A stretch of DNA of 64,000 nucleotides from Pseudomonadota bacterium (GTDB taxonomy: Bacteria; Bdellovibrionota_C; UBA2361; SZUA-149; DAOLCO01): positions 62,001 through 126,000 of the forward strand of contig JAIYCX010000012.1 of the NCBI GenBank assembly GCA_027487795.1, in the 5' to 3' direction. The notes beneath the pieces are model-generated. The model was given only the letters and a program-made list of their open reading frames with translations, searched no databases and was not told where the DNA came from. Every line of letters begins with the position of its first letter. The stretch's first letter is position 1. The position numbers and the translations under genes were made by a program. Below are positions 1-64,000 of this stretch, piece after piece.

Positions 1-1
1 T

Positions 2-535
2 TTTGTGGAAGGAGAAGATTTAAGTCTTTACCAGTTCCAGCCCAAATATGCTTTCAGTTTGCATGACTATTTTTGGGGAGCGTTTAACTATTCTTTTTTT
101 GGAGTTAAAAATAATTCTAAGAATGTTGAAGATGAAGATATATTTTCTAATCAGCATAGATTAGAAATTGAGCTACAACCTAGATTTCAAATAAGCGAGC
201 TGTTCAAATATACTGGAAGAAATAGGTTAGAATATTTGATGAATGAAGATATCAATTATCTAAATCATAGATTTAGACATAGATCAGTTATAAGTTTTGA
301 AGGTTTTAAAGATTCATTTGGTATATTAGTCAGTCAGAGTGAAGTATTTTATGACTTTGGACAAGAAAACTGGAATCAATTCAGAACAGCACCTTTAGGA
401 GTGCGCTTTAAGATAAAAGATTTTCAAATCTCATTTTTGCCTTCAATACTTAGCTTAAGAAAGAAGTCAGACAATGGAGAATCTAATTGGAGCCATAGTT
501 ATTTTAGTTCTTTTGAGCTTAGTTATGATTTTTGA
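2..535 (+). CDS. DUF2490-like outer-membrane beta-barrel protein, 3' end only
   Basis: The reading frame is open to the left window edge, so this is the C-terminal part of a longer gene (about 178 codons seen). Alternating aromatic and polar residues, several repeated R-x-R-x-E strands (HRLEIELQPRF, GRNRLEYLMNE, HRFRHRS) and a terminal aromatic residue (ELSYDF) are typical of an outer-membrane barrel. The strand pattern resembles the DUF2490 family. A GTG at position 5 could serve as a start but would leave no signal peptide, so I treat the 5' end as missing. The function of DUF2490 proteins is unknown. The gene ends before a hairpin at 565-598 shared with the convergent gene. Confidence 0.6.
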   Translation, partial: FVEGEDLSLYQFQPKYAFSLHDYFWGAFNYSFFGVKNNSKNVEDEDIFSNQHRLEIELQPRFQISELFKYTGRNRLEYLMNEDINYLNHRFRHRSVISFEGFKDSFGILVSQSEVFYDFGQENWNQFRTAPLGVRFKIKDFQISFLPSILSLRKKSDNGESNWSHSYFSSFELSYDF

Positions 536-564
536 TTTGTAGAAAAGAAATTACGCTGCAGAAT

Positions 565-603
565 ATCAGGAGGTGAGCTTTTGGCAGCACCTCCTGATTT
601 ATT
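565..603. terminator. Bidirectional terminator hairpin
   Basis: The arms ATCAGGAGGTG (565-575) and CACCTCCTGAT (588-598) are perfectly complementary around a 12-nt loop. They sit between two convergent genes (ends at 535 and 625), and T/A-rich sequence follows on the right. Confidence 0.75.
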
Positions 604-624
604 AAAAACATAGGTTTTCAGTCT

Positions 625-3303
625 CTAGTTCGTTTGAACACTTTGAGATAAGCACTTAGTAACAAGAGCAATGAAGTCCTGTGAAGATACTTGATGTTCA
701 TTGGGACATCCTTGGTGTGACATAAAAGTCGATAGTGCCTTCAATAGACTATCTGCTCGTTCACCAATCTTTAATATTCGAGATATTACATTCGCTAGAT
801 CCCAATCTGCGATTTGCATTAGTGAAGAAATAAATCCTTCATCTTTATGTATGCTGTAACTCGCCCCATGCTTAATAGAATCTAGCAAAATCTCAAAAAG
901 CTGTTTTTTCCACTTCTCTTCTTTAACTCCAAAAGGCAAACATTTGGTCTGCTCTGCCAAGGAAAGAAGAGTAGGTAGAAATACTGCTGGATGCTTTTTG
1001 CTTCTACGTATCATCTCAGACAAGATGTGTGCTCGTTTTCCTTTACTCCTTGTATTAAAGTAAATACGGTCAATGTAGGAAATCGAAATTTTTGAGATCT
1101 CACCTTCAGGACATTCAGCTAACTTAAAAATTCGGTAGCCTAAAGTATCCTTCGCGGTTTTAAGGATTAATAAACTTGCAATTCTGATCGCCGTATCTCG
1201 TACTTGTGAAGAACCGTTTTCAACGAGATCTCGTATGTCAAGATCTTCTACACCTTCTAAATGTACATCTGCTTTTGCTTGATCCAACATCTTTGAGACG
1301 TTTTTCTTAAAGAAGTCATCACCAGAAGAGTAGCGATCTACATAAGTTGGACCACTTCCAGCTATGTGCAAGCGAGTTAACAGTTCAGGGATCATTTCGA
1401 TACTAATAGAAGGAATATCCAAGTAAGTTTTTTTATCTTCTTCTCTTTCCTCAAAATAAGCCCAGTCCGCAAAAAAGCGAACAGCAAATTTTGCGTCATC
1501 AGAGTTACGTAGACCTGCTGCAATTGCGCCAGTCCAGAATTCACCATAAGTTTTTACTAGCTCTCTTTTAACCACTCGAGAGCCAAGTAACGGCCTGTCT
1601 GATTTAACAAAGTTTATGATTTCCTTTGCCAATGGATCATCAATTGGCAGATTAGCAAATACGTTTCTAAGAACACTAATTTGCCGAATTCGTATAAAAG
1701 TTTTTTCAAAAATTTCAGATGAATTATTTTTTGCAAACTTTAAGACGAGTTCGAGATACTGCCTAAACCTCACAGGCCCAAAAAACGACAATATTCCCGT
1801 ATTTGGCGCATAGTCGTATTCTTTTTTTGGTTCAGATTGAATACTAGAAACTATCTTAGCCAAATGAGGCAACACTACATCAGCACTTAGGCTCTCAAAC
1901 AAAGACTTCAAAAACAATTTTGAGAAGTCATTATGACGAGTGTCCTTAAAGCAATCATCAACAACTGAAAAAATTGATTTCGCAAATTTCTTTGCATAGT
2001 GCTGAACTAACTTAGCCCATTGACGTTTTACGGGATCTACCGGATCGTTGGTTACATAGTAACAAGCTTCACCTAAAACTGAGACCAAATAACGAGCAAA
2101 AGATTCTGCCTCATGAGTATCTTCAACAATTCTCTCTCCTGCTACAAAAATATCGATAGGAAATTGATCATTTCTTTCTCGATTTTTGAAGGTAATAACG
2201 ATTTTAGTTCCTTGTATATGAGAACCTCTATGGTGATTTTCATATGCAATATTCAACTGACCTCTGGTTGTTTTGAGAGCATGGATTTCATTTTTCAACA
2301 TCCAGCTACCGATAATTTCTGGTACGCCATCTTTTGAAAAAACAACTCGTCCTAAGATATCTCCAAGAAAACATTTACTAAGTACTGGCCCTAGACATAA
2401 GTTGTCTAAGCCTTTCCTTGAGTTGATTTTTGCAAGAAGACTTTCCAACTTTATTAATGGACGTTCTTTGAAAACAGTTTTTCTCATATACAAATAAGAC
2501 TCACCAATTTCATTAATGATATCCCACCAATTCAAATCGCGCTCAACAAGCAAATGAGAAGCTTCAATGAAACAGAGTAATCTTTCCTCTAGTTGGGGAG
2601 AGTTGCCATAATTATCTTTTATCTTAGCAAAAGTTTGAAGAGTTTTGTAATGCGACTCTACAAAGGTTTTTAGTCCTTCAATAGCAAGCTCTGGTTTGTA
2701 TCGAATTACAAATCTTAAGATAACTAGCGTTGTCTCAGGATCCTTTGGAAATAATGATGCTGCTAAAGTTATTAGCCTATCAATTCCGAGATTCAAAAAA
2801 GCCTGAGTTAGATTGGCTAGACTTTGCATGCAATTTTCGTTACCAGAATAAAACTTTTGATTCCAACTCTTTTCTTTATTTGCATAGCTAATCGATTCAG
2901 ATAGTTTCCAAACAGCTGATGCAATAATTTTCGGCAGATTTCCTTCTGATTGTGCAAGAAGTTCTAAAAACTTAATGACATTTTGGGGATTATCTTCGCG
3001 AATGACGAAATAGTCACTATCATGATAGCGCAAGACCCCGATTCCTAGATTAAAAACCGAACCTAAGCCTTGATACAAATTTGCGCAAACATTTGAATGT
3101 TGTGCAACAAACATAGCTTGCTTCGGACTTAGTGCAGCAAGTAACTTAAAAGCAGCATCTCCATAATTACTTGGATCTGTTTGACCTTCTGGAAAAACGA
3201 GATTCAAAATCGTAGGTAATTGAGCATCGGAAACATTTGGTAAATTTCCTAAAAGTGTTTCAACTGTTTCAGAAATTGGGGCAGCTATTGGTTTTGTTAT
3301 CAC
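625..3303 (-). CDS. Large unrecognised helical protein, 892 aa
   Basis: I do not recognise this family. The protein has no signal peptide, no membrane segment and no obvious catalytic motif. It is rich in Leu/Ile/Ala helices of 15-25 residues along its whole length, the look of an ARM/HEAT-type helical repeat scaffold. A more beta-like stretch (about residues 320-400, including TKIVITFKNRERNDQFPIDIFVAGERIV) interrupts the helices. The GTG at 3303 is preferred as start because AAGGAT lies about 8 nt upstream; no ATG lies nearby in frame. The coding sequence looks less AT-rich than the neighbouring secreted-protein genes. The leader carries an attenuator-like structure (3328-3393). The gene is monocistronic, convergent with the barrel gene and divergent from the YciI-like gene. 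It is confidently coding; function unknown. Confidence 0.85.
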   Translation of the reverse strand: MITKPIAAPISETVETLLGNLPNVSDAQLPTILNLVFPEGQTDPSNYGDAAFKLLAALSPKQAMFVAQHSNVCANLYQGLGSVFNLGIGVLRYHDSDYFVIREDNPQNVIKFLELLAQSEGNLPKIIASAVWKLSESISYANKEKSWNQKFYSGNENCMQSLANLTQAFLNLGIDRLITLAASLFPKDPETTLVILRFVIRYKPELAIEGLKTFVESHYKTLQTFAKIKDNYGNSPQLEERLLCFIEASHLLVERDLNWWDIINEIGESYLYMRKTVFKERPLIKLESLLAKINSRKGLDNLCLGPVLSKCFLGDILGRVVFSKDGVPEIIGSWMLKNEIHALKTTRGQLNIAYENHHRGSHIQGTKIVITFKNRERNDQFPIDIFVAGERIVEDTHEAESFARYLVSVLGEACYYVTNDPVDPVKRQWAKLVQHYAKKFAKSIFSVVDDCFKDTRHNDFSKLFLKSLFESLSADVVLPHLAKIVSSIQSEPKKEYDYAPNTGILSFFGPVRFRQYLELVLKFAKNNSSEIFEKTFIRIRQISVLRNVFANLPIDDPLAKEIINFVKSDRPLLGSRVVKRELVKTYGEFWTGAIAAGLRNSDDAKFAVRFFADWAYFEEREEDKKTYLDIPSISIEMIPELLTRLHIAGSGPTYVDRYSSGDDFFKKNVSKMLDQAKADVHLEGVEDLDIRDLVENGSSQVRDTAIRIASLLILKTAKDTLGYRIFKLAECPEGEISKISISYIDRIYFNTRSKGKRAHILSEMIRRSKKHPAVFLPTLLSLAEQTKCLPFGVKEEKWKKQLFEILLDSIKHGASYSIHKDEGFISSLMQIADWDLANVISRILKIGERADSLLKALSTFMSHQGCPNEHQVSSQDFIALVTKCLSQSVQTN

Positions 3304-3327
3304 GACAGTTTATCCTTATAAAAACCT

Positions 3328-3393
3328 AAAAAAACGCTAAAGAGAGAACATCTCTCTTTTCTGCAGCGCTTTCTCTAACAATAGAAAAAGCGC
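3328..3393 (-). promoter_or_regulatory. Attenuator-like leader with two mutually exclusive hairpins
   Basis: Read on the minus strand, a first hairpin pairs 3393-3383 with 3376-3366 (GCGCTTTTTCT against AGAGAAAGCGC, one mismatch). A second pairs 3359-3351 with 3347-3339 (AAAGAGAGA against TCTCTCTTT, 3-nt loop) and is closed by CGCT/AGCG (3368-3365 with 3338-3335). Seven T follow at 3334-3328. Bases 3366-3368 belong to both stems, so they cannot form together. The second hairpin plus T-run looks like an intrinsic terminator 25 nt before the GTG start of the 892-aa gene. The regulatory role is inferred. Confidence 0.6.
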
Positions 3394-3567
3394 TTACTAC
3401 AAATTACCCTTATGAAATTAAAAAAGAACTAAAAACTAGTCTAGAGCTATACTATATAGCGTAAAATTTATTAAGCGCAAATTTGGTGAACAAACTTAGT
3501 TAAGGTACTGCCAACAGTAATAAAATGTTATATTACTTCCACAAAACCACAGGAGCGACAAAACAAA

Positions 3568-3870
3568 ATGCCTTTTTTAATTCTTGGATATGACGGAAAA
3601 GATGAGCAAGCATTGGATAGACGTTTAGCCGTTAGGCCAGATCATATTAAGCTTGGAGATCAGTTAAGAGAACAGGGCAAGGTACTTTATGGTGTTGCAA
3701 TGTTAGACGACAACAAAAAAATGATCGGTTCTGTTTACGTTGTAAATATGGATACTCGAGAGGAAGTGGATAAGTATTTAGAGACAGAGCCCTACGTAAC
3801 AGGTAATGTATGGCAAAAGATTGAGGTACTACCTTGTGCCGTTGGGCCTAGTTTTCTAAATCTAAAATAG
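3568..3870 (+). CDS. YciI-related small protein, 100 aa
   Basis: Short alpha/beta protein that fits the YCII-related (dimeric alpha-beta barrel, ferredoxin-like) family. It has an N-terminal beta strand FLILGYDGKD, then a central AVRPDHIKLGDQLREQGKVLYGVAMLD with the conserved His of YciI proteins and a G-rich strand, then GSVYVVNMDTREEVDKYLETEPYVTGNVW. YciI-like proteins are small cytosolic proteins of mostly unknown reaction; some act in halogenated-aromatic metabolism. The ATG at 3568 follows AGGAG (3551-3555) and is the only sensible start. It is monocistronic. It could equally be called an unknown stress-responsive alpha/beta barrel protein. Confidence 0.8.
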   Translation: MPFLILGYDGKDEQALDRRLAVRPDHIKLGDQLREQGKVLYGVAMLDDNKKMIGSVYVVNMDTREEVDKYLETEPYVTGNVWQKIEVLPCAVGPSFLNLK

Positions 3871-4041
3871 GTGTTTTGATTTCAGTGTCGCACCAATTGG
3901 TTTTTCTACTTCGGATGTAATTTCACTGCCGAAATCAGATAATTAACAGAATAAATACAGGTGCTTGTATCTAAATTCCTGATTTTTTGCCTATAAGCAA
4001 AAAATCTTGCTTGTTTTTTTGCTTTATGGTAAATTTTCAAG

Positions 4042-5151
4042 ATGAAGAGATATCTTGAAAATCAAGTAAAAAAAGACCTAGCAAAAAAAATGGTCTTTAT
4101 TGGTGGTCCCCGACAAGTAGGTAAAACCACAATATCTAAAAATATTTCTAGTGAAAATTTTACATACTTAAATTGGGATTCTAGTTTAGATAGAGAAATA
4201 ATACTAAAGCAAGAGTTTCCAGATACTAAACTTTTAATATTTGATGAAATTCACAAATATAAGAGATGGCGAAATTTTTTAAAAGGATACTTTGATAAAA
4301 ATAGAGATGAAAAACAAATATTAGTAACCGGAAGTGCGAGATTAGATTTTTATAGGTACGGCGGAGACTCATTGCAGGGAAGGTATCACCATTTAAGACT
4401 TCATCCACTGTCATACGCAGAATTAAAAATGAGCTCTAATGAAGATTTAATGACGCTATTAAATCTTGGTGGTTTTCCTGAACCCTTTCTTGCTGGAACG
4501 GAACTTGAAGCAAAGCGTTGGTCTAGGGAGTATCGAAGTCGATTAATTAGAGAAGAGATTACTAGCATAGAGCAAATAAAGGATCTTGGAACAATGGAGC
4601 AGTTAATGCTTCGATTACCCGAGCTTGTTGCAAGTCCACTTTCCGTAAATAGCTTAAGGGAAGACTTAGAAGTTTCATTTAAAGCAGTTGCTAGATGGAT
4701 TGAAATTTTAGAAAGATTTTACTCCATTTTCAGATTATCAACTTTCGGAAGCCCTAAAATAAAAGCTTTAAAAAAAGAACAAAAACACTATCATTACGAC
4801 TGGACATTAGTCCCGACAATGCCTGAGCGTTTTGAAAATTTAGTAGCCATGCACTTACTTAAGTGGGTGAATTTTGAAGAAGATACTAAAGGGAGAGACT
4901 TAGAACTCAGATATTTTAGAGACCAAGAAAAGAGAGAAGTTGATTTCATTATTACAGAAAATAGAAAACCAATTATTGCGATAGAATGTAAATGGTCAGA
5001 TGATGAACTAAGCCCTCATTTGAAATATTTCAAAAATAAATTTCCTGAAACTGATTCCTATCAATTAACTGCTATTGGAAAGAAGGATTATGTAAGCGAT
5101 ACTAAAATAAGAGTGATGCCAGCAATTAAGTTTTTAAAGGGATTGGTCTAG
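4042..5151 (+). CDS. ATP-binding protein, AAA_14 plus DUF4143
   Basis: Single-protein AAA+ ATPase of the widespread AAA_14/DUF4143 type. Walker A is GGPRQVGKT (residues 21-29), Walker B is KLLIFDEIHKY and a sensor-like VTGSAR follows. The C-terminal DUF4143 region ends in a PD-(D/E)xK-like patch (REVDFIITE ... IIAIECKWS). These proteins are common in bacteria and archaea, often as accessory genes with patchy distribution; their role is unknown. Length (369 aa) is normal. The stop is 6 nt before the first possible start of the antiporter gene, so the two may share a transcript. The DNA is very AT-rich, like the rest of the window. Confidence 0.9.
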   Translation: MKRYLENQVKKDLAKKMVFIGGPRQVGKTTISKNISSENFTYLNWDSSLDREIILKQEFPDTKLLIFDEIHKYKRWRNFLKGYFDKNRDEKQILVTGSARLDFYRYGGDSLQGRYHHLRLHPLSYAELKMSSNEDLMTLLNLGGFPEPFLAGTELEAKRWSREYRSRLIREEITSIEQIKDLGTMEQLMLRLPELVASPLSVNSLREDLEVSFKAVARWIEILERFYSIFRLSTFGSPKIKALKKEQKHYHYDWTLVPTMPERFENLVAMHLLKWVNFEEDTKGRDLELRYFRDQEKREVDFIITENRKPIIAIECKWSDDELSPHLKYFKNKFPETDSYQLTAIGKKDYVSDTKIRVMPAIKFLKGLV

Positions 5152-5184
5152 CTTTAATTGTCAAATAACCATTTATCTATTTAT

Positions 5185-6489
5185 ATGAACTTAAAAAAAT
5201 ACATCTTACAATTTATTATCCTGTTAGTCATTCCCTCATTCGCGCTAGCTTCAGGTGGGGATTCTCAGGAGGCAATGAATCAACTTTTTCTAGGTCTAAT
5301 TTCAGTTATATTAGCAGCAAAACTTGGTGGTGAAGTTGCAATAAGATTTGGACAGCCAGCAGTGCTTGGTGAATTATTATTTGGAGTTTTGTTAGGAAAC
5401 TTAACTTTATTTAACATTCACACATTTACTTTTTTAAAAGAAGATCAAACACTAGCTACATTAAGTGAACTCGGTGTTATCTTTTTACTATTTCAGGTAG
5501 GACTTGAAACTAATATTAAAGAAATGAAAACAGTTGGAGTCTCTGCATTTTTAGCTGCAGTTTTAGGTGTCATAGTGCCTTTTGTTCTTGGTTTTTTAGG
5601 CTCTCACTGGCAGATGCCTGAGGCTAATTACTTTGTTCATATTTTTGTTGGAGCTACTTTAACTGCAACAAGTGTTGGTATCACTGCAAGAGTATTAAAA
5701 GATATCGGCAAGATAAAGACTAAAGAGAGTCAGATTATTTTAGGTGCAGCTGTTATTGATGATGTACTAGGATTAATAGTATTAGCAGTAGTAGTTGGGA
5801 TGATAGAAGCTAGTAGCACAGGTACTGCTATTCAAATTTCAGACATTTTAGTTATTGCAGGCAAGGCATTTGGATTTTTATTGTTAGCAATAGTTTTTGG
5901 TCAGTTAATTTCAAAGAAAGTATTCATTATCGCTAACAACATGAGAGTTAAAGGTTTGTTACTTTCAACAAGTTTATTCTTTTGCTTCTTATTATCTTAT
6001 CTAGCAGCTAAGTCAGGACTCGCTCCAATCGTCGGTGCTTTTACCGCAGGACTAATTCTTGATCCAGTACAATATAAAGACTTGATGGAACAATCCGAAG
6101 AAGGCTCTACAATAGAACATTTAATCGAGCCAATAGCAGGACTACTAGTTCCGATTTTCTTTGTTATTATGGGAGCGAGCGTTGATCTAAGTGTTTTTTC
6201 TGATACCTCAACACTAGCTTATGCAGGTATTCTGACAGTTGCTGCAATTATTGGAAAACAAGTTTGCGGACTTGGAGTTATTGAAAAGGGAGTTAGTAAA
6301 TCAGCAATTGGATTTGGTATGATTCCGCGAGGCGAAGTTGGCTTAATCTTTATCGGTATCGGATCTAAACTTTTAATAGACGGAGCGCCAGTAGTAGACG
6401 CTAAAACCTTTGGAGCCGTAGTCATAATGGTCATAGTAACAACAATGATCACCCCACCTTTAATAAAGTGGAAGTTTTCAAAGATATAA
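5185..6489 (+). CDS. Cation:proton antiporter, CPA2 (NapA/Kef-like) family
   Basis: Integral inner-membrane antiporter exchanging Na+ or K+ for protons. After a cleavable-looking N-terminus (MNLKKYILQ, hydrophobic core, ending FALASGG) there are about 12 hydrophobic segments. QPAVLGELLFGVLLGNL and VIDDVLGLIVLAVVVG are classic CPA2 signatures. The paired Asp (DD) in the fifth or sixth core helix is the ion-binding motif of electrogenic NapA-type members. PRGEVGLIF near the C-terminus is also diagnostic. No C-terminal TrkA-N domain is present. I chose the ATG at 5185; a TTG at 5158 in the same frame would only add nine residues before the signal-like segment. It follows the AAA_14 gene closely. 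Substrate ion not deduced. Confidence 0.9.
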   Translation: MNLKKYILQFIILLVIPSFALASGGDSQEAMNQLFLGLISVILAAKLGGEVAIRFGQPAVLGELLFGVLLGNLTLFNIHTFTFLKEDQTLATLSELGVIFLLFQVGLETNIKEMKTVGVSAFLAAVLGVIVPFVLGFLGSHWQMPEANYFVHIFVGATLTATSVGITARVLKDIGKIKTKESQIILGAAVIDDVLGLIVLAVVVGMIEASSTGTAIQISDILVIAGKAFGFLLLAIVFGQLISKKVFIIANNMRVKGLLLSTSLFFCFLLSYLAAKSGLAPIVGAFTAGLILDPVQYKDLMEQSEEGSTIEHLIEPIAGLLVPIFFVIMGASVDLSVFSDTSTLAYAGILTVAAIIGKQVCGLGVIEKGVSKSAIGFGMIPRGEVGLIFIGIGSKLLIDGAPVVDAKTFGAVVIMVIVTTMITPPLIKWKFSKI

Positions 6490-6646
6490 ACACTAAGCAG
6501 GGCAGCGTACTCGCCTGCATTTTTCTAGCATCGCACTAGGAGTCGTTACTGAGAGGAGGTAGATATTAAATCCTATAATACTAACTAATAGAATTTATTG
6601 TATTTTTGTGAGGGATTCAAGAATGTTATATTTATTTAGTATGAAA

Positions 6647-6674
6647 TTGACAACAGATAAAAATTACGTATAAT
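6647..6674 (+). promoter_or_regulatory. Sigma70-type promoter for the Cys4 protein gene
   Basis: TTGACA (6647-6652) and TATAAT (6669-6674) match both consensus hexamers exactly, with a 16-nt spacer. This would start a transcript near 6681 with a leader of about 90 nt before the ATG at 6772. Confidence 0.7.
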
Positions 6675-6715
6675 ATTTAAACTTACTACTTTCATGTACG
6701 TATATTTTTAGATCA

Positions 6716-6765
6716 TCACAAGTGTTTGTGACTAAAACTCATCTACTTGAAAGAGTAGGCGGAGG
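6716..6765 (+). promoter_or_regulatory. Structured leader ending at the Shine-Dalgarno site
   Basis: Two small hairpins lie in the leader of the downstream gene: TCACAA-gtgt-TTGTGA (6716-6731) and CTACTT-gaaa-GAGTAG (6743-6758, a GAAA tetraloop). The second ends two bases before the Shine-Dalgarno GGAGG (6761-6765), so it may influence ribosome access. Confidence 0.45.
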
Positions 6766-6771
6766 TTTGTC

Positions 6772-7134
6772 ATGGATACGCAGAATGAAGGGCAGGTGCA
6801 AATTGTTGCAGGCGTCGTAGTTGAGTTTGTTGCTTCAGACATAAGGGACTCTCGTCCCAAAATGTTTCCAACGAAAGAGAAGTTGTTTCGTTTTGCTTTT
6901 GCAGGAGAAAACCACGTTTGGTGCAAGCTTGGAGCCGTAATAAAAACGCCTAATGATAAATTTATCTGGGCGCTGTCAGAGTTAGGCTACGGCTATACTC
7001 TTGAAGGCGATTTAGGCGAGACTTTGTACAACATTCGCTGCTCTATTTGCAATAAGAGCGCAGGTTGGTCAACTGATCAAGATGCGCAATTTAATTGTTG
7101 TGTATGCGCAGCGGAGATTGCCGAGACTTATTAA
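6772..7134 (+). CDS. Small protein with C-terminal Cys4 zinc-ribbon-like motif, 120 aa
   Basis: Not recognised. The N-terminal 75 residues look like a small beta-rich fold (VQIVAGVVVEFVASDI ... FRFAFAGENHVWCKLGAVIK). The C-terminus has CSIC at about residue 91 and CCVC about 20 residues later, a CxxC...CxxC arrangement that suggests one bound zinc. The start is firm: ATG 6772 sits 6 nt after GGAGG. The gene has its own near-perfect promoter (6647-6674), a structured leader and an intrinsic terminator (7168-7204). It is therefore a compact, probably well-expressed single-gene unit. It could be a small regulator or nucleic-acid binder; this is inference. Confidence 0.8.
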   Translation: MDTQNEGQVQIVAGVVVEFVASDIRDSRPKMFPTKEKLFRFAFAGENHVWCKLGAVIKTPNDKFIWALSELGYGYTLEGDLGETLYNIRCSICNKSAGWSTDQDAQFNCCVCAAEIAETY

Positions 7135-7167
7135 CTTCTTTGTATGTTCTGTAAATGTTTTCTGTTT

Positions 7168-7204
7168 GGCTTAGGAAGTAACCACTTCTTAAGCCTTTTA
7201 TTTT
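7168..7204 (+). terminator. Intrinsic terminator of the Cys4 gene
   Basis: GGCTTAGGAAG (7168-7178) pairs with CTTCTTAAGCC (7185-7195) with one G-T wobble and a 6-nt loop, followed by TTTTATTTT. Confidence 0.85.
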
Positions 7205-7348
7205 CATAACATCTAACTGATTAACAAGTTAATACTAACTTTCTTTCAAACAAAGATAAAAACTTATCTTGAATAATTATTATTTGATAAGTCACATTCT
7301 CTATTTCAGCAAATTTAATAATAGAGATATTGAGAGAAGCGGGGAGGG

Positions 7349-7499
7349 AAGCTCAGGGTCTTTAAGTCTCAATGGGCGGACTTCGAGGAAATTTTTTTCC
7401 TCAGCTATATTTAGCTGAAAAAATTTGCGGCACCTCGGAACTGCATTCCAGGTGGAATGCGTGAGAATGAGCCCAGTGAGACTTAAAGACTCTGAGCTT
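7349..7499. repeat. Cruciform intergenic repeat, copy 1 (reverse orientation)
   Basis: Arms 7349-7377 and 7471-7499 are 29 nt each and complementary at 27 positions. Between them lies the conserved core on the reverse strand: the AT hairpin (AAATTTTTTT ... AGCTATATTTAGCT ... AAAAAATTT), the block GCACCTCGGAACT, and the GC hairpin GCATTCCAggtGGAATGC. It is placed between two convergent genes. Confidence 0.85.
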
Positions 7500-7532
7500 G
7501 GGGGCGGCATAGTGTTAGTGATAAATTATTTA

Positions 7533-9440
7533 TTAAAAATCAGATAAATTTTTAGGCGGCACGGAGGCTCTTAGGGCATTGAGCACTGCGAAGATATCTA
7601 TAACTTCTTGTAAAATTGCGCCCGTTACAGGAGGTAGGTATCCAGCGGAGGCAACTGCCATTCCTATTATACTAAGAGCCATGCCCCCTACGGCGCTTTG
7701 TAATAAGATAATTCTTAATCTTTTACTAATGTGAAAAAGTATATCAACCTTACCTAGGCTACTATCAAGTATTACTGCGTCAGCTGCTTCTCCTGTGATT
7801 TCTGTATTATTACCAAATGCTATTCCAACTGTTGCCGCAGTAAGAGCTGGGGCGTCATTAATTCCGTCCCCTAGAAAGATTGTTCCGGCTTTTAATGTTT
7901 CCTTTCTTACTAGTTCTAGTTTCTGTTCTGGGCTCTGACCATAAAAAACTTCGGATATGCCGATATAGTCTGCTAAATATTTTACTTCACTTTCTCTGTC
8001 GCCAGAAACAAGCATTACCCTATGTATGTCGTGATTAGGCTTTAAATGTTTTATAAATTCTATTCCATCAGCTCTTGGTTCATCTCTAAAACGTAGAACG
8101 GCTGCAAATTTATCATCGATGATTATAAAACATTCCATACCAGAAGCGACTTCGGGTAAAGTATTCTCTAGATTTGGATAATCTTTAAGGTATTTTTTTC
8201 GACTAGTTATATGAATTCTTTTTCCTTCTACAAGTGCTTTTAGACCATTTCCAGGTAGCTCCATTACTTCTTTAGCATCTTTTATAGAGAGCTTACGAAG
8301 TGCAGCTTCTTCAAGTATAGAGCTAGAAAGAGGATGTTTTGAATATCGTTCTACGCTTGCTGCAAGAGATAATATTTCATCTTGAGAAGTAGTATTGGAA
8401 GCTCCATCAGCTAAAATTATTTCTGTAAGTTTTGGTTTGCCGTAAGTTAATGTTCCCGTTTTATCAAAAATAGCTACACTACAAGTGCTAATTTTCTCAA
8501 GTATTGCAGGATCTTTTATGATGATTCCTACTCTAGCTGCTAAGGATATTGAGCTGATTATTGCAACTGGAATTGCTATTAATAAGGGACATGGAGTAGC
8601 GACGACTAATACTGAAAGAAATCTAACCGAGTCTCCAGTAAATATCCAAGTGCCTATCGCGAGTATTAGAGCTATCGGAGTATACCAGGCTCCAAGTTGA
8701 TCACCTAGGCGTCTAATTCTTGGTTTATGTTGTTCTGAGTCTCTCATTACTTTCATTATCTTTGAGTAACGAGAGTCGCTAGCAATTTTAACACATTTAA
8801 TTGTTAGAGCTGATTCACCATTAACAGAACCAGAAAGCACTGTTGTACCAGGTGCTTTAGAAACCTGATATGGCTCTCCAGTTAAATACGATTCATCCAT
8901 AGAACCGTGCCCTTCAACGACAGTGCCATCTACTGGACATAGTGCATGGGGAAAAACAACTAATAAATCATCTATTTGAATTTCACTTATTGGAACTTCT
9001 TTTAGTCCTGTACTATCTTTTTTTTGTGCAACAGAAGGCATTCTATTTGCTAGTGCATTTAATACTGAAGAAGCACTTTTTACTGCATAGGCTTCAAGTA
9101 CTGCTCCGCCAGAAAGCATTAATACTACTAATACGCCAGCTAAATATTCGCCTAGAAAATAAGAAGTAACAATTGAGATAGCAGCTAATAAATCTGATCC
9201 GAATTCTAATTCTAAAACTTTTAAAAATAATTTCAGTACTAATGGTAAGCCACAAATTAATAGTACTAGAAGTAAATCATAATCATTTGATAAAAAATAA
9301 ATACTAGAGAACTGTTCTGGAAATATAAATTTTTCTACTAAGTGTAGAAGTACTGCTATTAGAGATATAAAAGCTATTGGCTTTTCTAGCCGCGCTATGA
9401 AGCGATCTATTATTTCTGTTAGTTCTCTTAGTTTTGACAT
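7533..9440 (-). CDS. P1B-type heavy-metal-translocating ATPase
   Basis: Inner-membrane cation pump. Visible motifs (numbered from the TTG two codons upstream): TGEP at 189-192 (actuator), TPCPL at 284-288 in the metal-binding membrane helix, DKTGTLT at 328-334 (phosphorylated Asp), HP at 371-372 (P1B hallmark) and GDGINDAP at 526-533. There is no N-terminal CxxC metal-binding domain, and the membrane motif is TPC rather than the CPC of copper pumps, so the metal is not predictable. At 635 aa it is slightly short for the family, consistent with the missing domain. I chose ATG 9440 over TTG 9446. It is the last gene of the long minus-strand train, 51 nt after the small secreted protein; co-transcription is inferred. 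Confidence 0.92.
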   Translation of the reverse strand: MSKLRELTEIIDRFIARLEKPIAFISLIAVLLHLVEKFIFPEQFSSIYFLSNDYDLLLVLLICGLPLVLKLFLKVLELEFGSDLLAAISIVTSYFLGEYLAGVLVVLMLSGGAVLEAYAVKSASSVLNALANRMPSVAQKKDSTGLKEVPISEIQIDDLLVVFPHALCPVDGTVVEGHGSMDESYLTGEPYQVSKAPGTTVLSGSVNGESALTIKCVKIASDSRYSKIMKVMRDSEQHKPRIRRLGDQLGAWYTPIALILAIGTWIFTGDSVRFLSVLVVATPCPLLIAIPVAIISSISLAARVGIIIKDPAILEKISTCSVAIFDKTGTLTYGKPKLTEIILADGASNTTSQDEILSLAASVERYSKHPLSSSILEEAALRKLSIKDAKEVMELPGNGLKALVEGKRIHITSRKKYLKDYPNLENTLPEVASGMECFIIIDDKFAAVLRFRDEPRADGIEFIKHLKPNHDIHRVMLVSGDRESEVKYLADYIGISEVFYGQSPEQKLELVRKETLKAGTIFLGDGINDAPALTAATVGIAFGNNTEITGEAADAVILDSSLGKVDILFHISKRLRIILLQSAVGGMALSIIGMAVASAGYLPPVTGAILQEVIDIFAVLNALRASVPPKNLSDF

Positions 9441-9491
9441 AATCAAAGAAAATTTATCTTTAAAGGACCAAGATAAATTTTTAGATTATTG

Positions 9492-10178
9492 TTAGCGCCC
9501 GAAGCTACTAGCTTCTCTCACGTTATTAACTGATCTAATTATCTCAGACTTTGGACTTGGTTTTGGTTCTACTTCTACATGGTTTTTAATTACAGTACTA
9601 GGGTTATTTTGAATAATACCGCCACCTACTACTGTGTTTGTCTGTATATTTTGTCTAACCTGTGTAACCGTATTACTTACTTGTGCAATATTTGTTGTTG
9701 GCTCAGACTTTTGGTTTGCAGAGCTCTCTTCTTCTCTTTTTAGTTTTTCTTCTTCTAGAGAGATTTCTCTCAGTCTAAGTTCATAATCTCTAATAGCAGC
9801 AGTTTCTTCTGCAATTTTTTTATTGCAGTTTTCACTAGTTATTGCTTCTTGATTACGCACCTCTTGTAAAAGTCTGAGATCATATTGTGCACCATATTTT
9901 TCTTTAATGTTTATAGACTTTATTTTTAAGTCATGAATAATGGACTCATTCTTAGATTTTTCTTTTACTTGTTCTACTATTTCTTCTTGAATAATAATCT
10001 CTTCTTTCTTTTCTTTTATTGGTTTATTTGAAGCTTCAAAAGACTTTTCAGCTTCAGTACAAGGCTTTGAAGTCCAAACTCCTTTGCACAAGGAAATATC
10101 CTCAGAAAGTGAAATGTTTGGCAATGCTATTATTACAGAGAAACATACACAGTAAGTATAAGAGTAAAAATTTTTCAT
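9492..10178 (-). CDS. Small secreted protein with coiled-coil segment, 228 aa
   Basis: Not recognised beyond its layout. It has a Sec signal peptide (MKNFYSYTYCVCFSVIIALPNISLS), then a short Cys pair (LCKGVWTSKPC) as in DUF4124-type periplasmic proteins. A Glu/Lys-rich coiled coil follows (about residues 105-150, RDYELRLREISLEEEKLKRE), and then a Gln/Asn/Val-rich tail. Its export makes a periplasmic role likely. It lies 40 nt behind the VWA gene and 51 nt before the P-type ATPase in one minus-strand run, so it probably belongs to the same transcript as the Bat-like genes. Confidence 0.75.
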   Translation of the reverse strand: MKNFYSYTYCVCFSVIIALPNISLSEDISLCKGVWTSKPCTEAEKSFEASNKPIKEKKEEIIIQEEIVEQVKEKSKNESIIHDLKIKSINIKEKYGAQYDLRLLQEVRNQEAITSENCNKKIAEETAAIRDYELRLREISLEEEKLKREEESSANQKSEPTTNIAQVSNTVTQVRQNIQTNTVVGGGIIQNNPSTVIKNHVEVEPKPSPKSEIIRSVNNVREASSFGR

Positions 10179-10218
10179 TGCTATTTATGTTTATGTTTCT
10201 TCAAGTATGCTTTACGCT

Positions 10219-12783
10219 TTATCTTCTCGCACTATATTTTTCTCTACTTAATACTTCTAGTACTAAAACTAATACCCAAGCAATTAAAAACGGCCAAATA
10301 GGAACTACCTTAGAAGGTTCGGCATTATCTTCAAATATCTTAATATTCTTTTCTTCGGTTTTGTTATTGCTTATAATTTGGCTTGTTTCTTGATGTATTC
10401 TACTTAAAAGGTCGTAATTTATCCCCCCGCCTTTTTTCTCTCCTAGGTCATTTAAACTAATAGTTATTCCTAGCTCGTTAAAACTAAAGTCACCTGCTTG
10501 TATCTTAGCTAAATAGTCGCCTGCCGTATTGATTTCGCCTTTTCCTATATATAGTCCTGGCTTAATTTCATTTAGTATTATCTGAGATGAGCCTTTACTA
10601 TTATCTAAGGGTGTTAAGCTAATACTGCTAGATTTATCTTTTGTTTGGCTTATTGAGGCTTTATCATAGATAAATAATTCAAACTTTATTTCACGTCCTT
10701 CGGCTGAATATCTAAAATCAAACTTTGGAATATCTTTTACTCCACCTGAACTTTTTCCATCAACATCCTTTGACATCTTACTAACTAGCGTAACCAGATC
10801 TTGCCATTTTAACCACGGAGCACTCCATCTACCTTGGATATCTGTTGCTAGGGCATAGACCTTACCATTTCCTTTTTTCCAAGAAGCAAAAAGTGGGAAT
10901 TTTTTATCGCCCTTCAATACTTCTGCTTCTAATCTAGCTGCGTCTTTTAGTTTAGTTTCTACAAATCCTGCTAGTTCAGGAGCTGGACTAAGTGATTCAA
11001 AAATTCCAGATACTGCTTTTACTGGATAAGAAGATTGTTCTTTTATGGTATCTTCTCCTACTGCAATCTTCACATCTTCTAGGAAAATTTTCGGGAGCCT
11101 TGAGGCATCAAGAGTTTGATAAAAACTACCTTTAGTACTTTTTGCTAGATATTGAAGAAAGGCAACATCCGCCTCATATCCAAGACCTACAGTTGAAATC
11201 GTAATTCCTCCCTGTCTTATTTTATTTATAGTATTAGAAAATGCGTCACTATTAGATTGAGGAATTTGCCCGTCAGTTAGAACAATAATATGTTTTCTAC
11301 CGACTTTCATTTCAGCTAATCTAAGATTAGCTAGAGCTAATGCAGGTAGTAAGTTTGTATGCCCTTCTGCATTTAAATTTGCCTGTAAGCGGTACTTTGC
11401 GTCTTTTTTTACTTCTGCTACTAGATTAATCTCAATAACTGATAATGGCCCTTGATCAAAGCCGATAACACCAACATAGTCAGTATCTTTTAATGATTCG
11501 ATAGTGCTAAGTGCCGCTAACTTAGCAGCCATGATTTTCCCTTGTTCTGCCATACTTCCAGACTTATCTATTACTATCATGACAGCGGAAGGTAGCTTTT
11601 CTACTTTAGATCTTGGCGGTACAGAAGAAAGCGGCGAGAGATCTTCTAGTATGCTGTTTGCATATTTACCTAAACCAAAACTTGAGTCGCCTCCTAGTAT
11701 ACTAAGGTCTCTTCCTGTATTGATTACATGACTATTTAATTGTTCAAGAAATTTATTACTTAAAAGATCTTTTGGTACGTCGTTTAGGATTATACTTGAG
11801 TATTGCTCTAGATTACTTGGTAAAGAATCACCGTTTTTAAGATCAATATACTCTATGTCGGTTTGTAAAACAGCAAAGATTCTTCTTAGTAAATTAGCTT
11901 CTTCTTTATTTGCATTTACTACTAGTATTTTTAAGTTTTCTTTAACATAAACCCATCTTGATAATGAGGAGTTCGTTTCTTCATCTAAAGAAATAGTTAT
12001 TTTATGTCTTCCTGGAGCTAGATTATTGAAAGTCTGATCATAAAGATTACTTTCAAAGGGTAGTAGTGAAAGCTTTTTCTTATCGATGAGTTTATTATCT
12101 AATAAAATATTTGCTTGTGAACCCTTTACTTCTTTATTGGAAGGATTTTCGATAGTATAATTAACTTTTAGTTCCTCACCTTGAGTAATTATAATCGGAG
12201 CTGTAATATTTTTTACTAATATTTCCTGCTCTCTTAGTAGGTTTGCATCTATATACAAAGGCTCAATAGTTATTCTTGATTTTTTTAATTCTCTTATTCC
12301 TTCATCTGTTACTTGAGATAGGTCTTGCCCATCTGAACATAGTTTTATTTTAGTATCTTTGTATTTTAGAGAAAGTTCTTTGAAAATTTTTCCTAGGTCA
12401 GTAAGCTTAGAGCTAATATCAGAAGATCCTAGCTTCTCCTTTGATAGGGAATCTACAGAATAATAAATAATATTTTCATCATTCGTTGACAATTTTTCAC
12501 AAGCTTTAACTGCATCCTCGCCCATACTGAGAGAACTATCAATAACAAATATCTCACCTTTAGTCGGCGTTTCTTTTGTTACTGAACTTATTTGAGGTGG
12601 ATAGATTGCAAATATTAGGAGAGAAATTTGTATGAACCTTAGAATTAAGCTGCGTTTGCTTCGTTTATTACTAAACCCTAGCCATGAAATAAATATAAAA
12701 CAAACTAATAGAAGATAAGTTAGATAACCAAATTCAAAATTAAGACTTGAACTTTCTGAAATTTTATAAGTAAAATTTAGCAT
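10219..12783 (-). CDS. VWA-domain membrane protein of the Bat-like operon, 854 aa
   Basis: Large inner-membrane protein with two N-terminal membrane helices (about 17-35 and 46-62) and a first, VWA-like region (FVIDSSLSMGEDA). An amidotransferase-like region (KILVVNANKEEANLLRRIF) and a second, complete VWA domain with MIDAS motif DKSGSM and TDG follow. A single helix near the C-terminus (PIWPFLIAWVLVLVLEVLS) closes the protein. This arrangement recurs in MoxR-DUF58-VWA operons. MIDAS residues bind Mg2+ and mediate protein contacts. Its start is 2 nt from the stop of the BatA-like gene, so translation is probably coupled. The family is linked to aerotolerance and envelope stress in other bacteria; the exact task here is inferred. 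Confidence 0.85.
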   Translation of the reverse strand: MLNFTYKISESSSLNFEFGYLTYLLLVCFIFISWLGFSNKRSKRSLILRFIQISLLIFAIYPPQISSVTKETPTKGEIFVIDSSLSMGEDAVKACEKLSTNDENIIYYSVDSLSKEKLGSSDISSKLTDLGKIFKELSLKYKDTKIKLCSDGQDLSQVTDEGIRELKKSRITIEPLYIDANLLREQEILVKNITAPIIITQGEELKVNYTIENPSNKEVKGSQANILLDNKLIDKKKLSLLPFESNLYDQTFNNLAPGRHKITISLDEETNSSLSRWVYVKENLKILVVNANKEEANLLRRIFAVLQTDIEYIDLKNGDSLPSNLEQYSSIILNDVPKDLLSNKFLEQLNSHVINTGRDLSILGGDSSFGLGKYANSILEDLSPLSSVPPRSKVEKLPSAVMIVIDKSGSMAEQGKIMAAKLAALSTIESLKDTDYVGVIGFDQGPLSVIEINLVAEVKKDAKYRLQANLNAEGHTNLLPALALANLRLAEMKVGRKHIIVLTDGQIPQSNSDAFSNTINKIRQGGITISTVGLGYEADVAFLQYLAKSTKGSFYQTLDASRLPKIFLEDVKIAVGEDTIKEQSSYPVKAVSGIFESLSPAPELAGFVETKLKDAARLEAEVLKGDKKFPLFASWKKGNGKVYALATDIQGRWSAPWLKWQDLVTLVSKMSKDVDGKSSGGVKDIPKFDFRYSAEGREIKFELFIYDKASISQTKDKSSSISLTPLDNSKGSSQIILNEIKPGLYIGKGEINTAGDYLAKIQAGDFSFNELGITISLNDLGEKKGGGINYDLLSRIHQETSQIISNNKTEEKNIKIFEDNAEPSKVVPIWPFLIAWVLVLVLEVLSREKYSARR

Positions 12784-12785
12784 CT

Positions 12786-14435
12786 CTAAACTTCCCTTCT
12801 CAGTATGATGACTAGTAACAAGTCAAGAAGTAGAACTAAGATAACTAATAGTAAAAGTGAGAGCATTAAATTTTTATTAAAAGTATTCTTTGGTGTTGAA
12901 AGCTTAATTTCTTTTAGTTCTGGGATAGTTAATTCTGTCTGAGTATGGGTTTCACTTTCTTCTAGACTAGTTGATATTTGAAGAGCACCATTTTCTAAGC
13001 TATTTTTTCCGCTGTATAGATTACTCAAAGAATTTAAGAGCAGTATGCTAGCAGCTGCATTCCTTGATCCTTCAAACGGTAGAAGATCAAAGCCATATGT
13101 AATAACTTTATAATTATTTATTACACCACAAAGAGCAATTGGTCCTTTTTCGCTCATTAGTAATAGATTTCCCCAGCTTGGAGGATCAAATACTAAAGAG
13201 TTACCAATATTAAAATTAGTGTAGTTTACATACCTTGTAATGGAGCTATAAATATCCCAACTTGTAATTTTTGGATTTTGTACTGGAGGATTTATTTTTA
13301 GATTTTCATTACTTTGATTTGGAAGAATTACGATAGTATTAGAAGTTACCTCTTTGGGAAAAGCAGTTTTGTAAAATATTTTTAATGAAGATTTAGAAGA
13401 GTTTACTTCTTTAGTAATGCTAATATTACTTTTTAAGGCTATTTCTAAAGACTTTTTAATTGTATCAAGCTCATCATAATTTAAATCTGAAATGAGCTCT
13501 ATGACATCTTTTGTTTCATTAAAGCGGACAGGAATTATGTTATCAAGTGAGATACTATCTTTAATAGATAAGGAGTAAATCTCTAAAATATATGAATCTA
13601 TAAGTGAAGATTCTATACTTGATATTGGAATTTGAAAGCTAGTCTGCTGCAGGTTTCCACTATTCGCCTGTATATTAGATTCATAGATACTTTTATTGTC
13701 TTTTTTATTTTTTAGACGGTACTTAAAAGTTGCATTTCCATTTCCTGAGTATGAATAATATAGATTACAATCGTATGTATCGGATGTTTTTGTACATAAG
13801 ATGTCATTTAATGAAATATTTCTAGAAGATACAAAAGAATCTGAAATTATTTTAATTTCGTTATTAGTATTTATTATATTTTTATCAGTCGCTAAAATTA
13901 ATTTATCAGATGGAAACTTCTTTATTGTTCCTAATAAATTTTCTTGTAACCCGTCTTCACAGTTAATAGCTTTTACTTTGCTTAAATATTCACTAGCTTC
14001 AGCTCTAGTGAGATTTTCTCTATTACCATCAAGCTCCTGAAAACAAGTAGTAACTATATTTATATTTTGCCAGTTTTGTAACTCTGTAAGAATTGAAGTT
14101 GAAGCTTTTTCAAACCTACTTTTATTAGAATCATCTACAGCTGACATACTAAGTGAATTATCAACTAAGACTGTAAGTACATTAGTTTTGTTGTTTAAGA
14201 TTAAACACAAGAGTATTGCACTGACAATCAGAAGCGCTAGAGCTTCTAAAAAAAAACGAAAGGGTATTTTAATATTTTTATGTGTAAGTACTCTTTTCGG
14301 AAGTTTTTTTATTAAAAATAAACTTAAGACTTTATTAGCCTGATTAACATTTCTATTCTTATAGGCATTATATACAAGAAATATTGATATACATGTTCCA
14401 AGTACAGTAGAGGCTATCAGTAAGGGTAAGATCAT
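12786..14435 (-). CDS. BatA-like membrane protein with VWA motif, 549 aa
   Basis: It starts with the BatA-type N-terminal pair of membrane helices (MILPLLIASTVLGTC ... and LALLIVSAILLCLIL). An outward domain with a degenerate MIDAS (VDNSLSMSAVDDS) and a long beta-rich region follow, and a C-terminal helix (LMLSLLLLVILVLLLDLLL) ends the protein. This is the organisation of aerotolerance-regulator N-terminal domain proteins. It lies between DUF58 (5-nt gap) and the second VWA gene (2-nt gap). The MIDAS is less complete than in the downstream protein, with Ser-Leu-Ser in place of Ser-Gly-Ser, so metal binding is uncertain. Confidence 0.8.
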   Translation of the reverse strand: MILPLLIASTVLGTCISIFLVYNAYKNRNVNQANKVLSLFLIKKLPKRVLTHKNIKIPFRFFLEALALLIVSAILLCLILNNKTNVLTVLVDNSLSMSAVDDSNKSRFEKASTSILTELQNWQNINIVTTCFQELDGNRENLTRAEASEYLSKVKAINCEDGLQENLLGTIKKFPSDKLILATDKNIINTNNEIKIISDSFVSSRNISLNDILCTKTSDTYDCNLYYSYSGNGNATFKYRLKNKKDNKSIYESNIQANSGNLQQTSFQIPISSIESSLIDSYILEIYSLSIKDSISLDNIIPVRFNETKDVIELISDLNYDELDTIKKSLEIALKSNISITKEVNSSKSSLKIFYKTAFPKEVTSNTIVILPNQSNENLKINPPVQNPKITSWDIYSSITRYVNYTNFNIGNSLVFDPPSWGNLLLMSEKGPIALCGVINNYKVITYGFDLLPFEGSRNAAASILLLNSLSNLYSGKNSLENGALQISTSLEESETHTQTELTIPELKEIKLSTPKNTFNKNLMLSLLLLVILVLLLDLLLVIILRREV

Positions 14436-14440
14436 TTTGT

Positions 14441-15289
14441 TTAGTAAAGCACTCTAGATTTAACTAACTTTTCAAAAAGAAAATCTTCTATTTTAGTATG
14501 TTCTTCTACTTCAAAGTAAGAGGTTTGAAATTTAGAACAAATATTTTCTAGTTCCAAGTAATGTAAGTTTGTAAGCTTCTCTAAGGCTTTAATGTCTTCT
14601 TGTCTAACTTCGCTTTCTATTATTTCTTCTGTTTCATGATCCTGTATTGGACCAAGCATTGATTCTGGTTTTGATCTAATTGAAATAACTGTAGAATCAT
14701 AGTTTTTCACTTTAAGTAGAGACAGACAGTCATGAGCTTCGTTTGTTTCAAACATGAAGTCTGAAATTATAAAAACTTTTGCAGGAAGTTTTACCCTAGC
14801 CATACATAATTTTATACTTGTAGTGAGGTTAAATGTTCCTGTAGGTAAGCTCTTGTTTAGAAGAGATTCTATTATATTAACACTTCTTGGAGAAGAAGAA
14901 GCTTGAGTAACACACACTTCTGGTAATACTAGTACTGCTCTTGTTCCACTTCTAACGGCTATATAATAAAGTGCTAGTGCTAGTTTTTTAACAAAATTAC
15001 CCTGACTAGATAGGATTAGAGATTTTGAAAAATCTAATAGAATGATAGAAGTAATTTCTTGTTCTTCTCTATATATTCTGGAATAAAGTTTTTCGGTTCT
15101 TGCTGCTGAGTTCCAATCTATACTTCTAAAATCATCACCAGGGGCATATTCTTTATATTCTGAGAACTCTAATCCCTGACCTCTTCTTTTTGATTTATGT
15201 TGTCCTTGTCTGTAGCCAAGTAGATCCTTCTTGCTTCTAAGATAAAGCTTATCTATTACTTTTATCTCAGATAAGGAAAGTAGATTCAT
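14441..15289 (-). CDS. DUF58 domain protein of the MoxR/Bat operon
   Basis: Soluble DUF58 protein (282 aa, normal length). The diagnostic stretch EYAPGDDFRSIDWNSAART (about residues 47-65) is near the N-terminus. It is followed by a VWA-like core starting at IILLDFSKSL. DUF58 genes sit directly after moxR in most genomes and are thought to bridge the MoxR ATPase and the VWA membrane proteins. Here it starts 24 nt after moxR and stops 5 nt before the BatA-like gene. Confidence 0.92.
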   Translation of the reverse strand: MNLLSLSEIKVIDKLYLRSKKDLLGYRQGQHKSKRRGQGLEFSEYKEYAPGDDFRSIDWNSAARTEKLYSRIYREEQEITSIILLDFSKSLILSSQGNFVKKLALALYYIAVRSGTRAVLVLPEVCVTQASSSPRSVNIIESLLNKSLPTGTFNLTTSIKLCMARVKLPAKVFIISDFMFETNEAHDCLSLLKVKNYDSTVISIRSKPESMLGPIQDHETEEIIESEVRQEDIKALEKLTNLHYLELENICSKFQTSYFEVEEHTKIEDFLFEKLVKSRVLY

Positions 15290-15313
15290 CTATGCTACTC
15301 TAAATAAGGGCAT

Positions 15314-16306
15314 TTATAATTTCCCGAGATCTTTAATTATCTGATCAGAGGTTACGCTATCAGCATCGGCCTGAAATTGTAATATTATCCTATGTCTCAA
15401 TGCTGGTAATAACACTTTCTTTATATCCTCTACCGCAACGTTCATTCTACCTGCTCTAAGTGCTTCTACTTTAGCAGATAGTATTACTGCTTGAGCTCCT
15501 CTAGGCCCAGGCGAAAATCTAATGTATTGCCTAGTAATGTTTGGAGCTAAGCTATTTTCAGGATTCATAGAGGTTAAGATACTAACTAAATAATCTTGCG
15601 CTGCCGGAGGTAAGATTACTTTTCTTACAAGAGTTTGCATTGCTTGCACTGTCTCAACTTCTTGTCCTGTAGGAAGAATTTGTTGTAAATTTGGTGTCTC
15701 TCTTCCTGTTGTTCTAACTAAAATTTCTTTTAGTTCATTTGCATTAGGAGAGGGAACTAAAACTTTAAAAATAAATCTATCTAGTTGAGCTTCTGGTAGT
15801 GGATATGTACCTTCAAGCTCTATTGGATTTTGAGTCGCTAAAACAAAAAAAGGCTTTGGTAGAGTATAGGTTGTTCCTAAAACAGTTACCTGCTTTTCTT
15901 CCATTGCTTCTAGTAGAGCTGATTGCGTTTTAGGGCCGGCTCTATTTATTTCGTCAGTTAGTAATAGCTGAGTGAATATTGGACCTTTTCTAAACTGAAA
16001 ATCTCTAGTTCCATCCTCTTTTACTATTAAGATTTGAGTTCCTGTTATATCAGATGGCATCAAGTCAGAAGTAAATTGAACTCTTTGAAATGTAAGGCCA
16101 AAAACTTTAGAAAATGTTCTTACTAATAATGTTTTACCGACACCAGGAGGACCTTCTAGAAGAACATGCCCACCTGCGAATAGTGCAGTCAGAGTATTAG
16201 TTATTGTCTCGTTTTGCCCAACGATTGCTTTTGATATTTCATTTTGTAATTTAGAAAAAATTTCTCTAAATTCTGATACTGCTTCATCTACTGGGATACT
16301 TGCCAT
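15314..16306 (-). CDS. MoxR family AAA+ ATPase
   Basis: MoxR AAA+ ATPase of 330 aa. Walker A GPPGVGKT is at 52-59 and Walker B LLLTDEI at 114-120, followed by NRAGPKTQSALLEAMEE. Sensor-1 region FVLATQNPIELEGTYPLPEAQLDRF is unmistakable. MoxR proteins act as chaperone-like ATPases that help assemble or insert cofactors into partner proteins together with VWA proteins. The ATG is 3 nt after the stop of the upstream Q/K/E-rich gene. This is the most conserved member of the operon. Confidence 0.96.
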   Translation of the reverse strand: MASIPVDEAVSEFREIFSKLQNEISKAIVGQNETITNTLTALFAGGHVLLEGPPGVGKTLLVRTFSKVFGLTFQRVQFTSDLMPSDITGTQILIVKEDGTRDFQFRKGPIFTQLLLTDEINRAGPKTQSALLEAMEEKQVTVLGTTYTLPKPFFVLATQNPIELEGTYPLPEAQLDRFIFKVLVPSPNANELKEILVRTTGRETPNLQQILPTGQEVETVQAMQTLVRKVILPPAAQDYLVSILTSMNPENSLAPNITRQYIRFSPGPRGAQAVILSAKVEALRAGRMNVAVEDIKKVLLPALRHRIILQFQADADSVTSDQIIKDLGKL

Positions 16307-16309
16307 TAT

Positions 16310-18397
16310 TTATTTAATCCTATCACGATATTCTAAGGGTATTGGTTGTTTCGACTTTTGTATATCTTCTTTTGGTTTTGTAAAATCTCCCAAGTCTATT
16401 TTTGATTTTGCACTTGAAAGAGATTCTTTTTGTTCTTTAGAACCTATTTGCTCTCCTCTACCTTCTGGTTTTGTTTCTTCCCCAGTTATTTTTACCTCAT
16501 CGAGAATTGCTTGACTAGTACTTAAAGGAGCAGTTCCGCCCTTACCGTCTTTTTTACCTTTGGTCTCTTCATCAGCTTGACCAAGAGTCTCTGAGGATAC
16601 TTTAGAGTCTTTTGAGGTAGGGTCTTTTGGTGGACTGTTCTTTTGCGGATTACCATCCTTAGGGCTATTTTCTCCATTGGACGGTTTATTTTTATCGCTT
16701 GGATCTTGTTCTGTAGAGTCTTCGTTCTTTTTATCTTGTTCTTTCTTATTTTTTTCTTCTCCGCTTTCTTTTTGCCCTTTTTCACCTTTTTGTTGGGCTT
16801 CTTTTTCTCCTTCTTTTTTGCCGTCTTTTTTACTCTCTGTGTCTTTTTTAGCTTCTCCTTGTTTGGAGGACTGTTGCTCAGAATCTTTCTTGGAGTCTGA
16901 ATCTTTATTTTGTTCTTTTATTTTTTCTATTGTTTCTTCGAGCTTACTTTTAGCATCTTTATTATCATTTCCTTGTTTGCCTTCTTTTCCTGCATTGTCT
17001 TTTTGATTAGCTTTTGAATTGGCATCATCTTTTTGGTCTTTAGGAGACTGCTCTTTTTGTTGTTGATCGCCCTTAGTATCTTTAGAATCTTTTTCTTTTA
17101 CATTCTTATCTGATCCATTTGTTTGCTTGGAATTTTGAACATCGGTATCTTCTTTTTTATCTTGTTCTTTTCCTTCTGTATTTTCTTTCTTTTCACCACT
17201 TTCCTTATTTTCACTACCGGACTCAGAAGGTTGATTTTTATCTTGACCTTTTTCTTTCGAGTCTTGGCTTGAGCTTGGGTTAGTTTGCTGAGCAGAGTTT
17301 TTATCGTCTTTGTTCTGTTCTTTTTCGGAGCCCTGCTGTTGATCTTTGCTTTGTTGCTGTTCTGAACCCTGCTGCTTATCTGAGTTTTGCTGTTTCTCAG
17401 TACCTTGTTCTTTTGATGAATCCTCTTTTTGTGATTCTTGCTTTTGATTAGAGCTTTGTTGTTTTTCTGAGCCTTGCTGCTCTTTCTGCTCAGAATTTTT
17501 TTGCTCTTGTTCTTGAGACTGTTGTTCTGAACTTTTTTCTTGATTGTCTTTATTTTCTTCTTCGTTTTGCTTGGCGCTTTCTTGTTCTGGGTCCTTAGAT
17601 TGATCTTTGTTTGTCTCTTTGTTCTTTGTGTTATTTTCTTTTTCTGAAGAACTTTTATTCTCTTGTTTGATTACTTCCTTAACAGTATCTTCTTCGAGCT
17701 GTCTTTCTAAAGCCAAAGATTTTTTTTGCACAATTTCAGAGCTAAGATCGTTAACTAAAATAGTATCTTTAAGATCTTCTACTAAACTTAAGGTTTCCTT
17801 GGAGAGTACCGAATTTTCTTTTTCTAATTCGGTTTGAAGAGAGGCGATGATTTCTTTATTTAGAATATTATCTTTAAAAGTTTCTTCTAGTTGTTTTGTT
17901 TTGACTTCAATTTTGAAGAGTATAAAAATTAATAAAACGAAAAGAAAAATAGGAAGAAGAGATTTTTTTGTGAGGGTAAAACTAATGCCATTGTAGTCGC
18001 TCTTTTTACTTAATAAATTTTGTAGCTGATTAGCAATAAATTTTTTTATCGCTATTTCTTCTTTTGTTGCGTCTTGTTTATTTTCTAGGTAGCAGTAGGT
18101 AGAAAATTTTTCAGTTGAAGCGTGCTTCTCATCTAATTTTTCTGCAATCCAATAATCATTTATCTCCGTTATCTTCTTGTATATTAGAAATATTATGACG
18201 ACCGCTAAGACTAAGCTAGTAAAGGCAAATATATGCCAGCTATATCCGCTTAAATAAGGAATTATTCCAATTAAGCTTAGTTTTGAGAAAACAAAAAAAG
18301 ATAATATTAGACAGAGTAAATAGATCAATAAGTTTATTGATCTAGATAAACGAGCTTTCAGTAAGCTATCTTTTATTATCTTAGTTAAATTGTTCAT
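16310..18397 (-). CDS. Membrane protein with long Gln/Lys/Glu/Ser-rich disordered domain, 695 aa
   Basis: Three hydrophobic segments near the N-terminus (about residues 20-38, 50-71 and 148-166) are followed by a short helical region. Then come about 400 residues built almost only from Q, K, E, S, D, N and G. The C-terminus is ordered again (LGDFTKPKEDIQKSK ... PIPLEYRDRIK). The end IPLEYRDRIK resembles the conserved end of membrane proteins encoded beside MoxR/BatA-type genes (DUF4175-like), which supports an operon role. It overlaps no neighbour; 54 nt separate it from mltG and 3 nt from moxR. The opposite strand carries long open frames, but these are composition artefacts. The disordered part may act as a flexible periplasmic or cytoplasmic tether; this is inference. 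Confidence 0.8.
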   Translation of the reverse strand: MNNLTKIIKDSLLKARLSRSINLLIYLLCLILSFFVFSKLSLIGIIPYLSGYSWHIFAFTSLVLAVVIIFLIYKKITEINDYWIAEKLDEKHASTEKFSTYCYLENKQDATKEEIAIKKFIANQLQNLLSKKSDYNGISFTLTKKSLLPIFLFVLLIFILFKIEVKTKQLEETFKDNILNKEIIASLQTELEKENSVLSKETLSLVEDLKDTILVNDLSSEIVQKKSLALERQLEEDTVKEVIKQENKSSSEKENNTKNKETNKDQSKDPEQESAKQNEEENKDNQEKSSEQQSQEQEQKNSEQKEQQGSEKQQSSNQKQESQKEDSSKEQGTEKQQNSDKQQGSEQQQSKDQQQGSEKEQNKDDKNSAQQTNPSSSQDSKEKGQDKNQPSESGSENKESGEKKENTEGKEQDKKEDTDVQNSKQTNGSDKNVKEKDSKDTKGDQQQKEQSPKDQKDDANSKANQKDNAGKEGKQGNDNKDAKSKLEETIEKIKEQNKDSDSKKDSEQQSSKQGEAKKDTESKKDGKKEGEKEAQQKGEKGQKESGEEKNKKEQDKKNEDSTEQDPSDKNKPSNGENSPKDGNPQKNSPPKDPTSKDSKVSSETLGQADEETKGKKDGKGGTAPLSTSQAILDEVKITGEETKPEGRGEQIGSKEQKESLSSAKSKIDLGDFTKPKEDIQKSKQPIPLEYRDRIK

Positions 18398-18451
18398 TTT
18401 CTATTTAAATATTATGAACGGTAACTTATCTAAGGTGATTATTCGAGAGTT

Positions 18452-19483
18452 TTATCTCTTACTAAGCTTCTCTTTATATGTCTTTTCATCAAGTGAGAAA
18501 ATTAACTCATTTTTCCTATCTCTAAAAAAGTACAAAAACTCTGTATCCGCAGGAAATAGCGCAGCTCTGATTGATTCTAATGAAGGATTGCAAATTGGAG
18601 TCGCGGGTAGAGATGGCTTTATGTAAGTATTATAAGGACCTGGATTTAACTTGTCGCTTTCTTGAAGTATGTAGTTTGGAATATTTTTTTTATAATATAA
18701 CAAGGCTTTATCGTTTTCTAGGGGCATGTATAGAGCCAATCTATTATGATAGACTGATGATATTTTAGCTTTTTCAGACTCTGTGAAGCCAGTTTTTTCA
18801 AGTAACGAAGCTAATATAAGAATGTCGTAATTAGTTAGTTTTAGTGATTTAGCTCTATCTGTAAATTCAGGAACTTTAGTAGAAATATCTCTCTGACTAG
18901 ATAATATAAGAGTTTCAACAACTTTTTCGGCAGTGATCGGTCTTGAAAAAGTATGATTACCAGGTAGAAAATAACCTTCAGGATGAGCTGCTCCAAGGCG
19001 TAGTTTAATCATTAAGCTACGCTTGGTCATTGCGCTTAGAATTTCTGGTTTTTCAAAAAGCCCTGATTCGGCAATTGAGTTTGCTATGTCTTCGTAAGTT
19101 TGTCCTGCTCGTATTGTAAAAGTTCTTACTACTTTATCACCTTCTTTTAGTTTTTCTATTATTTTTTTAGGAGAAAGAGCTGGGCTTAGTTCATACTCAC
19201 CAGGGTTAATTTTAAATGTTCCACCTGATTTTGCCTCAGCTTTTTTTAGTAGATAAGAAGTACCAAATGCACTTCTTACTATGTTTTTTTCTGCAAGAAG
19301 TTCGGCTATTTTTTCTAAGTCTGTTTCTTCTGGGATTATAATAGAGATACTATCTTTTGCACCAACTTCAGCAGGTCGTAAAAATATAAGATTAACGATC
19401 ACTAGTGCGATAAAAATAGGAATAGTGATTGCCAAGTAGTAAGGAGCAATATTTCCGATTTTAGAGAGGCTTGAATCTTTCAT
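18452..19483 (-). CDS. mltG: Endolytic murein transglycosylase MltG (YceG-like)
   Basis: Inner-membrane-anchored lytic transglycosylase that cuts nascent glycan strands and so sets glycan length. One N-terminal helix lies at residues 14-35, then a LysM-like region. The YceG domain has HPEGYFLPGNHTF (167-179), the catalytic Glu in LASLLEKTGF (E229), YHNRLALYMPLENDKALLY and the family end motif PICNPSLESIRAALFPA. At 343 aa the length is normal. Its start overlaps the ruvX stop by one base (ATG/TGA type), indicating translational coupling. The pairing ruvX-mltG recurs in many bacteria. Confidence 0.95.
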   Translation of the reverse strand: MKDSSLSKIGNIAPYYLAITIPIFIALVIVNLIFLRPAEVGAKDSISIIIPEETDLEKIAELLAEKNIVRSAFGTSYLLKKAEAKSGGTFKINPGEYELSPALSPKKIIEKLKEGDKVVRTFTIRAGQTYEDIANSIAESGLFEKPEILSAMTKRSLMIKLRLGAAHPEGYFLPGNHTFSRPITAEKVVETLILSSQRDISTKVPEFTDRAKSLKLTNYDILILASLLEKTGFTESEKAKISSVYHNRLALYMPLENDKALLYYKKNIPNYILQESDKLNPGPYNTYIKPSLPATPICNPSLESIRAALFPADTEFLYFFRDRKNELIFSLDEKTYKEKLSKR

Positions 19484-19941
19484 TATTTGTTACTTGATAG
19501 AAAGCTATTTAAGATTATTGAAGCAGATATTTGATCTTTTTTTTGCCTACGTGACTCGCCCCTAAGTTTTGATCCTGGCTTTGAGCTAGAAAGAACTCTC
19601 TCTGCTTCAACAGAAGTAAGCCTTTCATCGTAATATTTAATTTCTATATTGTTCATTGAGCTATCATCTAAAGCCATTTTTAGTTTTTCGCAAAACTTTT
19701 CAACTAGTTTTGTTTGTTCAGTTTTTTCACCTGACATCGATATTGGATAGCCTAGAACTATTTTAGTTATAGATTGTTTCTGGCATTCTTCTACGAGATC
19801 GCTGAGGGCTATTTTTTCTTGTCCTAAATAATCTAGCGATTTAGTGCTGGAAGTTCCGTAGAGCATTTCATCTGAAATTGCTATACCGATCCTTTTGTCC
19901 CCGAAATCTATGGCCATATATCTGCTTTTACTTTTTTGCAT
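19483..19941 (-). CDS. ruvX: Putative Holliday junction resolvase / pre-16S rRNA nuclease RuvX (YqgF)
   Basis: RNase H-fold nuclease of 152 aa. The first acidic residue lies in MAIDFGDKRIGIAISD near the N-terminus, the second in the strand IVLGYPISMSG, and the third in YDERLTSVEAERVL. In E. coli this protein is tied to 16S rRNA 5'-end processing; the resolvase name is historical. The C-terminal AS-IILN-FL segment is also typical. It is the first gene of the minus-strand train and is divergent from the M23 peptidase gene. Confidence 0.93.
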   Translation of the reverse strand: MQKSKSRYMAIDFGDKRIGIAISDEMLYGTSSTKSLDYLGQEKIALSDLVEECQKQSITKIVLGYPISMSGEKTEQTKLVEKFCEKLKMALDDSSMNNIEIKYYDERLTSVEAERVLSSSKPGSKLRGESRRQKKDQISASIILNSFLSSNK

Positions 19942-20041
19942 ATTCCTGCACAGCTCAAATGCTTACTGAATTTGTGTATAAATTTGATTTCTTCTTCATA
20001 TCGATTTATCAAGTCCAATAATCTAACTTTTTACTGCAAGA

Positions 20042-21490
20042 ATGGGAACTCCCAAACCAAAAAGATTTAATACAGAAACTCAAGATCAAGTAATTGGCAT
20101 TAAGCACTCTCTTGCAGATCAAAAACTTCCTAATGATAATGCAAATAGGAGTTCTGTTTTTAGCGCATTGATTACTGCACTAGTTTCTTCTCTTATATTA
20201 TTTATAGCACTTTTTATTGCATATTGGATTATACCTTGGCAAAAAATACACGATACTTTTTTCTCTCTTTTGTCTAAAGAAGTTAGTGTTGATACTGGGC
20301 CATTGATTTACTCTCCAGACTTTAGTCCTGTTAGTCTAATTTCTCCATCTAACCTACCAGTTTTTGAAAAAGCCACAATTTCCACTCGTTTAAACTCAGG
20401 CGCTAATATTAACGAGCTTCTACAATCTCATGGATTCTCTAAAGAGGAATCAAGCGGAGCTTATCAGGCATATTTAGAGATTTCAGAAAAAGAGAATATT
20501 ACACTTAAGTCAGGTTCAGTTGTCGAAATCTTTTTTACAGATGACATCGGTCTTAGTGAGTTAACTATTACACTGGATTTAGAAAATAAATTAAAAATTT
20601 ATAAGTCATCTTCAGGTAGGTTCATGTCTGAGATTAGTAAAATTAAAGCAGTGACAAAAGAGAGGATTGTTGTTGGTTCTATTGAAAGCTCATTTGCTGC
20701 TTCGGCGAATAAGCTTGGGCTTAGTTATGATATCGTTGATGATCTTGTCGATATTTTTAGTGATAGAGTGTCTTTCCACCGTGACTTTAGAAAAGGCGAT
20801 CGTTTTACCATTATATATACAGAACAAGAACTAGTAGATGGTAAGAAGACAACTAATGGGCCTATACTAGGAGCAGCATTAGAGGTACGAGGTCAACATT
20901 TAGTAGCTATAAGATTTGTTGGAGCTGATGGAAAGCCAAGGTTCTTCAACGAAAAAGGTGAAGAAATAGGGAATACATTTTTAAGATTTCCACTTAAGTT
21001 TTCAAAAATTAGTAGTTACTTTTCTACAGCTAGGTTTCATCCAGTTTTGAAAATTAATAGACCACATCATGGCGTAGATTTTTCTGCTCCAATTGGAACT
21101 CCTGTGAGAAGTGTTGCTTCTGGTATGGTAAGTTACGCAGGAAGAAAAGGTGGTCATGGTGTTATAGTAGAAATAAGACACTCAGCAAGATTTACAACAG
21201 GATATTCACACTTATCTAGTATTGCTCCGGGAGTTAGGCAGGGAAGTAAAGTAGAGAAGGGGCAGCTTATCGGAGCTGTAGGAATGACTGGTTTAGCTAC
21301 AGGTCCTCATTTACATTTTAGTTTATACGATAAGGGAGTATACGTTGATCCTTTAAAAACCGATCTACCTCAATCAGATGAACTATCTAAAGGGTTAAAA
21401 ATAGGCGAGCAGTACCTTCAGCGCGCGTTATTTACTCTAGAACACTATCAAAAAATTGCAGACAGCAATCTTCTTCAAGGTGGGAAATAA
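20042..21490 (+). CDS. M23 family (LytM-type) peptidoglycan endopeptidase, membrane anchored
   Basis: A cytoplasmic N-terminus of about 37 residues precedes one membrane helix (38-62). An OapA/LysM-like opacity region follows (about 110-200). The C-terminal M23 domain has H342 and D346 (HHGVDFSAPIGTPV), GGHGVIVEIRH, YSHLSSI and H423-L-H425 (GPHLHFSLYDKG), which are the zinc ligands and catalytic residues of an active metallopeptidase. Such MepM-like enzymes cleave peptide cross-links in the periplasm to allow wall growth. Length 482 aa is typical. It starts a two-gene unit with rlmD (1-nt gap) and faces away from ruvX/mltG, another wall gene. Confidence 0.93.
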   Translation: MGTPKPKRFNTETQDQVIGIKHSLADQKLPNDNANRSSVFSALITALVSSLILFIALFIAYWIIPWQKIHDTFFSLLSKEVSVDTGPLIYSPDFSPVSLISPSNLPVFEKATISTRLNSGANINELLQSHGFSKEESSGAYQAYLEISEKENITLKSGSVVEIFFTDDIGLSELTITLDLENKLKIYKSSSGRFMSEISKIKAVTKERIVVGSIESSFAASANKLGLSYDIVDDLVDIFSDRVSFHRDFRKGDRFTIIYTEQELVDGKKTTNGPILGAALEVRGQHLVAIRFVGADGKPRFFNEKGEEIGNTFLRFPLKFSKISSYFSTARFHPVLKINRPHHGVDFSAPIGTPVRSVASGMVSYAGRKGGHGVIVEIRHSARFTTGYSHLSSIAPGVRQGSKVEKGQLIGAVGMTGLATGPHLHFSLYDKGVYVDPLKTDLPQSDELSKGLKIGEQYLQRALFTLEHYQKIADSNLLQGGK

Positions 21491-21491
21491 T

Positions 21492-22781
21492 ATGCTGACT
21501 GTAAAATTAAGATCGATAGCCACAGGTGGTGAAGCTGTTGGTGAAGTGGAGGCAGTATCTTCTTCAGAACATGAACATTTACTGGGAATTACTACTTTTG
21601 TGCCATACGGAGCACCAGGGGAGAAGGTTTTAGTATCTTTAGAAGAGGAAAAAGGAAATTTCATTAGAGGTAATTTAGTCGAAGTTTTAGATCCAAGTCA
21701 TAGCAGAACTGATCCTGAATGTGCTTATTATGGATCATGTGGCGGTTGCCAGCTTCAGCATATCAATTATATTTCTAGTCTTGATGCTAAATATCAAATG
21801 TTGATAGGGGCGATGAGGGCAGGGAAGTTACCTAGTAATGTTATTGATTCAGTTCTTCCGATTGAACAAAGTTTAGCTTATGGATATCGCAGGCGAATAA
21901 ACTTACACATAGATTCTTCAGGAACTATTGGTTTTTATAGGCCAAATAGTCGAAGTTTAGTAGTCGTAGATTCTTGTAGTATCGCAAGCAAACAAATTAG
22001 TGATTTTATTCCTAAGATTCAAGCTCTAGGACATGAAATTAAGGGTAAGTTTAATTCAGTGAGCATAGAAGAAGATACAGAAGGAGTTATTGCTGTATTT
22101 AATGCTCCTTATGAACTTAGTGACAAAGAATTATCTACTATTCATAGCACTCTATCAAAAAATTTAAATCGTTATTTAGTTGTTTCTGGGACAAAAGTTT
22201 ACCAAGGAACGGGGTCTCCATTCTTAGAATTAAGAGTCTCTCCAACAATGAAGATAAGAATTCCGGGTGGTGCATTTTCTCAAGTAAACTGGGAAATAAA
22301 TCAAAAGCTAATTAACTTTGTATTATCATGTTTAGAAGTTAATGATTCTAAGCCAGTTTATGATCTATATGCAGGAGCTGGGAATTTTACTATCCCTATT
22401 GCTAAAAGTGGCCGCCATGTAATTTCTGTCGAATGTGACACAAGGCTTGCTAGCTATGGTAGGGAGAATGCTTCTAAATTGGGGCTTTCATCCAAGGTGT
22501 CTTATCATGATGAGTCTGTAGAATCTTTCTTGAAGAAGAATAAAGGTAATCTAAGAAGTGGAGATGTCATCTTAGATCCTCCCAGAAGTGGTGTTGGTCC
22601 TTTAGTTAAGTCTCTAAAATTCGCTAAAAAAATAGTTCTTATTTCTTGTCACTTACCTAGTTTTGTTAGGGATCTGAGAGGACTAATAGAGCAGGGATTT
22701 ACAGTTAAGAAAATAAAACCTTTTGATATGTTTCCTCAAACAGCGTATTTAGAAATTACTGCCTTACTTGAGCTGGAGTAG
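21492..22781 (+). CDS. rlmD: 23S rRNA (uracil-C5)-methyltransferase, RlmD/TrmA family
   Basis: Class I SAM-dependent RNA methyltransferase that makes 5-methyluridine. An N-terminal TRAM-like domain covers residues 1-65. A four-Cys iron-sulfur site follows (CAYYGSCGGC, about residues 78-87, plus DSC near 160). The SAM-binding strand is LYAGAGNFTIPIAKSGR, then ECD, DVILDPPRSG and the catalytic Cys in VLISCHLPSFVRDL. E in YLEITALLE is the general base region. The ATG at 21492, preceded by AAGGTGGG, is preferred over an upstream TTG at 21456 that would overlap the M23 gene. RlmD versus RlmCD/TrmA specificity cannot be decided from sequence alone. Its 3' end overlaps the convergent HDOD-like gene by 26 bp. 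Confidence 0.88.
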   Translation: MLTVKLRSIATGGEAVGEVEAVSSSEHEHLLGITTFVPYGAPGEKVLVSLEEEKGNFIRGNLVEVLDPSHSRTDPECAYYGSCGGCQLQHINYISSLDAKYQMLIGAMRAGKLPSNVIDSVLPIEQSLAYGYRRRINLHIDSSGTIGFYRPNSRSLVVVDSCSIASKQISDFIPKIQALGHEIKGKFNSVSIEEDTEGVIAVFNAPYELSDKELSTIHSTLSKNLNRYLVVSGTKVYQGTGSPFLELRVSPTMKIRIPGGAFSQVNWEINQKLINFVLSCLEVNDSKPVYDLYAGAGNFTIPIAKSGRHVISVECDTRLASYGRENASKLGLSSKVSYHDESVESFLKKNKGNLRSGDVILDPPRSGVGPLVKSLKFAKKIVLISCHLPSFVRDLRGLIEQGFTVKKIKPFDMFPQTAYLEITALLELE

Positions 22782-24258
22782 TTTTTTTTCTCTCGTATAC
22801 TTTTTCTGGTTTCTTTTCTGGAATAGTATAGATCATAAGCATTACGGTACTAACTAGTTCTCCTAAGTTTTTTATTTTTTCAGCAGAAATGTTATCTATC
22901 TCACCTTCGAGGTAAACAACTCCGACTGGATTTTTCTGATTTATTGGACTGACATAAACAACGATAGGCTCTTTTCTCTTACCATGCCCTTTTGCTAGTT
23001 GAGATTTTTTTTCAGTGAAAGCATCTCTGATTAAGCTATTATTAAAATTACCTGAATATAGTGGTGATTCTTCAGCTCTTACAAATGTTGGAGTACCTTT
23101 TCTAAATACTGGTAGTAGGCTTACATCAATCGGACTTACTGCAAATATTAATGTGCTACTTATGCCGCTTTTTTCTAAAGTCGTATGTAAAAACTTTTTT
23201 AGAAGTTCTTTACCATCTTCTTTATTATGAATATTACAAACTAGATTTTGTATTTCTGTAGAATCATCTAATCCCGCTTTTCTAGCTAATCTTGATACTT
23301 CTATTCTATCATTTACTTTACCCGAAGCGATATGTTCTATGTCTACAGATATTCCTGGAAAAATTCCAGGGAATTTTTTTGAATATTCAGAACATGTCTT
23401 TCCAGCAATTTCATAAACTTTTGCTAAGCCTTGTTCGCCTAAAGACTTCGTTAGAAAATTCATTAATTCTTTAGTTTCTTTTTTATTAATTGAGTTGGGA
23501 AGAGTGCTGTGAATTTGAGAAAAATTTTCTCCAAAAGTACAAATACAATCTAGTCTGTTGTGTATTGAGCTTGTTGAAATACTTACGCTAGTTTGAAGTG
23601 GAATTTTGTTGATCATCTTAGAAATATTTTCACCAAACCCCATTTGTAGAGCAACTTTTGCTCCTAAAGTAGAAGGAGTAAATCCAAATATATTTGATAA
23701 AACTGTATCTAAGGTAGTATCTAATGGGCTCCCAGAAACTATAGCTACTGCTTGTTCGAATTGTCTAGGATAGTTCCAAGCTAATAAGAGCCTACCTAAT
23801 GATTTTAAACTCGCTATAGTATAAGCTGTTCCTTTTTCAACATTGAATGTAGGTCCAAGAGATTCTGTAAGTGTGGAACAAAGTATATTTTCTTTTATCA
23901 ATTCTAGTTGAAAACTGCTCGCGTTAACGAGCCTATCGCGACAATATAATTTACTAAATTCTTCAAAGAGAGGAAGTAGCATTTTAAACTGATTACCAGA
24001 AGAGAAGTGACTAGTCGATATTCCACTTTGAAAGCTACTTTTATCTGCAAGTATTCTTATTGTGTATAGATATAAACTGATATCTTTTTTTAGATCTTCT
24101 ATTAAACTAGAAATAGAATTTTCGTAATAATTATCTTTTATTTTTACGGTTACGCTTTGAACTACTTCTTTTTGAGCAGGTATCCATAATTCCCAAACTT
24201 TTTTTGAGACACTGTCTATATCAAAATTTGTATCTTGGGTTATTAACAAAACGGACAC
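22756..24258 (-). CDS. HDOD-like signalling protein, 500 aa
   Basis: The middle part resembles an HDOD domain: KSLGRLLLAWNYPRQFEQAV followed by a helix and VLSNIFGFTPSTLGAKVALQMGFGENISKMI (about residues 155-225). That matches the G-x-LL..W..P and E/N-xx-FG-x-x-H/P-x-x-x-GA-x-LA pattern. The His of the usual ...FGxxH is replaced by Pro here, so no HD-type metal site is expected. The C-terminal quarter (ISSTLIFAVSPIDVSLLPVF ... VGVVYLEGEIDNISAEKIKNLGELVST) looks like a GAF-type sensor. HDOD proteins are non-enzymatic scaffolds for motility and second-messenger signalling. There is no signal peptide. It is convergent and overlapping with rlmD and divergent from the 74-aa gene. Family assignment is moderate. 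Confidence 0.65.
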   Translation of the reverse strand: MSVLLITQDTNFDIDSVSKKVWELWIPAQKEVVQSVTVKIKDNYYENSISSLIEDLKKDISLYLYTIRILADKSSFQSGISTSHFSSGNQFKMLLPLFEEFSKLYCRDRLVNASSFQLELIKENILCSTLTESLGPTFNVEKGTAYTIASLKSLGRLLLAWNYPRQFEQAVAIVSGSPLDTTLDTVLSNIFGFTPSTLGAKVALQMGFGENISKMINKIPLQTSVSISTSSIHNRLDCICTFGENFSQIHSTLPNSINKKETKELMNFLTKSLGEQGLAKVYEIAGKTCSEYSKKFPGIFPGISVDIEHIASGKVNDRIEVSRLARKAGLDDSTEIQNLVCNIHNKEDGKELLKKFLHTTLEKSGISSTLIFAVSPIDVSLLPVFRKGTPTFVRAEESPLYSGNFNNSLIRDAFTEKKSQLAKGHGKRKEPIVVYVSPINQKNPVGVVYLEGEIDNISAEKIKNLGELVSTVMLMIYTIPEKKPEKVYERKKTTPAQVRQ

Positions 24259-24351
24259 CTTACTTAAATTTACATTAATCTGAGTAAGGCAAGAAGTCGG
24301 CCAATTTGTATAAAGGTAAAATAATTAGCTTTTAGTTATAAAATGACTAAG

Positions 24352-24400
24352 AAAAATTGCTAGGGTGTAGGAGATACGTTACCCTAGCTATGTAATTTTT
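24352..24400. promoter_or_regulatory. Long hairpin in divergent intergenic region
   Basis: GCTAGGGT (24359-24366) pairs perfectly with ACCCTAGC (24381-24388). Outside it AAAAATT (24352-24358) can pair with AATTTTT (24394-24400). It lies between the HDOD-like gene (minus) and the 74-aa gene (plus). It could be a leader hairpin for the HDOD gene, a terminator-like element or an operator. Apart from this hairpin and the ribosome binding site at 24568-24573, I see nothing else in the 320-nt gap 24259-24579. Confidence 0.45.
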
Positions 24401-24579
24401 AGTTACTTGTATTAGCACTTGGACTGTATATTGAAGAAACTGATATCTTATTTAATCTTAAGTATACAGATAGTTGGCCTCTAAAGATTATAGAAGTAAT
24501 TAAGGATCTCTTTGATATAAATATTTTTATGATATCTTAACTCTTGGTTCTTTCTTTGGTTTTAAATAGGAGGAATATT

Positions 24580-24804
24580 ATGGGTGTTGATAAACAAAGA
24601 GCAAAAGATGCGATGGCGAGAGGTAGTGCTAGCAAAGTTGATGGCCTAACCGACGCTAAGATTGGTGTTTACTTTAATCACGAAGGAAGATGTTTGAAAT
24701 CTAACTGGGATGAGTTAACTCGAGCACTTGGATTAAGTTTTGCTGACAGAGCTAAGCTTAGTGAACGTCTTTCTAAGTTGGGACTTTCGCCACCTAAAAA
24801 GTAG
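24580..24804 (+). CDS. Small unrecognised protein, 74 aa
   Basis: ATG 24580 is preceded by a perfect AGGAGG (24568-24573, 6-nt spacer), so the upstream in-frame start at 24544 is rejected. The product begins MGVDKQRAKDAMARGSASK, is basic, and has a helix-rich C-terminal half with GLSFADRAKLSERLSKLG, which could be a small helix-turn-helix-like or lattice fold. No family was recognised. An intrinsic terminator follows directly (24825-24856), so it is a single-gene unit with optimal translation signals, suggesting high expression. Confidence 0.75.
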   Translation: MGVDKQRAKDAMARGSASKVDGLTDAKIGVYFNHEGRCLKSNWDELTRALGLSFADRAKLSERLSKLGLSPPKK

Positions 24805-24824
24805 TACTTAAAGGTTAATACATT

Positions 24825-24856
24825 GAGACTAGAGTCATCTAGTCTCTCTTTTTAGT
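24825..24856 (+). terminator. Intrinsic terminator
   Basis: GAGACTAGA (24825-24833), loop GTCA, TCTAGTCTC (24838-24846), then TCTTTTT. The stem shares GAGACTAG/CTAGTCTC with the terminator at 52954-52981. Confidence 0.9.
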
Positions 24857-24985
24857 TTTAACATATTGAGAATAGGACTGTTCCTAAAAAATTTAGAACC
24901 TACTAGTAAGTCATCTTGCCATATCACACTTGTCAAACAATGCGCTGAATCCCATGTATTCAGCGCTAAAAGTTCAATAGGCTAT

Positions 24986-26137
24986 CTACTGAGCAGCCAT
25001 ATAAGCAAGAACTTTGTCTAAGTTTCCTGCTCTTTCGCCACATTTTAAGAAAGCTACTACAGATGGTAGTGCAAACTCGGAGTCGATTGCGGCACAGGCT
25101 TCACTTAGGGTTGATCCATTACCTGTTTCGTCGATAATTTCTTTGAGATCCATCGACAGCCTTATATTTTGAATTATCGGCTGTGTAAGAATCAAGGATT
25201 TTAAAATCGGAAGACCAGATTCTTGATAGAGTGCTAGTAAACTGAATATTTCACTCAGATCTTTGCTCCAAGGCTTTGAATTTGGTGTCTTGTAATGTTC
25301 TGCTATCTTAAGAGAAACGTTATCGAGTTGCCCAATCGATTCTCCAGCATCTAACAGATTCAACTCATAAGTAAAATGAGAACGAAAGTCAGGTAGGAAA
25401 TATTTAAAATCCGATTTACCATCTTTTTCATTAATATAAATTGCCTGATATTCTTGTAATCTATACCATAGAAAACTAGAGATTCCGCCCTTGATACCTT
25501 CAGCTAAGCATTCTCCCATTCTGATTTGAGTATTTCCAATGCTAAAAAACATTTGCATCCAGGGATGATTAGTACTTTCACCAGCTAGATCCAAAGACTC
25601 TAGTATTGGTATGCCCGATTCTATACATTTACCAAAAATAGAAAATGCTACCCACTTATCCTCCGAACTGGGTGGTAATGCTGTGCAAATAGAATCATGT
25701 TTAGCCCAAGCCGACCCGATTCTAAAATAGCTATTAGCCATACTTTCTATGTAATTTAGAAAGTATGAAAATAAGGGTTCAAACTTTTCCGGTGAGTCGC
25801 TAAGAAAGGTATTTATGTTTTTCAAGGAATTTTGCCAGTCCTTAATCATTACAGCTTCAGGTCCGAAAAATAGTACTTCGACATACTTGCTGGTAGTCAT
25901 GTTCTTAACTTCTTGGTTTACAGAAGTATAGCGTACATTGCAAAGACAGAGCGCTAATTTTAACCAAGGATGTAGTTCTATACTTAAACATTTTTCTATT
26001 ACTTCAGGTATTGAATTTGAAGTAACTTCTAGTTCAGTAAAAATTTTTTGCAAATTAGAAACATCTATGCCGTTTGGTTGCTCGAAATTAAAAACTTCTG
26101 AACAGTCTACAACTTGAGTACCGACTTTAAACTTCAT
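24986..26137 (-). CDS. Soluble protein with degenerate GspF (T2SSF)-like repeats, 383 aa
   Basis: The C-terminal 85 residues match the pattern of the type II secretion F domain: FSLLALYQESGLPILKSLIL, then ETGNGSTLSEACAAI, then SVVAFLKCGERAGNLDKVLAYMA. A second, weaker copy is in the middle (VAFSIFGKCIESGIPILESL ... RMGECLAEGIKGG). GspF/PilC proteins normally anchor each such domain with membrane helices. Here no hydrophobic segment is visible, so the protein should be cytosolic. ATG 26137 is chosen because GAAAGG lies 8 nt upstream; a further upstream frame start (26188) would run through the leader hairpins. It is monocistronic with an attenuator-like leader and divergent from the HD gene. 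The function is unknown; it is not a secretion platform by itself. Confidence 0.7.
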   Translation of the reverse strand: MKFKVGTQVVDCSEVFNFEQPNGIDVSNLQKIFTELEVTSNSIPEVIEKCLSIELHPWLKLALCLCNVRYTSVNQEVKNMTTSKYVEVLFFGPEAVMIKDWQNSLKNINTFLSDSPEKFEPLFSYFLNYIESMANSYFRIGSAWAKHDSICTALPPSSEDKWVAFSIFGKCIESGIPILESLDLAGESTNHPWMQMFFSIGNTQIRMGECLAEGIKGGISSFLWYRLQEYQAIYINEKDGKSDFKYFLPDFRSHFTYELNLLDAGESIGQLDNVSLKIAEHYKTPNSKPWSKDLSEIFSLLALYQESGLPILKSLILTQPIIQNIRLSMDLKEIIDETGNGSTLSEACAAIDSEFALPSVVAFLKCGERAGNLDKVLAYMAAQ

Positions 26138-26151
26138 GATAAAACCTTTCA

Positions 26152-26218
26152 AAAAACAATTCGAGAGAATTGTATGGAACAGTCCCATACAGAAGAGTAA
26201 TTTTAGTTCTTCTGTATG
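26152..26218 (-). promoter_or_regulatory. Attenuator-like leader with three overlapping hairpins
   Basis: On the minus-strand transcript there are three hairpins in order. The first pairs 26218-26208 with 26196-26186 (CATACAGAAGA/TCTTCTGTATG, 11 bp). The second pairs 26190-26185 with 26177-26172 (GTATGG/CCATAC). The third is ACAATTC-tctc-GAATTGT (26173-26156) followed by a T-run to 26151. The first and second share 26186-26190, so they exclude each other, and the second shares two bases with the third. The third hairpin plus T-run resembles a weak terminator just before the GAAAGG ribosome site. Function inferred. Confidence 0.5.
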
Positions 26219-26255
26219 AGACTATAAAAATCTACCCAGATAAATTTCGAAAAAG

Positions 26256-26283
26256 CTAATATATCTTTGTTAAGATATATTAG
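26256..26283. promoter_or_regulatory. Perfect 12-bp inverted repeat upstream of the HD gene
   Basis: CTAATATATCTT (26256-26267) and AAGATATATTAG (26272-26283) are perfectly complementary around TGTT. It lies 38 nt before the ATG of the HD gene. It may be an operator for a dimeric regulator or an mRNA hairpin; it has no T-run on the plus strand. Confidence 0.5.
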
Positions 26284-26321
26284 TGAGATATGTAATGCAA
26301 ATATTAAAAAATATTTAAAAT

Positions 26322-26873
26322 ATGAATAGAGATCAAGCACTAAGTTTATTAAAAGAATATACAAAAAGCGAAAGCCTTATCAAACATTGTTTGTCGGTAG
26401 AAGCTTGCATGAGTTGGTATGCAAAAACTATGAACGAAGATGAAGAACTATGGGCCGTAACTGGACTGCTTCATGATTTTGATTATGAAATGTTTCCTTC
26501 TCCTAGTGAGCATCCTTATAAAGGAGTTGCTATCTTAAAAGAGCTTGGAGTGAGTGAGGTAATATGCGATGCTATCATGGGGCACGCTCTTTATACTAAT
26601 ACTCGGCGAGTTACTAATGTAGCAAAGTATTTATTTGCCTGTGATGAACTAAGTGGTCTTGTATATGCATCTGTTTTAGTTAGACCTGATAAAGATATCA
26701 ATAATCTAGAAGTAAAGTCAGTGATAAAAAAAATGAAAGACAAAGCTTTTGCGAAGGGTGTTTCTAGAGAAGATATTAAGCTTGGACTAGAAGAAACAGG
26801 GCTAGATGTCGAAACTCATGTTGGGAATGTTATTACTGCAATGAGAGAGAGGAAGGACATACTTTTTTCTTAG
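26322..26873 (+). CDS. HD-domain phosphohydrolase-like protein, 183 aa
   Basis: Small metal-dependent phosphohydrolase-like protein. The HD motif is intact: KHCLSVEACM supplies the first His, GLLHDFDYE the His-Asp pair, and HP and GHALYTN the later ligands. These proteins of about 180 aa occur in many bacteria as uncharacterised HDIG hydrolases; the substrate is probably a phosphorylated nucleotide but is not known. The start is the only ATG near. It is monocistronic, ending before two cruciform repeats (26896-27278) that occupy the gap to the next gene. Confidence 0.85.
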   Translation: MNRDQALSLLKEYTKSESLIKHCLSVEACMSWYAKTMNEDEELWAVTGLLHDFDYEMFPSPSEHPYKGVAILKELGVSEVICDAIMGHALYTNTRRVTNVAKYLFACDELSGLVYASVLVRPDKDINNLEVKSVIKKMKDKAFAKGVSREDIKLGLEETGLDVETHVGNVITAMRERKDILFS

Positions 26874-26895
26874 TCTTAGGCTTACTATTTACACT

Positions 26896-27058
26896 GTTTA
26901 GAAAGTTTTGGTCTAAATATGCTGATTCTCACGCATTCCACCTGGAATGCAGTAGCCTTAAAACTTAACAGTGGGCTGCCGCAAATTTTTTCAGCTAAAT
27001 TTAGCTGAGGAAAAAAATTTACTTGAAGTCCGCATATTTAGACCAAAACTTTCTAAAC
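26896..27058. repeat. Cruciform intergenic repeat, copy 2 (forward orientation)
   Basis: The arms 26896-26922 and 27032-27058 are 27-bp perfect inverted repeats with a sequence unlike most other copies (GTTTAGAAAGTTTTGGTC...). The core has the GC hairpin GCATTCCacctGGAATGC and the AT hairpin (AAATTTTTT ... AGCTAAATTTAGCT ... AAAAAAATTT). The block between the two hairpins is replaced by a longer variant containing AGTAGCC...GGGCTGC. Confidence 0.85.
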
Positions 27059-27120
27059 TTTAATCAACGAATATTTCAACATATAATATTGAAAAGTATT
27101 AATAAAAAATTAAGTGATAA

Positions 27121-27278
27121 AATAAGTTCTGAACCCTTAAGTTCTAATCGACGGACTTCGAGCAAATTTTTTTCCTTAGCTAAGTATAGCTGGAAAAAAT
27201 TTGGGGCACCTCGGAACTTGAGTTCCAGGGGAACTCGTGAGAATGAGTCGATTAGGACTTAAGGGTTCAGAACTTATT
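27121..27278. repeat. Cruciform intergenic repeat, copy 3 (reverse orientation)
   Basis: The arms 27121-27151 and 27248-27278 are 31 nt with a single T/G wobble. The pairing can be extended to about 27115 and 27290 past a 2-nt bulge. The core is as in copy 1 but with GAGTTCCaggGGAACTC as the GC hairpin, a compensated change from the usual GCATTCC/GGAATGC. It lies 62 nt from copy 2 in opposite orientation. Confidence 0.85.
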
Positions 27279-27309
27279 AGATTTTATCAGTTAAAGAACC
27301 TAAAGTTTC

Positions 27310-28386
27310 CTATTCTTTCGCTTGATCAAAATGATGATTCCAAGCTTTTGTCTTTCTTAGAATAGTTGTAGCATAGTGATTTACTGAAGAAGGAATTCTT
27401 TTTTCTCCCTTTATCGCTTTAGATACATTTGCTGGACCCCAGTTGTAAGCAGCTAGTGCTAGTTTCTTATCTCCTCTGTACATATCGCTTAGTTGATGAA
27501 GATAATTTATGCCAAGTTTAATATTTAAGTTTGAGTTGTTGAGTAACAATTTCTTTTGACCTTTGAATATTTTGTTAGCAACAAATCTAGCAGTATCTGG
27601 CATTAACTGCATAAGACCTTGTGCGCCAACGCTTGATCTTGCCTTAGTAGAAAATCTGCTTTCGACTGAAATTATTGCTGCTACAAATAGTGGATCTACC
27701 CCTTCTTCTTTACTAACTGCAACAATTTCTTTAGCTACCTTACCTGAGTCAGTAGCTTCTGGTAAGTGTACTGCGATTACTCCTGTAATAAATTGAACCA
27801 TTCCGCTTTGAATGCTTGTCTTTTCTTTCTGAATATAATCTTCTTTAATTTCAATTTTATCGCTGTTTATAACTTCTTTAGTTTTTACTTCTTTTTTAAC
27901 ACTAGCAGAAAAAGATTGAATAGCTTTGATTTCTGCTTCACTTAGAGCGATATCTCCAATAATTTCTCCTTCTGGAATCTCTGAGTTTTTTTCAAATTCA
28001 GAAATTGTTAAGCCTAAGTTAGGTGCTTCTTCATTAAACTCTTCACGACTTAGAAAAATTAATAACATAAGCCAAAGAACTGAAAACCAAGAAATAGATT
28101 TTAAATAATAATTTTTCTTAACTATTACTTTGTTTTTATCTTCAGTATAACCAATAGCAGGAATTAATTTATCAAAAGTTTCAGTCTCTGATTCTGCTAA
28201 AGATACCTCCCATTCAAAATCTTTTTGAGACTGCAATAAGTCAGGTGATTCTGCCAAAGATAATAGGTGAGCATCAAGTTCACTTAGAGTCTGACCAGAG
28301 CTTATAGCTTTGATAGCTTTGTTCTTAAGTCTTAGGGCGACTAAAGAAACCAACTGCTTATGTGTTTCCTGCTCGTTTGATAGCAT
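27310..28386 (-). CDS. Membrane-anchored lytic transglycosylase (SLT domain)
   Basis: An N-terminal cytosolic part of about 95 residues, one membrane helix (about 97-113, SWFSVLWLMLLIFL) and a charged linker come first. A Slt70-type lysozyme-like domain follows from about residue 225: PLFVAAIISVESRFSTKARSSVGAQGLMQLMPDTA contains the catalytic Glu (VESRF) and the GLMQLMP motif, and AAYNWGPANV is the usual third motif. The enzyme cleaves glycan strands in the periplasm to 1,6-anhydro ends. The type II anchor and long cytosolic N-terminus are unusual, since most relatives are lipoproteins or secreted. It is divergent from mnmG and convergent with the HD gene across two repeats. Confidence 0.9.
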   Translation of the reverse strand: MLSNEQETHKQLVSLVALRLKNKAIKAISSGQTLSELDAHLLSLAESPDLLQSQKDFEWEVSLAESETETFDKLIPAIGYTEDKNKVIVKKNYYLKSISWFSVLWLMLLIFLSREEFNEEAPNLGLTISEFEKNSEIPEGEIIGDIALSEAEIKAIQSFSASVKKEVKTKEVINSDKIEIKEDYIQKEKTSIQSGMVQFITGVIAVHLPEATDSGKVAKEIVAVSKEEGVDPLFVAAIISVESRFSTKARSSVGAQGLMQLMPDTARFVANKIFKGQKKLLLNNSNLNIKLGINYLHQLSDMYRGDKKLALAAYNWGPANVSKAIKGEKRIPSSVNHYATTILRKTKAWNHHFDQAKE

Positions 28387-28544
28387 TTCCGTGCTTTTTA
28401 TTGTATAACTAAAAGTCTTTAAATTATGGCACCCTTGTTATCCACTTTTTCTTAACTAGCGTGACATTAGAAATATAATCATAAAAATAACATAACTAGT
28501 TGTTTTTATTGATATTTTGGCGAGTATTTAACTTAAGATTTCTT

Positions 28545-30482
28545 ATGAATTATCACTCAGTAATAGTAATAGGAGGAGGGCACGCTGGTGTTGAGGCTGC
28601 TCTTGTCTCTGCTCGTCTAGGGGTAAAGACCTATTTAATTACACATGATGCAAACAGGATCGGTCAAATGTCCTGTAATCCAGCTATTGGCGGCCTAGGG
28701 AAGGGACAACTTGTTAAAGAAGTTGATGCGTTATTTGGAGAAATGGGAGTCGCTATTGATGAGACTGGAGTTCAGTTTCGAATTCTAAATTCTTCTAAAG
28801 GACCAGCTGTTAGATCTTCTAGAGCTCAGGCTGATAGAGAGCTTTACAAAAATAGAATTACCAAAGCCGTCACTTCTCAAGAGAATTTAAGAGTACTCGC
28901 AGATCCAGCCAGTAGATTATTACTTGAAGGTAATAAGATTATTGGTGTTGAAACAGAAAGCGGAGAGAAGATTTTTTCCGGAGCAGTAGTTGTTACTACT
29001 GGAACTTTTTTACGTGGCTTAATGCATACAGGTGAAACCAAAACTGAAGGTGGTAGAATCGGTGAAAGAGCTAGTTATACATTAAGTGATTCTATAAAAG
29101 ATTTAGGTCTTCGAATGGGAAGACTTAAAACAGGAACGCCTCCGAGGATCAAACTTAGCACCATTAATTTTTCACTTTGTGAAGAACAGCCTGGAGATGA
29201 TCCTATACAGCCTTTTTCATACAGAACAAAGTCAATAACTAGAAAGCAGTTATCTTGTTGGATAACTCATACTAATGAAAAAACTCATGATGTCATAAGG
29301 AAAAACCTAGACAGATCGCCAATGTTTAATGGCCAAATTGAATCTGGTGGACCTAGATATTGCCCTTCGATAGAAGATAAAATTTTTAGATTTAAAGATA
29401 AAATGTCTCACAATATTTTTCTAGAGCCAGAAGGATTTGATTCGGACATAGTTTATCCAAATGGTATTTCAACCAGTCTCCCGCTTGATGTTCAAGAAGA
29501 TATTATAAGAAGCATTGTAGGGCTTGAACAAGCTGAAATATTAGTTCCAGGTTATGCAGTTGAATATGATCATGTTGACCCTACTGAGCTTGATCCTACA
29601 TATAAAGTAAAATCTTTTGAAGGACTATTTTTAGCAGGACAGATAAACGGAACTTCGGGATATGAAGAAGCCGCTGCTCAAGGAATGTTAGCGGGAATAA
29701 ATGCTGCAAGAACTGTAACTGATAAAGAGCTCATAATTATTAGAAGAGATCAGGGCTATATGGGAGTTATGGCGGATGATTTAACATCTCTTGGTGTACT
29801 TGAGCCTTATAGAATGTTTACTTCAAGGGCAGAGTACCGACTACATTTAAGAGAAGATAATGCTGATCTAAGACTTACTCCATTAGCGAGAGAATTAGGT
29901 TTAGTGCCAGATACCCAGTGGGCTGAATTTGAAGCTCGAAGAGAGCGCATCGAAAAAGAAAAGATTCGTCTTGATAAGACTTTCATTAGACCAATACCAG
30001 AACATTTAAGTTGGTTAGAGTCTTTAGGATCTTCTGAGATTTTAGATGGTGCTTCATTATCTTCAGTACTTAGAAGACCAGAGATAACTTACACTGATAT
30101 TTTAAAAACATTTCCAGCAGAGTCTGAGCTTAGTTATTCAGAAATCGCTTCTATCGAAGTTGAAGTTAAGTTTTCAGGATATCTTAAAAGACAAGAACAA
30201 GAGATTAGTAAGGTCATCAAAATGGAAGGTGAAAAAATTCCTCCATTGTTTGATTATAGTATTGTTAATGGTCTAAGCATAGAAGTCAGAGAAAGGCTCA
30301 GTAAAGTAAGACCAAGCACACTTGGGCAAGCATCTAGAATATCAGGTGTGACACCCGCAGCCGTTTCTTTACTAGCAATATATTTAAAAAGAAAACATGC
30401 GAGTAAGGCAATTAAAAAGAGCTATTACTCAGCTGAAAATACAGATACTGCTGTCGAATTAGTAAAACAAAATAATTCTTAA
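28545..30482 (+). CDS. mnmG: tRNA uridine-5-carboxymethylaminomethyl modification enzyme MnmG
   Basis: FAD-dependent partner of MnmE that installs the carboxymethylaminomethyl group on U34 of certain tRNAs. The dinucleotide-binding motif is [17 protein letters not shown] near the N-terminus. It is followed by [25 protein letters not shown], the conserved [19 protein letters not shown] and [19 protein letters not shown]. The C-terminal helical domain ends in [19 protein letters not shown]-like sequence. The product from ATG 28545 is 645 aa, as expected; an upstream in-frame start at 28500 would add a poor N-terminus. It is followed after 4 nt by rsmG, the classic gidA-gidB pair. Confidence 0.97.
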
Positions 30483-30486
30483 AAAA

Positions 30487-31224
30487 GTGTTAGCTAAAAT
30501 AGAAGAAACTATTAATAGTCTAAGCACTAGATTATTCAAGCAAGGGGTTATTCCTAGTGATAACTTAGCTACTTTAGTTAGTTCTACTAATATAGAAAAA
30601 TCTATTCAGTATTTTGAGCTATTAGAGAAGTGGAATAAAACTCACGATCTAGTAGCTCCTGCCAGTGTTGATAAATTAATAGCAGCTCATTTTATTGATT
30701 CATTATCTGCTTTTGCAGTTTCATTTAACGCACAGATATTTCCAAAAGATAGCAAAAGTTTAATCTATGCTGATATTGGTACAGGTGGTGGAATACCGGG
30801 AGTATTTTGGCATTTGTTTTTTAAAGATATGCTACCGCAGGTTACTCTAAGCTCTTATTTAGTAGAGCCTAGAGAAAAGAGGATTTCATTTTTAGAAGAA
30901 GTAAGAAGACAAATAATTCCAGAGATAAATGTTTTTAAAGGGAATTTTACGGAATTTGTAAATCTTCTAAATAAAAAAGATCAGATAGAATCATCAGATA
31001 TTATATTCAGCTTAAGAGCACTTAAGCCTGAGAAAAAAGAATTGAAGTTATTTGATTCTAGTTTTAATCAGTCTCCAAGTGGGGCAGTAAGCAAAGCAAA
31101 TATTATTTGGTTAGCGGGATTAAATTCTGAATATGATGAAACTTGGTTTTCTCCAAAAATTAATTATTTTATTAATGAGGATGGGAGTGGGAAGAGAGTG
31201 GTACTTTCTAAAGTTTTGTTTTAG
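30487..31224 (+). CDS. rsmG: 16S rRNA (guanine-N7)-methyltransferase RsmG
   Basis: SAM-dependent methyltransferase for m7G527 of 16S rRNA. Conserved features are the N-terminal EKWNKTHDLVAP, AAHFIDSLSAF, the SAM motif YADIGTGGGIPGVFWHLFF and EPREKRISFLEEVRRQI. The start is GTG 30487, 4 nt after the mnmG stop with no clear Shine-Dalgarno of its own, so translational coupling to mnmG is likely. At 245 aa it is about 30 residues longer than typical RsmG. The TAG stop (31222-31224) overlaps the left arm of cruciform repeat copy 4. Confidence 0.92.
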   Translation: MLAKIEETINSLSTRLFKQGVIPSDNLATLVSSTNIEKSIQYFELLEKWNKTHDLVAPASVDKLIAAHFIDSLSAFAVSFNAQIFPKDSKSLIYADIGTGGGIPGVFWHLFFKDMLPQVTLSSYLVEPREKRISFLEEVRRQIIPEINVFKGNFTEFVNLLNKKDQIESSDIIFSLRALKPEKKELKLFDSSFNQSPSGAVSKANIIWLAGLNSEYDETWFSPKINYFINEDGSGKRVVLSKVLF

Positions 31225-31377
31225 GAGTACCGAACGATTGAGTCTCAATCAGCTCATTCTCGCACATTCCACCTGGAATGTAGCTCCGAGGTGCCGGAAA
31301 TTTTTTCAGCTAAATATAGCTGAGGAAAAAAATTTCCTTGAAGTCCGCTGATTGAGACTCAATCGTTCGGTACTCCT
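31223..31377. repeat. Cruciform intergenic repeat, copy 4 (forward), also likely terminator of mnmG-rsmG
   Basis: The arms 31223-31253 and 31347-31377 are a perfect 31-bp inverted repeat starting inside the rsmG stop codon. The right arm is followed by a run of T. Each arm also contains its own palindrome (GATTGAGTCTCAATC on the left). The core has ACATTCCacctGGAATGT and the AT hairpin. Placement and T-run suggest it ends the mnmG-rsmG transcript. Confidence 0.9.
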
Positions 31378-31471
31378 TTTTTATTTTTTTGTAAATTTTA
31401 GAAAGATATTTGAAAAGGACAGAAGATGTAGGTTGTTGCCTGCATCTTTGCCCGTTTGCACGACAATCAAT

Positions 31472-31780
31472 TTACATAACGCTGGTGGGAGAATTCGCAC
31501 TCCAATAACTTCCAGTGTTAGATGTAATCTTGACGCCGTGCTTTTCGTTGAAGTGAACAACATGGCCCTTACCTTCGAGGAACGTTTTTGCTGTTAGCAA
31601 AAGTTCCTCTTTGGAAGTAAGTGCAAAGTTTGCTCCTTCACCCATTAACACATCCTCTTCACTTGGCCAATCGTTGAAGATTGCGATAAAAATACTGCGA
31701 ACAGTATTCTCATCTTCCTCGCGGAGGGCCTTGTGAAGTGAGGATTGAACGACCGCACAAAGAAAGTAACCGCTGCTCAT
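31472..31780 (-). CDS. Small unrecognised protein, 102 aa
   Basis: ATG 31780 follows AAAAAGGA with good spacing, and the leader contains a hairpin (31801-31845), so this is a real gene. The sequence is mixed alpha/beta (RSIFIAIFNDWPSEEDVLMG, GEGANFALTSKEELLLTAKTFLEGKGHVVHFNEKHGVKIT) with no signal peptide. Family not recognised. It lies alone between repeat copy 4 and trmO. Shadow frames on the plus strand in this stretch are not supported. Confidence 0.7.
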   Translation of the reverse strand: MSSGYFLCAVVQSSLHKALREEDENTVRSIFIAIFNDWPSEEDVLMGEGANFALTSKEELLLTAKTFLEGKGHVVHFNEKHGVKITSNTGSYWSANSPTSVM

Positions 31781-31800
31781 ATAAGTTCCTTTTTGTTAGA

Positions 31801-31845
31801 GTGATCAGCCTACTAAACCGGTAGACTCACTAGGCTGACCATCAC
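31801..31845 (-). promoter_or_regulatory. Leader hairpin of the 102-aa gene
   Basis: GTGAT-CAGCCT (31801-31811) pairs with AGGCTGACCATCAC (31832-31845), with a small bulge. On the minus transcript it sits about 20 nt before the start codon region. It resembles the structured leaders of other small genes in this window. Confidence 0.4.
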
Positions 31846-31979
31846 ATTAGAAACTAGAGCAAAAACCTTATTTTAACCTTAACTACATCTTCATGTTTTT
31901 ATTATGATATATAAATTTTTTATGTAGCTAATATTATGAAAATAAATTTTAAGATCTTGAAATTTATAGTGATTAATAA

Positions 31980-32789
31980 CTATAAAAAATCTATCGGCGG
32001 CCAGGTTTTATTGAATTCTATTTGGGCTTCCCAGTCTGGAATTACTTCATAGCCTGGTGTTATTAGAAGAGTAGGGGGGTATCCGGGTGCTAGTCTATTG
32101 ATTCTTACTTGTAGACCTTCTACGGAAAAGAAGACGCGCCAGCCTCCAGTGCTGAGACGAAAGCTATTATCGTGATAATTACTAATTCTATTTGTTCTAC
32201 TTTTTTTAGGAGCGCGTTCTAGGATTTTTATTGATTTTGTTAGAAAGTCAATTTGCCAATTTTCTTTAAGCCAGCTTGCTTGTAATTCAGCTACAGGAGA
32301 AAGTGATACTGTAAATTTACTAGGTTCTAATAATTCTTTTTCTACATCTACAAGCCAACCTTGGCGCTGATCTGGGAAGGAATCGATTTTGCTTATGTAA
32401 GGTTTTATATCCAGTATCGGAGTTTGATCTAGTAAATCTGTATTTCCAACTGTAATTTTTCTTCCATCTATTGAAATTAAAGGAACAGAGGTTATGCCAA
32501 TAGGACAAGGTCGGTGTGGAGAACGAGTAGCAAAAACACCACGACGTTTTTCCGGACCTCTTGGAGGTGTAACAAGTGGCCTCCAGTTTGTATTTTTATG
32601 AAACCACCAAATAATCCAAATTCGCTCAAAGCCGATTAAGTCACGCAGGGCTAACTCATAGTCATTATCTGGATAGAGTTCTATAACATTCTGCTCGCTT
32701 ATATCATTCTCTGGCTGATGAGGAGTGTCGAACTTCACCTTCATCTGGGTGTGGATTATTCCAATTGGTTGGAAATTTAGTGAGTCCAT
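31980..32789 (-). CDS. trmO: tRNA (t6A37) N6-methyltransferase TrmO (TsaA/YaeB family)
   Basis: Beta-barrel methyltransferase that adds a methyl group to t6A37 of tRNA-Thr using SAM. The diagnostic run is LIGFERIWIIWWFH followed by TPPRGPEKRRGVFATRSPHRPCPIGIT (about residues 50-100). After it come LLDQTPILDIKPYI and the DxxP segment. Length 269 aa agrees with two-domain bacterial TrmO; the C-terminal part is less conserved. It is monocistronic, with an AT-rich upstream region. Confidence 0.93.
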   Translation of the reverse strand: MDSLNFQPIGIIHTQMKVKFDTPHQPENDISEQNVIELYPDNDYELALRDLIGFERIWIIWWFHKNTNWRPLVTPPRGPEKRRGVFATRSPHRPCPIGITSVPLISIDGRKITVGNTDLLDQTPILDIKPYISKIDSFPDQRQGWLVDVEKELLEPSKFTVSLSPVAELQASWLKENWQIDFLTKSIKILERAPKKSRTNRISNYHDNSFRLSTGGWRVFFSVEGLQVRINRLAPGYPPTLLITPGYEVIPDWEAQIEFNKTWPPIDFL

Positions 32790-32968
32790 TTTGTATTAAT
32801 ATTCTTGTTATGAGAAAGTTTTTATGTGTATTATTATTCTCTATCGAGAGTTAAACATCAAGTTACTGGAATTATATTACTTTTTTATTAGTCACAAAAA
32901 CAACTAATTATGTAATAAGCTAAGTTAGAAGCTAGTCGGAATAATTAAAGGTTAATATTTGTTTTATT

Positions 32969-33022
32969 CCTTTCTATGCTTTCGAGGTAAATAGATTTTG
33001 CCTGGATGGCCTAGAAAGGAGG
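32969..33022 (+). promoter_or_regulatory. Possible Shine-Dalgarno-sequestering stem
   Basis: CCTTTCTA (32969-32976) is perfectly complementary to TAGAAAGG (33012-33019), which includes the first part of the AAGGAGG ribosome site (33016-33022). The loop carries the small hairpin GCCTGGATGGC. Pairing would reduce initiation at ATG 33031, so it may be a translational switch. Confidence 0.45.
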
Positions 33023-33030
33023 TTAAGATT

Positions 33031-33228
33031 ATGCGAGAATTTGACTATGACAAGTTTGCAAGAGAAACTAGTGCGTTAAGAATTAGTTTGATCAAACTTG
33101 AAATGGACGCCATGAAGAATTTTTGGATTTCATTGGAAAAAAGAAAATTTGGATTGGCGTTATTTTGCTACTGCACTGCTTGGAAAGCCAGTGCAATGTT
33201 GTCTGAAAGCCGTCAAATACCTGTTTGA
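33031..33228 (+). CDS. Small unrecognised protein, 65 aa
   Basis: ATG 33031 follows AAGGAGG (33016-33022) with 8-nt spacing, better than the longer frame from 32998. The product (MREFDYDKFARETSALRISL...) is one long amphipathic helix followed by a more hydrophobic helix (FGLALFCYCTAWKASAM). It has no recognised family. It is a single gene with a terminator at 33238-33270. Confidence 0.65.
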   Translation: MREFDYDKFARETSALRISLIKLEMDAMKNFWISLEKRKFGLALFCYCTAWKASAMLSESRQIPV

Positions 33229-33237
33229 TGACTGTTT

Positions 33238-33270
33238 GGTGCTTTGTCTATCCGGCTAGCACCTTTTTTT
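33238..33270 (+). terminator. Intrinsic terminator
   Basis: GGTGCT (33238-33243) pairs with AGCACC (33258-33263), followed by seven T. Confidence 0.8.
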
Positions 33271-33322
33271 ATTTAAGATATAAAAAAATTACTGCACTTA
33301 TAGCTTTTAGTTTACGCCTTTT

Positions 33323-33345
33323 GAGGGTTATGATTCGTAACCCTC
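33323..33345. terminator. Hairpin between convergent genes
   Basis: GAGGGTTA (33323-33330) and TAACCCTC (33338-33345) are perfectly complementary. It lies downstream of both the 65-aa gene and the minus-strand secreted gene. It may be a backup terminator. Confidence 0.5.
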
Positions 33346-33352
33346 TGAATAA

Positions 33353-33411
33353 AAAAACCTTATGATCACGAAGTAGTTCATGGTTAAAAAATTATTAACT
33401 CAGTTTCGTGA
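33353..33411 (-). terminator. Terminator of the 152-aa secreted protein gene
   Basis: TCACGAA and TTCGTGA at the ends (about 33366-33411) enclose GGTTAA...TTAAC. On the minus strand the hairpin is followed after about 7 nt by TTTTTTT. Confidence 0.6.
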
Positions 33412-33425
33412 GATTGCAGTGCACA

Positions 33426-33884
33426 CTAATCTTCATTTACTATTTCTAATTCTACTTCATTTTCAGTAGGAGTCATTGGAAGACATTCGTTATCTGACTC
33501 AGTAAGCTCTACTATTTCGGTAATATCGAATCTTGCTTGAGTTAAGCAAATGTAAGCTAAAGAATAGCCCATATTATTTGAACAATATCCGATCGCATGA
33601 TTTAGGCTTCTTAAGTAGATCTGGGCTGAACGATATACGCCCGTACTTCCATCGGGACATCTATAATGACTAAGACAGTCGATGCGATAAGATGTTATCA
33701 TTGGACAAGTTCTGGGATGAGAACTTCCTTCCATACACATTCCAGGAGAAGTTGTTACTATGACAGGAATGCCTACAGAATCACAATAATCTATAGATGA
33801 TACAGTGCTATTTTGAGCTTGGGAATAAAGTGGCAGTGTTAATACAGCAAAGACTGCTAACTTAATAATGTTCTTTTTAAACAT
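33426..33884 (-). CDS. Secreted Cys-rich protein, 152 aa
   Basis: Clear Sec signal peptide (MFKKNIIKLAVFAVLTLPLYSQAQ). The mature part of about 128 residues has eight Cys (YCDSVG, GMCMEG, RTCPMI, IDCLSHYRC, YCSNN, ICLTQ, ECLPM), so disulfides in the periplasm or outside are likely. The C-terminus is acidic. No family was recognised. It is divergent from the next secreted protein gene (34085), with 200 nt of AT-rich DNA between. Confidence 0.8.
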   Translation of the reverse strand: MFKKNIIKLAVFAVLTLPLYSQAQNSTVSSIDYCDSVGIPVIVTTSPGMCMEGSSHPRTCPMITSYRIDCLSHYRCPDGSTGVYRSAQIYLRSLNHAIGYCSNNMGYSLAYICLTQARFDITEIVELTESDNECLPMTPTENEVELEIVNED

Positions 33885-34084
33885 GACTTATAACCTTAGT
33901 TAAAATTTATTAGTATAATGTTTATTATGACTTTTGTTAGTGAAGGCGTGCTCTAAATTAATATTTATTTTTCGCATAGCGTTGCGCCATATTTTATAAT
34001 TATTTTATAACCTTATATAAAAAAAGAAGCATTTAAATATAAATTTTAGATAAGTAGACGCGCTATAATCTGCTACTAAGGTTT

Positions 34085-35995
34085 ATGTTAAATAATCAAT
34101 ATCAAAACAAAAATAAGAAGCTAAATTTATCACTTTTAGCAATTTTTCTTAGTACTGTAACAATACTTGACTCCAGCATCTTAAATGCTGATAATCATTC
34201 GCCTAGAGTTTATTCTCCAGAAGATATTCCTGGTGAGTTACCACCAACTAGTCCTAATCCTAATCCATCCTGGAGCACATCAGTTCCATTTGTTACAGCT
34301 ACTCCTGTAACTAGCCGCACACCGACTATTTCAAGTAGTCCAGTTTATTCAAGTTCTATAACTAGCAGTCCTAGGACAACACCTAGTGCCACTCCAACTC
34401 CGGAAGAACTTTGTCAATATATGGCTATTAATATTCATCAGACAAATATTAACGGGAAAACTGGAGGTCTTGATCCTAAAAATTACCAACAAATAAGAGC
34501 ACTAGGACGAGAAACTCAAGTTGGAGTTTGTTTGAATTCTAAGTTGGATGAAGCATTAGCTTTTTGTGAGGGAACAAATGGAATTTCCGTTAATAATAGT
34601 GGCTCTGGTTATATGGATGACTGTATTATGGAAATATTCATGGGTAGCGGCTTTTATCAATACTTGCATCCTAACAAATCATATTATCTAGATGATCTTC
34701 AAAAAAGATCCAATCCTGCTAATAATAGATGGCTAGATAAATCTAAACTCCCAAAGAATTATGGTTTTGCGAAATCATGTTCAGTATATCACCACGATGG
34801 AAAGAACTTCATTTATGAAAGTTCTCCTGCGATCAACAATCAATGTCTAGCTAACAAGCCAGTAGATTCACGTAGAATGGTTAATTCTGTAGCAGAAGGT
34901 AAGCTCTACCTTGATAAAAACTGCAATTCTGTAAACTACGAACCAAAAATAGAAGAGAACTGTTCTGAGAATATGTACTATAGAAGTTCTCCGATATCTT
35001 TGATTTTTAATGAAGAGGATTTTGAACTAAATAAAAGTTCGTTAGTAAGTTTTGAATTAGATAAATCTAGACCTAATAATAGATATTGTGAATGGAAAGC
35101 ATCTAGTAGTGCTCCTTTATTAGTATTTGATCCAGAAAACTTAGGAAAGATAACAAGCGCAGATCAACTATTTGGAGACTGGACTTTTGGTGGAAAAAGC
35201 CAGGCTTCAATGGATAATAAGTCAGTAGCTAATTCTAAATGGACAAATGGATTTGAGGCTCTTGGAAGCTTAGATAGTAATTATGATGATAAAATTAGTG
35301 GACAGGAGTTAGATAATTTATCTCTCTGGTTTGATAACAATAGTAATGGGATATCAGAAGAGGGAGAAGTAAAAAAGATAAGTTCTCTTGGTATAGTAAA
35401 TCTATATTACAAAAATACTAAAGTAAATAATCTTACTAAAGACTTATTTATCGATATCGGATTTGATAGGATAGTAAGTGGTAAGTTAGTTAGTGGAAAA
35501 GCTGTAGATTGGTATAGTAAGACTTCCTCTTCAGCATCTAAATTAATAGATGATAATATAGCTAGTTTAGAAAAGTTATATCCTGAAACCAAAATCGAAG
35601 TTAAGACAAAAGATAATATATCTAAGATAAATCAAGATAAATTGATATCAGGAATCTGGTCTTGGAAAAGCTTGATTAGTAATAATGGAAAGCAAGATGT
35701 CTTCGGTGGTCTATTAATTTTAGACGGACACGATGATATTTTTGAAGGATATAGTCTTAATGAAAGATCTCTGGGACAAAAGGTATCTCAAAATGATCTT
35801 ACTGAAGTATCTATGTTTAAACTAAGTGGTGAAAAAACAAATAAAGGTAACTATACATTCACATCATTTAAAGATGGTAATAGAATAAAAAGTTTAATCA
35901 CGGTAGCTAAGAATGGTACTGAGTTAGAAGGTAAGACTATAGTAACTAGTAAAACAGGTAGTCTTAGCTATCATTGGATTGCAGTGAGAAAGTAG
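34085..35995 (+). CDS. Secreted protein with Pro/Ser/Thr linker and EF-hand-like calcium sites, 636 aa
   Basis: The N-terminus is signal-peptide-like (LNLSLLAIFLSTVTILDSSILNA). A Pro/Ser/Thr-rich low-complexity linker of about 70 residues follows (ELPPTSPNPNPSW ... TTPSATPTPE), typical of surface-exposed stalks. A Cys-containing domain covers about 110-330. Then comes an EF-hand/dockerin-like pair: FEALGSLDSNYDDKISGQEL and LWFDNNSNGISEEGEV (about residues 395-435). This D-x-N-x-D-x-I-x-x-x-E spacing occurs in large calcium-binding surface proteins. The last third is unrecognised. The gene ends in a strong terminator (36019-36050). Role inferred: calcium-stabilised extracellular or outer-surface protein. 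Confidence 0.8.
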   Translation: MLNNQYQNKNKKLNLSLLAIFLSTVTILDSSILNADNHSPRVYSPEDIPGELPPTSPNPNPSWSTSVPFVTATPVTSRTPTISSSPVYSSSITSSPRTTPSATPTPEELCQYMAINIHQTNINGKTGGLDPKNYQQIRALGRETQVGVCLNSKLDEALAFCEGTNGISVNNSGSGYMDDCIMEIFMGSGFYQYLHPNKSYYLDDLQKRSNPANNRWLDKSKLPKNYGFAKSCSVYHHDGKNFIYESSPAINNQCLANKPVDSRRMVNSVAEGKLYLDKNCNSVNYEPKIEENCSENMYYRSSPISLIFNEEDFELNKSSLVSFELDKSRPNNRYCEWKASSSAPLLVFDPENLGKITSADQLFGDWTFGGKSQASMDNKSVANSKWTNGFEALGSLDSNYDDKISGQELDNLSLWFDNNSNGISEEGEVKKISSLGIVNLYYKNTKVNNLTKDLFIDIGFDRIVSGKLVSGKAVDWYSKTSSSASKLIDDNIASLEKLYPETKIEVKTKDNISKINQDKLISGIWSWKSLISNNGKQDVFGGLLILDGHDDIFEGYSLNERSLGQKVSQNDLTEVSMFKLSGEKTNKGNYTFTSFKDGNRIKSLITVAKNGTELEGKTIVTSKTGSLSYHWIAVRK

Positions 35996-36018
35996 AGAAG
36001 AAAGCTAATTAGAAAAAT

Positions 36019-36050
36019 AAAGCGTAGCTCTGTTGATTGAGCTACGCTTT
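36019..36050. terminator. Bidirectional terminator
   Basis: AAAGCGTAGCTC (36019-36030) and GAGCTACGCTTT (36039-36050) form a perfect 12-bp stem with an 8-nt loop between the convergent genes ending at 35995 and 36056. Confidence 0.92.
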
Positions 36051-36055
36051 CAAAG

Positions 36056-37504
36056 TTAAATATTCTCATAATAGACGCCATCTGTCTGCTGACAAATTTT
36101 TCTCAAATCATGATTTGAGCCGCCCATTACAAAAACGTGAACCTTAATACCTTGCATTTCTTCTGGTGTTACCGTGACATTATCTCTACCATCTGTAACA
36201 AGAACAATATGCTGAGTTTGTCTTCTTAATTCAGGTGGGAGAGTTGCAAGCTTTGCTTTTGCAGTTAATAATGCTTGATTGATATTTGTTCCTGAGCCAA
36301 TGAAGTTTTCTGCTTTTGCAAATTTCATAGCTAGCTGTGCTTCGATTGGATCGTCGGCAGTAGACTCCGTAGAAAGCTCATCGTCAAAGAACTGGTACAT
36401 TACATATGCATCTCTAGAAAGCACTGCAAGTAAACGATTAAATAAAATACCAATTGCCTTAAAAAGATTGCCTTTAAAAAGCATTGATGGTGACTTATCA
36501 ATCATTAGACAAACAGACTGTCGTAGTTGCAAAATCGTACCTCTTTCTCTTACTAAAGCTTCATTTCTGACAACTTTCTCTAGAAATAACTTAGGATATA
36601 AGACTGCAAAAGCTAATGTTTGAGATTGTATCCTTGGAATTTCTGACAGATTTGTCATTCTACGGAAGCGAATTTCTTGACCACTAGGATCGGGAGTAAA
36701 ACGCTGAGTTTTTACAAGAACAAATGAATCTAGCTTTTCTAGCTTGCGTGAAGTACTGATTACTAAAAATCTTCCTGGATGAGAAAGTAGATCTAAAACA
36801 TCGTGTATTTCTGATCTAACTTTGGGATCCATTCTTTTTCTTAAGCACCTTATTACTTTGCCTATCGCGTAGTGCGTTTGAAAAGTTTCTCCACTGAAAA
36901 AGAATTCTGCATCTTCTTTAGCTTTATCAAACTGAGCCTGAAGTTTCTCTGGAAGTTTCGCCATTTCAGAATCTGAGGGAAGGCAAGACAACAGAGTTAC
37001 TTCTTCTTCGGTAAGTGATGTTGCAATTTCTGTAGCTTCTGCCAGCACGGCAAATACTTCTTTACTTGGACACTTAAACTTCTTTATGCACATGTCTATG
37101 ATGAAGAAAAGCACCGAAGCGGATATTAATCTTGAATCAAAGCGGTATCCTGGAAGCTTAAGTGAACTTAAGCATTTCAAAGTTTTCCAGGTAATCAAAT
37201 TTTGCTTTTGAGCTCTATTTTCTATCGTAGGATTGATGCTTTCGAGCATCTTTACCCACCAAGGAAGCGATCTAAAAAGATTAAACTTTATTTCTGCTTG
37301 TAATTCAATTTCTTCTTTTAACTGTCCTCCACCTACAAGAGAAGCAAGATCACTAAGGAGTGCTTCATTTGGAAGTTTAATTCCAAAATCATCTAAGGTC
37401 TCGTTAGTTTCCTTTAAGCCTGGTATTAGCAAACCGAAAGGTTGATTAACTCTGTTTCGTGAAAGTTTAGGAATCCAAAAATTAGAACGAAAAAAATTCA
37501 TCAT
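36056..37504 (-). CDS. VWA protein, ViaA-like partner of the adjacent AAA+ ATPase, 482 aa
   Basis: A helical N-terminal region of about 300 residues is followed by a C-terminal VWA domain: MIDAS start VCLMIDKSPSM, then the Thr in GSGTNINQAL and the Asp in IVLVTDGRDN. The layout and length match the ViaA/CoxE-type VWA proteins that work with a MoxR-family ATPase. There is no signal peptide, so it is cytosolic. Its ATG is 13 nt after the ATPase stop and has AAAGGA upstream, so the two genes are co-transcribed. The Gly of the usual DxSxS motif is replaced by Pro (DKSPS), which keeps the metal-binding Ser residues. The partner role is inferred from position. Confidence 0.82.
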   Translation of the reverse strand: MMNFFRSNFWIPKLSRNRVNQPFGLLIPGLKETNETLDDFGIKLPNEALLSDLASLVGGGQLKEEIELQAEIKFNLFRSLPWWVKMLESINPTIENRAQKQNLITWKTLKCLSSLKLPGYRFDSRLISASVLFFIIDMCIKKFKCPSKEVFAVLAEATEIATSLTEEEVTLLSCLPSDSEMAKLPEKLQAQFDKAKEDAEFFFSGETFQTHYAIGKVIRCLRKRMDPKVRSEIHDVLDLLSHPGRFLVISTSRKLEKLDSFVLVKTQRFTPDPSGQEIRFRRMTNLSEIPRIQSQTLAFAVLYPKLFLEKVVRNEALVRERGTILQLRQSVCLMIDKSPSMLFKGNLFKAIGILFNRLLAVLSRDAYVMYQFFDDELSTESTADDPIEAQLAMKFAKAENFIGSGTNINQALLTAKAKLATLPPELRRQTQHIVLVTDGRDNVTVTPEEMQGIKVHVFVMGGSNHDLRKICQQTDGVYYENI

Positions 37505-37517
37505 GATATTTTCCTTT

Positions 37518-38708
37518 CTAGATTTTTTTTAAAGCTTCAGTTATTCGCTTAGCTAAGTCTAATGACATTTTGTAAGCTTCACCTTCGCTAGGCAGAGATG
37601 TATTCTTTCTATCTTCTTGAAGTTTGTTTAAGTCGGCTGCCATCTCATGAACTTTCTCTGGTCTAAGTTCGGAAACTCCACCTTCAATTAATTTAATGAT
37701 CGCTTCAGCTTGTGACTGAATGCGATTAAAAGTTAGAAATCCACCAAATGCTTTTAATACATCTGGAATAGTTTCTTTTAGAAGAGTAACATTTCTACAG
37801 AAAGGCTTGGCAAACTTAAGACTTAATAGATCATTATCAATAACATATTGTCTTTTTTGTTTTCTAGCTTGTCTGATTACCGTATCTAAAGCTTTAACTG
37901 CGACTCGTGGAGTAACTGGTTTCTTTTCTCCTTTATTCTGACATGACTGAACTAAATTCGCTATAATAGGAGCAAGAGAAGCGTAATCAGGTCTTTGTTT
38001 TTCTAGCATGAGTTTGTAATCTGCTACTTCATGACGTGGCCACTCTACTTTAAGCTCGAGATCGCAGCGTTGTATTAAGGCTTCTGCTGATGCAGATTCT
38101 CTTTCAATATCGGCAGGATTACGATTGGTACAAATTATCATGCAGTTAACGACCGCTTTGAAAATTTCATCACCTCTCATAAAAGAACCACGTGAGATCG
38201 TATCTTTTAAGTCATCTCTTAAGGCTCCAGGTAGATCAAAAAGTTCTTCCATAATGGGTAGGGAATATGCGAGCCATGAATTTTGAAGACGGAATCTAAT
38301 CGCATCTTCTTCTCTCATGCTCTTCAAGCTAATGCCGCCGTAAAGCTTATCTTCAGTGGTGCTAATTCCAAATGATTGAAGAAATATTTTACTCTGATCT
38401 CCAGATAATACTTCATCAACAAAGTCCCAAGCCATAGAACTTTTCCCATAACCTCCTCTACCCCATAACAAAACCATTTTGATAAGTTCGTTATCGTCGA
38501 TCGTGGCGAGACCATTCAGTAACACATCGAGTACATCTTCGTAGTAGATATACTTTTTTTCGAATCTTCTTTTCAGCCTCTCTTCAAGCGGCAGATTATT
38601 ACTAGACTCATTATTGCTTGGTTCAATTTTACTTTTTGGAATGTGACTTGCCTTGCGGGTACTTGTAGCGTCCGTTATTGGTTTGTTCGGTAATGCGTCA
38701 TCCGACAT
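37518..38708 (-). CDS. MoxR/RavA-like AAA+ ATPase with disordered N-terminus, 396 aa
   Basis: The first 45 residues are Ser/Asn/Pro-rich and probably disordered. The Walker A motif is GRGGYGKSS (about residue 85) in VLLWGRGGYGKSSMAWDF. A MoxR-like sensor region VVNCMIICTNRNPADIERE and an arginine-rich SAEALIQRCDLELKVEWP follow. The Walker B is weak (acidic residues in PIMEELFDLPG). The C-terminal 120 residues are helical. Together with the downstream VWA gene this forms a two-gene AAA+VWA module like RavA-ViaA, which in E. coli acts on respiratory complexes and stress; the target here is unknown. Start ATG 38708 follows AAAGGA. Confidence 0.8.
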   Translation of the reverse strand: MSDDALPNKPITDATSTRKASHIPKSKIEPSNNESSNNLPLEERLKRRFEKKYIYYEDVLDVLLNGLATIDDNELIKMVLLWGRGGYGKSSMAWDFVDEVLSGDQSKIFLQSFGISTTEDKLYGGISLKSMREEDAIRFRLQNSWLAYSLPIMEELFDLPGALRDDLKDTISRGSFMRGDEIFKAVVNCMIICTNRNPADIERESASAEALIQRCDLELKVEWPRHEVADYKLMLEKQRPDYASLAPIIANLVQSCQNKGEKKPVTPRVAVKALDTVIRQARKQKRQYVIDNDLLSLKFAKPFCRNVTLLKETIPDVLKAFGGFLTFNRIQSQAEAIIKLIEGGVSELRPEKVHEMAADLNKLQEDRKNTSLPSEGEAYKMSLDLAKRITEALKKI

Positions 38709-38740
38709 AATCTTAATCCTTTCAAAAATTAAGGAACTAA

Positions 38741-38803
38741 GAAAGCTAAAACCTTTTTTGCTTTCTTCTCTACAAAGGAAATACTACTACCTTAGTAGAG
38801 AAG
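38741..38803 (-). promoter_or_regulatory. Two-hairpin leader of the AAA+VWA operon
   Basis: On the minus transcript CTTCTCTAC (38803-38795) pairs with GTAGAGAAG (38773-38765). It is directly followed by GAAAGC (38765-38760) pairing with GCTTTC (38746-38741). The two stems abut at base 38765. The arrangement is like the leaders at 3328-3393 and 26152-26218, but without a strong T-run. Confidence 0.45.
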
Positions 38804-38970
38804 ATTAATTAATTTACCCAGATTCGGTTTTGAGATTATAATTAATCAGAAGATGAATGGTTAATCAAGTTGTTTATAAATTAACTTTTATTTCTCTCAC
38901 ACGGCTCTTCTCTAAATACTCAGTGTGAAAAAAATAACTCATATTCGTCATTTCTAGCCACCCGAGTTTC

Positions 38971-39109
38971 GAACCCTTAAATCTTCCTAACCTCATTCTC
39001 ACGCATTTCCGCTGGAAATGCAGTTCCGAGGTGCCCCAAATTTTTTCTAGCTAAATTTAGCTAAGGAAAAAAATTTGCTCGAAGTCCGGTTAGTAAGACT
39101 TAAGGGTTC
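38971..39109. repeat. Cruciform intergenic repeat, copy 5 (forward orientation)
   Basis: The arms 38971-38992 and 39088-39109 (22 nt, two mismatches) belong to the GAACCCTTAAGTCTT arm family. The core has GCATTTCCgctGGAAATGC and the AT hairpin (AAATTTTTT ... AGCTAAATTTAGCT ... AAAAAAATTT). It lies in the 917-nt gap 38709-39625, which holds this repeat, a second long inverted repeat (39289-39454), the leader of the AAA operon and no supported gene. Confidence 0.85.
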
Positions 39110-39288
39110 AAATCTCTTTTAACCCCTCCTTCATCTTTATAAAGAGCCAACAGTTTATTTCAAGTTATCATAGGTGTGGCACTATGCGAAGCAACATTGT
39201 GCCAAGATACTTCTAATTTAATTGTTAATATAGGAGTATTTAAAAGCTTAGAATATATTTGGTAAAGAAAATGAAAAATAAAGAAAGA

Positions 39289-39454
39289 GTGAGCGTGAGC
39301 CGATAATGCTCGTTTGCAGACCCGTAGGGGTTGGCTTTGGTGGAGGAGGAGCAATTAGGCTGGAAATTTTTTTGCTATGCAAAAAAAATTCTTTGCAGAC
39401 TAATGCGCGGGGAGCTTGCTAGGGCAAAAACGAGTATTATCGGCTCACGCTCAC
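39289..39454. repeat. Unrelated 166-bp long inverted repeat with nested hairpins
   Basis: The arms 39289-39317 and 39424-39454 are complementary over about 27 nt (GTGAGCGTGAGCCGATAAT...), with one wobble and a 2-nt bulge. Inside, GCAATTAGGCTG/CAGACTAATGC pairs imperfectly around an AT hairpin GAAATTTTTTTGC-tat-GCAAAAAAAATTC. The architecture is like the cruciform family, but the sequence is not. Confidence 0.8.
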
Positions 39455-39495
39455 AGGTTAGTATAATATTCTAGAAGGTTAGAATTTATGAATTT

Positions 39496-39518
39496 ATAGA
39501 CCTATGGGTAATAGTAAG
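39496..39518. repeat. 23-bp motif shared with 52004-52026
   Basis: The core TATGGGTAATAGTAAG, with ATAGAC just before it, is present here and at 52004-52026 with one difference in 23 positions. A weaker relative (TAGACTTATGGG) is at 58742. All three are intergenic. Confidence 0.6.
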
Positions 39519-39625
39519 AATTGGATGCGTGTTGGGAGCTTTAAACTATTCTCAACGAATTAACTTTATTTATTGCTGGAAAAGAGATTTTTTTGAAGAT
39601 AAGATTAAAATAAATTTTATTTATT

Positions 39626-40543
39626 ATGAAAATAAAAAATTCTCCTATAATCTTAACAGAAGGCTCCATGTATGATCGTCTTAAGCGAGAGTGTGGAGGT
39701 ATTTTTTGCGAGCATGTTGGACATCTTTCTTTGCTTTTTTATGAAGAAGGAAGAGAGGCTATGAAAAATGCATATTTAAGTTATTTTAATATTGCAATAA
39801 AATACTCTGTTCCAATGATTCTTCATACTCCAACATGGGGTGCTAATTCTGAAAGAATGAAGAAGTCTGAAAAGTGTAATGAGGATATTAATATAATAGG
39901 ACCACGTTTTTTAATAGATTTGATCCCGAAGGAACATAAACATCTATCAATAATTTCTGCGAATATTAGACCTAAGGAAGATTGTTACAGTCCAGAGTTG
40001 GCACCTAGTGAATATGAATCTATGAAATTTCATGAAGCTCAGATTGACGTTTTATTAAACTCTGATGTTGATTTGATTATGCCAACAACCTTGCCAAGTT
40101 TTAAGGAGGCACTAGGGATGGCTAAACTTTTGTCAGATTCTACAAAGCCTTATGCTTTTAGTTTCGTGATGACTAAGGAGGGAAATATACTAGATGGCAC
40201 TTCTTTGACTGATGCCATGGATATTTTAGATAATAAACTAAAACGTCCTCCTGAATTTATTATGATTAATTGTGTTCATCCGAGTATTTTTAAAGAAGGT
40301 TTTGATATCGAGTTAAAAAAGAACCCAAGTTTGTCATCAAGAGTAATAGGGCTTCAAGCTAATACTGCAAGTATTTCAGCTACTGAAATGTTAACTACTA
40401 CGGAGCTACAAACAGAAGATGCTAAAAAGTTTGCTATGGAAACCTATAGTATAAAAAATCTTTATGGTTCTAGAATTATGGGTGGTTGTTGTGGAACGAA
40501 TGCCGAACATATCGAAGAAATAGCGAAGTTAATTTCTCTATAA
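39626..40543 (+). CDS. Homocysteine S-methyltransferase family protein
   Basis: Zinc-dependent (beta/alpha)8 barrel enzyme transferring a methyl group to homocysteine to form methionine, usually from S-methylmethionine. Visible: N-terminal ILTEGSM (normally LDGG-type start), HTPTWGAN, the first zinc Cys in IMINCVHP, and the Cys pair in RIMGGCCGTNAEHI near the C-terminus. All three zinc ligands are present. Length 305 aa is normal for MmuM-like proteins. It is monocistronic. The N-terminal LTEGSMYDRLKRE differs somewhat from the family's DGG motif, so the substrate may differ. Confidence 0.88.
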   Translation: MKIKNSPIILTEGSMYDRLKRECGGIFCEHVGHLSLLFYEEGREAMKNAYLSYFNIAIKYSVPMILHTPTWGANSERMKKSEKCNEDINIIGPRFLIDLIPKEHKHLSIISANIRPKEDCYSPELAPSEYESMKFHEAQIDVLLNSDVDLIMPTTLPSFKEALGMAKLLSDSTKPYAFSFVMTKEGNILDGTSLTDAMDILDNKLKRPPEFIMINCVHPSIFKEGFDIELKKNPSLSSRVIGLQANTASISATEMLTTTELQTEDAKKFAMETYSIKNLYGSRIMGGCCGTNAEHIEEIAKLISL

Positions 40544-40566
40544 CTATTAGTGGCTTTCCCCCCATA

Positions 40567-42369
40567 CTACTTACTAAAACCATACGCTTTTCTCTGTAAA
40601 ACCTGTGGTGGTAAAGCCCCGACATATTCAGCTCCCCAGTCATAAGCGGATACGGGAGTTCTACCTGCTGGAAAAAGTTTAGGAGTGGTAGACTTGAAAA
40701 TAGAAGAAAGAATATACCAGCGATGTTTATTTACAGTACTATAAAAAGCTAAATCTGTTATTCCGTCTGCATCGAAGTCTCCTACTAATGGATGGCCACC
40801 ATCAACTGCCCAGTTTATAGTTTCTTCTTTTGGGCCAATATCTTTTAAAGAGTAGCGGATCTTCCAAGCATTTATAGCAGGTTGAAATACCGCAGGCTCA
40901 TCTCTACCATCACCATTAAAGTCACCAATAAAAGGAATGTCGCTAGTTGTACCAAAATGAAAATCTATTTCACGAGCTGCTTTTGATTTAGGTATATTTA
41001 ACTTAGCTCTCCAGTGAAGTGGAGTTATGTTTTTATTTGCTTCGTTATCTTTGTTCGGCCCAGTGCATACGATTAAATCTGTATGTCCATTTCCATCAAG
41101 ATCTCCCAGCATTGGGTAGTCTCCGTAAGCACCCCATTTTTCTGTTTTTCCAAAACTAGGAAATTCAAGTTGAGCTTTTGTTAAATTAAAATTCCCTTTT
41201 GAGTATAGAAAATGCCATGTACCTAGCTCTGGATTGAATGTAATTATATCCGTTGCCCCGTCTCCATCATAATCACCTGTTAATGGATAGTGCTTTCCAA
41301 AGCCCCAAGAGAGTGAAAATGTTTTAGGTGAAGTTTTTGCAGATATTTGACTAGGAAGACTTGCTCCGTTTGATAAAAATATTTGCCAATTAGAAGTAGA
41401 TTTAACTTGTTCTATCATATGATTTGGAGAATATGTTGCTAGATCTAGAAAACCATCTCCGTCATAGTCACCTGTTAAGGGAATGCCCATTCCGTCACCT
41501 AATCTAAGAGCAACAAATTTCCCGTATTCATTAGATTTGAACTTATTAGGTCCTTCCATGAAGCTAAGTGTTTTTGCTCTCCATAAGGGTAGGCCTGGCT
41601 GATTTAGAAATACTAACATGTCATCGCTTCCATCACCGTCCATGTCGGAAAGTCTTATTTTCTTTTTAGATATGGAAGCCAAGTTAGTTTTATCGTCAGA
41701 TTTTCCCCACTCTAGTGAAGTGGTAGTTATTTTATCTACAGTGAATTCTCGAAAATTAGAATTTTGAACTTCGTTTGTATAATTTTCAAGTCTTTTAAAT
41801 GGTTTTAAGCTAATTATAAACGCACTCTCCTTTATTGAGTTTTTATCTTTTGGATATACTATGATTTTATTTCCGTCTTTGGTGATAGATATTCCCCAAG
41901 CACCTACTAGTTTATTCTCTAGTAGTATTTGCTCAGGTAAACCTTCGTTCCAAAGCGCTACAGATTTTAGGTTTTCTTTGGAATGCAATTTATCTATATT
42001 TGTATAAATATAAGCTGCGCTTGTACCAGATCCAGAAATATCAAAATCTTCTATTGAAATTTTATTTGAATTACTTACGTCTACTTCTGCACCTTCTTCT
42101 AGTAGAGATAATTTTTTTATTGAGGTGTCTTTAGATGAGATTTCTTTAAGAGAAAAAATTCTATTTCCAGAATCATCAAGTTTAACATTAATAATAGAAG
42201 TATCTAAGTTGCTGTCTTTTTTATGCTTAGAAAGGTCAAAGCTCATACCGCTTAGGGTATCTGGTAAGGAATGAGTACGATACTCGAAAACTTCTTTATT
42301 ATAGAACAATAACAAAGCTATAAAAAAGCTAACTATTAGAAACAATGAGAGAAAATTAGACTTATTCAT
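40567..42369 (-). CDS. Secreted or anchored FG-GAP (VCBS) repeat protein, 600 aa
   Basis: The N-terminal hydrophobic segment (FLSLFLIVSFFIALLLFY) acts as signal or anchor. The second half holds at least six FG-GAP/VCBS repeats with Ca-binding DxDxDGxxD loops: DMDGDGSDDM, DYDGDGFLDL, DYDGDGATDI, DLDGNGHTDL, DFNGDGRDEP, DFDADGITDL. Such repeats form a beta propeller used for surface binding. The first half is beta-rich and unrecognised. It is convergent with the homocysteine methyltransferase gene and divergent from another FG-GAP protein gene at 42540. Confidence 0.88.
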   Translation of the reverse strand: MNKSNFLSLFLIVSFFIALLLFYNKEVFEYRTHSLPDTLSGMSFDLSKHKKDSNLDTSIINVKLDDSGNRIFSLKEISSKDTSIKKLSLLEEGAEVDVSNSNKISIEDFDISGSGTSAAYIYTNIDKLHSKENLKSVALWNEGLPEQILLENKLVGAWGISITKDGNKIIVYPKDKNSIKESAFIISLKPFKRLENYTNEVQNSNFREFTVDKITTTSLEWGKSDDKTNLASISKKKIRLSDMDGDGSDDMLVFLNQPGLPLWRAKTLSFMEGPNKFKSNEYGKFVALRLGDGMGIPLTGDYDGDGFLDLATYSPNHMIEQVKSTSNWQIFLSNGASLPSQISAKTSPKTFSLSWGFGKHYPLTGDYDGDGATDIITFNPELGTWHFLYSKGNFNLTKAQLEFPSFGKTEKWGAYGDYPMLGDLDGNGHTDLIVCTGPNKDNEANKNITPLHWRAKLNIPKSKAAREIDFHFGTTSDIPFIGDFNGDGRDEPAVFQPAINAWKIRYSLKDIGPKEETINWAVDGGHPLVGDFDADGITDLAFYSTVNKHRWYILSSIFKSTTPKLFPAGRTPVSAYDWGAEYVGALPPQVLQRKAYGFSK

Positions 42370-42470
42370 TTTTTTATTTTTAATTATCTACTCTATAGTT
42401 CTACTTTCATCTCTAAACTTAACAAGACCTTACCTAAAATAAGAAGTAAAAATTAAGAAAATAATTAGAT

Positions 42471-42493
42471 AGATTAAGTATTTTTCTTAATCT
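42471..42493. promoter_or_regulatory. 8-bp hairpin in the divergent FG-GAP intergenic region
   Basis: AGATTAAG (42471-42478) pairs with CTTAATCT (42486-42493). It lies between the two divergent FG-GAP genes and could be a shared operator or leader hairpin. Confidence 0.35.
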
Positions 42494-42539
42494 GCCGATG
42501 AACTTCTTACTTGTAGTTATTGCAGTAAGGAGAAGTATT

Positions 42540-45392
42540 TTGACTAAGGTAGTAAAGCACAAAAAAATCATAAACTATTATTTATTTTTAGCCTTAGCCT
42601 TTTTATCAAAAAGCCTTTTAGCGCAAACCCTTACACTAAGTACATCTGTTAGTAATTTAAGAGATACAGATGAGTACTTTACGGATGCATTTGCAAAACC
42701 TAAAAATTTTAATTCTGTTTGTGATCTTGGTCGAGAAGGTTTTTATTACTCTCCCAAAACTTCTAGTGAAGGAGTTGTAACAGCTACTCATCCTTCAGTT
42801 AGGGGGCCAATAATGGGTGTTTTACCTATTCCTGTAACGGGTACTAATATCGCTGTTAGCCGTGAGGATTGCAATGAGCTAGGACTAGACGGAAATAAAC
42901 GTTTAGATACTAACAAATATTCAAGACTTTCTTATCGCGTAAAAAATAGCTACCCAAGTAGTAATGCTTTTATGTGGTCTAAGGAGAATAATTATGCAAT
43001 TGAAGGATTTTCAGATTACGACGGATTATTTACAACAATAGGAGGTGTGCCAACACCTGCTAATCAATGGGTAATAAAATCATATGATATTAGAGCTCGT
43101 GCTCCTAATTCTAATCCTTGGTCTGGCTATGTTAAGGGCTTATCACTTTGGCCTTCTTTTTATCAAGAGGCTGGCGGTACAACTACATTAGATTGGCTAA
43201 GAGTATACGATGCAGAAAATTCACCTCAGATTCCCCTAACTTGGAGTACTAGTAGTTACTCTTCTGCCGCTAGTGACAGGGTAGCAATATATGCTGATAA
43301 TAATAATTCTGGGTATGATGGACAATATATATCCAGAGGACTTGCTGTAAATGGTAGTACAAATGTACTTTCTGGAATGCTAGCACCTGGGCAGTATTAT
43401 TTATATGCACAGTTAGAAAGAGATGCAGGTTCAAGTTTTACGGTTCTTGCAAGGAGTACTTACACGTCGGTAATTTCGATAAATGCAAAACCATTATTAA
43501 AATTTACTTCTCCTAGTCGTATGAGTGGGACCGAATATTTTAGAGACGAAATTGGTAACGCAGCTGATATGAGTGATAGTGGGGATGTCACTAATATGAA
43601 TTCTCCAGCAGGTGAGAGAGGATATGATAATGGCAGAATGGAGAATGGAATATTTTATGCTACTGTAACTCCCGATCCAAATCAAAATAATGAGTTTACT
43701 GCCATAGATACTCAGGTATATTTCAATACTCAAGTAGAAAAACCTGTTGATACTAATAAATACAGATTCTTCTGCTATAAAATGCAGGTTGACTCAGTCA
43801 GACTATCCAGAGATGGAAATACAGCAGATCAAAGTAGAGATGGTTGGGTAGCTAGACTTCGTTGGATGAGAAAAGCTCTACCTACAAGTACTTTTGGAAC
43901 AACTGCTGCTCATGAATTAGTAGAAGCTTCTACAACATATCCGGATTTAGCAAATGGATTTGTTACTTATTGTTTTGATCTATGGGATTCAAGAGGTCAT
44001 GAAGAGGCTACTCCTTGGAAGAATGCAAGATTTGTAGACGTAGTTGGTTTAGATCCAGTGGAAGCAGTTTATAATACAAATTTTGCAATTGATTGGGCGG
44101 GATTATTTACTGAAAATAGAGAATCTTCAAATGGTATTTTCAATATTACATGGAATCTAAGTGATACTGATAGCTCTAATTTACAAGTAAAATTATTTAG
44201 AGATTCAGATGCGGAAGGTTTTAATGGAACAGAAATTACTACATTAAATGGTCAGAGCGCAGGTAGTGGGTCGTATAGTTGGAATACTTCAGGATTAGAT
44301 TCTGGATCGTACTATATTTATGCAGAAGTTAGAGATCCGGAAGGAAATTTAAGTAAGTTTTATAGTGGTGAGCCTGTATTAGTAAATACACCTGTATCAC
44401 ATTCTGCACCTACTCATGCTCCTTGCGACTTTGACGGAGATGGAAAGAGCGATCATACTGTAGTAAGAGGAAATTCAGTAGGAGATGCTACTATATATAC
44501 ATCAAAGTCTGGAGCAGGAACTGTTACAAGTGTACAAACTGGTAACATGCAAAAAGATGCTTTCGTCGATCAAGATATTGATGGAGATCTTATTTCAGAT
44601 ATACAGTTTGTAAGAGTGAATGAACCTAGTATTGGATATCGATGGTTTACTACTCATTCTAGCGCTCCTTGGATAACTACTTCAGTGCAGCGTGGCGCAT
44701 ATGGTTCTATTCCAATAGCAGCTGAATTTCCTGGAGCAGGAGGAACTAAATCTGGTAGTTTTCTAAATGGAGTTTGGAGTTACTCGGATCTTAATAATAT
44801 AGCTTATACTGTAAACTGGGGGCTAGCAGGTGATATGCCTGTACCAGCAGATTATGACGGAGATGGAATAGATAACTTAGCAGTATTCAGACCTAGTGAT
44901 GGAAATTGGTATATTTTAACTAGTAGCGGTGGATTGATTCAAAGATTTTGGGGAGCGGCTGGAGATATTCCAGTAGCGGGTGATTATGATGCTGATGGAA
45001 AGGAAGATATCGCAGTATATAGACCTAGTAATGCAGTTTGGTATATTTGTCATGCTAAAAATGGTTTTGACTGCGCAGGAGTAGATGGTGTAAACGTTCA
45101 ATTTGGTTTGCCTACAGATTTGCCAATAGAAGGTGATTTTAATGGAGACGGAAAGAGAGATCCTGCTGTTTTTAGACCAGAAAGTGGAATGTGGTTTTCT
45201 TTAATAAATGGACAAGTCGAATCTAAACAATTTGGATTACCAGGTGATAGACCTATATGTCTTGCTCATTTAAAAAGATTTGAGACTCAACCAAAAGTGG
45301 CTCCGCCTCCACCAGTAGTAAAAAAACCTGCAAAGAAACCTTCTAAAAAGCCTTCTAAAAAAAGACCTACAAGAAGACCAGCAAGGAGATAA
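42540..45392 (+). CDS. Large secreted FG-GAP protein with basic C-terminal tail, 950 aa
   Basis: I prefer the TTG at 42540 because AAGGAGA (42526-42532) precedes it; the upstream ATG 42498 has no ribosome site. The product then starts MTKVVKHKKIINYY and continues into a signal peptide (LFLALAFLSKSLLAQ). Two long beta-rich regions follow, and then FG-GAP repeats near the end (DFDGDGKSDH, DIDGDLISDI, DYDGDGIDNLAVFRPSDGNW, DYDADGKEDIAVYRPSNAVW, DFNGDGKRDPAVFRPESGMW). The last 40 residues are Pro then Lys/Arg-rich (KKPAKKPSKKPSKK...), a basic tail that could bind polyanions. Likely exported surface protein. Confidence 0.87.
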   Translation: MTKVVKHKKIINYYLFLALAFLSKSLLAQTLTLSTSVSNLRDTDEYFTDAFAKPKNFNSVCDLGREGFYYSPKTSSEGVVTATHPSVRGPIMGVLPIPVTGTNIAVSREDCNELGLDGNKRLDTNKYSRLSYRVKNSYPSSNAFMWSKENNYAIEGFSDYDGLFTTIGGVPTPANQWVIKSYDIRARAPNSNPWSGYVKGLSLWPSFYQEAGGTTTLDWLRVYDAENSPQIPLTWSTSSYSSAASDRVAIYADNNNSGYDGQYISRGLAVNGSTNVLSGMLAPGQYYLYAQLERDAGSSFTVLARSTYTSVISINAKPLLKFTSPSRMSGTEYFRDEIGNAADMSDSGDVTNMNSPAGERGYDNGRMENGIFYATVTPDPNQNNEFTAIDTQVYFNTQVEKPVDTNKYRFFCYKMQVDSVRLSRDGNTADQSRDGWVARLRWMRKALPTSTFGTTAAHELVEASTTYPDLANGFVTYCFDLWDSRGHEEATPWKNARFVDVVGLDPVEAVYNTNFAIDWAGLFTENRESSNGIFNITWNLSDTDSSNLQVKLFRDSDAEGFNGTEITTLNGQSAGSGSYSWNTSGLDSGSYYIYAEVRDPEGNLSKFYSGEPVLVNTPVSHSAPTHAPCDFDGDGKSDHTVVRGNSVGDATIYTSKSGAGTVTSVQTGNMQKDAFVDQDIDGDLISDIQFVRVNEPSIGYRWFTTHSSAPWITTSVQRGAYGSIPIAAEFPGAGGTKSGSFLNGVWSYSDLNNIAYTVNWGLAGDMPVPADYDGDGIDNLAVFRPSDGNWYILTSSGGLIQRFWGAAGDIPVAGDYDADGKEDIAVYRPSNAVWYICHAKNGFDCAGVDGVNVQFGLPTDLPIEGDFNGDGKRDPAVFRPESGMWFSLINGQVESKQFGLPGDRPICLAHLKRFETQPKVAPPPPVVKKPAKKPSKKPSKKRPTRRPARR

Positions 45393-45414
45393 ACTAAAAT
45401 GTTGGAGATCTCTA

Positions 45415-46134
45415 TTATTTAAAATCTAGGATATTAAAACTTGCTTCTAGGCTGTCAAATTTAATAATTAGTTTTGTACCTGAACATTGACTGTTTAAGT
45501 TAAGTTTTTCAATGTTTAATGCGGTAGTTATATTATTTCTAGCCAGAGTCGTTCTTTCACTACATGTATTTGAAATAATTATAGTACCTACTTGTGTTTG
45601 TAATATACTACCCAAACGCGTATGGATATTAATTATGCAATCTTTAAATTTTTCTGTTTGAATGAAAACATTATTAGATTTTATATCTCTTTCAACGGAG
45701 CAGCTACCAGTTGTTGTAAGCGCGGTACTTAAGTAACTAGCGATCTCAGTTTTTGCATTTTCCGTATCTATAACTAATAAACGTAAGTCATCACCTTCTA
45801 GCAGTGATTTATTAATTGTAAAGATGGAAGACGATTTTAAAATTTTAATTTTTATATCATCTTCAGGATTAGTTATTCTCATTGAAAACGTACCTTCTTT
45901 ATTTGTTTCTGATTGCAGCAATTCTGTTTTGCCATCAGATGCAAAAACGGTCATTTCAGAATTTGCAACTGGTTGACCTGATAAGCTAGTTTTTGCATTG
46001 CCCTGTATTGTAACCCCTCCACTAGACGAAGATCCAAGAGTACCTCCTCCTGAGCAAGAATTAAAAAAAGTTAAAATTAGTATTATGCTAACTAATGTTC
46101 TTGGAAGTTTTTTGGAAGAAATGAGGTTAAACAT
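45415..46134 (-). CDS. Lipoprotein with carboxypeptidase-regulatory-like domain, 239 aa
   Basis: Lipoprotein signal with lipobox FFNSC (Cys at about residue 27) followed by a Gly/Ser-rich spacer (SGGGTLGSSSSGG). A beta-sandwich like the CarboxypepD_reg domain follows (VTIQGNAKTSLSGQPVANSEMTVFASDG). The rest is unrecognised. Its start overlaps the stop region of the DUF6502-like gene by 8 bp, so the two are translated from one mRNA. Confidence 0.8.
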   Translation of the reverse strand: MFNLISSKKLPRTLVSIILILTFFNSCSGGGTLGSSSSGGVTIQGNAKTSLSGQPVANSEMTVFASDGKTELLQSETNKEGTFSMRITNPEDDIKIKILKSSSIFTINKSLLEGDDLRLLVIDTENAKTEIASYLSTALTTTGSCSVERDIKSNNVFIQTEKFKDCIINIHTRLGSILQTQVGTIIISNTCSERTTLARNNITTALNIEKLNLNSQCSGTKLIIKFDSLEASFNILDFK

Positions 46135-46969
46135 TCTTTTTTTTTCGTCCTCGTTTATTAGGTTTTATTTCTTGAATTAAGAGTTTAGGAGAAGAAAAGC
46201 TAATTGTCGTGAAAGAAACTTTTCCACCACCTTCTCCTTTAAGTTTATTATTTACGTCTTTATCAAATTTTGAAATGTATTCACGACATTCTTTGTGGAT
46301 TTCAGATCCTCTAAGTAGAAACCATTTTTTTATTTTTGGTATACTTTCTTCCTCTATATTGTCGTAAAATGTAGTCAGATGAAGTTGATTAATGTCGTTT
46401 TTGTTATTCTTTAAATTCTCATCCACGGATGAAAGAATATCTTCTATGTTTTGAGCAACTAGTGCATATGTCTCGTGATCACTACTACCAGTCCAGTACT
46501 CGTTGTTAACTAAACTAGCTTCGCTTTCGCTCGTATGAATAGTTCCGATTCTTTTTAGTTCAAATAGAACAGTGTATGGACTTATTTGTTTAGTTACGGA
46601 GGAAACCAAATTAGAGAACTCGCTATCTACTCCAACTATCGATAGTGTTTTTGGTTTATTATTCTTATCTAAGTATTTAGAATTTGAGCACCAAATACCA
46701 ACAACTTTAGATAGTATGCTACTTTGACCTTCCAGATCTGGATTCTTGGATTCTATAATTTCTTTAGTTCTTTTCCTATGAACCCCAGAAATAAGAGCTA
46801 TCTTACTTACACTTAACTCTTTGTTTACAAGCTGTACTTGAGAAGTTGATTCTTCTACCAAGGCGCGTTGCATGAGTTCATCAATTTGAGAGTATTTCAA
46901 ACCTTTTGCCAGAAAAAACTTGGCAATAGGCTTAAGGAGTAACAGACATACTTTCTCTAAATTATTCAA
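46127..46969 (-). CDS. DUF6502-like putative transcription regulator, 280 aa
   Basis: Matches the general look of DUF6502 proteins: an N-terminal helical region KPIAKFFLAKGLKYSQIDELMQRALVEE, then SVSKIALISGVHRKRTKEII, which reads as a winged-helix or helix-turn-helix. The C-terminus is a basic tail (NKRGRKKKNV). The function of the family is unproven; DNA binding is inferred. It is the first gene of a two-gene unit with the lipoprotein and is divergent from the DUF4397 lipoprotein gene across an intergenic inverted repeat (46991-47015). Confidence 0.7.
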   Translation of the reverse strand: MNNLEKVCLLLLKPIAKFFLAKGLKYSQIDELMQRALVEESTSQVQLVNKELSVSKIALISGVHRKRTKEIIESKNPDLEGQSSILSKVVGIWCSNSKYLDKNNKPKTLSIVGVDSEFSNLVSSVTKQISPYTVLFELKRIGTIHTSESEASLVNNEYWTGSSDHETYALVAQNIEDILSSVDENLKNNKNDINQLHLTTFYDNIEEESIPKIKKWFLLRGSEIHKECREYISKFDKDVNNKLKGEGGGKVSFTTISFSSPKLLIQEIKPNKRGRKKKNV

Positions 46970-46990
46970 AACACTCGTTATATTAGATGC

Positions 46991-47072
46991 TTACAAATAT
47001 AATGTAATATTGTAACACTATTTTGTTGACTTTGCTAGGGGGGTTGTGGTTATTAGTGTTAATCTTTAACAC
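46991..47072. promoter_or_regulatory. Divergent regulatory region with inverted repeat, -35 box and hairpin
   Basis: TTACAA (46991-46996) and TTGTAA (47010-47015) form a spaced inverted repeat, a possible operator. TTGACT (47026-47031) could be a -35 box for the plus-strand gene, although the -10 candidate TATTAG (47051-47056) has a 19-nt spacer. GTGTTAA-tct-TTAACAC (47056-47072) is a perfect 7-bp palindrome 15 nt before the ATG at 47088. Confidence 0.45.
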
Positions 47073-47087
47073 CAATTAGGAAACTTT

Positions 47088-47768
47088 ATGAAACTAACAA
47101 CAAAAAAATTTTTACTTTTAAGTATGCTTGGATTAGCAGCTTCAGCTTGTGGAGGTGATGGATCAGATGAAGTTGCAACATTGAAGATAGTACATAATTC
47201 ACCCGATGCGCCAAATGTTGATGTTTTGTTAGATAGGTCAGTTGCTTTGAGTAATGTAGCGTATGGGGATGTTTCAGGAGATTTGGAAGTAGACGCAGGT
47301 GCGAGAGACGTAGCTGTAAATGTGGCTGGAACAAATCAAACAGCAATTGAAGCTACTTTAGAATTAGAAAAAGACAAAAAATATTTTGTTTTTGCTAGTG
47401 ATCTAGTTAGTAAGATTAAACCTATAATTTTAATTAGCGATGATACAACTCCTAATGCAGGTTCCGCACAGGTTAGGGTTCTGCACGGTGCGCCATCGGC
47501 TCCAAATGTTGATGTTTATGTAACTGCACCTGATGCAGATATCGCAACAAGCACACCAGTGTTATCGAATGTCGCATTCAGTCAATCTTCGGATTTTTTA
47601 ACAATTCCAGCTGGAGCATATAGGGCTAGAGTTACTATTGCTGGAACTAAGACTGTCGCAATAGATTCGGGGAGTTTACAATTAGAAGGAAGTAAAAAAT
47701 ATACTGTATATGCAAAAGATGTAAAAGGCGGAGGAGCACCTTTTTCACTTGGAATTATAGCAGAATAG
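47088..47768 (+). CDS. DUF4397 lipoprotein, 226 aa
   Basis: Lipoprotein signal with lipobox LAASAC. Two tandem DUF4397 units follow, starting LKIVHNSPDAPNVDVLLD and VRVLHGAPSAPNVDVYV; each has the family's V-H-x-(S/A)PDAPxVDVY pattern and a later PAGxYxxxVxxAG strand. Such proteins are periplasmic or surface lipoproteins of unknown function. TTAGGAAAC precedes the ATG. It is followed 30 nt later by another secreted protein gene, probably on the same transcript. Confidence 0.92.
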   Translation: MKLTTKKFLLLSMLGLAASACGGDGSDEVATLKIVHNSPDAPNVDVLLDRSVALSNVAYGDVSGDLEVDAGARDVAVNVAGTNQTAIEATLELEKDKKYFVFASDLVSKIKPIILISDDTTPNAGSAQVRVLHGAPSAPNVDVYVTAPDADIATSTPVLSNVAFSQSSDFLTIPAGAYRARVTIAGTKTVAIDSGSLQLEGSKKYTVYAKDVKGGGAPFSLGIIAE

Positions 47769-47798
47769 TTAAAATTAAATTAATAAAAGATTAAGAAA

Positions 47799-48332
47799 AT
47801 GTTTAAAAAACTAATTTTTATAAGCATACTTTTTTGTAGCTTCAGCGCTTTCGCTCTGGATACAGAATCTCAAATATACTCTAATGCTATATTTGAAGGA
47901 ACTGTAGGACTAGTAAAGCGTGAGGGCATAGCTAATAAAAGATTCTGTCATATCGCACGTAAGCTTAAGTTTCCTAATTCAGTAAACTTAGAAGTTGAAG
48001 GTGGTTTAACTGGAGACAATTCTTTTTTTGCCTATGGTACTGTGAATGAAGTTAAGGGAGTTGGATTTTTTAATAGTGGAGGACTAACAACTGGATTTAA
48101 TCTAGTTAGCGGTCCTAAAAAAGAGTTATTACCTCCCAGAGGAGGTAGAGCTGCTGCTTGTGGTATTTCTGCTGTTAATATAGGACTTGATAAGGTCGAT
48201 GATGATACTGCAATAGGAGAATACACTGAGTATGTTAGTTGTTGGGAGAGGGGAAGTGGTAGGAGAGCAGGTAGTTTTTACACTTGCTATTCTCGAACTT
48301 ATGAAGGTGAATTTAGTAGAGTTCCAAAATAA
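47799..48332 (+). CDS. Secreted protein, 177 aa, unrecognised
   Basis: Sec signal peptide MFKKLIFISILFCSFSAFA. The mature part of about 158 residues has four Cys (RFCHIA, AACGIS, SCWERG, TCYSRT) and a Gly/Pro-rich middle. No family seen. It follows the DUF4397 gene by 30 nt and ends before a strong terminator (48354-48385). Confidence 0.78.
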   Translation: MFKKLIFISILFCSFSAFALDTESQIYSNAIFEGTVGLVKREGIANKRFCHIARKLKFPNSVNLEVEGGLTGDNSFFAYGTVNEVKGVGFFNSGGLTTGFNLVSGPKKELLPPRGGRAAACGISAVNIGLDKVDDDTAIGEYTEYVSCWERGSGRRAGSFYTCYSRTYEGEFSRVPK

Positions 48333-48353
48333 TATCTTGATATAATCTATGAT

Positions 48354-48385
48354 CTCGTTATCTCTCATTTCATAGAGATAACGAG
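48354..48385. terminator. Bidirectional terminator
   Basis: CTCGTTATCTCT (48354-48365) and AGAGATAACGAG (48374-48385) form a perfect 12-bp stem between convergent genes. Confidence 0.9.
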
Positions 48386-48416
48386 TCTTCCAAATTAAAT
48401 TGGATATACGGACAGT

Positions 48417-49538
48417 TTAATTTTTATTCAATGACACAGATGTTCCATCCAAAGAGACCTTTTTTATTTCTATGGGAAAGTTGAATCGACTACCTGCATT
48501 TTTTAATTTGCTAGGATCTTCTTCAGTAAAATAATAATTACCTAAGGCTCCTTGCGTAGGAGAAGATTTTTTAATTTTTTCCAGAATTTCTTCAGCGCTA
48601 ATTTTTGAATCACTTTCAGAAAATATTTTTAATAATAAATTCGCTAGATCATATGAACCTGCTGCGAACTGAATCTGTGCTCGATTACCGAAAGTATTGA
48701 AATATTTATTAGAAAATTCTTCTGTTGCAGACAGAGCAGCATAAATTCCACCATTTGCAGTCGTCCCAGCTTTTTTCATTTCTTCGACTTGTCCAAAGAA
48801 AGTGGATCCAAAAGTTGGAGCTGTTATTTTATATAGTTCCATTTTTTGAAAAAAGTTACTGATTTGTCCTGTTAGTAGAAAAACTCCTATTGAATCGAAT
48901 TCTTTTTTCTCTAGACTATTTTTGACTTTTAATACGGTCATTTTGAGATCTGGATTTACATCTGGTGGAAAAGAATCAATTATCGTGAAAGTTTCATTTT
49001 CTTTTAGATTTAATTTGATCGCATCGACTAAAGATTCTAAATATTGAACTTCTGTTTTTACTATACCAAATTTACTATATCCTTTTGATCTCATCTCATT
49101 AAGAGTAGCTACTGCAAGATCACTTAATCGATTATGGAAGTCCATGACATATTTTTTTCCTGCTACTACAAAAGGTTCACCAGTAAGAACAACAGTAGGT
49201 ATTTTATTCTGTTCAGAAATAGGAGCAATTGTCGCTGCATTACCAGAACCAAAAACATATATCATATTCACTTTGTTACTTTTGGTAAGTTTATGAAAAG
49301 TAGAGATTGCAAGTTTTGGTTCAAATTTTACATCTTCGTAAATGAATTCAATTGTTTTATTAAATTCATTAGGTCTTTCGGATTGTGCCAACTGGATTCC
49401 ATTCCTTAATGCCGCACCAAAATCTGCTGTAGGTCCACTTAACGGTATCATGAGACCAACTTTTACTGGATCTGCTAGTGCGTTAACTGTAAGACTTAAA
49501 GAGATTAGGAAAATTATATAATTAAATTTATTTTTCAT
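48417..49538 (-). CDS. Branched-chain-type ABC substrate-binding protein, copy A
   Basis: Periplasmic ligand-binding protein of the Peripla_BP_6 (LivJ-like) type. Signal peptide IIFLISLSLTVNALA, then DPVKVGLMIPLSGPTADFGAALRNGIQLA, the usual first strand and helix, and VNMIYVFGSGNAATIAPISEQNKIP. ATG 49538 is chosen; an upstream TTG (49556) adds six residues before the signal. The ligand is unknown. It is clearly paralogous to the gene at 50680-51801 (long identical stretches such as SSPTQGALGNYYFTEEDPSKLKNAG with minor changes). No permease or ATPase genes are in the window. Confidence 0.9.
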   Translation of the reverse strand: MKNKFNYIIFLISLSLTVNALADPVKVGLMIPLSGPTADFGAALRNGIQLAQSERPNEFNKTIEFIYEDVKFEPKLAISTFHKLTKSNKVNMIYVFGSGNAATIAPISEQNKIPTVVLTGEPFVVAGKKYVMDFHNRLSDLAVATLNEMRSKGYSKFGIVKTEVQYLESLVDAIKLNLKENETFTIIDSFPPDVNPDLKMTVLKVKNSLEKKEFDSIGVFLLTGQISNFFQKMELYKITAPTFGSTFFGQVEEMKKAGTTANGGIYAALSATEEFSNKYFNTFGNRAQIQFAAGSYDLANLLLKIFSESDSKISAEEILEKIKKSSPTQGALGNYYFTEEDPSKLKNAGSRFNFPIEIKKVSLDGTSVSLNKN

Positions 49539-49584
49539 AGTGTTTAATTTAACCAATCTTTTTTAATGTTTGGAAGATATTAGA

Positions 49585-50664
49585 TCAATATTTCTCACGA
49601 ATACCATTTTTAAGTATATAAACTACGCTATTAAAATTGGCCTCTTGCTCAAACATTTCTATACTTCCATCAGGAACTAAGATTTTATTCTGTTTTTTTA
49701 ATGCTTGATATAAGGAATCTGGTGTGTATTCTGTTTCTTCTTGTATACTTTGAATAGCTTGTAAGGTCGCTCCCATAGCTACAAAGCAAGAGTAGGAAAT
49801 TTGTGAGGGTGATTCATTTTTAAATTGGGTTTGATAAAGGTTTATAAAGTTAGAACCTCCGATCTCAGATTCCGTATATGGAATATCGTTAGCAAGATAT
49901 CCAAGATCGTTTTTCACATCTACAGTGTTGATTAAGAAGTTAGAGAAGATACTTATATTCTTTAATGATTCTTTAACTTTTTTTATGAAATGAGGTAATT
50001 GAACTATACCTAAGTTTATAAATATTCCATCTGGTTTTTTTATTTGTAATTTCGCTATTAAGCTTTTAAAATCCATTTCGGTTGGAAGTAATTCAATAGA
50101 GTCGGTAATGACTCCTCCTAAACTTTTGAATTCTTCTGAGAAAGATTCAGAGGTGGCTAGAAATGAATCATCTACTAATGTAACAATCGCTACTTTCTTG
50201 CTTCCTTTATCAAAAATAGATTTTGCTAGAGTTGAGCCATCTTTTTTTGCAGAAGCAATAAATCTAAATGCATAGTTATTTTGCTTAGTGAACTTTGGAT
50301 GTGAAGCTATTCCAAGTATTGGTATTTTTTTCTGTAATGAAAGAGGATTTATAGCCATAGAAATATGACTTCTTGTTGTTATTATTGCATTAGCTCCTTC
50401 ATATTCTACTATTCTTTTAAATTCATTTAATCCTGTTTTTACTTCATTTTGGTTGTCCCCATATATTATTTTTACGGTGTGTGATCCTACTTTACCCTCA
50501 GAGCTATATGTATTGAACGCTAGTTCGTATCCTCGCTGGCAGTCATTTCCTATTCGGGCAGAAGGGCCAGTGACATCCGCCATTGCTCCTATTTTAATTA
50601 TATTTTCAGCTTTCGTAGTGAAGCTAAAAAATAATAATATTAAAAAGAAACAATTTTTAAACAT
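49585..50664 (-). CDS. Branched-chain-type ABC substrate-binding protein, second type
   Basis: Signal peptide MFKNCFFLILLFFSFTTKA, then IIKIGAMADVTGPSARIGNDCQRGYELAFNTY and the Peripla_BP_6 body with IPILGIASHPKFTKQ and SKKVAIVTLVDDSF. At 359 aa it is more distant from the other two proteins of this cluster. It lies between copy A (46 nt downstream) and copy B (15 nt upstream) on the same strand. A damaged second copy of its last 30 codons remains at 51851-51943, showing that a two-gene unit was duplicated. Confidence 0.9.
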   Translation of the reverse strand: MFKNCFFLILLFFSFTTKAENIIKIGAMADVTGPSARIGNDCQRGYELAFNTYSSEGKVGSHTVKIIYGDNQNEVKTGLNEFKRIVEYEGANAIITTRSHISMAINPLSLQKKIPILGIASHPKFTKQNNYAFRFIASAKKDGSTLAKSIFDKGSKKVAIVTLVDDSFLATSESFSEEFKSLGGVITDSIELLPTEMDFKSLIAKLQIKKPDGIFINLGIVQLPHFIKKVKESLKNISIFSNFLINTVDVKNDLGYLANDIPYTESEIGGSNFINLYQTQFKNESPSQISYSCFVAMGATLQAIQSIQEETEYTPDSLYQALKKQNKILVPDGSIEMFEQEANFNSVVYILKNGIREKY

Positions 50665-50679
50665 ATTAAATTATACAAT

Positions 50680-51801
50680 TTAATTTTTACTTAACGATAA
50701 AGATGTTCCGTCGATAGAAACTTTTCTCATTTCTATCGGAAAAATAAAACGATTACCTGCGTTTTTTAATTTGCTAGGATCTTCTTCAGTAAAATAATAA
50801 TTACCTAATGCTCCTTGTGTAGGGGGAGATTTTTTAATTAAGTCGATTATTTCATCTGAACTAATTTTTGAATTGTATTTAGAAAATAAACTTAGTAGTA
50901 AATTAGCAAGATCATAGGAATTTGCTGCATATTGTAATTGAGCTCTGTTTCCATAAGTACTGTAATACTTATTAGAAAATTCTTCTGATACTGCGAGTGT
51001 AGCATAGATGCCATCTACGGCAGCGGGCCCGGCTTTTTTCATTTCTTCTATTTGTCCAAAAACATCTGATCCAAAAGTTGAAGCTTTGATTTTATAGAGA
51101 TCCATTTTTTGAAAGAATGTACTAATTTGTCCTGTTAGAAGAAAAACTCCTATTGCATCGAATTCTTTTTTATCTAGACCGTTTTTAACTTTTAAAACTG
51201 TGGTTTTAAGATCGGGATTTGCATCAGGTGCAAATGAATCTAAGATAGTAAAAGTTTCTTTTTCGTTTAGGTTAGCTTTAAAAGCATCTACTAGAGACTC
51301 TAAATATTGTACTTCCGTTTTTACAATAGCAAACTTACTATGTCCTCTTGATCTCAGTTCTTTTAGCGTAGCTAAAGCGATATCATTTAAGCGATTATGA
51401 AAGTCTATTATGTACTTTTTCCCACCTGTAATGAACGGCTCTCCCGAAAGTATTATTGTAGGTACTTTATTTTGTTCTGCTATCGGCGCTACTGCTGCAC
51501 TACATGTTGTACCAAAGAGATAAACCAAATTAACTTTATCGCTCTTAGTAAGTTTATGAAAAGCTGATATTGCAAGTTTCGCATCGTATCTAGCATCTTC
51601 GTATACGAATTCGATTGAATTATTAAATTCTTCTGGTTTCTCAGATTGAGCGAGCTGGATACCATTTTTTATTGTAGCACCATAATCTGCTATTGGCCCG
51701 CTTAATGGAAGTATAAGACCAACTTTTACTGGATCAGCTAGTACTTTAATTGAAAGACTTAAAGAAAGTAAAAATACTAAATAATAAACTTTATTTTTCA
51801 T
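50680..51801 (-). CDS. Branched-chain-type ABC substrate-binding protein, copy B
   Basis: Paralogue of 48417-49538, with the same signal peptide type (YYLVFLLSLSLSIKVLA) and the same start of the mature part (DPVKVGLILPLSGPIADYGATIKNGIQLA). ATG 51801 is the start matching copy A; the longer frame upstream is only read-through of the duplicated spacer and gene remnant. Copy B has SPPTQGALGNYYFTEEDPSKLKNAG where copy A has SSPTQ. Differences spread evenly, so the duplication is not very recent. Confidence 0.9.
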   Translation of the reverse strand: MKNKVYYLVFLLSLSLSIKVLADPVKVGLILPLSGPIADYGATIKNGIQLAQSEKPEEFNNSIEFVYEDARYDAKLAISAFHKLTKSDKVNLVYLFGTTCSAAVAPIAEQNKVPTIILSGEPFITGGKKYIIDFHNRLNDIALATLKELRSRGHSKFAIVKTEVQYLESLVDAFKANLNEKETFTILDSFAPDANPDLKTTVLKVKNGLDKKEFDAIGVFLLTGQISTFFQKMDLYKIKASTFGSDVFGQIEEMKKAGPAAVDGIYATLAVSEEFSNKYYSTYGNRAQLQYAANSYDLANLLLSLFSKYNSKISSDEIIDLIKKSPPTQGALGNYYFTEEDPSKLKNAGNRFIFPIEMRKVSIDGTSLSLSKN

Positions 51802-51850
51802 AATACTTAATTTAACCAACCCTTTTTTTAAATGTTTTCTAGATAATACA

Positions 51851-51943
51851 TTAATATTTCTCACGAATACCATTTTTAAGTCTATAGACAACACTATTAA
51901 AATTGGCCTCTCGCTCTAGCATTTCTATGCTACCATCAGGAAC
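51851..51943 (-). pseudogene. Remnant: last 30 codons of a second copy of the 359-aa binding protein gene
   Basis: The minus strand translates as VPDGSIEMLEREANFNSVVY followed by RLKNGIREKY and a stop. It differs from the end of the 49585-50664 protein at only four residues. It sits at the same distance upstream of copy B as the intact gene does from copy A, and the spacer (51802-51850) also resembles 49539-49584. No 5' part is present; the homology stops at 51943. Confidence 0.85.
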
Positions 51944-52003
51944 TTCCTGTTCCCCCTTCCCTCCTCGAGCATTTTCTTCCTGTTTAGCTTCTTAAATAAA
52001 AAG

Positions 52004-52026
52004 ATAGACTTATGGGTAATAGTAAG
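52004..52026. repeat. 23-bp motif shared with 39496-39518
   Basis: TATGGGTAATAGTAAG with ATAGAC before it, one difference in 23 from the other copy. It is intergenic, just beyond the breakpoint of the duplicated binding-protein unit. The rest of the gap 51944-52190 shows no gene. Confidence 0.6.
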
Positions 52027-52190
52027 GGGGCTAGGGCAGTGCTGGCAGCAAAAATCTAACTTTGAATAGTCATTCGAGTAGAAAAGAGCTCATTTTATTT
52101 CAGTTTCTTATTGCATTACTTTATTAAATAAGATTAAGATTAAATGGTCTTAAATGTTCTTTCACAGGTTCTTTTGTATAGGGTAGTTAA

Positions 52191-52907
52191 ATGAGCACCT
52201 TCATCGGCGATGGATTTTGTTTTGGTGATGTGGTTTCCAGTGATTTGCTGTTGCAGTTAAAAAATGAAGTTCTTGTAGCGTGCCAATTAGGAGACGAGAG
52301 AGGTCGGGAAGGAGAAGTCGATCGATTGTTTGAATTGACATTATTGCAACAAAAACTTCCTCATACGTTTTTGCTATCTGAAATAGCTAATAATTTTGCT
52401 TCTAAGCTAATTGGCAGAGAAGCTGAGCTCATCATGTCTCAGTTAGTAGTTAGAAAAAGTGGCTCCATGGGCGTTCCGTTTCATGTTGACGGAAGACCAA
52501 CAGTAAAGACTTGGAATGAGATGCCTTTTTGTCAAGTTATTGTCGGAGTTCCACTAACTGAAGTTAACACTAGGCAAAGTGGAAACCTGATCTATAAGCA
52601 GGGAGCTCACCTCACTGTTTGTAATTTTATCAAAAAAAATATTACACGATTTTTAGAGATGGATAAAGATGTGGCTTTTCGCGAAGTTTATGACTTTGTT
52701 AGAAATCTGGACATGCCGCAATTAGCATTGAATTGGAGTCCGGGGCAGATGTACGCAATGCATGCTTTACTTCCTCACGGCGTAGAAGAAAATCAGAATG
52801 CAGAGAGACCTGTTTGGTATTTCCGTTTTGGTAATCCTATGCATAAAGGAGCAACTGGATTCAACTCAGCTTTTAAAGGCATAGACTGGCCAATCATACT
52901 TGATTAG
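52191..52907 (+). CDS. 2-oxoglutarate/Fe(II) oxygenase-like (PhyH-type) protein, 238 aa
   Basis: No close family is recognised, but the iron-site pattern of the cupin-type dioxygenases is visible: His-x-Asp in PFHVDGRPT (about residues 99-101), then GNLIYKQGAHL (jelly-roll turn), the distal His in HALLPHGVEEN and an Arg in RPVWYFRF that could bind 2-oxoglutarate. This order (HxD...H...R) is that of phytanoyl-CoA dioxygenase-like enzymes. The substrate is unknown. It is monocistronic, with an intrinsic terminator at 52954-52981. Its coding sequence looks less AT-rich than the neighbouring solute-binding protein genes. Confidence 0.65.
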   Translation: MSTFIGDGFCFGDVVSSDLLLQLKNEVLVACQLGDERGREGEVDRLFELTLLQQKLPHTFLLSEIANNFASKLIGREAELIMSQLVVRKSGSMGVPFHVDGRPTVKTWNEMPFCQVIVGVPLTEVNTRQSGNLIYKQGAHLTVCNFIKKNITRFLEMDKDVAFREVYDFVRNLDMPQLALNWSPGQMYAMHALLPHGVEENQNAERPVWYFRFGNPMHKGATGFNSAFKGIDWPIILD

Positions 52908-52953
52908 TAGTGATTTTTTTGAAGGATGATTAATTAAATAGGTTAATTGTTTT

Positions 52954-52981
52954 GAGACTAGTTTTGGCTAGTCTCTTTTTT
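52954..52981 (+). terminator. Intrinsic terminator
   Basis: GAGACTAG (52954-52961), loop TTTTGG, CTAGTCTC (52968-52975), then six T. The stem is the same as in the terminator at 24825. Confidence 0.92.
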
Positions 52982-53016
52982 AGATTAAATTATTAAGAAT
53001 GTCTTAAAGAAATTTC

Positions 53017-53592
53017 TTAACTTAACCAACCCTTTTCTTTTGCTTCTATTAACTGTGGATATAGGTAATCCCATAATTCTGGAATAAGTTCTTTTATAAA
53101 AGAATTTTTATCAATAACTTGTTGAAGAGTGATATTATTTTCTTTCCAACTTTGTCCATTGTTATTTAGATTCTGAATCATTGGTATCATGCGATCTATT
53201 AAGTATGCATATTTAGAGTCAATGGTTTCTCTAGTTTCGTATTCAAGCCATAAGTTTTTTAATTCTTCACATATTTCTACTGGCAACAGACCAAAAATTC
53301 TAATTGCAGCTTTTAGTTCGTTTTCTGTATCTGTATGATTATTGTCATAAACAAATTTATCACCAGCATCAATTTCAACAATGTCATGAACTAAGAGCAT
53401 TTTTATTATTCGCTCTTTATTAATATTTGCATCAGTGAAATTTTCTATGAGAAGTGCAATTAGAGATACCGTCCAACTATGCTCTGCGGAATTTTCATAT
53501 CGATCTAGGCCGATAACTTTTGTTTTTCTAAGAATACTTTTTAATTTTTCAGTTTCTATTATGAAGGAGAAGAGTTGTTGGAAATTTTTCAT
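53017..53592 (-). CDS. HD-domain protein (HDDC2/YfbR-like), 191 aa
   Basis: Small HD phosphohydrolase of the HDDC2 type. NSAEHSWTVSLIALLIE carries the first His, LLVHDIVEIDAGDKF the HD pair, and YLIDRMIPMIQNLNNNGQSW the Asp ligand. Relatives are 5'-deoxynucleotidases or nucleoside phosphate hydrolases. Length is normal. The gap of about 390 nt to the next gene upstream holds repeat copy 6 and a solo arm, so it is probably transcribed on its own. Confidence 0.88.
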   Translation of the reverse strand: MKNFQQLFSFIIETEKLKSILRKTKVIGLDRYENSAEHSWTVSLIALLIENFTDANINKERIIKMLLVHDIVEIDAGDKFVYDNNHTDTENELKAAIRIFGLLPVEICEELKNLWLEYETRETIDSKYAYLIDRMIPMIQNLNNNGQSWKENNITLQQVIDKNSFIKELIPELWDYLYPQLIEAKEKGWLS

Positions 53593-53636
53593 AATCTAAG
53601 CAGCTTTTTTGTAACCTTTAACTATTCCCCCAACCG

Positions 53637-53784
53637 AGTTCTAAACTCTTAAACTTTCCTAATCTCATTCTCGCACATTCCTCCGGAATGTAGCTGCGAG
53701 GTGCCCTAAATTTTTTTAGCTAAATTTAGCTAAGGAAAAAAATTTACTCGAAGTCCGATTAGTAAAATTCAAGAGTTCAGAACT
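53637..53784. repeat. Cruciform intergenic repeat, copy 6 (forward orientation)
   Basis: The arms 53637-53664 and 53757-53784 (28 nt, four mismatches) belong to the GAACCCTTAAGTCTT family. The core has ACATTCCtccGGAATGT and the AT hairpin. Unlike copies 1-4 it lies between two same-strand genes, upstream of the HD gene. Confidence 0.85.
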
Positions 53785-53918
53785 CTCCTCCCCTCTCTTT
53801 TATTGTTTTATTAAATACTATGCAACAGTATATTCATTAATGGAGTTCTTACTATTTCTTATGTGGATTATCTCTATGTGCGAGTTGAGGAGATTGTTGA
53901 AATATTTTCGAAAAACTT

Positions 53919-53960
53919 AATTGATGAAATAAGTTCAGACCCCTTAAGTCTTGATCAATC
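53919..53960. repeat. Solo arm relic of the cruciform repeat
   Basis: AATAAGTTCAGACCCCTTAA, then GTCTTGATCAATCGA, closely resembles one arm of copy 3 (27121-27151). No core or partner arm follows. It lies 22 nt from the end of the Nudix-like gene. Confidence 0.55.
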
Positions 53961-53981
53961 GAAATTTTAGTGAATAGTTGG

Positions 53982-54911
53982 TTAAGCAAAGCACACGTTA
54001 TTATCTCTTGCAGTTTGTAGAGCAGTCGTACATTGCAGCGTTTTTAAATTTGAAGATGTAACTAATTCAGTATTTCTATTAAATGGCTCTGGATCTATAA
54101 TCATATAATTCATATTATCATCTAGTACAGCAAAGAAGCGAGCGCATAGTGTTAAGCCCTGAATAGAGTTATCAAAGCTAGCCATAAAATTTGTTTCTTC
54201 GAACTCTGAATCTTCGGGCATTTTTAAATAAACTTTTTTGATATTCGTGGGCATTTTAAGATTTTTTACTTTTAAAATGCGATATTCAAAATTTGAGTTT
54301 TTATAATTTGAAGGCAAGTGAGAGCGAATATGTTTTTCTTGCCAATTTTTTAAGGTAATAATTTTTTTAGATTCTTCTTCGTTGTTTTGAAATTCTTCAA
54401 GAACTGGAACTAATATTTTTATTATATCTTCATCTTTATGGTATTCAAGCAGTCCAATTTCTTGCGCAAGTTCTTCTTGGATTGACCATAAAGGGTGTCT
54501 GCCACAAAGTCCTCCAGGAGCAGTCCACTTACCTGGATTTGAAGGAGCGCTCATATCACGTTGCAATAAGGGCATGGCCCTTAAGTTTTTGTAATCTAGT
54601 TCTAATAAAGCTGAAACACCAAGAATATAAGTACTATTCTCTAGTTTATATTTTCCAGATCTTACTTGGCTTCGTGTTGGAAGCTTTTTACCTATATGTT
54701 GAAAAATTGTATTTGAAAGGTTTTCATTAGAAACAATAATTAAGTCGTCTGGTTTTATGGAAATAAATATCTCTCGATCATTTTCTTGGACATTTGCAGT
54801 AAGTGCAAACTTTCTCAGGTCTTCGCCTTCGTATGATAATAATGTTATTGCATTTGTAGGGTATGCAAGTTCTTTGTTAGATTTATTTAACTCTTTTTTT
54901 CTTATTAACAT
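53982..54911 (-). CDS. Nudix-like protein with degenerate Nudix box, 309 aa
   Basis: The segment GKWTAPGGLCGRHPLWSIQEELAQEIGLLE looks like a Nudix entry: the strand with the Pro-Gly-Gly turn and an EELxQEIGL helix. However, the box is two residues shorter than G-x5-E-x7-REUxEExGU, the first Glu is Pro, and R is replaced by E. The helix keeps a Glu pair that could still bind Mg2+. The N-terminal 100 residues and the C-terminus are unrecognised. It could be a non-catalytic Nudix protein or an enzyme with shifted ligands. The gene seems to be alone. Confidence 0.6.
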   Translation of the reverse strand: MLIRKKELNKSNKELAYPTNAITLLSYEGEDLRKFALTANVQENDREIFISIKPDDLIIVSNENLSNTIFQHIGKKLPTRSQVRSGKYKLENSTYILGVSALLELDYKNLRAMPLLQRDMSAPSNPGKWTAPGGLCGRHPLWSIQEELAQEIGLLEYHKDEDIIKILVPVLEEFQNNEEESKKIITLKNWQEKHIRSHLPSNYKNSNFEYRILKVKNLKMPTNIKKVYLKMPEDSEFEETNFMASFDNSIQGLTLCARFFAVLDDNMNYMIIDPEPFNRNTELVTSSNLKTLQCTTALQTARDNNVCFA

Positions 54912-54976
54912 ATATTTTTACAATAGCAGAGCGTTTAGATCCTTCCAAGTAATAGATGATTTTTAAAAAATAAAAA

Positions 54977-55006
54977 AATGCCCAGAGAAAGATTTCTCCA
55001 GGCATT
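54977..55006 (-). terminator. Terminator of the helicase gene
   Basis: AATGCC/GGCATT outer and GAGAAA/TTTCTC inner stems (54977-55006). On the minus strand they are followed by TTTTTTT, 48 nt after the helicase stop. Confidence 0.8.
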
Positions 55007-55053
55007 AAAGTAAACCTACGTAATAACACTTTGACAAATTTTACGGGTTTCCC

Positions 55054-58000
55054 TTATCGACTCTTGACCCGTAGGGCAAGTGTCCACATATTTTCGAGTT
55101 CGAAAACAAGAAGTTCAATCTCCTTACCTGCGACGATCTCAGTATCGAGAATAGTAGCGGGACGACCGTACGTCCATGTAGTAAGAGGAAGACCTTGACC
55201 AAACTCTAGAATACTTTTATCGCTACTAACAATGCATCCAGAAGAACTAGTTAGTCGATACAGATTGCTAGGATTCCAGTTGATCTTATGTCCTGTGAGA
55301 GGACAATTAAGATACTTTCTTCGCATCTCTTCAAGAAAATCATTCTGCTTTGCGCTTAAACCAAATGAACCTTCAGGAGCTTTAATCTCCTTAGTTTCAA
55401 GTCTAAGAACCGTAGCAATTTGCTTTTCTGTAAGTTCTGCTCGTGGATACTGAACAACTTGGAAAGTACTTGATGTCGGATTTGACTTGTCAGGGCAAAT
55501 CCAAGTTAGTACTAGCTCATTTGATTGAAAAGAATCCCAGCACATTGTGCCATCAGAACTCTTTTTATCACAGGCCCTTGTGGTTCCGTCTTCACGAATG
55601 ACCCATACGTCTGAAAGATTAGTAGCTCCTTCTCTTTGTCTTACAAAACTAAATTTTCCGAGCTCGTCTTTTTTGAGCTTGGAGAAAATTTCATTTTGCT
55701 TGTTCCAAAGTTCGGTTGCTTCTTCAAGATAATGAAACCAAGTCGGTTCGAACAGATTGGTAATCTTCGAAAACTCCAGAACGCCATATGCAAGCAAGAG
55801 CTCATTCGTTAAAAAATGAACTCCATACTGTACACGTGCAATTTGTGGAAATTCTCCTTGAAGATCTCCCAAACTTCTTTGCATATTGTTTTCACTCTTT
55901 GCAATGAAGTTCAGATACTGATCACCACAATCTCTTGAGGACATAAGTCTTATTAGCTGATCATACTGTGTATACAACTGAGTGTAACCACCGTTCTCAT
56001 CAAGCTTTACTCTAATTCTGATCTCACTACCTGATGGTAAGATCAAAGTTTCGTCTTTAAGACTCTTCCATTCCTGTCCTTCTAGGTCTACTTCTGGACC
56101 GAAAACTCCGTAGCGAATTGCCTTTTCTCCGATTCCTGAAATGTTGATTGTTTCAGGATGAAGCTTTAGAAATTCGCTCACATCCGTATCGAGACTTTCC
56201 TCTGGATACAGTGACTCAGGATCCTTAATCTCTCTTACAGAGCAAGCATCGCCAAGTTGCCTTTCAAGTAAAGGACGTAATATTCTTTCATTCCAAATAT
56301 CATATCTGAAATTAGGAAATCTGTCCTTAATGTCCCTAAAACGCTCGTTTCGAGAACGTATACTTTCAATCACTTTCGATAGTCTTTGTGGAACTATTGA
56401 ACGTGTGTTGAAAATAGTCTCGATCAACCAGTCAAGAAAAACACGTTTTGCCACAGGCAAATCAGTACACTTAACTTGTTGTTCTTGTCCAAGTGCTTCA
56501 CCAAACAAAAATAAATCTTGCCTGATTACAACTTGGTCAAGTACAGGGTCATACTCAGGAGTACCTTGAGTACTAGTTCTAAAACCAAAAGCCTCCTTAT
56601 CTCCTACCAACTCAAGAAGCCAATTTACTTTTATTCTTGAAAGGAAAGTGACAATTGGAAATGTTGATTTTATTCCATCACGTATAGTGGGAATCTCTCT
56701 AGGAATTCCTACAACTAGGTTACCTCTTAGCAGAGATACGATTCCTACTCTGTTTGGATTTCGTATTCCCCGTCTGCCGACAAGAAAACCTCCACCACAA
56801 ACGTAAACATTCCCAAGCAAGCCCGCCGTAATGCAAATGAGAATTTGCTCACGATCGCCAGTCGAGTCGATTCTGTAATCCTGTTTTAGACTATCAAAGA
56901 GCGCAGATCGACACGATTGAGCGCGTCTCCAATTTCCAACAAGTATTCCTTGTTCTTTAAGATTTCCTTTGACGTGACCGTCACGAAGAGCTTTAAAAAC
57001 AGATAACTGAGCTAGTAGCTCAGATTCTCTTTCATTCCCAGTGTAATCTTTCCAATCTTCGCTCTTTCTATCAACAATTCCTTGTGACTCAAGAATAGCG
57101 ACAATTGTCATTACATCGGCAAGCACGCCTCGTTCAATCGCTTCAACTATCATCCTTCCAGTAGTGATACCGAGAGGAAGTCTGGCAACTTTACGACCAA
57201 TATCAGTGACTTTACCGTTTGCATCAATGCATCCGGTAATTCTCAAAGATTGCTTTGCTAAAGCAAGGTCTTGACGATTTGGCTGATGGAACAAATCCAT
57301 TATTTCGAGATCGATTTCTCTCTCTAATAACTGGAGCATCATTTTATCAAGCCGAACACGACGAATTTCAGGAATCGGAAACTCCGTTTGAGTATCGTAT
57401 GGTCCAAGTTCTAGGTGAGATATATAAATACCATTTCTGCATCTTCCAGCACGTCCTTTTCTTTGCTTCATTTGAGCAAGAGAAATTGGAAGTGTTAGTA
57501 ATGCGTCGATGCCATTTACTACCACTGACCTTTTTTCTAGACCAGTATCGACGACAGCGTCAATGTCTGGAATCGTCAAAGATGTTTCTGCGACATTTGT
57601 AGCAACAACAACCTTGCATCGATCATACGAAGCCATTGCCAGATCTTGTTCTTCTGACGAAAGCTTGGAATGGAGTGGGATCCTTTCTGCATCGACACCC
57701 ATTTGCTTGAGTTTTTTAATACAATCATTGATTTCTTCTTCGCCTGGTTGAAATACCAAGACGTTTTTACCCTCTTTAACGAGGGTAGCGACATCGTCCT
57801 CTACTGAAAAACCGCGTGCGCGATCTTCGATAGGAAAGAGTCTACCTTCCACGTTGATGATAGGTGCATTGTCAAAGAAAGCTGAAAGCCCTTCGGCTTC
57901 TATCGTAGCGGACATCAAAACTATCCGAAGATTCGGAAAGTCATTGAGTATGCGCTTGATATAACCAACAAGAACTTCGATACTTATGTCCCATTCGTGA

Positions 58001-58395
58001 ACTTCATCAAGAATCAAGACATCAGCAGCCGCGCTACTACCGGATTGAATCAGTTGTTCGATCAGAGCAAGAGCATTTGTACAGACAAGAATACGTGTTT
58101 CATTGCTTTGTACGCGATCGTCGTCTTGGCCAGTATTGCCTAAACGATAACCAACGATCGTACCAAGAAGGACATCCATTTCTACTGCAATACGTTTTGC
58201 AACTGTTTTTGCAGCTAGTCTTCTAGGCTGACCTAAGACTGTTAAGCCATAGCCAGCTTTGTAACAATATTGTGCGACCTGAGTGGATTTTCCACTTCCA
58301 GTATCGCCAACGACTAATGTCACTCTATTATTCCGAATTGTGTGAATAATTAGATTTTCGTGCTTTGCAATAGGAAGATCTAAAGAACAGATCAT
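55054..58395 (-). CDS. DEAH-type ATP-dependent helicase (HrpA/HrpB-like) with long unrecognised C-terminus, 1113 aa
   Basis: Superfamily 2 DExH helicase: motif I GDTGSGKST (residues 30-38), motif II DEVH near 130, SAT (motif III) in IVLMSATIEAEG, motif V VVATNVAETSLTIPDIDAVVDTG and motif VI QRKGRAGR. A HA2-like helical region follows to about residue 480. The remaining 600 residues do not show the typical HrpA (OB-fold plus DUF3418) or HrpB ending that I know. It has no neighbour in its transcript and its own terminator. ATG 58395 has AAAGG upstream. RNA is the likely substrate. Confidence 0.88.
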   Translation of the reverse strand: MICSLDLPIAKHENLIIHTIRNNRVTLVVGDTGSGKSTQVAQYCYKAGYGLTVLGQPRRLAAKTVAKRIAVEMDVLLGTIVGYRLGNTGQDDDRVQSNETRILVCTNALALIEQLIQSGSSAAADVLILDEVHEWDISIEVLVGYIKRILNDFPNLRIVLMSATIEAEGLSAFFDNAPIINVEGRLFPIEDRARGFSVEDDVATLVKEGKNVLVFQPGEEEINDCIKKLKQMGVDAERIPLHSKLSSEEQDLAMASYDRCKVVVATNVAETSLTIPDIDAVVDTGLEKRSVVVNGIDALLTLPISLAQMKQRKGRAGRCRNGIYISHLELGPYDTQTEFPIPEIRRVRLDKMMLQLLEREIDLEIMDLFHQPNRQDLALAKQSLRITGCIDANGKVTDIGRKVARLPLGITTGRMIVEAIERGVLADVMTIVAILESQGIVDRKSEDWKDYTGNERESELLAQLSVFKALRDGHVKGNLKEQGILVGNWRRAQSCRSALFDSLKQDYRIDSTGDREQILICITAGLLGNVYVCGGGFLVGRRGIRNPNRVGIVSLLRGNLVVGIPREIPTIRDGIKSTFPIVTFLSRIKVNWLLELVGDKEAFGFRTSTQGTPEYDPVLDQVVIRQDLFLFGEALGQEQQVKCTDLPVAKRVFLDWLIETIFNTRSIVPQRLSKVIESIRSRNERFRDIKDRFPNFRYDIWNERILRPLLERQLGDACSVREIKDPESLYPEESLDTDVSEFLKLHPETINISGIGEKAIRYGVFGPEVDLEGQEWKSLKDETLILPSGSEIRIRVKLDENGGYTQLYTQYDQLIRLMSSRDCGDQYLNFIAKSENNMQRSLGDLQGEFPQIARVQYGVHFLTNELLLAYGVLEFSKITNLFEPTWFHYLEEATELWNKQNEIFSKLKKDELGKFSFVRQREGATNLSDVWVIREDGTTRACDKKSSDGTMCWDSFQSNELVLTWICPDKSNPTSSTFQVVQYPRAELTEKQIATVLRLETKEIKAPEGSFGLSAKQNDFLEEMRRKYLNCPLTGHKINWNPSNLYRLTSSSGCIVSSDKSILEFGQGLPLTTWTYGRPATILDTEIVAGKEIELLVFELENMWTLALRVKSR

Positions 58396-58462
58396 TCTAC
58401 TACCAACCTTTCTATAGGGGGATACCCATTTAAAATGTCAAAGAACAACCTCTTTCGTCTTG

Positions 58463-58478
58463 GTAGCTGTAAGGCTAC
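58463..58478 (-). promoter_or_regulatory. Small leader hairpins of the helicase gene
   Basis: GTAGC-tgtaag-GCTAC (58463-58478) is the clearest of several short hairpins in the helicase leader; others are CTCG...CGAG and GAC...GTC at about 58490-58520. The gap 58396-58890 otherwise contains two repeats and no supported gene. Confidence 0.35.
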
Positions 58479-58618
58479 ATAGACTCATCGGTCTCGAAAC
58501 CCATCGAGAGAGAAGTTTTCTTTTAGTTATGAAGATTTTAGCTAGTTAGGTGATGAAAAGTATGGAAAGATTTTAAGCCTTTCCTGCCTTCGAGTAATCA
58601 AAAAATTAAAATAAAAAT

Positions 58619-58732
58619 CGTCATCCCTGCGAAGGTTTTTGTATTTGTCACCTCTGCGTATGCAGGGGCAGGGACCCAGGAAATTTAATTATTTCAAAGA
58701 TCTGGATCCCCGCCTGCGCGAGGAAGACGATG
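58619..58732. repeat. Widespread-type intergenic palindromic repeat
   Basis: It starts CGTCATCCCTGCG and ends with CGCGAGGAAGACGA. Inner halves ACCCAGG and CTGGATCCCCGCCTGCG are imperfectly complementary. The sequence type (CGTCATCC...CCAGG...CTGGATCCCCGC...GACG) is the common dispersed palindrome of many proteobacteria and rickettsiae. It is one copy in this window. Confidence 0.7.
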
Positions 58733-58764
58733 GGGTGATTTTAGACTTATGGGTTATAATAAAT

Positions 58765-58891
58765 GCGAGCCTTCAGAATTATTCCGTAATTAAGGCTTTC
58801 GAAGGGGATATAAAAGCGGAGTTTACATTTGGTACATGAGCATTTTTAGCCCCTTCGAAAAAGCAAAGTACGGAAAATTATGAAGGCTCGC
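58765..58891. repeat. Long nested hairpin abutting a stop codon
   Basis: The arms 58765-58788 and 58869-58891 (GCGAGCCTTCA ... TGAAGGCTCGC) pair over about 23 nt. An inner stem GGCTTTCGAAGGGG / CCCCTTCGAAAAAGC extends the structure to an apical loop near 58815-58850. The right arm ends at the stop codon of the binding-protein gene (58891), so it probably acts as its terminator. Confidence 0.8.
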
Positions 58892-60027
58892 TAGTCAATC
58901 GCTTTAAATCCGTCTTTTCTGACTTCCATTACCCTAACGGGAGCCTTGAAGTATTTATCTCCTTCTGCGGTCTCTGTATAAACTGTTTCTCCTAGAACTC
59001 CAGTTCTTGTCTTAACAGATTTAATAGCTTGCATGATTTCTAGGCCGTTAGCGTATTTTTTATCAGTACATAAAGTTTTAATAATCAAACTCCCCACATC
59101 ATAGCCTTCGCCTCCAAATTTAAGCTGATTGTCATTATTATATTTTGAGGTGTAGCTAGCTCTAAAGTCTTCACTTACTAAGTTATTTGGATAAACTGCT
59201 CCGATTGAGCCATCTTTTGAAGCTTTAACTTCTACGGAACTTTCAAGAAAATCAGCACCTAATAATGTTTTATTCTCTAGCTTGCCTTTTAGAAGTCTAG
59301 TTAAGGTACTTATTTGACCAGGTAAGACGAATACTCCAACTCCGTCATAGTTCGCTTTTAAGATCTTAAAAATATATGGCTTAAAATCAGATTCGCTAGG
59401 GGATATGCTAGCAATTTCTTCTATCTTTAGATTATTTTTAGAAGAATCTATGAGACCTTGAACTAGTGAATTTAAATATTGATTTTCAGCTTTGACTATT
59501 CCTATAGTCTTCAAACCTTTTTTTATCAGATACTTTGATAAGGCCTCTCCGTATTCTAGACCAGAGTTTGTATTTCTAACCACATAATCTCTTCCAAAAC
59601 AAACTTTTGGATCTATGCCGTCTACCATAATTGGTATTTTTTTATTTTCAGCTATAGGAGCTAATACCTCGGACATCGGGCCTCCAAAAGCGTAAACTAA
59701 CTTAGTGCCTGTTGCAGCCAGTTTTTCAAAAGAAGAAACTGCTTTAGAGGAGCTATACTCTGAATCTTCATAAACGAAATCGCAGTTAGATGCTAAATTT
59801 TGATTGTCTTCTATTGCTAGTGTTAGGCCGTTTCTAATTGCGATTCCATATTCTGCAACTGCACCTGAAAGTGGAACTATTACTCCTACTTTTAATTTAG
59901 ATTCTGTAGTCGTATCATTTGCTAAAGCGTTATTAATAGTAGCAACAAAGCTTAAACAGATTAGTAGGCTTAAAATAGCTTTGATTAATATATTTGATTT
60001 AGAAGAAGTTTGAATTTTTGTAGTCAT
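58891..60027 (-). CDS. Branched-chain-type ABC substrate-binding protein, distant fourth copy
   Basis: A long N-terminus (MTTKIQTSSKSNILIKAILSL) leads into a signal peptide ending NNALA. Then comes KLKVGVIVPLSGAVAEYGIAIRNGLTLAIEDN, the Peripla_BP_6 opening, with GTKLVYAFGGPMSEVLAPIAENKKIPIM further on. The C-terminus has GGEGYDVGSLIIKTLC. It is homologous to the cluster at 48-52 kb but more diverged. There are no transporter partners nearby; the ligand is unknown. It probably shares a transcript with the small secreted protein gene upstream (60117), 89 nt away. Confidence 0.9.
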   Translation of the reverse strand: MTTKIQTSSKSNILIKAILSLLICLSFVATINNALANDTTTESKLKVGVIVPLSGAVAEYGIAIRNGLTLAIEDNQNLASNCDFVYEDSEYSSSKAVSSFEKLAATGTKLVYAFGGPMSEVLAPIAENKKIPIMVDGIDPKVCFGRDYVVRNTNSGLEYGEALSKYLIKKGLKTIGIVKAENQYLNSLVQGLIDSSKNNLKIEEIASISPSESDFKPYIFKILKANYDGVGVFVLPGQISTLTRLLKGKLENKTLLGADFLESSVEVKASKDGSIGAVYPNNLVSEDFRASYTSKYNNDNQLKFGGEGYDVGSLIIKTLCTDKKYANGLEIMQAIKSVKTRTGVLGETVYTETAEGDKYFKAPVRVMEVRKDGFKAID

Positions 60028-60116
60028 TTGTAAGATTGTATTTAGCTTTTTGAATCAGCTAAGCAATAAACTGAAAAGTAGAAGTTCGCAATAAAAAGGC
60101 TTTTAGAGATTTCTTT

Positions 60117-60527
60117 TTACTTCTTAGGTCCACCTAGAGTATCTTCGACCATTTTTAAGCGATCATCAAATGGATCACTTTTATAGGGAGTTGTTGTACC
60201 AACAAATTCTTCTCTTCTTAGATCTTCTTCTGACATTACTGGAACAGCTTCAGGATGATTATTGATATACTTTGCAGTATCAAAATCTTTTGAATCTCTA
60301 AGATTTCCCCAATATTTTTTTTCTGGTTTTTTTGCGCTATCTTCAAAACCTAAAAGTGAAGCTGCCGTTACATCATTTGGGGCCTCTGTATTATCTGATT
60401 CTATGATATCTTCTTCTCCAGCATCAAACATTGTTTCTGCATGGGCTGGAAAACTAATTAAGAGTGTCACAATAAGAGCACTAAGTAAGGGCAAGCCAAT
60501 AGAAATATTCATTTTTCGAATCGTCAT
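60117..60527 (-). CDS. Small secreted acidic protein, 136 aa
   Basis: Signal peptide MTIRKMNISIGLPLLSALIVTLLISFPAHA, with a possible alternative start at the second Met. The mature part is acidic and hydrophilic (AGEEDIIESDNTEAPND), with a conserved-looking middle KKYWGNLRDSKDFDTAKYINNHPEAVPVMSEEDL. No family recognised. It is followed by the solute-binding protein gene on the same strand. Confidence 0.75.
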   Translation of the reverse strand: MTIRKMNISIGLPLLSALIVTLLISFPAHAETMFDAGEEDIIESDNTEAPNDVTAASLLGFEDSAKKPEKKYWGNLRDSKDFDTAKYINNHPEAVPVMSEEDLRREEFVGTTTPYKSDPFDDRLKMVEDTLGGPKK

Positions 60528-60585
60528 ATTGCTGATATTAAGAGTTTTCTTAAAAATGTGATCTATTGTGCTGCTTATTTAAACT

Positions 60586-61278
60586 GTGAAACTGGCAAAT
60601 AAACTAATAATTTTTGATTTTGATGGAACGCTTGTTCACTTTCCATTTGAATATATGTTCTCAGAGACTGATCGGATCTTAAATCAGTTTGCTCATGAGC
60701 CAATAAGGCGTTTTGAACTGGAAGAGGCTTTTTCTGATTTTGATTATTTTAGGTTTATTAACCTTCGTCCAGAGATGGCTTTTAAGGATGTGGAAGAGTT
60801 TAAAACTAGCTTTTGGAAGTGTTTTGACTGGGATAATTTTCCTAAGTCATTAGTTTTTAAGGAAACTATTCAATGTCTCAGAGACCTTAAAAAAGAGGGT
60901 GGTACCTTGGCGGTGGCAACTGCTAGGGTGGGTACGGATTTGGATATTACTAGGGAGCTTGAGCGCTGTGGCATTTCTGAATATTTCTCTTTTGTGAAAG
61001 GTCGGGAGTCAGAGGGTCATGACTGGAAGGATAAGAGTCCTCAAATATTAAGTATTTTAAGAGAAAGTATGATTTCTCCAGAGCAGGCTACTATAGTAGG
61101 GGACATTCCGGCGGATATTATTAGTGGTCATAATACTGGGGTATCTCAAAAAATTGCAGTACTTACTGGTGGTATAAAGAAAGAGGTTCTGGAAAAGTCA
61201 AAACCTACTAGTGTTATTAGTGACTTAGGTGAATTACTCTCTGTTCTCAGTGCCCCTCTCGCAAGCACAGCGGAATAA
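60586..61278 (+). CDS. HAD-superfamily hydrolase, 230 aa
   Basis: Haloacid dehalogenase-type phosphatase. Motif I DFDGTLVHFP is at residues 11-20, motif II is VATARVG and motif IV is IVGDIPADIISG. A helical cap lies between residues 20 and 90. The GTG at 60586 is the start; it gives a normal short lead to motif I (VKLANKLIIFDFDGT), although no strong Shine-Dalgarno is visible. The substrate is unknown (phosphoglycolate-phosphatase-like). The gene is upstream of alaS by 79 nt. Confidence 0.9.
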   Translation: MKLANKLIIFDFDGTLVHFPFEYMFSETDRILNQFAHEPIRRFELEEAFSDFDYFRFINLRPEMAFKDVEEFKTSFWKCFDWDNFPKSLVFKETIQCLRDLKKEGGTLAVATARVGTDLDITRELERCGISEYFSFVKGRESEGHDWKDKSPQILSILRESMISPEQATIVGDIPADIISGHNTGVSQKIAVLTGGIKKEVLEKSKPTSVISDLGELLSVLSAPLASTAE

Positions 61279-61357
61279 TTTAACAAACCCCCTTATTTAA
61301 CTCTAAAAATTATAGTAAATAGAGAGACTATATATAATACATGTACGGAGACTTATT

Positions 61358-64000
61358 TTGACCTCACAGCTGCTAACTTCAGAAATTAGACAATCATTCT
61401 TAGATTTCTTCAAATCTAAAGGACATCAAATTGTTCATAGTTCAAACTTAGTTCCAGCGGGAGATCCTACTCTACTTTTTACAAATGCTGGGATGGTTCA
61501 GTTTAAAGATACTTTTTTAGGCACTGATCCAAAACCATACACTAGAGCAACAACTTGTCAGAAGAGTTTAAGAATCTCTGGTAAGCATAATGATTTAGAA
61601 AACGTAGGTCGCACTGCAAGACATCATACGTTTTTTGAAATGCTAGGAAACTTTTCTTTTGGAGATTATTTCAAGGAGGATGCGATATCTTACGCATGGG
61701 AGTTTATAACGAAGGTATTAAAACTTACACCAGATAGACTTTGGGTCACAGTGTATGAAGATGATGAAGAAGCAAAAAAAATCTGGATAGAAAAAGCTGG
61801 AGTTTCTGCTGATAGAATTTTAAAAAGAGGAAAGAAAGATAATTTTTGGGCAATGGGTGATACAGGACCTTGCGGGCCTTGCTCTGAAATATTTTATTTC
61901 CTTGGTGAGTCCAGTTATGTACAAAAAGGCTCTGAACTATTAGCTGATGATCCATTATATGTAGAGATCTGGAACTTAGTTTTTATGCAGTATAATAGAG
62001 ATACTGCTGGGAATTTAAATCCTCTCCCTAAGCCTTCTATTGATACAGGTATGGGACTGGAGAGAGTTGCAGCTGCACTTCAAGGTAAGCTTGCAAATTA
62101 TGACAGTGATCTTTTGAGAAATATCATTGATAAGACGGCTACTCTAGGTGGAGTTTCTTATCTTGGTCATGACTATACTGAAAGAAGTACAAGAGAAGAT
62201 CATCAATATGGAGTTGATGTTGCTCTTAGAGTAGTCGCGGATCACAGTAGAGCATGTTCATTTTTAATCGCAGAAGGAGTCCGGCCATCTAGTGATGGTA
62301 GAGGTTATGTACTAAGAAGATTAATAAGAAGAGCATGTAGACATGGCCGTGTTATTGGTTTTAAGTCTCCATTCTTAAATACTATTTCAAAAGAAGTTGT
62401 TAGTCTTTATTCGGATGCATATCCTGAGCTTAGCAAAGAAAAAGAAACAATAGTAAAAGTTATTAAAGATGAAGAAGAAAAGTTTTTAGTAACTTTTGAT
62501 ACCGGATTACAGATATTAGAAACTGAAATTAAAGAACTTAAAAAAGATAATAAAAAAGTTCTAGCAGGTAGTGAGGCTTTTAAACTTCATGATACTTACG
62601 GTTTTCCATTAGATCTTACTCAAGATATATGTTCATCATATGGAGTAACGGTTGATGAGGAAGGTTTCTCTCAGGAAATGGAAAATCAAAGAGAGAGATC
62701 AAGATCAGCAAGATCTAATCAAACTAATTTAATCTTACAAAGATCTGTAAAGCCATATTCTTCTACTTTTGTAGGTTATACAAATCTTCAGTATGAATCT
62801 GAAATCGTAGGTCTCTATGATGAATCAGGTGATATCAGTCATGCTTCAGAGGGAAAAGAAGTTGCTGTCGTAGTAAAAGAAACTCCTTTTTATGCAGAGT
62901 CCGGTGGACAAGTTGGAGACACTGGAAGAATCACACATGGTACAGGTTCTCTAGATGTAATCGATACTCTAAAAGCAGGTGGTGATACTATCGTTCATGT
63001 TTGTAGAGTTATGGACGGAGACTTTAAGGTTGGTAATAAAGTTCGACTAGAAGTTGATCAACTTAGAAGAAAACAAATTTCTGTTCACCATAGTTCAACG
63101 CATATCCTTCATCTAGCTTTAAGAGAAGTACTCGGGCCACATATTAAACAAGCTGGATCAAGAGTTTCAGATACAAGTTTGAGATTTGATTTTACTCATG
63201 GCGAATCTATTACCGATGCCGAAAAAGATGCGATCGAAGAGTATATGAATCGCTACGTGATAAAAAATCATAAAGTCATTACTCACGTATTACCGATAGA
63301 AGATGCAAAAAATATAGGCGCCGTTGCTTTGTTTGGTGAGAAGTACGGAGACATCGTTAGAGTTGTCGAAATAGGAGAAAATTCAAAAGAATTTTGTGGT
63401 GGGGTACATGTCGAGTCTTCTGGTGAAATTGGTCATATTAGTTTGATTTCTGAAGGTTCTGTTTCTTCCGGTATTAGAAGAATCGAGGCTGTTTCAGGAT
63501 TAAAAGCGCTATCAGAGTTGGTACTTTTAAAGAAAAGAATGCTTGGTGTATCAAGATTTTTACAAGTTCCTCAGTCGGAAATTTTGCCTCGTATTCAACA
63601 AATGCATATTAATACCAGGGATATAGAAGCAAAACTTAGTAAGTTTAAGCAGAGCTCTTTAAGCCAGGAAGCAAACATACTTGCTAAGAAGGCGAAACAG
63701 AGAGATGCTGGCTATAAGGTACTAACAGCCGATATAAAAGACCTTACTATAGAAGAGTTAAGGAGTATGGCAGATAACCTAAGAAACCAATTAGGATCTT
63801 CTTGCATAACACTAGCGACAGTTATGGATGGAAAAACTCAAATCTTAACTACTGTTAGTAAAGATCTGTCTGAAAAATTTCATGCTGGTAATCTAGTAAA
63901 AGAAATTAATCAGGTGCTTGGAGGAAAGGGTGGCGGAAAGTCAGATTTAGCTCAAGCAGGAGGAGGGGACCCAACTAAGCTATCAGAGGCGTTAAAGTTT
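61358..64000 (+). CDS. alaS: Alanyl-tRNA synthetase AlaRS, C-terminus cut by window edge
   Basis: 881 codons are seen. The TTG at 61358 is the start (ACGGAGA upstream); the product begins MTSQLLTSEIRQSFLDFFKSKGH and continues with the class II core (VPAGDPTLLFTNAGMVQFKD, TARHHTFFEMLGNFSFGDYF). The editing domain has HHSSTHILHLA and CGGVHVESSGEIG, the zinc and catalytic residues of the cis-editing site. The C-terminal C-Ala region reaches GGKGGGKSDLAQAGG at the edge, so only about ten residues are missing. It ligates Ala to tRNA-Ala and clears Ser and Gly mischarging. TTG as start is unusual for this gene and should be noted. Confidence 0.96.
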   Translation, partial: MTSQLLTSEIRQSFLDFFKSKGHQIVHSSNLVPAGDPTLLFTNAGMVQFKDTFLGTDPKPYTRATTCQKSLRISGKHNDLENVGRTARHHTFFEMLGNFSFGDYFKEDAISYAWEFITKVLKLTPDRLWVTVYEDDEEAKKIWIEKAGVSADRILKRGKKDNFWAMGDTGPCGPCSEIFYFLGESSYVQKGSELLADDPLYVEIWNLVFMQYNRDTAGNLNPLPKPSIDTGMGLERVAAALQGKLANYDSDLLRNIIDKTATLGGVSYLGHDYTERSTREDHQYGVDVALRVVADHSRACSFLIAEGVRPSSDGRGYVLRRLIRRACRHGRVIGFKSPFLNTISKEVVSLYSDAYPELSKEKETIVKVIKDEEEKFLVTFDTGLQILETEIKELKKDNKKVLAGSEAFKLHDTYGFPLDLTQDICSSYGVTVDEEGFSQEMENQRERSRSARSNQTNLILQRSVKPYSSTFVGYTNLQYESEIVGLYDESGDISHASEGKEVAVVVKETPFYAESGGQVGDTGRITHGTGSLDVIDTLKAGGDTIVHVCRVMDGDFKVGNKVRLEVDQLRRKQISVHHSSTHILHLALREVLGPHIKQAGSRVSDTSLRFDFTHGESITDAEKDAIEEYMNRYVIKNHKVITHVLPIEDAKNIGAVALFGEKYGDIVRVVEIGENSKEFCGGVHVESSGEIGHISLISEGSVSSGIRRIEAVSGLKALSELVLLKKRMLGVSRFLQVPQSEILPRIQQMHINTRDIEAKLSKFKQSSLSQEANILAKKAKQRDAGYKVLTADIKDLTIEELRSMADNLRNQLGSSCITLATVMDGKTQILTTVSKDLSEKFHAGNLVKEINQVLGGKGGGKSDLAQAGGGDPTKLSEALKF

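Follow-up and report, generated by a model that had tools for sequence, protein, structure and literature searches.

The six repeated elements of the window, a stretch of 64,000 nucleotides (G000:C67:62001-126000) in a 3.2-Mb draft genome of 71 contigs from an uncultured bacterium, belong to a dispersed family of foldback modules that is real and, as judged by the lack of a match in the libraries searched, previously undescribed. A covariance model trained on 43 copies found 58 strong copies in a search of the whole draft genome, inside as well as outside the window. Our preferred reading, which in its entirety we consider about as likely to be right as wrong, is that these are the foldback modules of a non-autonomous IS66-type MITE family, that they act as terminators for inward transcription, and that their core is older than the carrier.

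All six elements proposed in the first-pass annotation were recovered in place, with covariance-model bounds a few bases off at most (Table 1 gives these bounds for the last two). The shared core and long inverted arms described there also hold, in the form of a ~95-nt core inside ~29-bp arms. Over 29 bp the arms of modules 1-6 show 2, 1, 1, 0, 4 and 4 differences, and the folding z-scores of the six elements range from -7.0 to -14.7. A scan of the window for 26-bp arms with at least 24 positions paired and 70-120 nt apart recovered four of the six elements and one other, at 39289-39454; arms of this kind numbered zero in ten Markov-resampled windows. The core of module 2 is a variant in which ~16 additional nt separate the P2 hairpin from the CTGCC block. 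Module 6 lies in a longer unit (53611-53980), which has a GTAACCTTTAACT end and also contains what is left of a second module, without its core.

Table 1. Foldback modules of the window and associated features; the strand of a module is its folded strand.
Feature	Position	Strand	Score (bits)	Arm complementarity	RNA z	Remarks
Foldback module 1	7349..7499	+	165.6	27/29	-9.6	P1 arms, P3 AT hairpin, P2 GC hairpin; in convergent gene gap
Foldback module 2	26896..27058	-	118.5	97%	-11.6	Left half of divergent pair
Foldback module 3	27121..27278	+	162.5			Right half of divergent pair
Module 3, P1 5' arm	27121..27152	+		97%		Partner 27247-27278; P1 covaries in 43 copies
Module 3, junction strand GGACTTCGAG	27153..27162	+				Near-invariant alignment columns; CGG(A/T) also in relatives
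Module 3, P3 AT-rich hairpin	27163..27203	+				Flanking pair of columns 40-81 covaries CG/UA/GC
Module 3, block CTCGG-P2 hairpin-GTGAGAATGAG	27210..27247	+				Best-conserved part of the family; found in six genomes, 0 with the reversed pattern as control
Foldback module 4	31223..31377	-	172.6	29/29	-14.7	Directly 3' of rsmG-like gene 30487-31224
T-rich tract	31378..31392	+				Directly after module 4, on strand opposite to folded one; terminator-like
Foldback module 5	38964..39116	-	160.6			
Foldback module 6	53636..53785	-	152.3			Left-end type
IS66-type terminal inverted repeat GTAACCTTTAACT	53611..53623	+				11/13 to GTAACCGTTCACT; 26 bp from module 6 end
Right-end module remnant	53931..53980	+				5' arm AAGTTCAGACCCCTTAAGTCTTGATC, no core; right terminus remnant AGTGAATAGTTG at 53969-53980

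The family had been thought to match no described one, and Rfam bears this out: at gathering and permissive thresholds it returned microRNA-type chance matches only, none above the gathering score. Plasmid and phage collections gave no match. A scan of IMG/VR gave ten matches, all without the P2 hairpin and judged to be chance, and a scan of named genomes with the inner-core pattern gave two chance matches, inside genes or without a hairpin. The idea of terminator palindromes matched by a bare core, with the arms coming from the target, was dropped because in this genome the arms follow a common family consensus.

The additional scan hit at 39289-39454 belongs to a second, unrelated foldback family, which has 27-bp arms (GTGAGCGTGAGCCGATAATGCTCGTTT) that are 96% complementary, its own AT hairpin in the core and an RNA z-score of -9.2. 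This family has ~22 copies in the genome, many of them 88-93% identical including the arms, and is likewise without a match in Rfam.

Each module consists of the ~29-bp P1 arms, an AT-rich hairpin (P3), a GC-richer hairpin (P2) and three junction strands. The P1 arms are complementary within a copy and differ between copies. Across the 43 copies, 96.2% of the pair cells are standard and double-sided changes occur at 37 of the 57 pairs, a level of covariation that was reached in none of 500 shuffles. An isolated pair (columns 87-124) covaries perfectly over these copies (C-G 36, G-C 4, U-A 3); next to it are three pairs that hardly vary and two bulges of 3 nt.

The fold also reveals a strand. 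The side-by-side pair in opposite orientation stands as first described, but the strand with conserved folding is the reverse complement of the one on which the first-pass annotation had written the core. Read on this strand, the P1 mismatches are G-U in 46 cases versus A-C in 2, and the same strand folds more stably in 42 of the 43 copies (mean -71.2 versus -64.7 kcal/mol). The strand bias of wobbles and folding indicates that the folding of one strand, as RNA or as single-stranded DNA, has been under selection. Changes unique to one copy are without such a bias (G-U 4, A-C 2, other 12), which suggests, on small numbers, that selection is exerted chiefly on spreading lineages. Among the three options first offered (MITE, structured RNA, chromosome-organising element), that of a structured RNA is supported by the covariation, by the G-U-only intermediates on one strand and by conservation across bacterial families.

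Template-switch correction of near-palindromes is a known mutational process, and arm complementarity could in principle be kept by such switches alone, without selection. We regard this as barely credible, since it is refuted in the main by stepwise change and the G-U bias. Double changes rise with divergence from 21% to 84% of the changed pairs, and between close copies most differences are single steps, many of them G-U. This rise points to stepwise compensatory change rather than instant palindrome correction, and the excess of G-U over A-C mismatches likewise argues against template switching.

A DNA-level site for chromosome organisation or recombination (a cruciform, BIME-like or attC-like) is very improbable as well. 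Copies are unevenly spread, with 10 on C67 (148 kb) and 11 on C60 (178 kb) versus 3 on C33 (565 kb), in what base composition indicates to be one genome, and the cores at locus L011 can flip in place; beyond the uneven distribution, the option as first proposed found no support. A double-stranded cruciform would not be expected to tolerate wobbles on one strand only, and copy number varies from 1 to 58 between relatives. A mixed genome bin was rejected as the cause of the uneven density, as the sampled stretches have one tetranucleotide signature (L132 is mostly N).

The recently moved copies lie within larger units. In these, the modules are placed 25-26 bp inside IS66-type MITE termini (GTAACCGTTCACT ends) that are flanked by 8-bp target duplications, and the usual layout is one module per end in inverted orientation, which explains the side-by-side divergent pairs. 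Module pairs are homologous over about 400-490 bp. Ends resembling GTAACCGTTCACT (at least 10/13) were found outside 12 of 48 modules, 10 of these ends lying at a distance of 24-26 bp, and no such end was seen on the inner side of a module; further ends of this type occur at contig-end copies, and no terminus was recognisable at the other 36 modules. The pair at L026 is inside a unit of 607 bp; both ends of this unit read GTAACCGTTCACT, one of them with a single change, and its duplication (CTCTATTA/CTCTACTA) matches at 7/8. A 451-bp unit at L154 has lost its left module between two ACCCC repeats and retains a perfect 8/8 duplication (TTAAAAAA), so that a unit can perhaps move with fewer than two modules. 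The duplication at L113 (GTGAAAAT/GTGAATTT) is 6/8. One unit is split between contigs C9 and C27, whose ends hold its two halves, with a 7/8 duplication (CAGACATT/TAGACATT). A longer unassembled IS behind these contig ends was rejected, because the end of C9 and the start of C27 fall on adjacent positions in the 607-bp unit of L026; the breaks fit a short unit. The same kind of ends also bound a module-free 145-bp MITE at L149, with an 8/8 duplication (CAATAAGA).

Members of the IS66 family make 8-bp target duplications. Published IS66 ends start with GTAAGCGTCC or GTAACCGTCC (PMC12888890). In this genome an intact IS66 is present at the end of C15 (L110:2830-5205), with tnpA, tnpB and a 521-aa transposase; it reaches the contig end, has the ends GTAAGCGG / GTAAGCGGTT and is without modules. 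A putative remnant of a transposase lies between the modules of L035, where the frame NNLTERILRPIVTVRKIL gives a weak but well-placed Pfam match (E 0.025) to the C-terminal part of an IS66 transposase.

The absence of a target duplication, as first described, does not apply to the intact units, given the 8-bp duplications in L154, L026 and L113. Of the three options the MITE is the best supported, by GTAA ends at a fixed offset of 25-26 bp, 8-bp duplications, the IS66 remnant and the lack of coding capacity. Size and copy number fit a MITE (units of 451-607 bp, solo modules of ~150 bp, 58 modules, all non-coding), inverted ends are present in the intact units and target duplications only in units with both ends, and the GTAA termini with 8-bp duplications are those of the IS66 family. 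The intact units match IS66-type MITEs in the features that could be tested; the solo copies, most of which have no ends that could be found, and the copies of relatives, which are without recognisable ends, are not assigned there. We infer that recent copies in this genome move, or moved, as IS66-type MITEs mobilised in trans, most likely by an IS66-type transposase acting on the termini, as the intact IS66 in the genome has similar ends.

Module-free 145-bp MITEs with GTAAGCGTTCACT-type ends were seen at L149:1030-1174, L150:1594-1738, L148, L151 and L152.

The search of relatives added 11 modules from four genomes of three other families in the same order; the source genome's own family is represented by one genome. 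In these modules 92.1% of the cells are paired and double changes occur at 48 of the 57 pairs, figures that lean towards the model because the alignment was fitted to it. The motif CTCGGARC-hairpin-GYGAGAATGAG was present in six genomes from the phylum, one of which (G040) belongs to another order, and a reversed control gave 0. CGG(A/T), CCTCGGARC and GYGAGAATGAG are conserved across relatives, and arms and P3 vary freely. Divergent pairs recur at L053 and L057; the wobble bias is absent in relatives (9:9). A search for IS66 transposases found none in the element-bearing genomes G005, G009, G011 and G012 (G011 and G012 are incomplete), and GTAA ends were found at the modules of no module-bearing relative. 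Since relatives keep the core without a detectable IS66 transposase, the module probably predates its present IS66-type carrier or was acquired by it.

In relatives, modules next to parB (G011) and to parA/rsmG (G012) suggested a link to partition loci. This link was rejected, as the parB genes of the source genome have their closest modules at distances of ~16 kb and ~6 kb. At L057 (G012:C19:839-1090), the 250 bases between the paired modules look structured themselves and have no match in Rfam.

The solo modules and tight pairs of relatives, without IS66 transposase or recognisable ends, could also mean that the module (P1 to P1') is an independent mobile element, spreading perhaps as RNA or single-stranded hairpin DNA, which IS66-type MITEs picked up. 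We hold this to be possible but rather unlikely. The module-free MITE at L149 and wobble tolerance on one strand only would fit such an element, as would the near absence of correlation between arm and core divergence (Mantel r 0.09, p 0.09), as if cores had been exchanged between loci; in one example the cores have 3 differences and the arms differ by 59%. Core divergence saturates, which in itself weakens the correlation, so that saturation explains part of this pattern and core exchange could account for the rest. Moreover, no precise module insertion or target duplication was seen around a solo module, and Y1 (REP-type) transposases do not track module presence. An extended version, in which the module is a self-spreading structured RNA or hairpin DNA that depends for its spread on an RNA-level activity of its core (protein binding or catalysis), whose arms are free to change if paired, and which transposons adopted at their ends, seems unlikely to us.

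Solo modules are over-represented in convergent gaps, where 11 of 24 lie, versus 25 of 170 gaps of at least 30 bp at baseline (p 0.0009), and pairs are mostly between co-directional genes (9/11); gene-gap classes are from simple ORF calls, without a gene finder. Modules commonly have their outer edge 0-40 nt from a stop codon, and so do those of relatives, one of which has a module 24 nt behind a tRNA-Leu gene. In the inward reading, a tract rich in T and poor in G comes after the stem (over 48 copies, its first bases have a T fraction of 0.62-0.75 and a G fraction of 0.02), and the outward side of modules is not T-rich. From its sequence and its placement behind stop codons, the module in the inward reading looks like a terminator. 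The newest copies, in gaps right after genes, are likely to be read-in terminators and mRNA structures. The module would then insulate its carrier against transcription entering from a neighbour, and host genes would have come to use it as a terminator. The G-U bias is on the outward strand and the terminator-like T tract on the inward strand, which speaks against our preferred reading.

Alternatively, the modules might be working RNA structures of the host, as 3' ends or 5' leaders that perhaps bind a protein, with the junction selected locus by locus. The same placement is seen in several genera: modules follow stop codons or a tRNA gene, and divergent pairs stand between co-directional genes. 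Such pairs lie within trpB-trpA, between a hydrolase and a methyltransferase gene, and just upstream of a trpE-like gene. In the operon-like settings (trpB-pair-trpA and hydrolase-pair-methyltransferase), only 17-90 nt separate the outward module from the following start codon, and the next gene would be served by a promoter inside the pair or by read-through. The near-invariant junction strands and the lone covarying pair of columns 87-124 would also be expected under a host function. Yet the genes behind outward modules (TrpA, TrpE-like, methyltransferase, pyrophosphatase, NADH dehydrogenase subunit, PIG-L) have no common pathway, which argues against a riboswitch or leader, single-copy changes are not biased towards pairing, and several copies are broken by deletions or a second MITE. 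We consider a host function in place decidedly unlikely.

In the preferred reading, the elements are ~150-bp foldback modules of an IS66-type MITE, normally one per end and inverted, at a distance of 25-26 bp from its termini in the intact units. The outward-facing strand, for which strand bias and covariation were found, would be transcribed and fold as a three-way junction that has a long stem and an almost invariant core, and transcription entering from a neighbouring gene would meet the long stem and the T-rich, G-poor tract and stop. Units would survive in gene gaps close behind stop codons, later losing ends, cores or one module to leave solo modules, and the core would be older than the present carrier.

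Several loci illustrate how copies decay. Core-deleted copies occur at 53931-53980 of the window and at L016/L122. Three modules (L041:1835-2229, L120:1259-1635 and L122:1318-1695) carry an insert of ~260-275 bp in the P3 hairpin, with TACCCCTCTTGATAT...ATATCAAGAGGGGTA-type ends (TACCCCTATTAGTAT at L041), which is probably a second, TA-targeting MITE that prefers this hairpin. The core deletions and P3 inserts show ordinary transposon ageing. At L011, the modules at 1361-1516 and 3774-3928 are 97% identical and opposite in orientation while their right flanks are direct repeats, which implies that cores can flip in place between the arms; DUF5677 and other small genes lie between these two modules. 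C-rich direct repeats (ACCCC, CCCCACC) are present on both sides of many left-end-type modules (L010, L022, L026, L035, L039), and one such pair forms the deletion endpoints in L154. These repeats might be what is left of an ancient duplication made when the module itself was inserted.

The units resemble IS66 elements and MITEs in their GTAA(C/G)CGT termini, 8-bp target duplication and IS66 transposase remnant. They differ in that published IS66 ends are not known to carry a foldback module, the intact IS66 of this genome is without one, and relatives carry the module without IS66 transposase matches. For SPRITE of pneumococcus, to our knowledge no conserved three-way-junction core is known. 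SPRITE is similarly a dispersed repeat with a terminator-like structure (PMC10969869), but from an unrelated lineage. YPAL/RU-2 of Yersinia is likewise a ~168-bp intergenic palindromic mobile repeat with its target beside dyad symmetry, and may affect the RNA of upstream genes (PMC2229807). In contrast to our family, neither a three-way junction nor covarying arms have been reported for it, its duplications are 3-26 bp and it is not known to form inverted pairs at transposon ends. Correia/NEMIS elements of Neisseria are ~100-155-bp intergenic MITEs that can invert in place and carry promoters (PMC10969869; PMC2229807). They have 24-bp inverted ends, whereas the arms of the present family vary freely and pairing alone is kept.

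REP/BIME/REPIN sequences with RAYT share palindromic repeats, inverted pairs and a location in gene gaps, but REP/REPIN are 20-40 nt long with a GTAG or CGTC tag (PMC3733652), compared to a module of ~150 nt. An explanation by RAYT/REP was rejected, since a Y1 transposase was found in none of the element-bearing genomes G009, G011 and G040, and some were found in G002, G003, G006 and G007, in which the search detected no module. Integron attC sites (RYYYAAC/GTTRRRY ends in a cassette array) were rejected too, because the arm ends vary (GTTT...AAAC or other) and no arrays were seen.

In most repeat families the terminal sequences are kept and the middle drifts. In the present family it is the arms that drift, with pairing alone kept, and the inner junction that is almost frozen, across several bacterial families. 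The more than 50 copies in one genome form a natural data set of unusual cleanness. With it one can ask if a structure carried by a transposon acts at the RNA or the DNA level, and if insulators carried by transposons later become the terminators of host genes.
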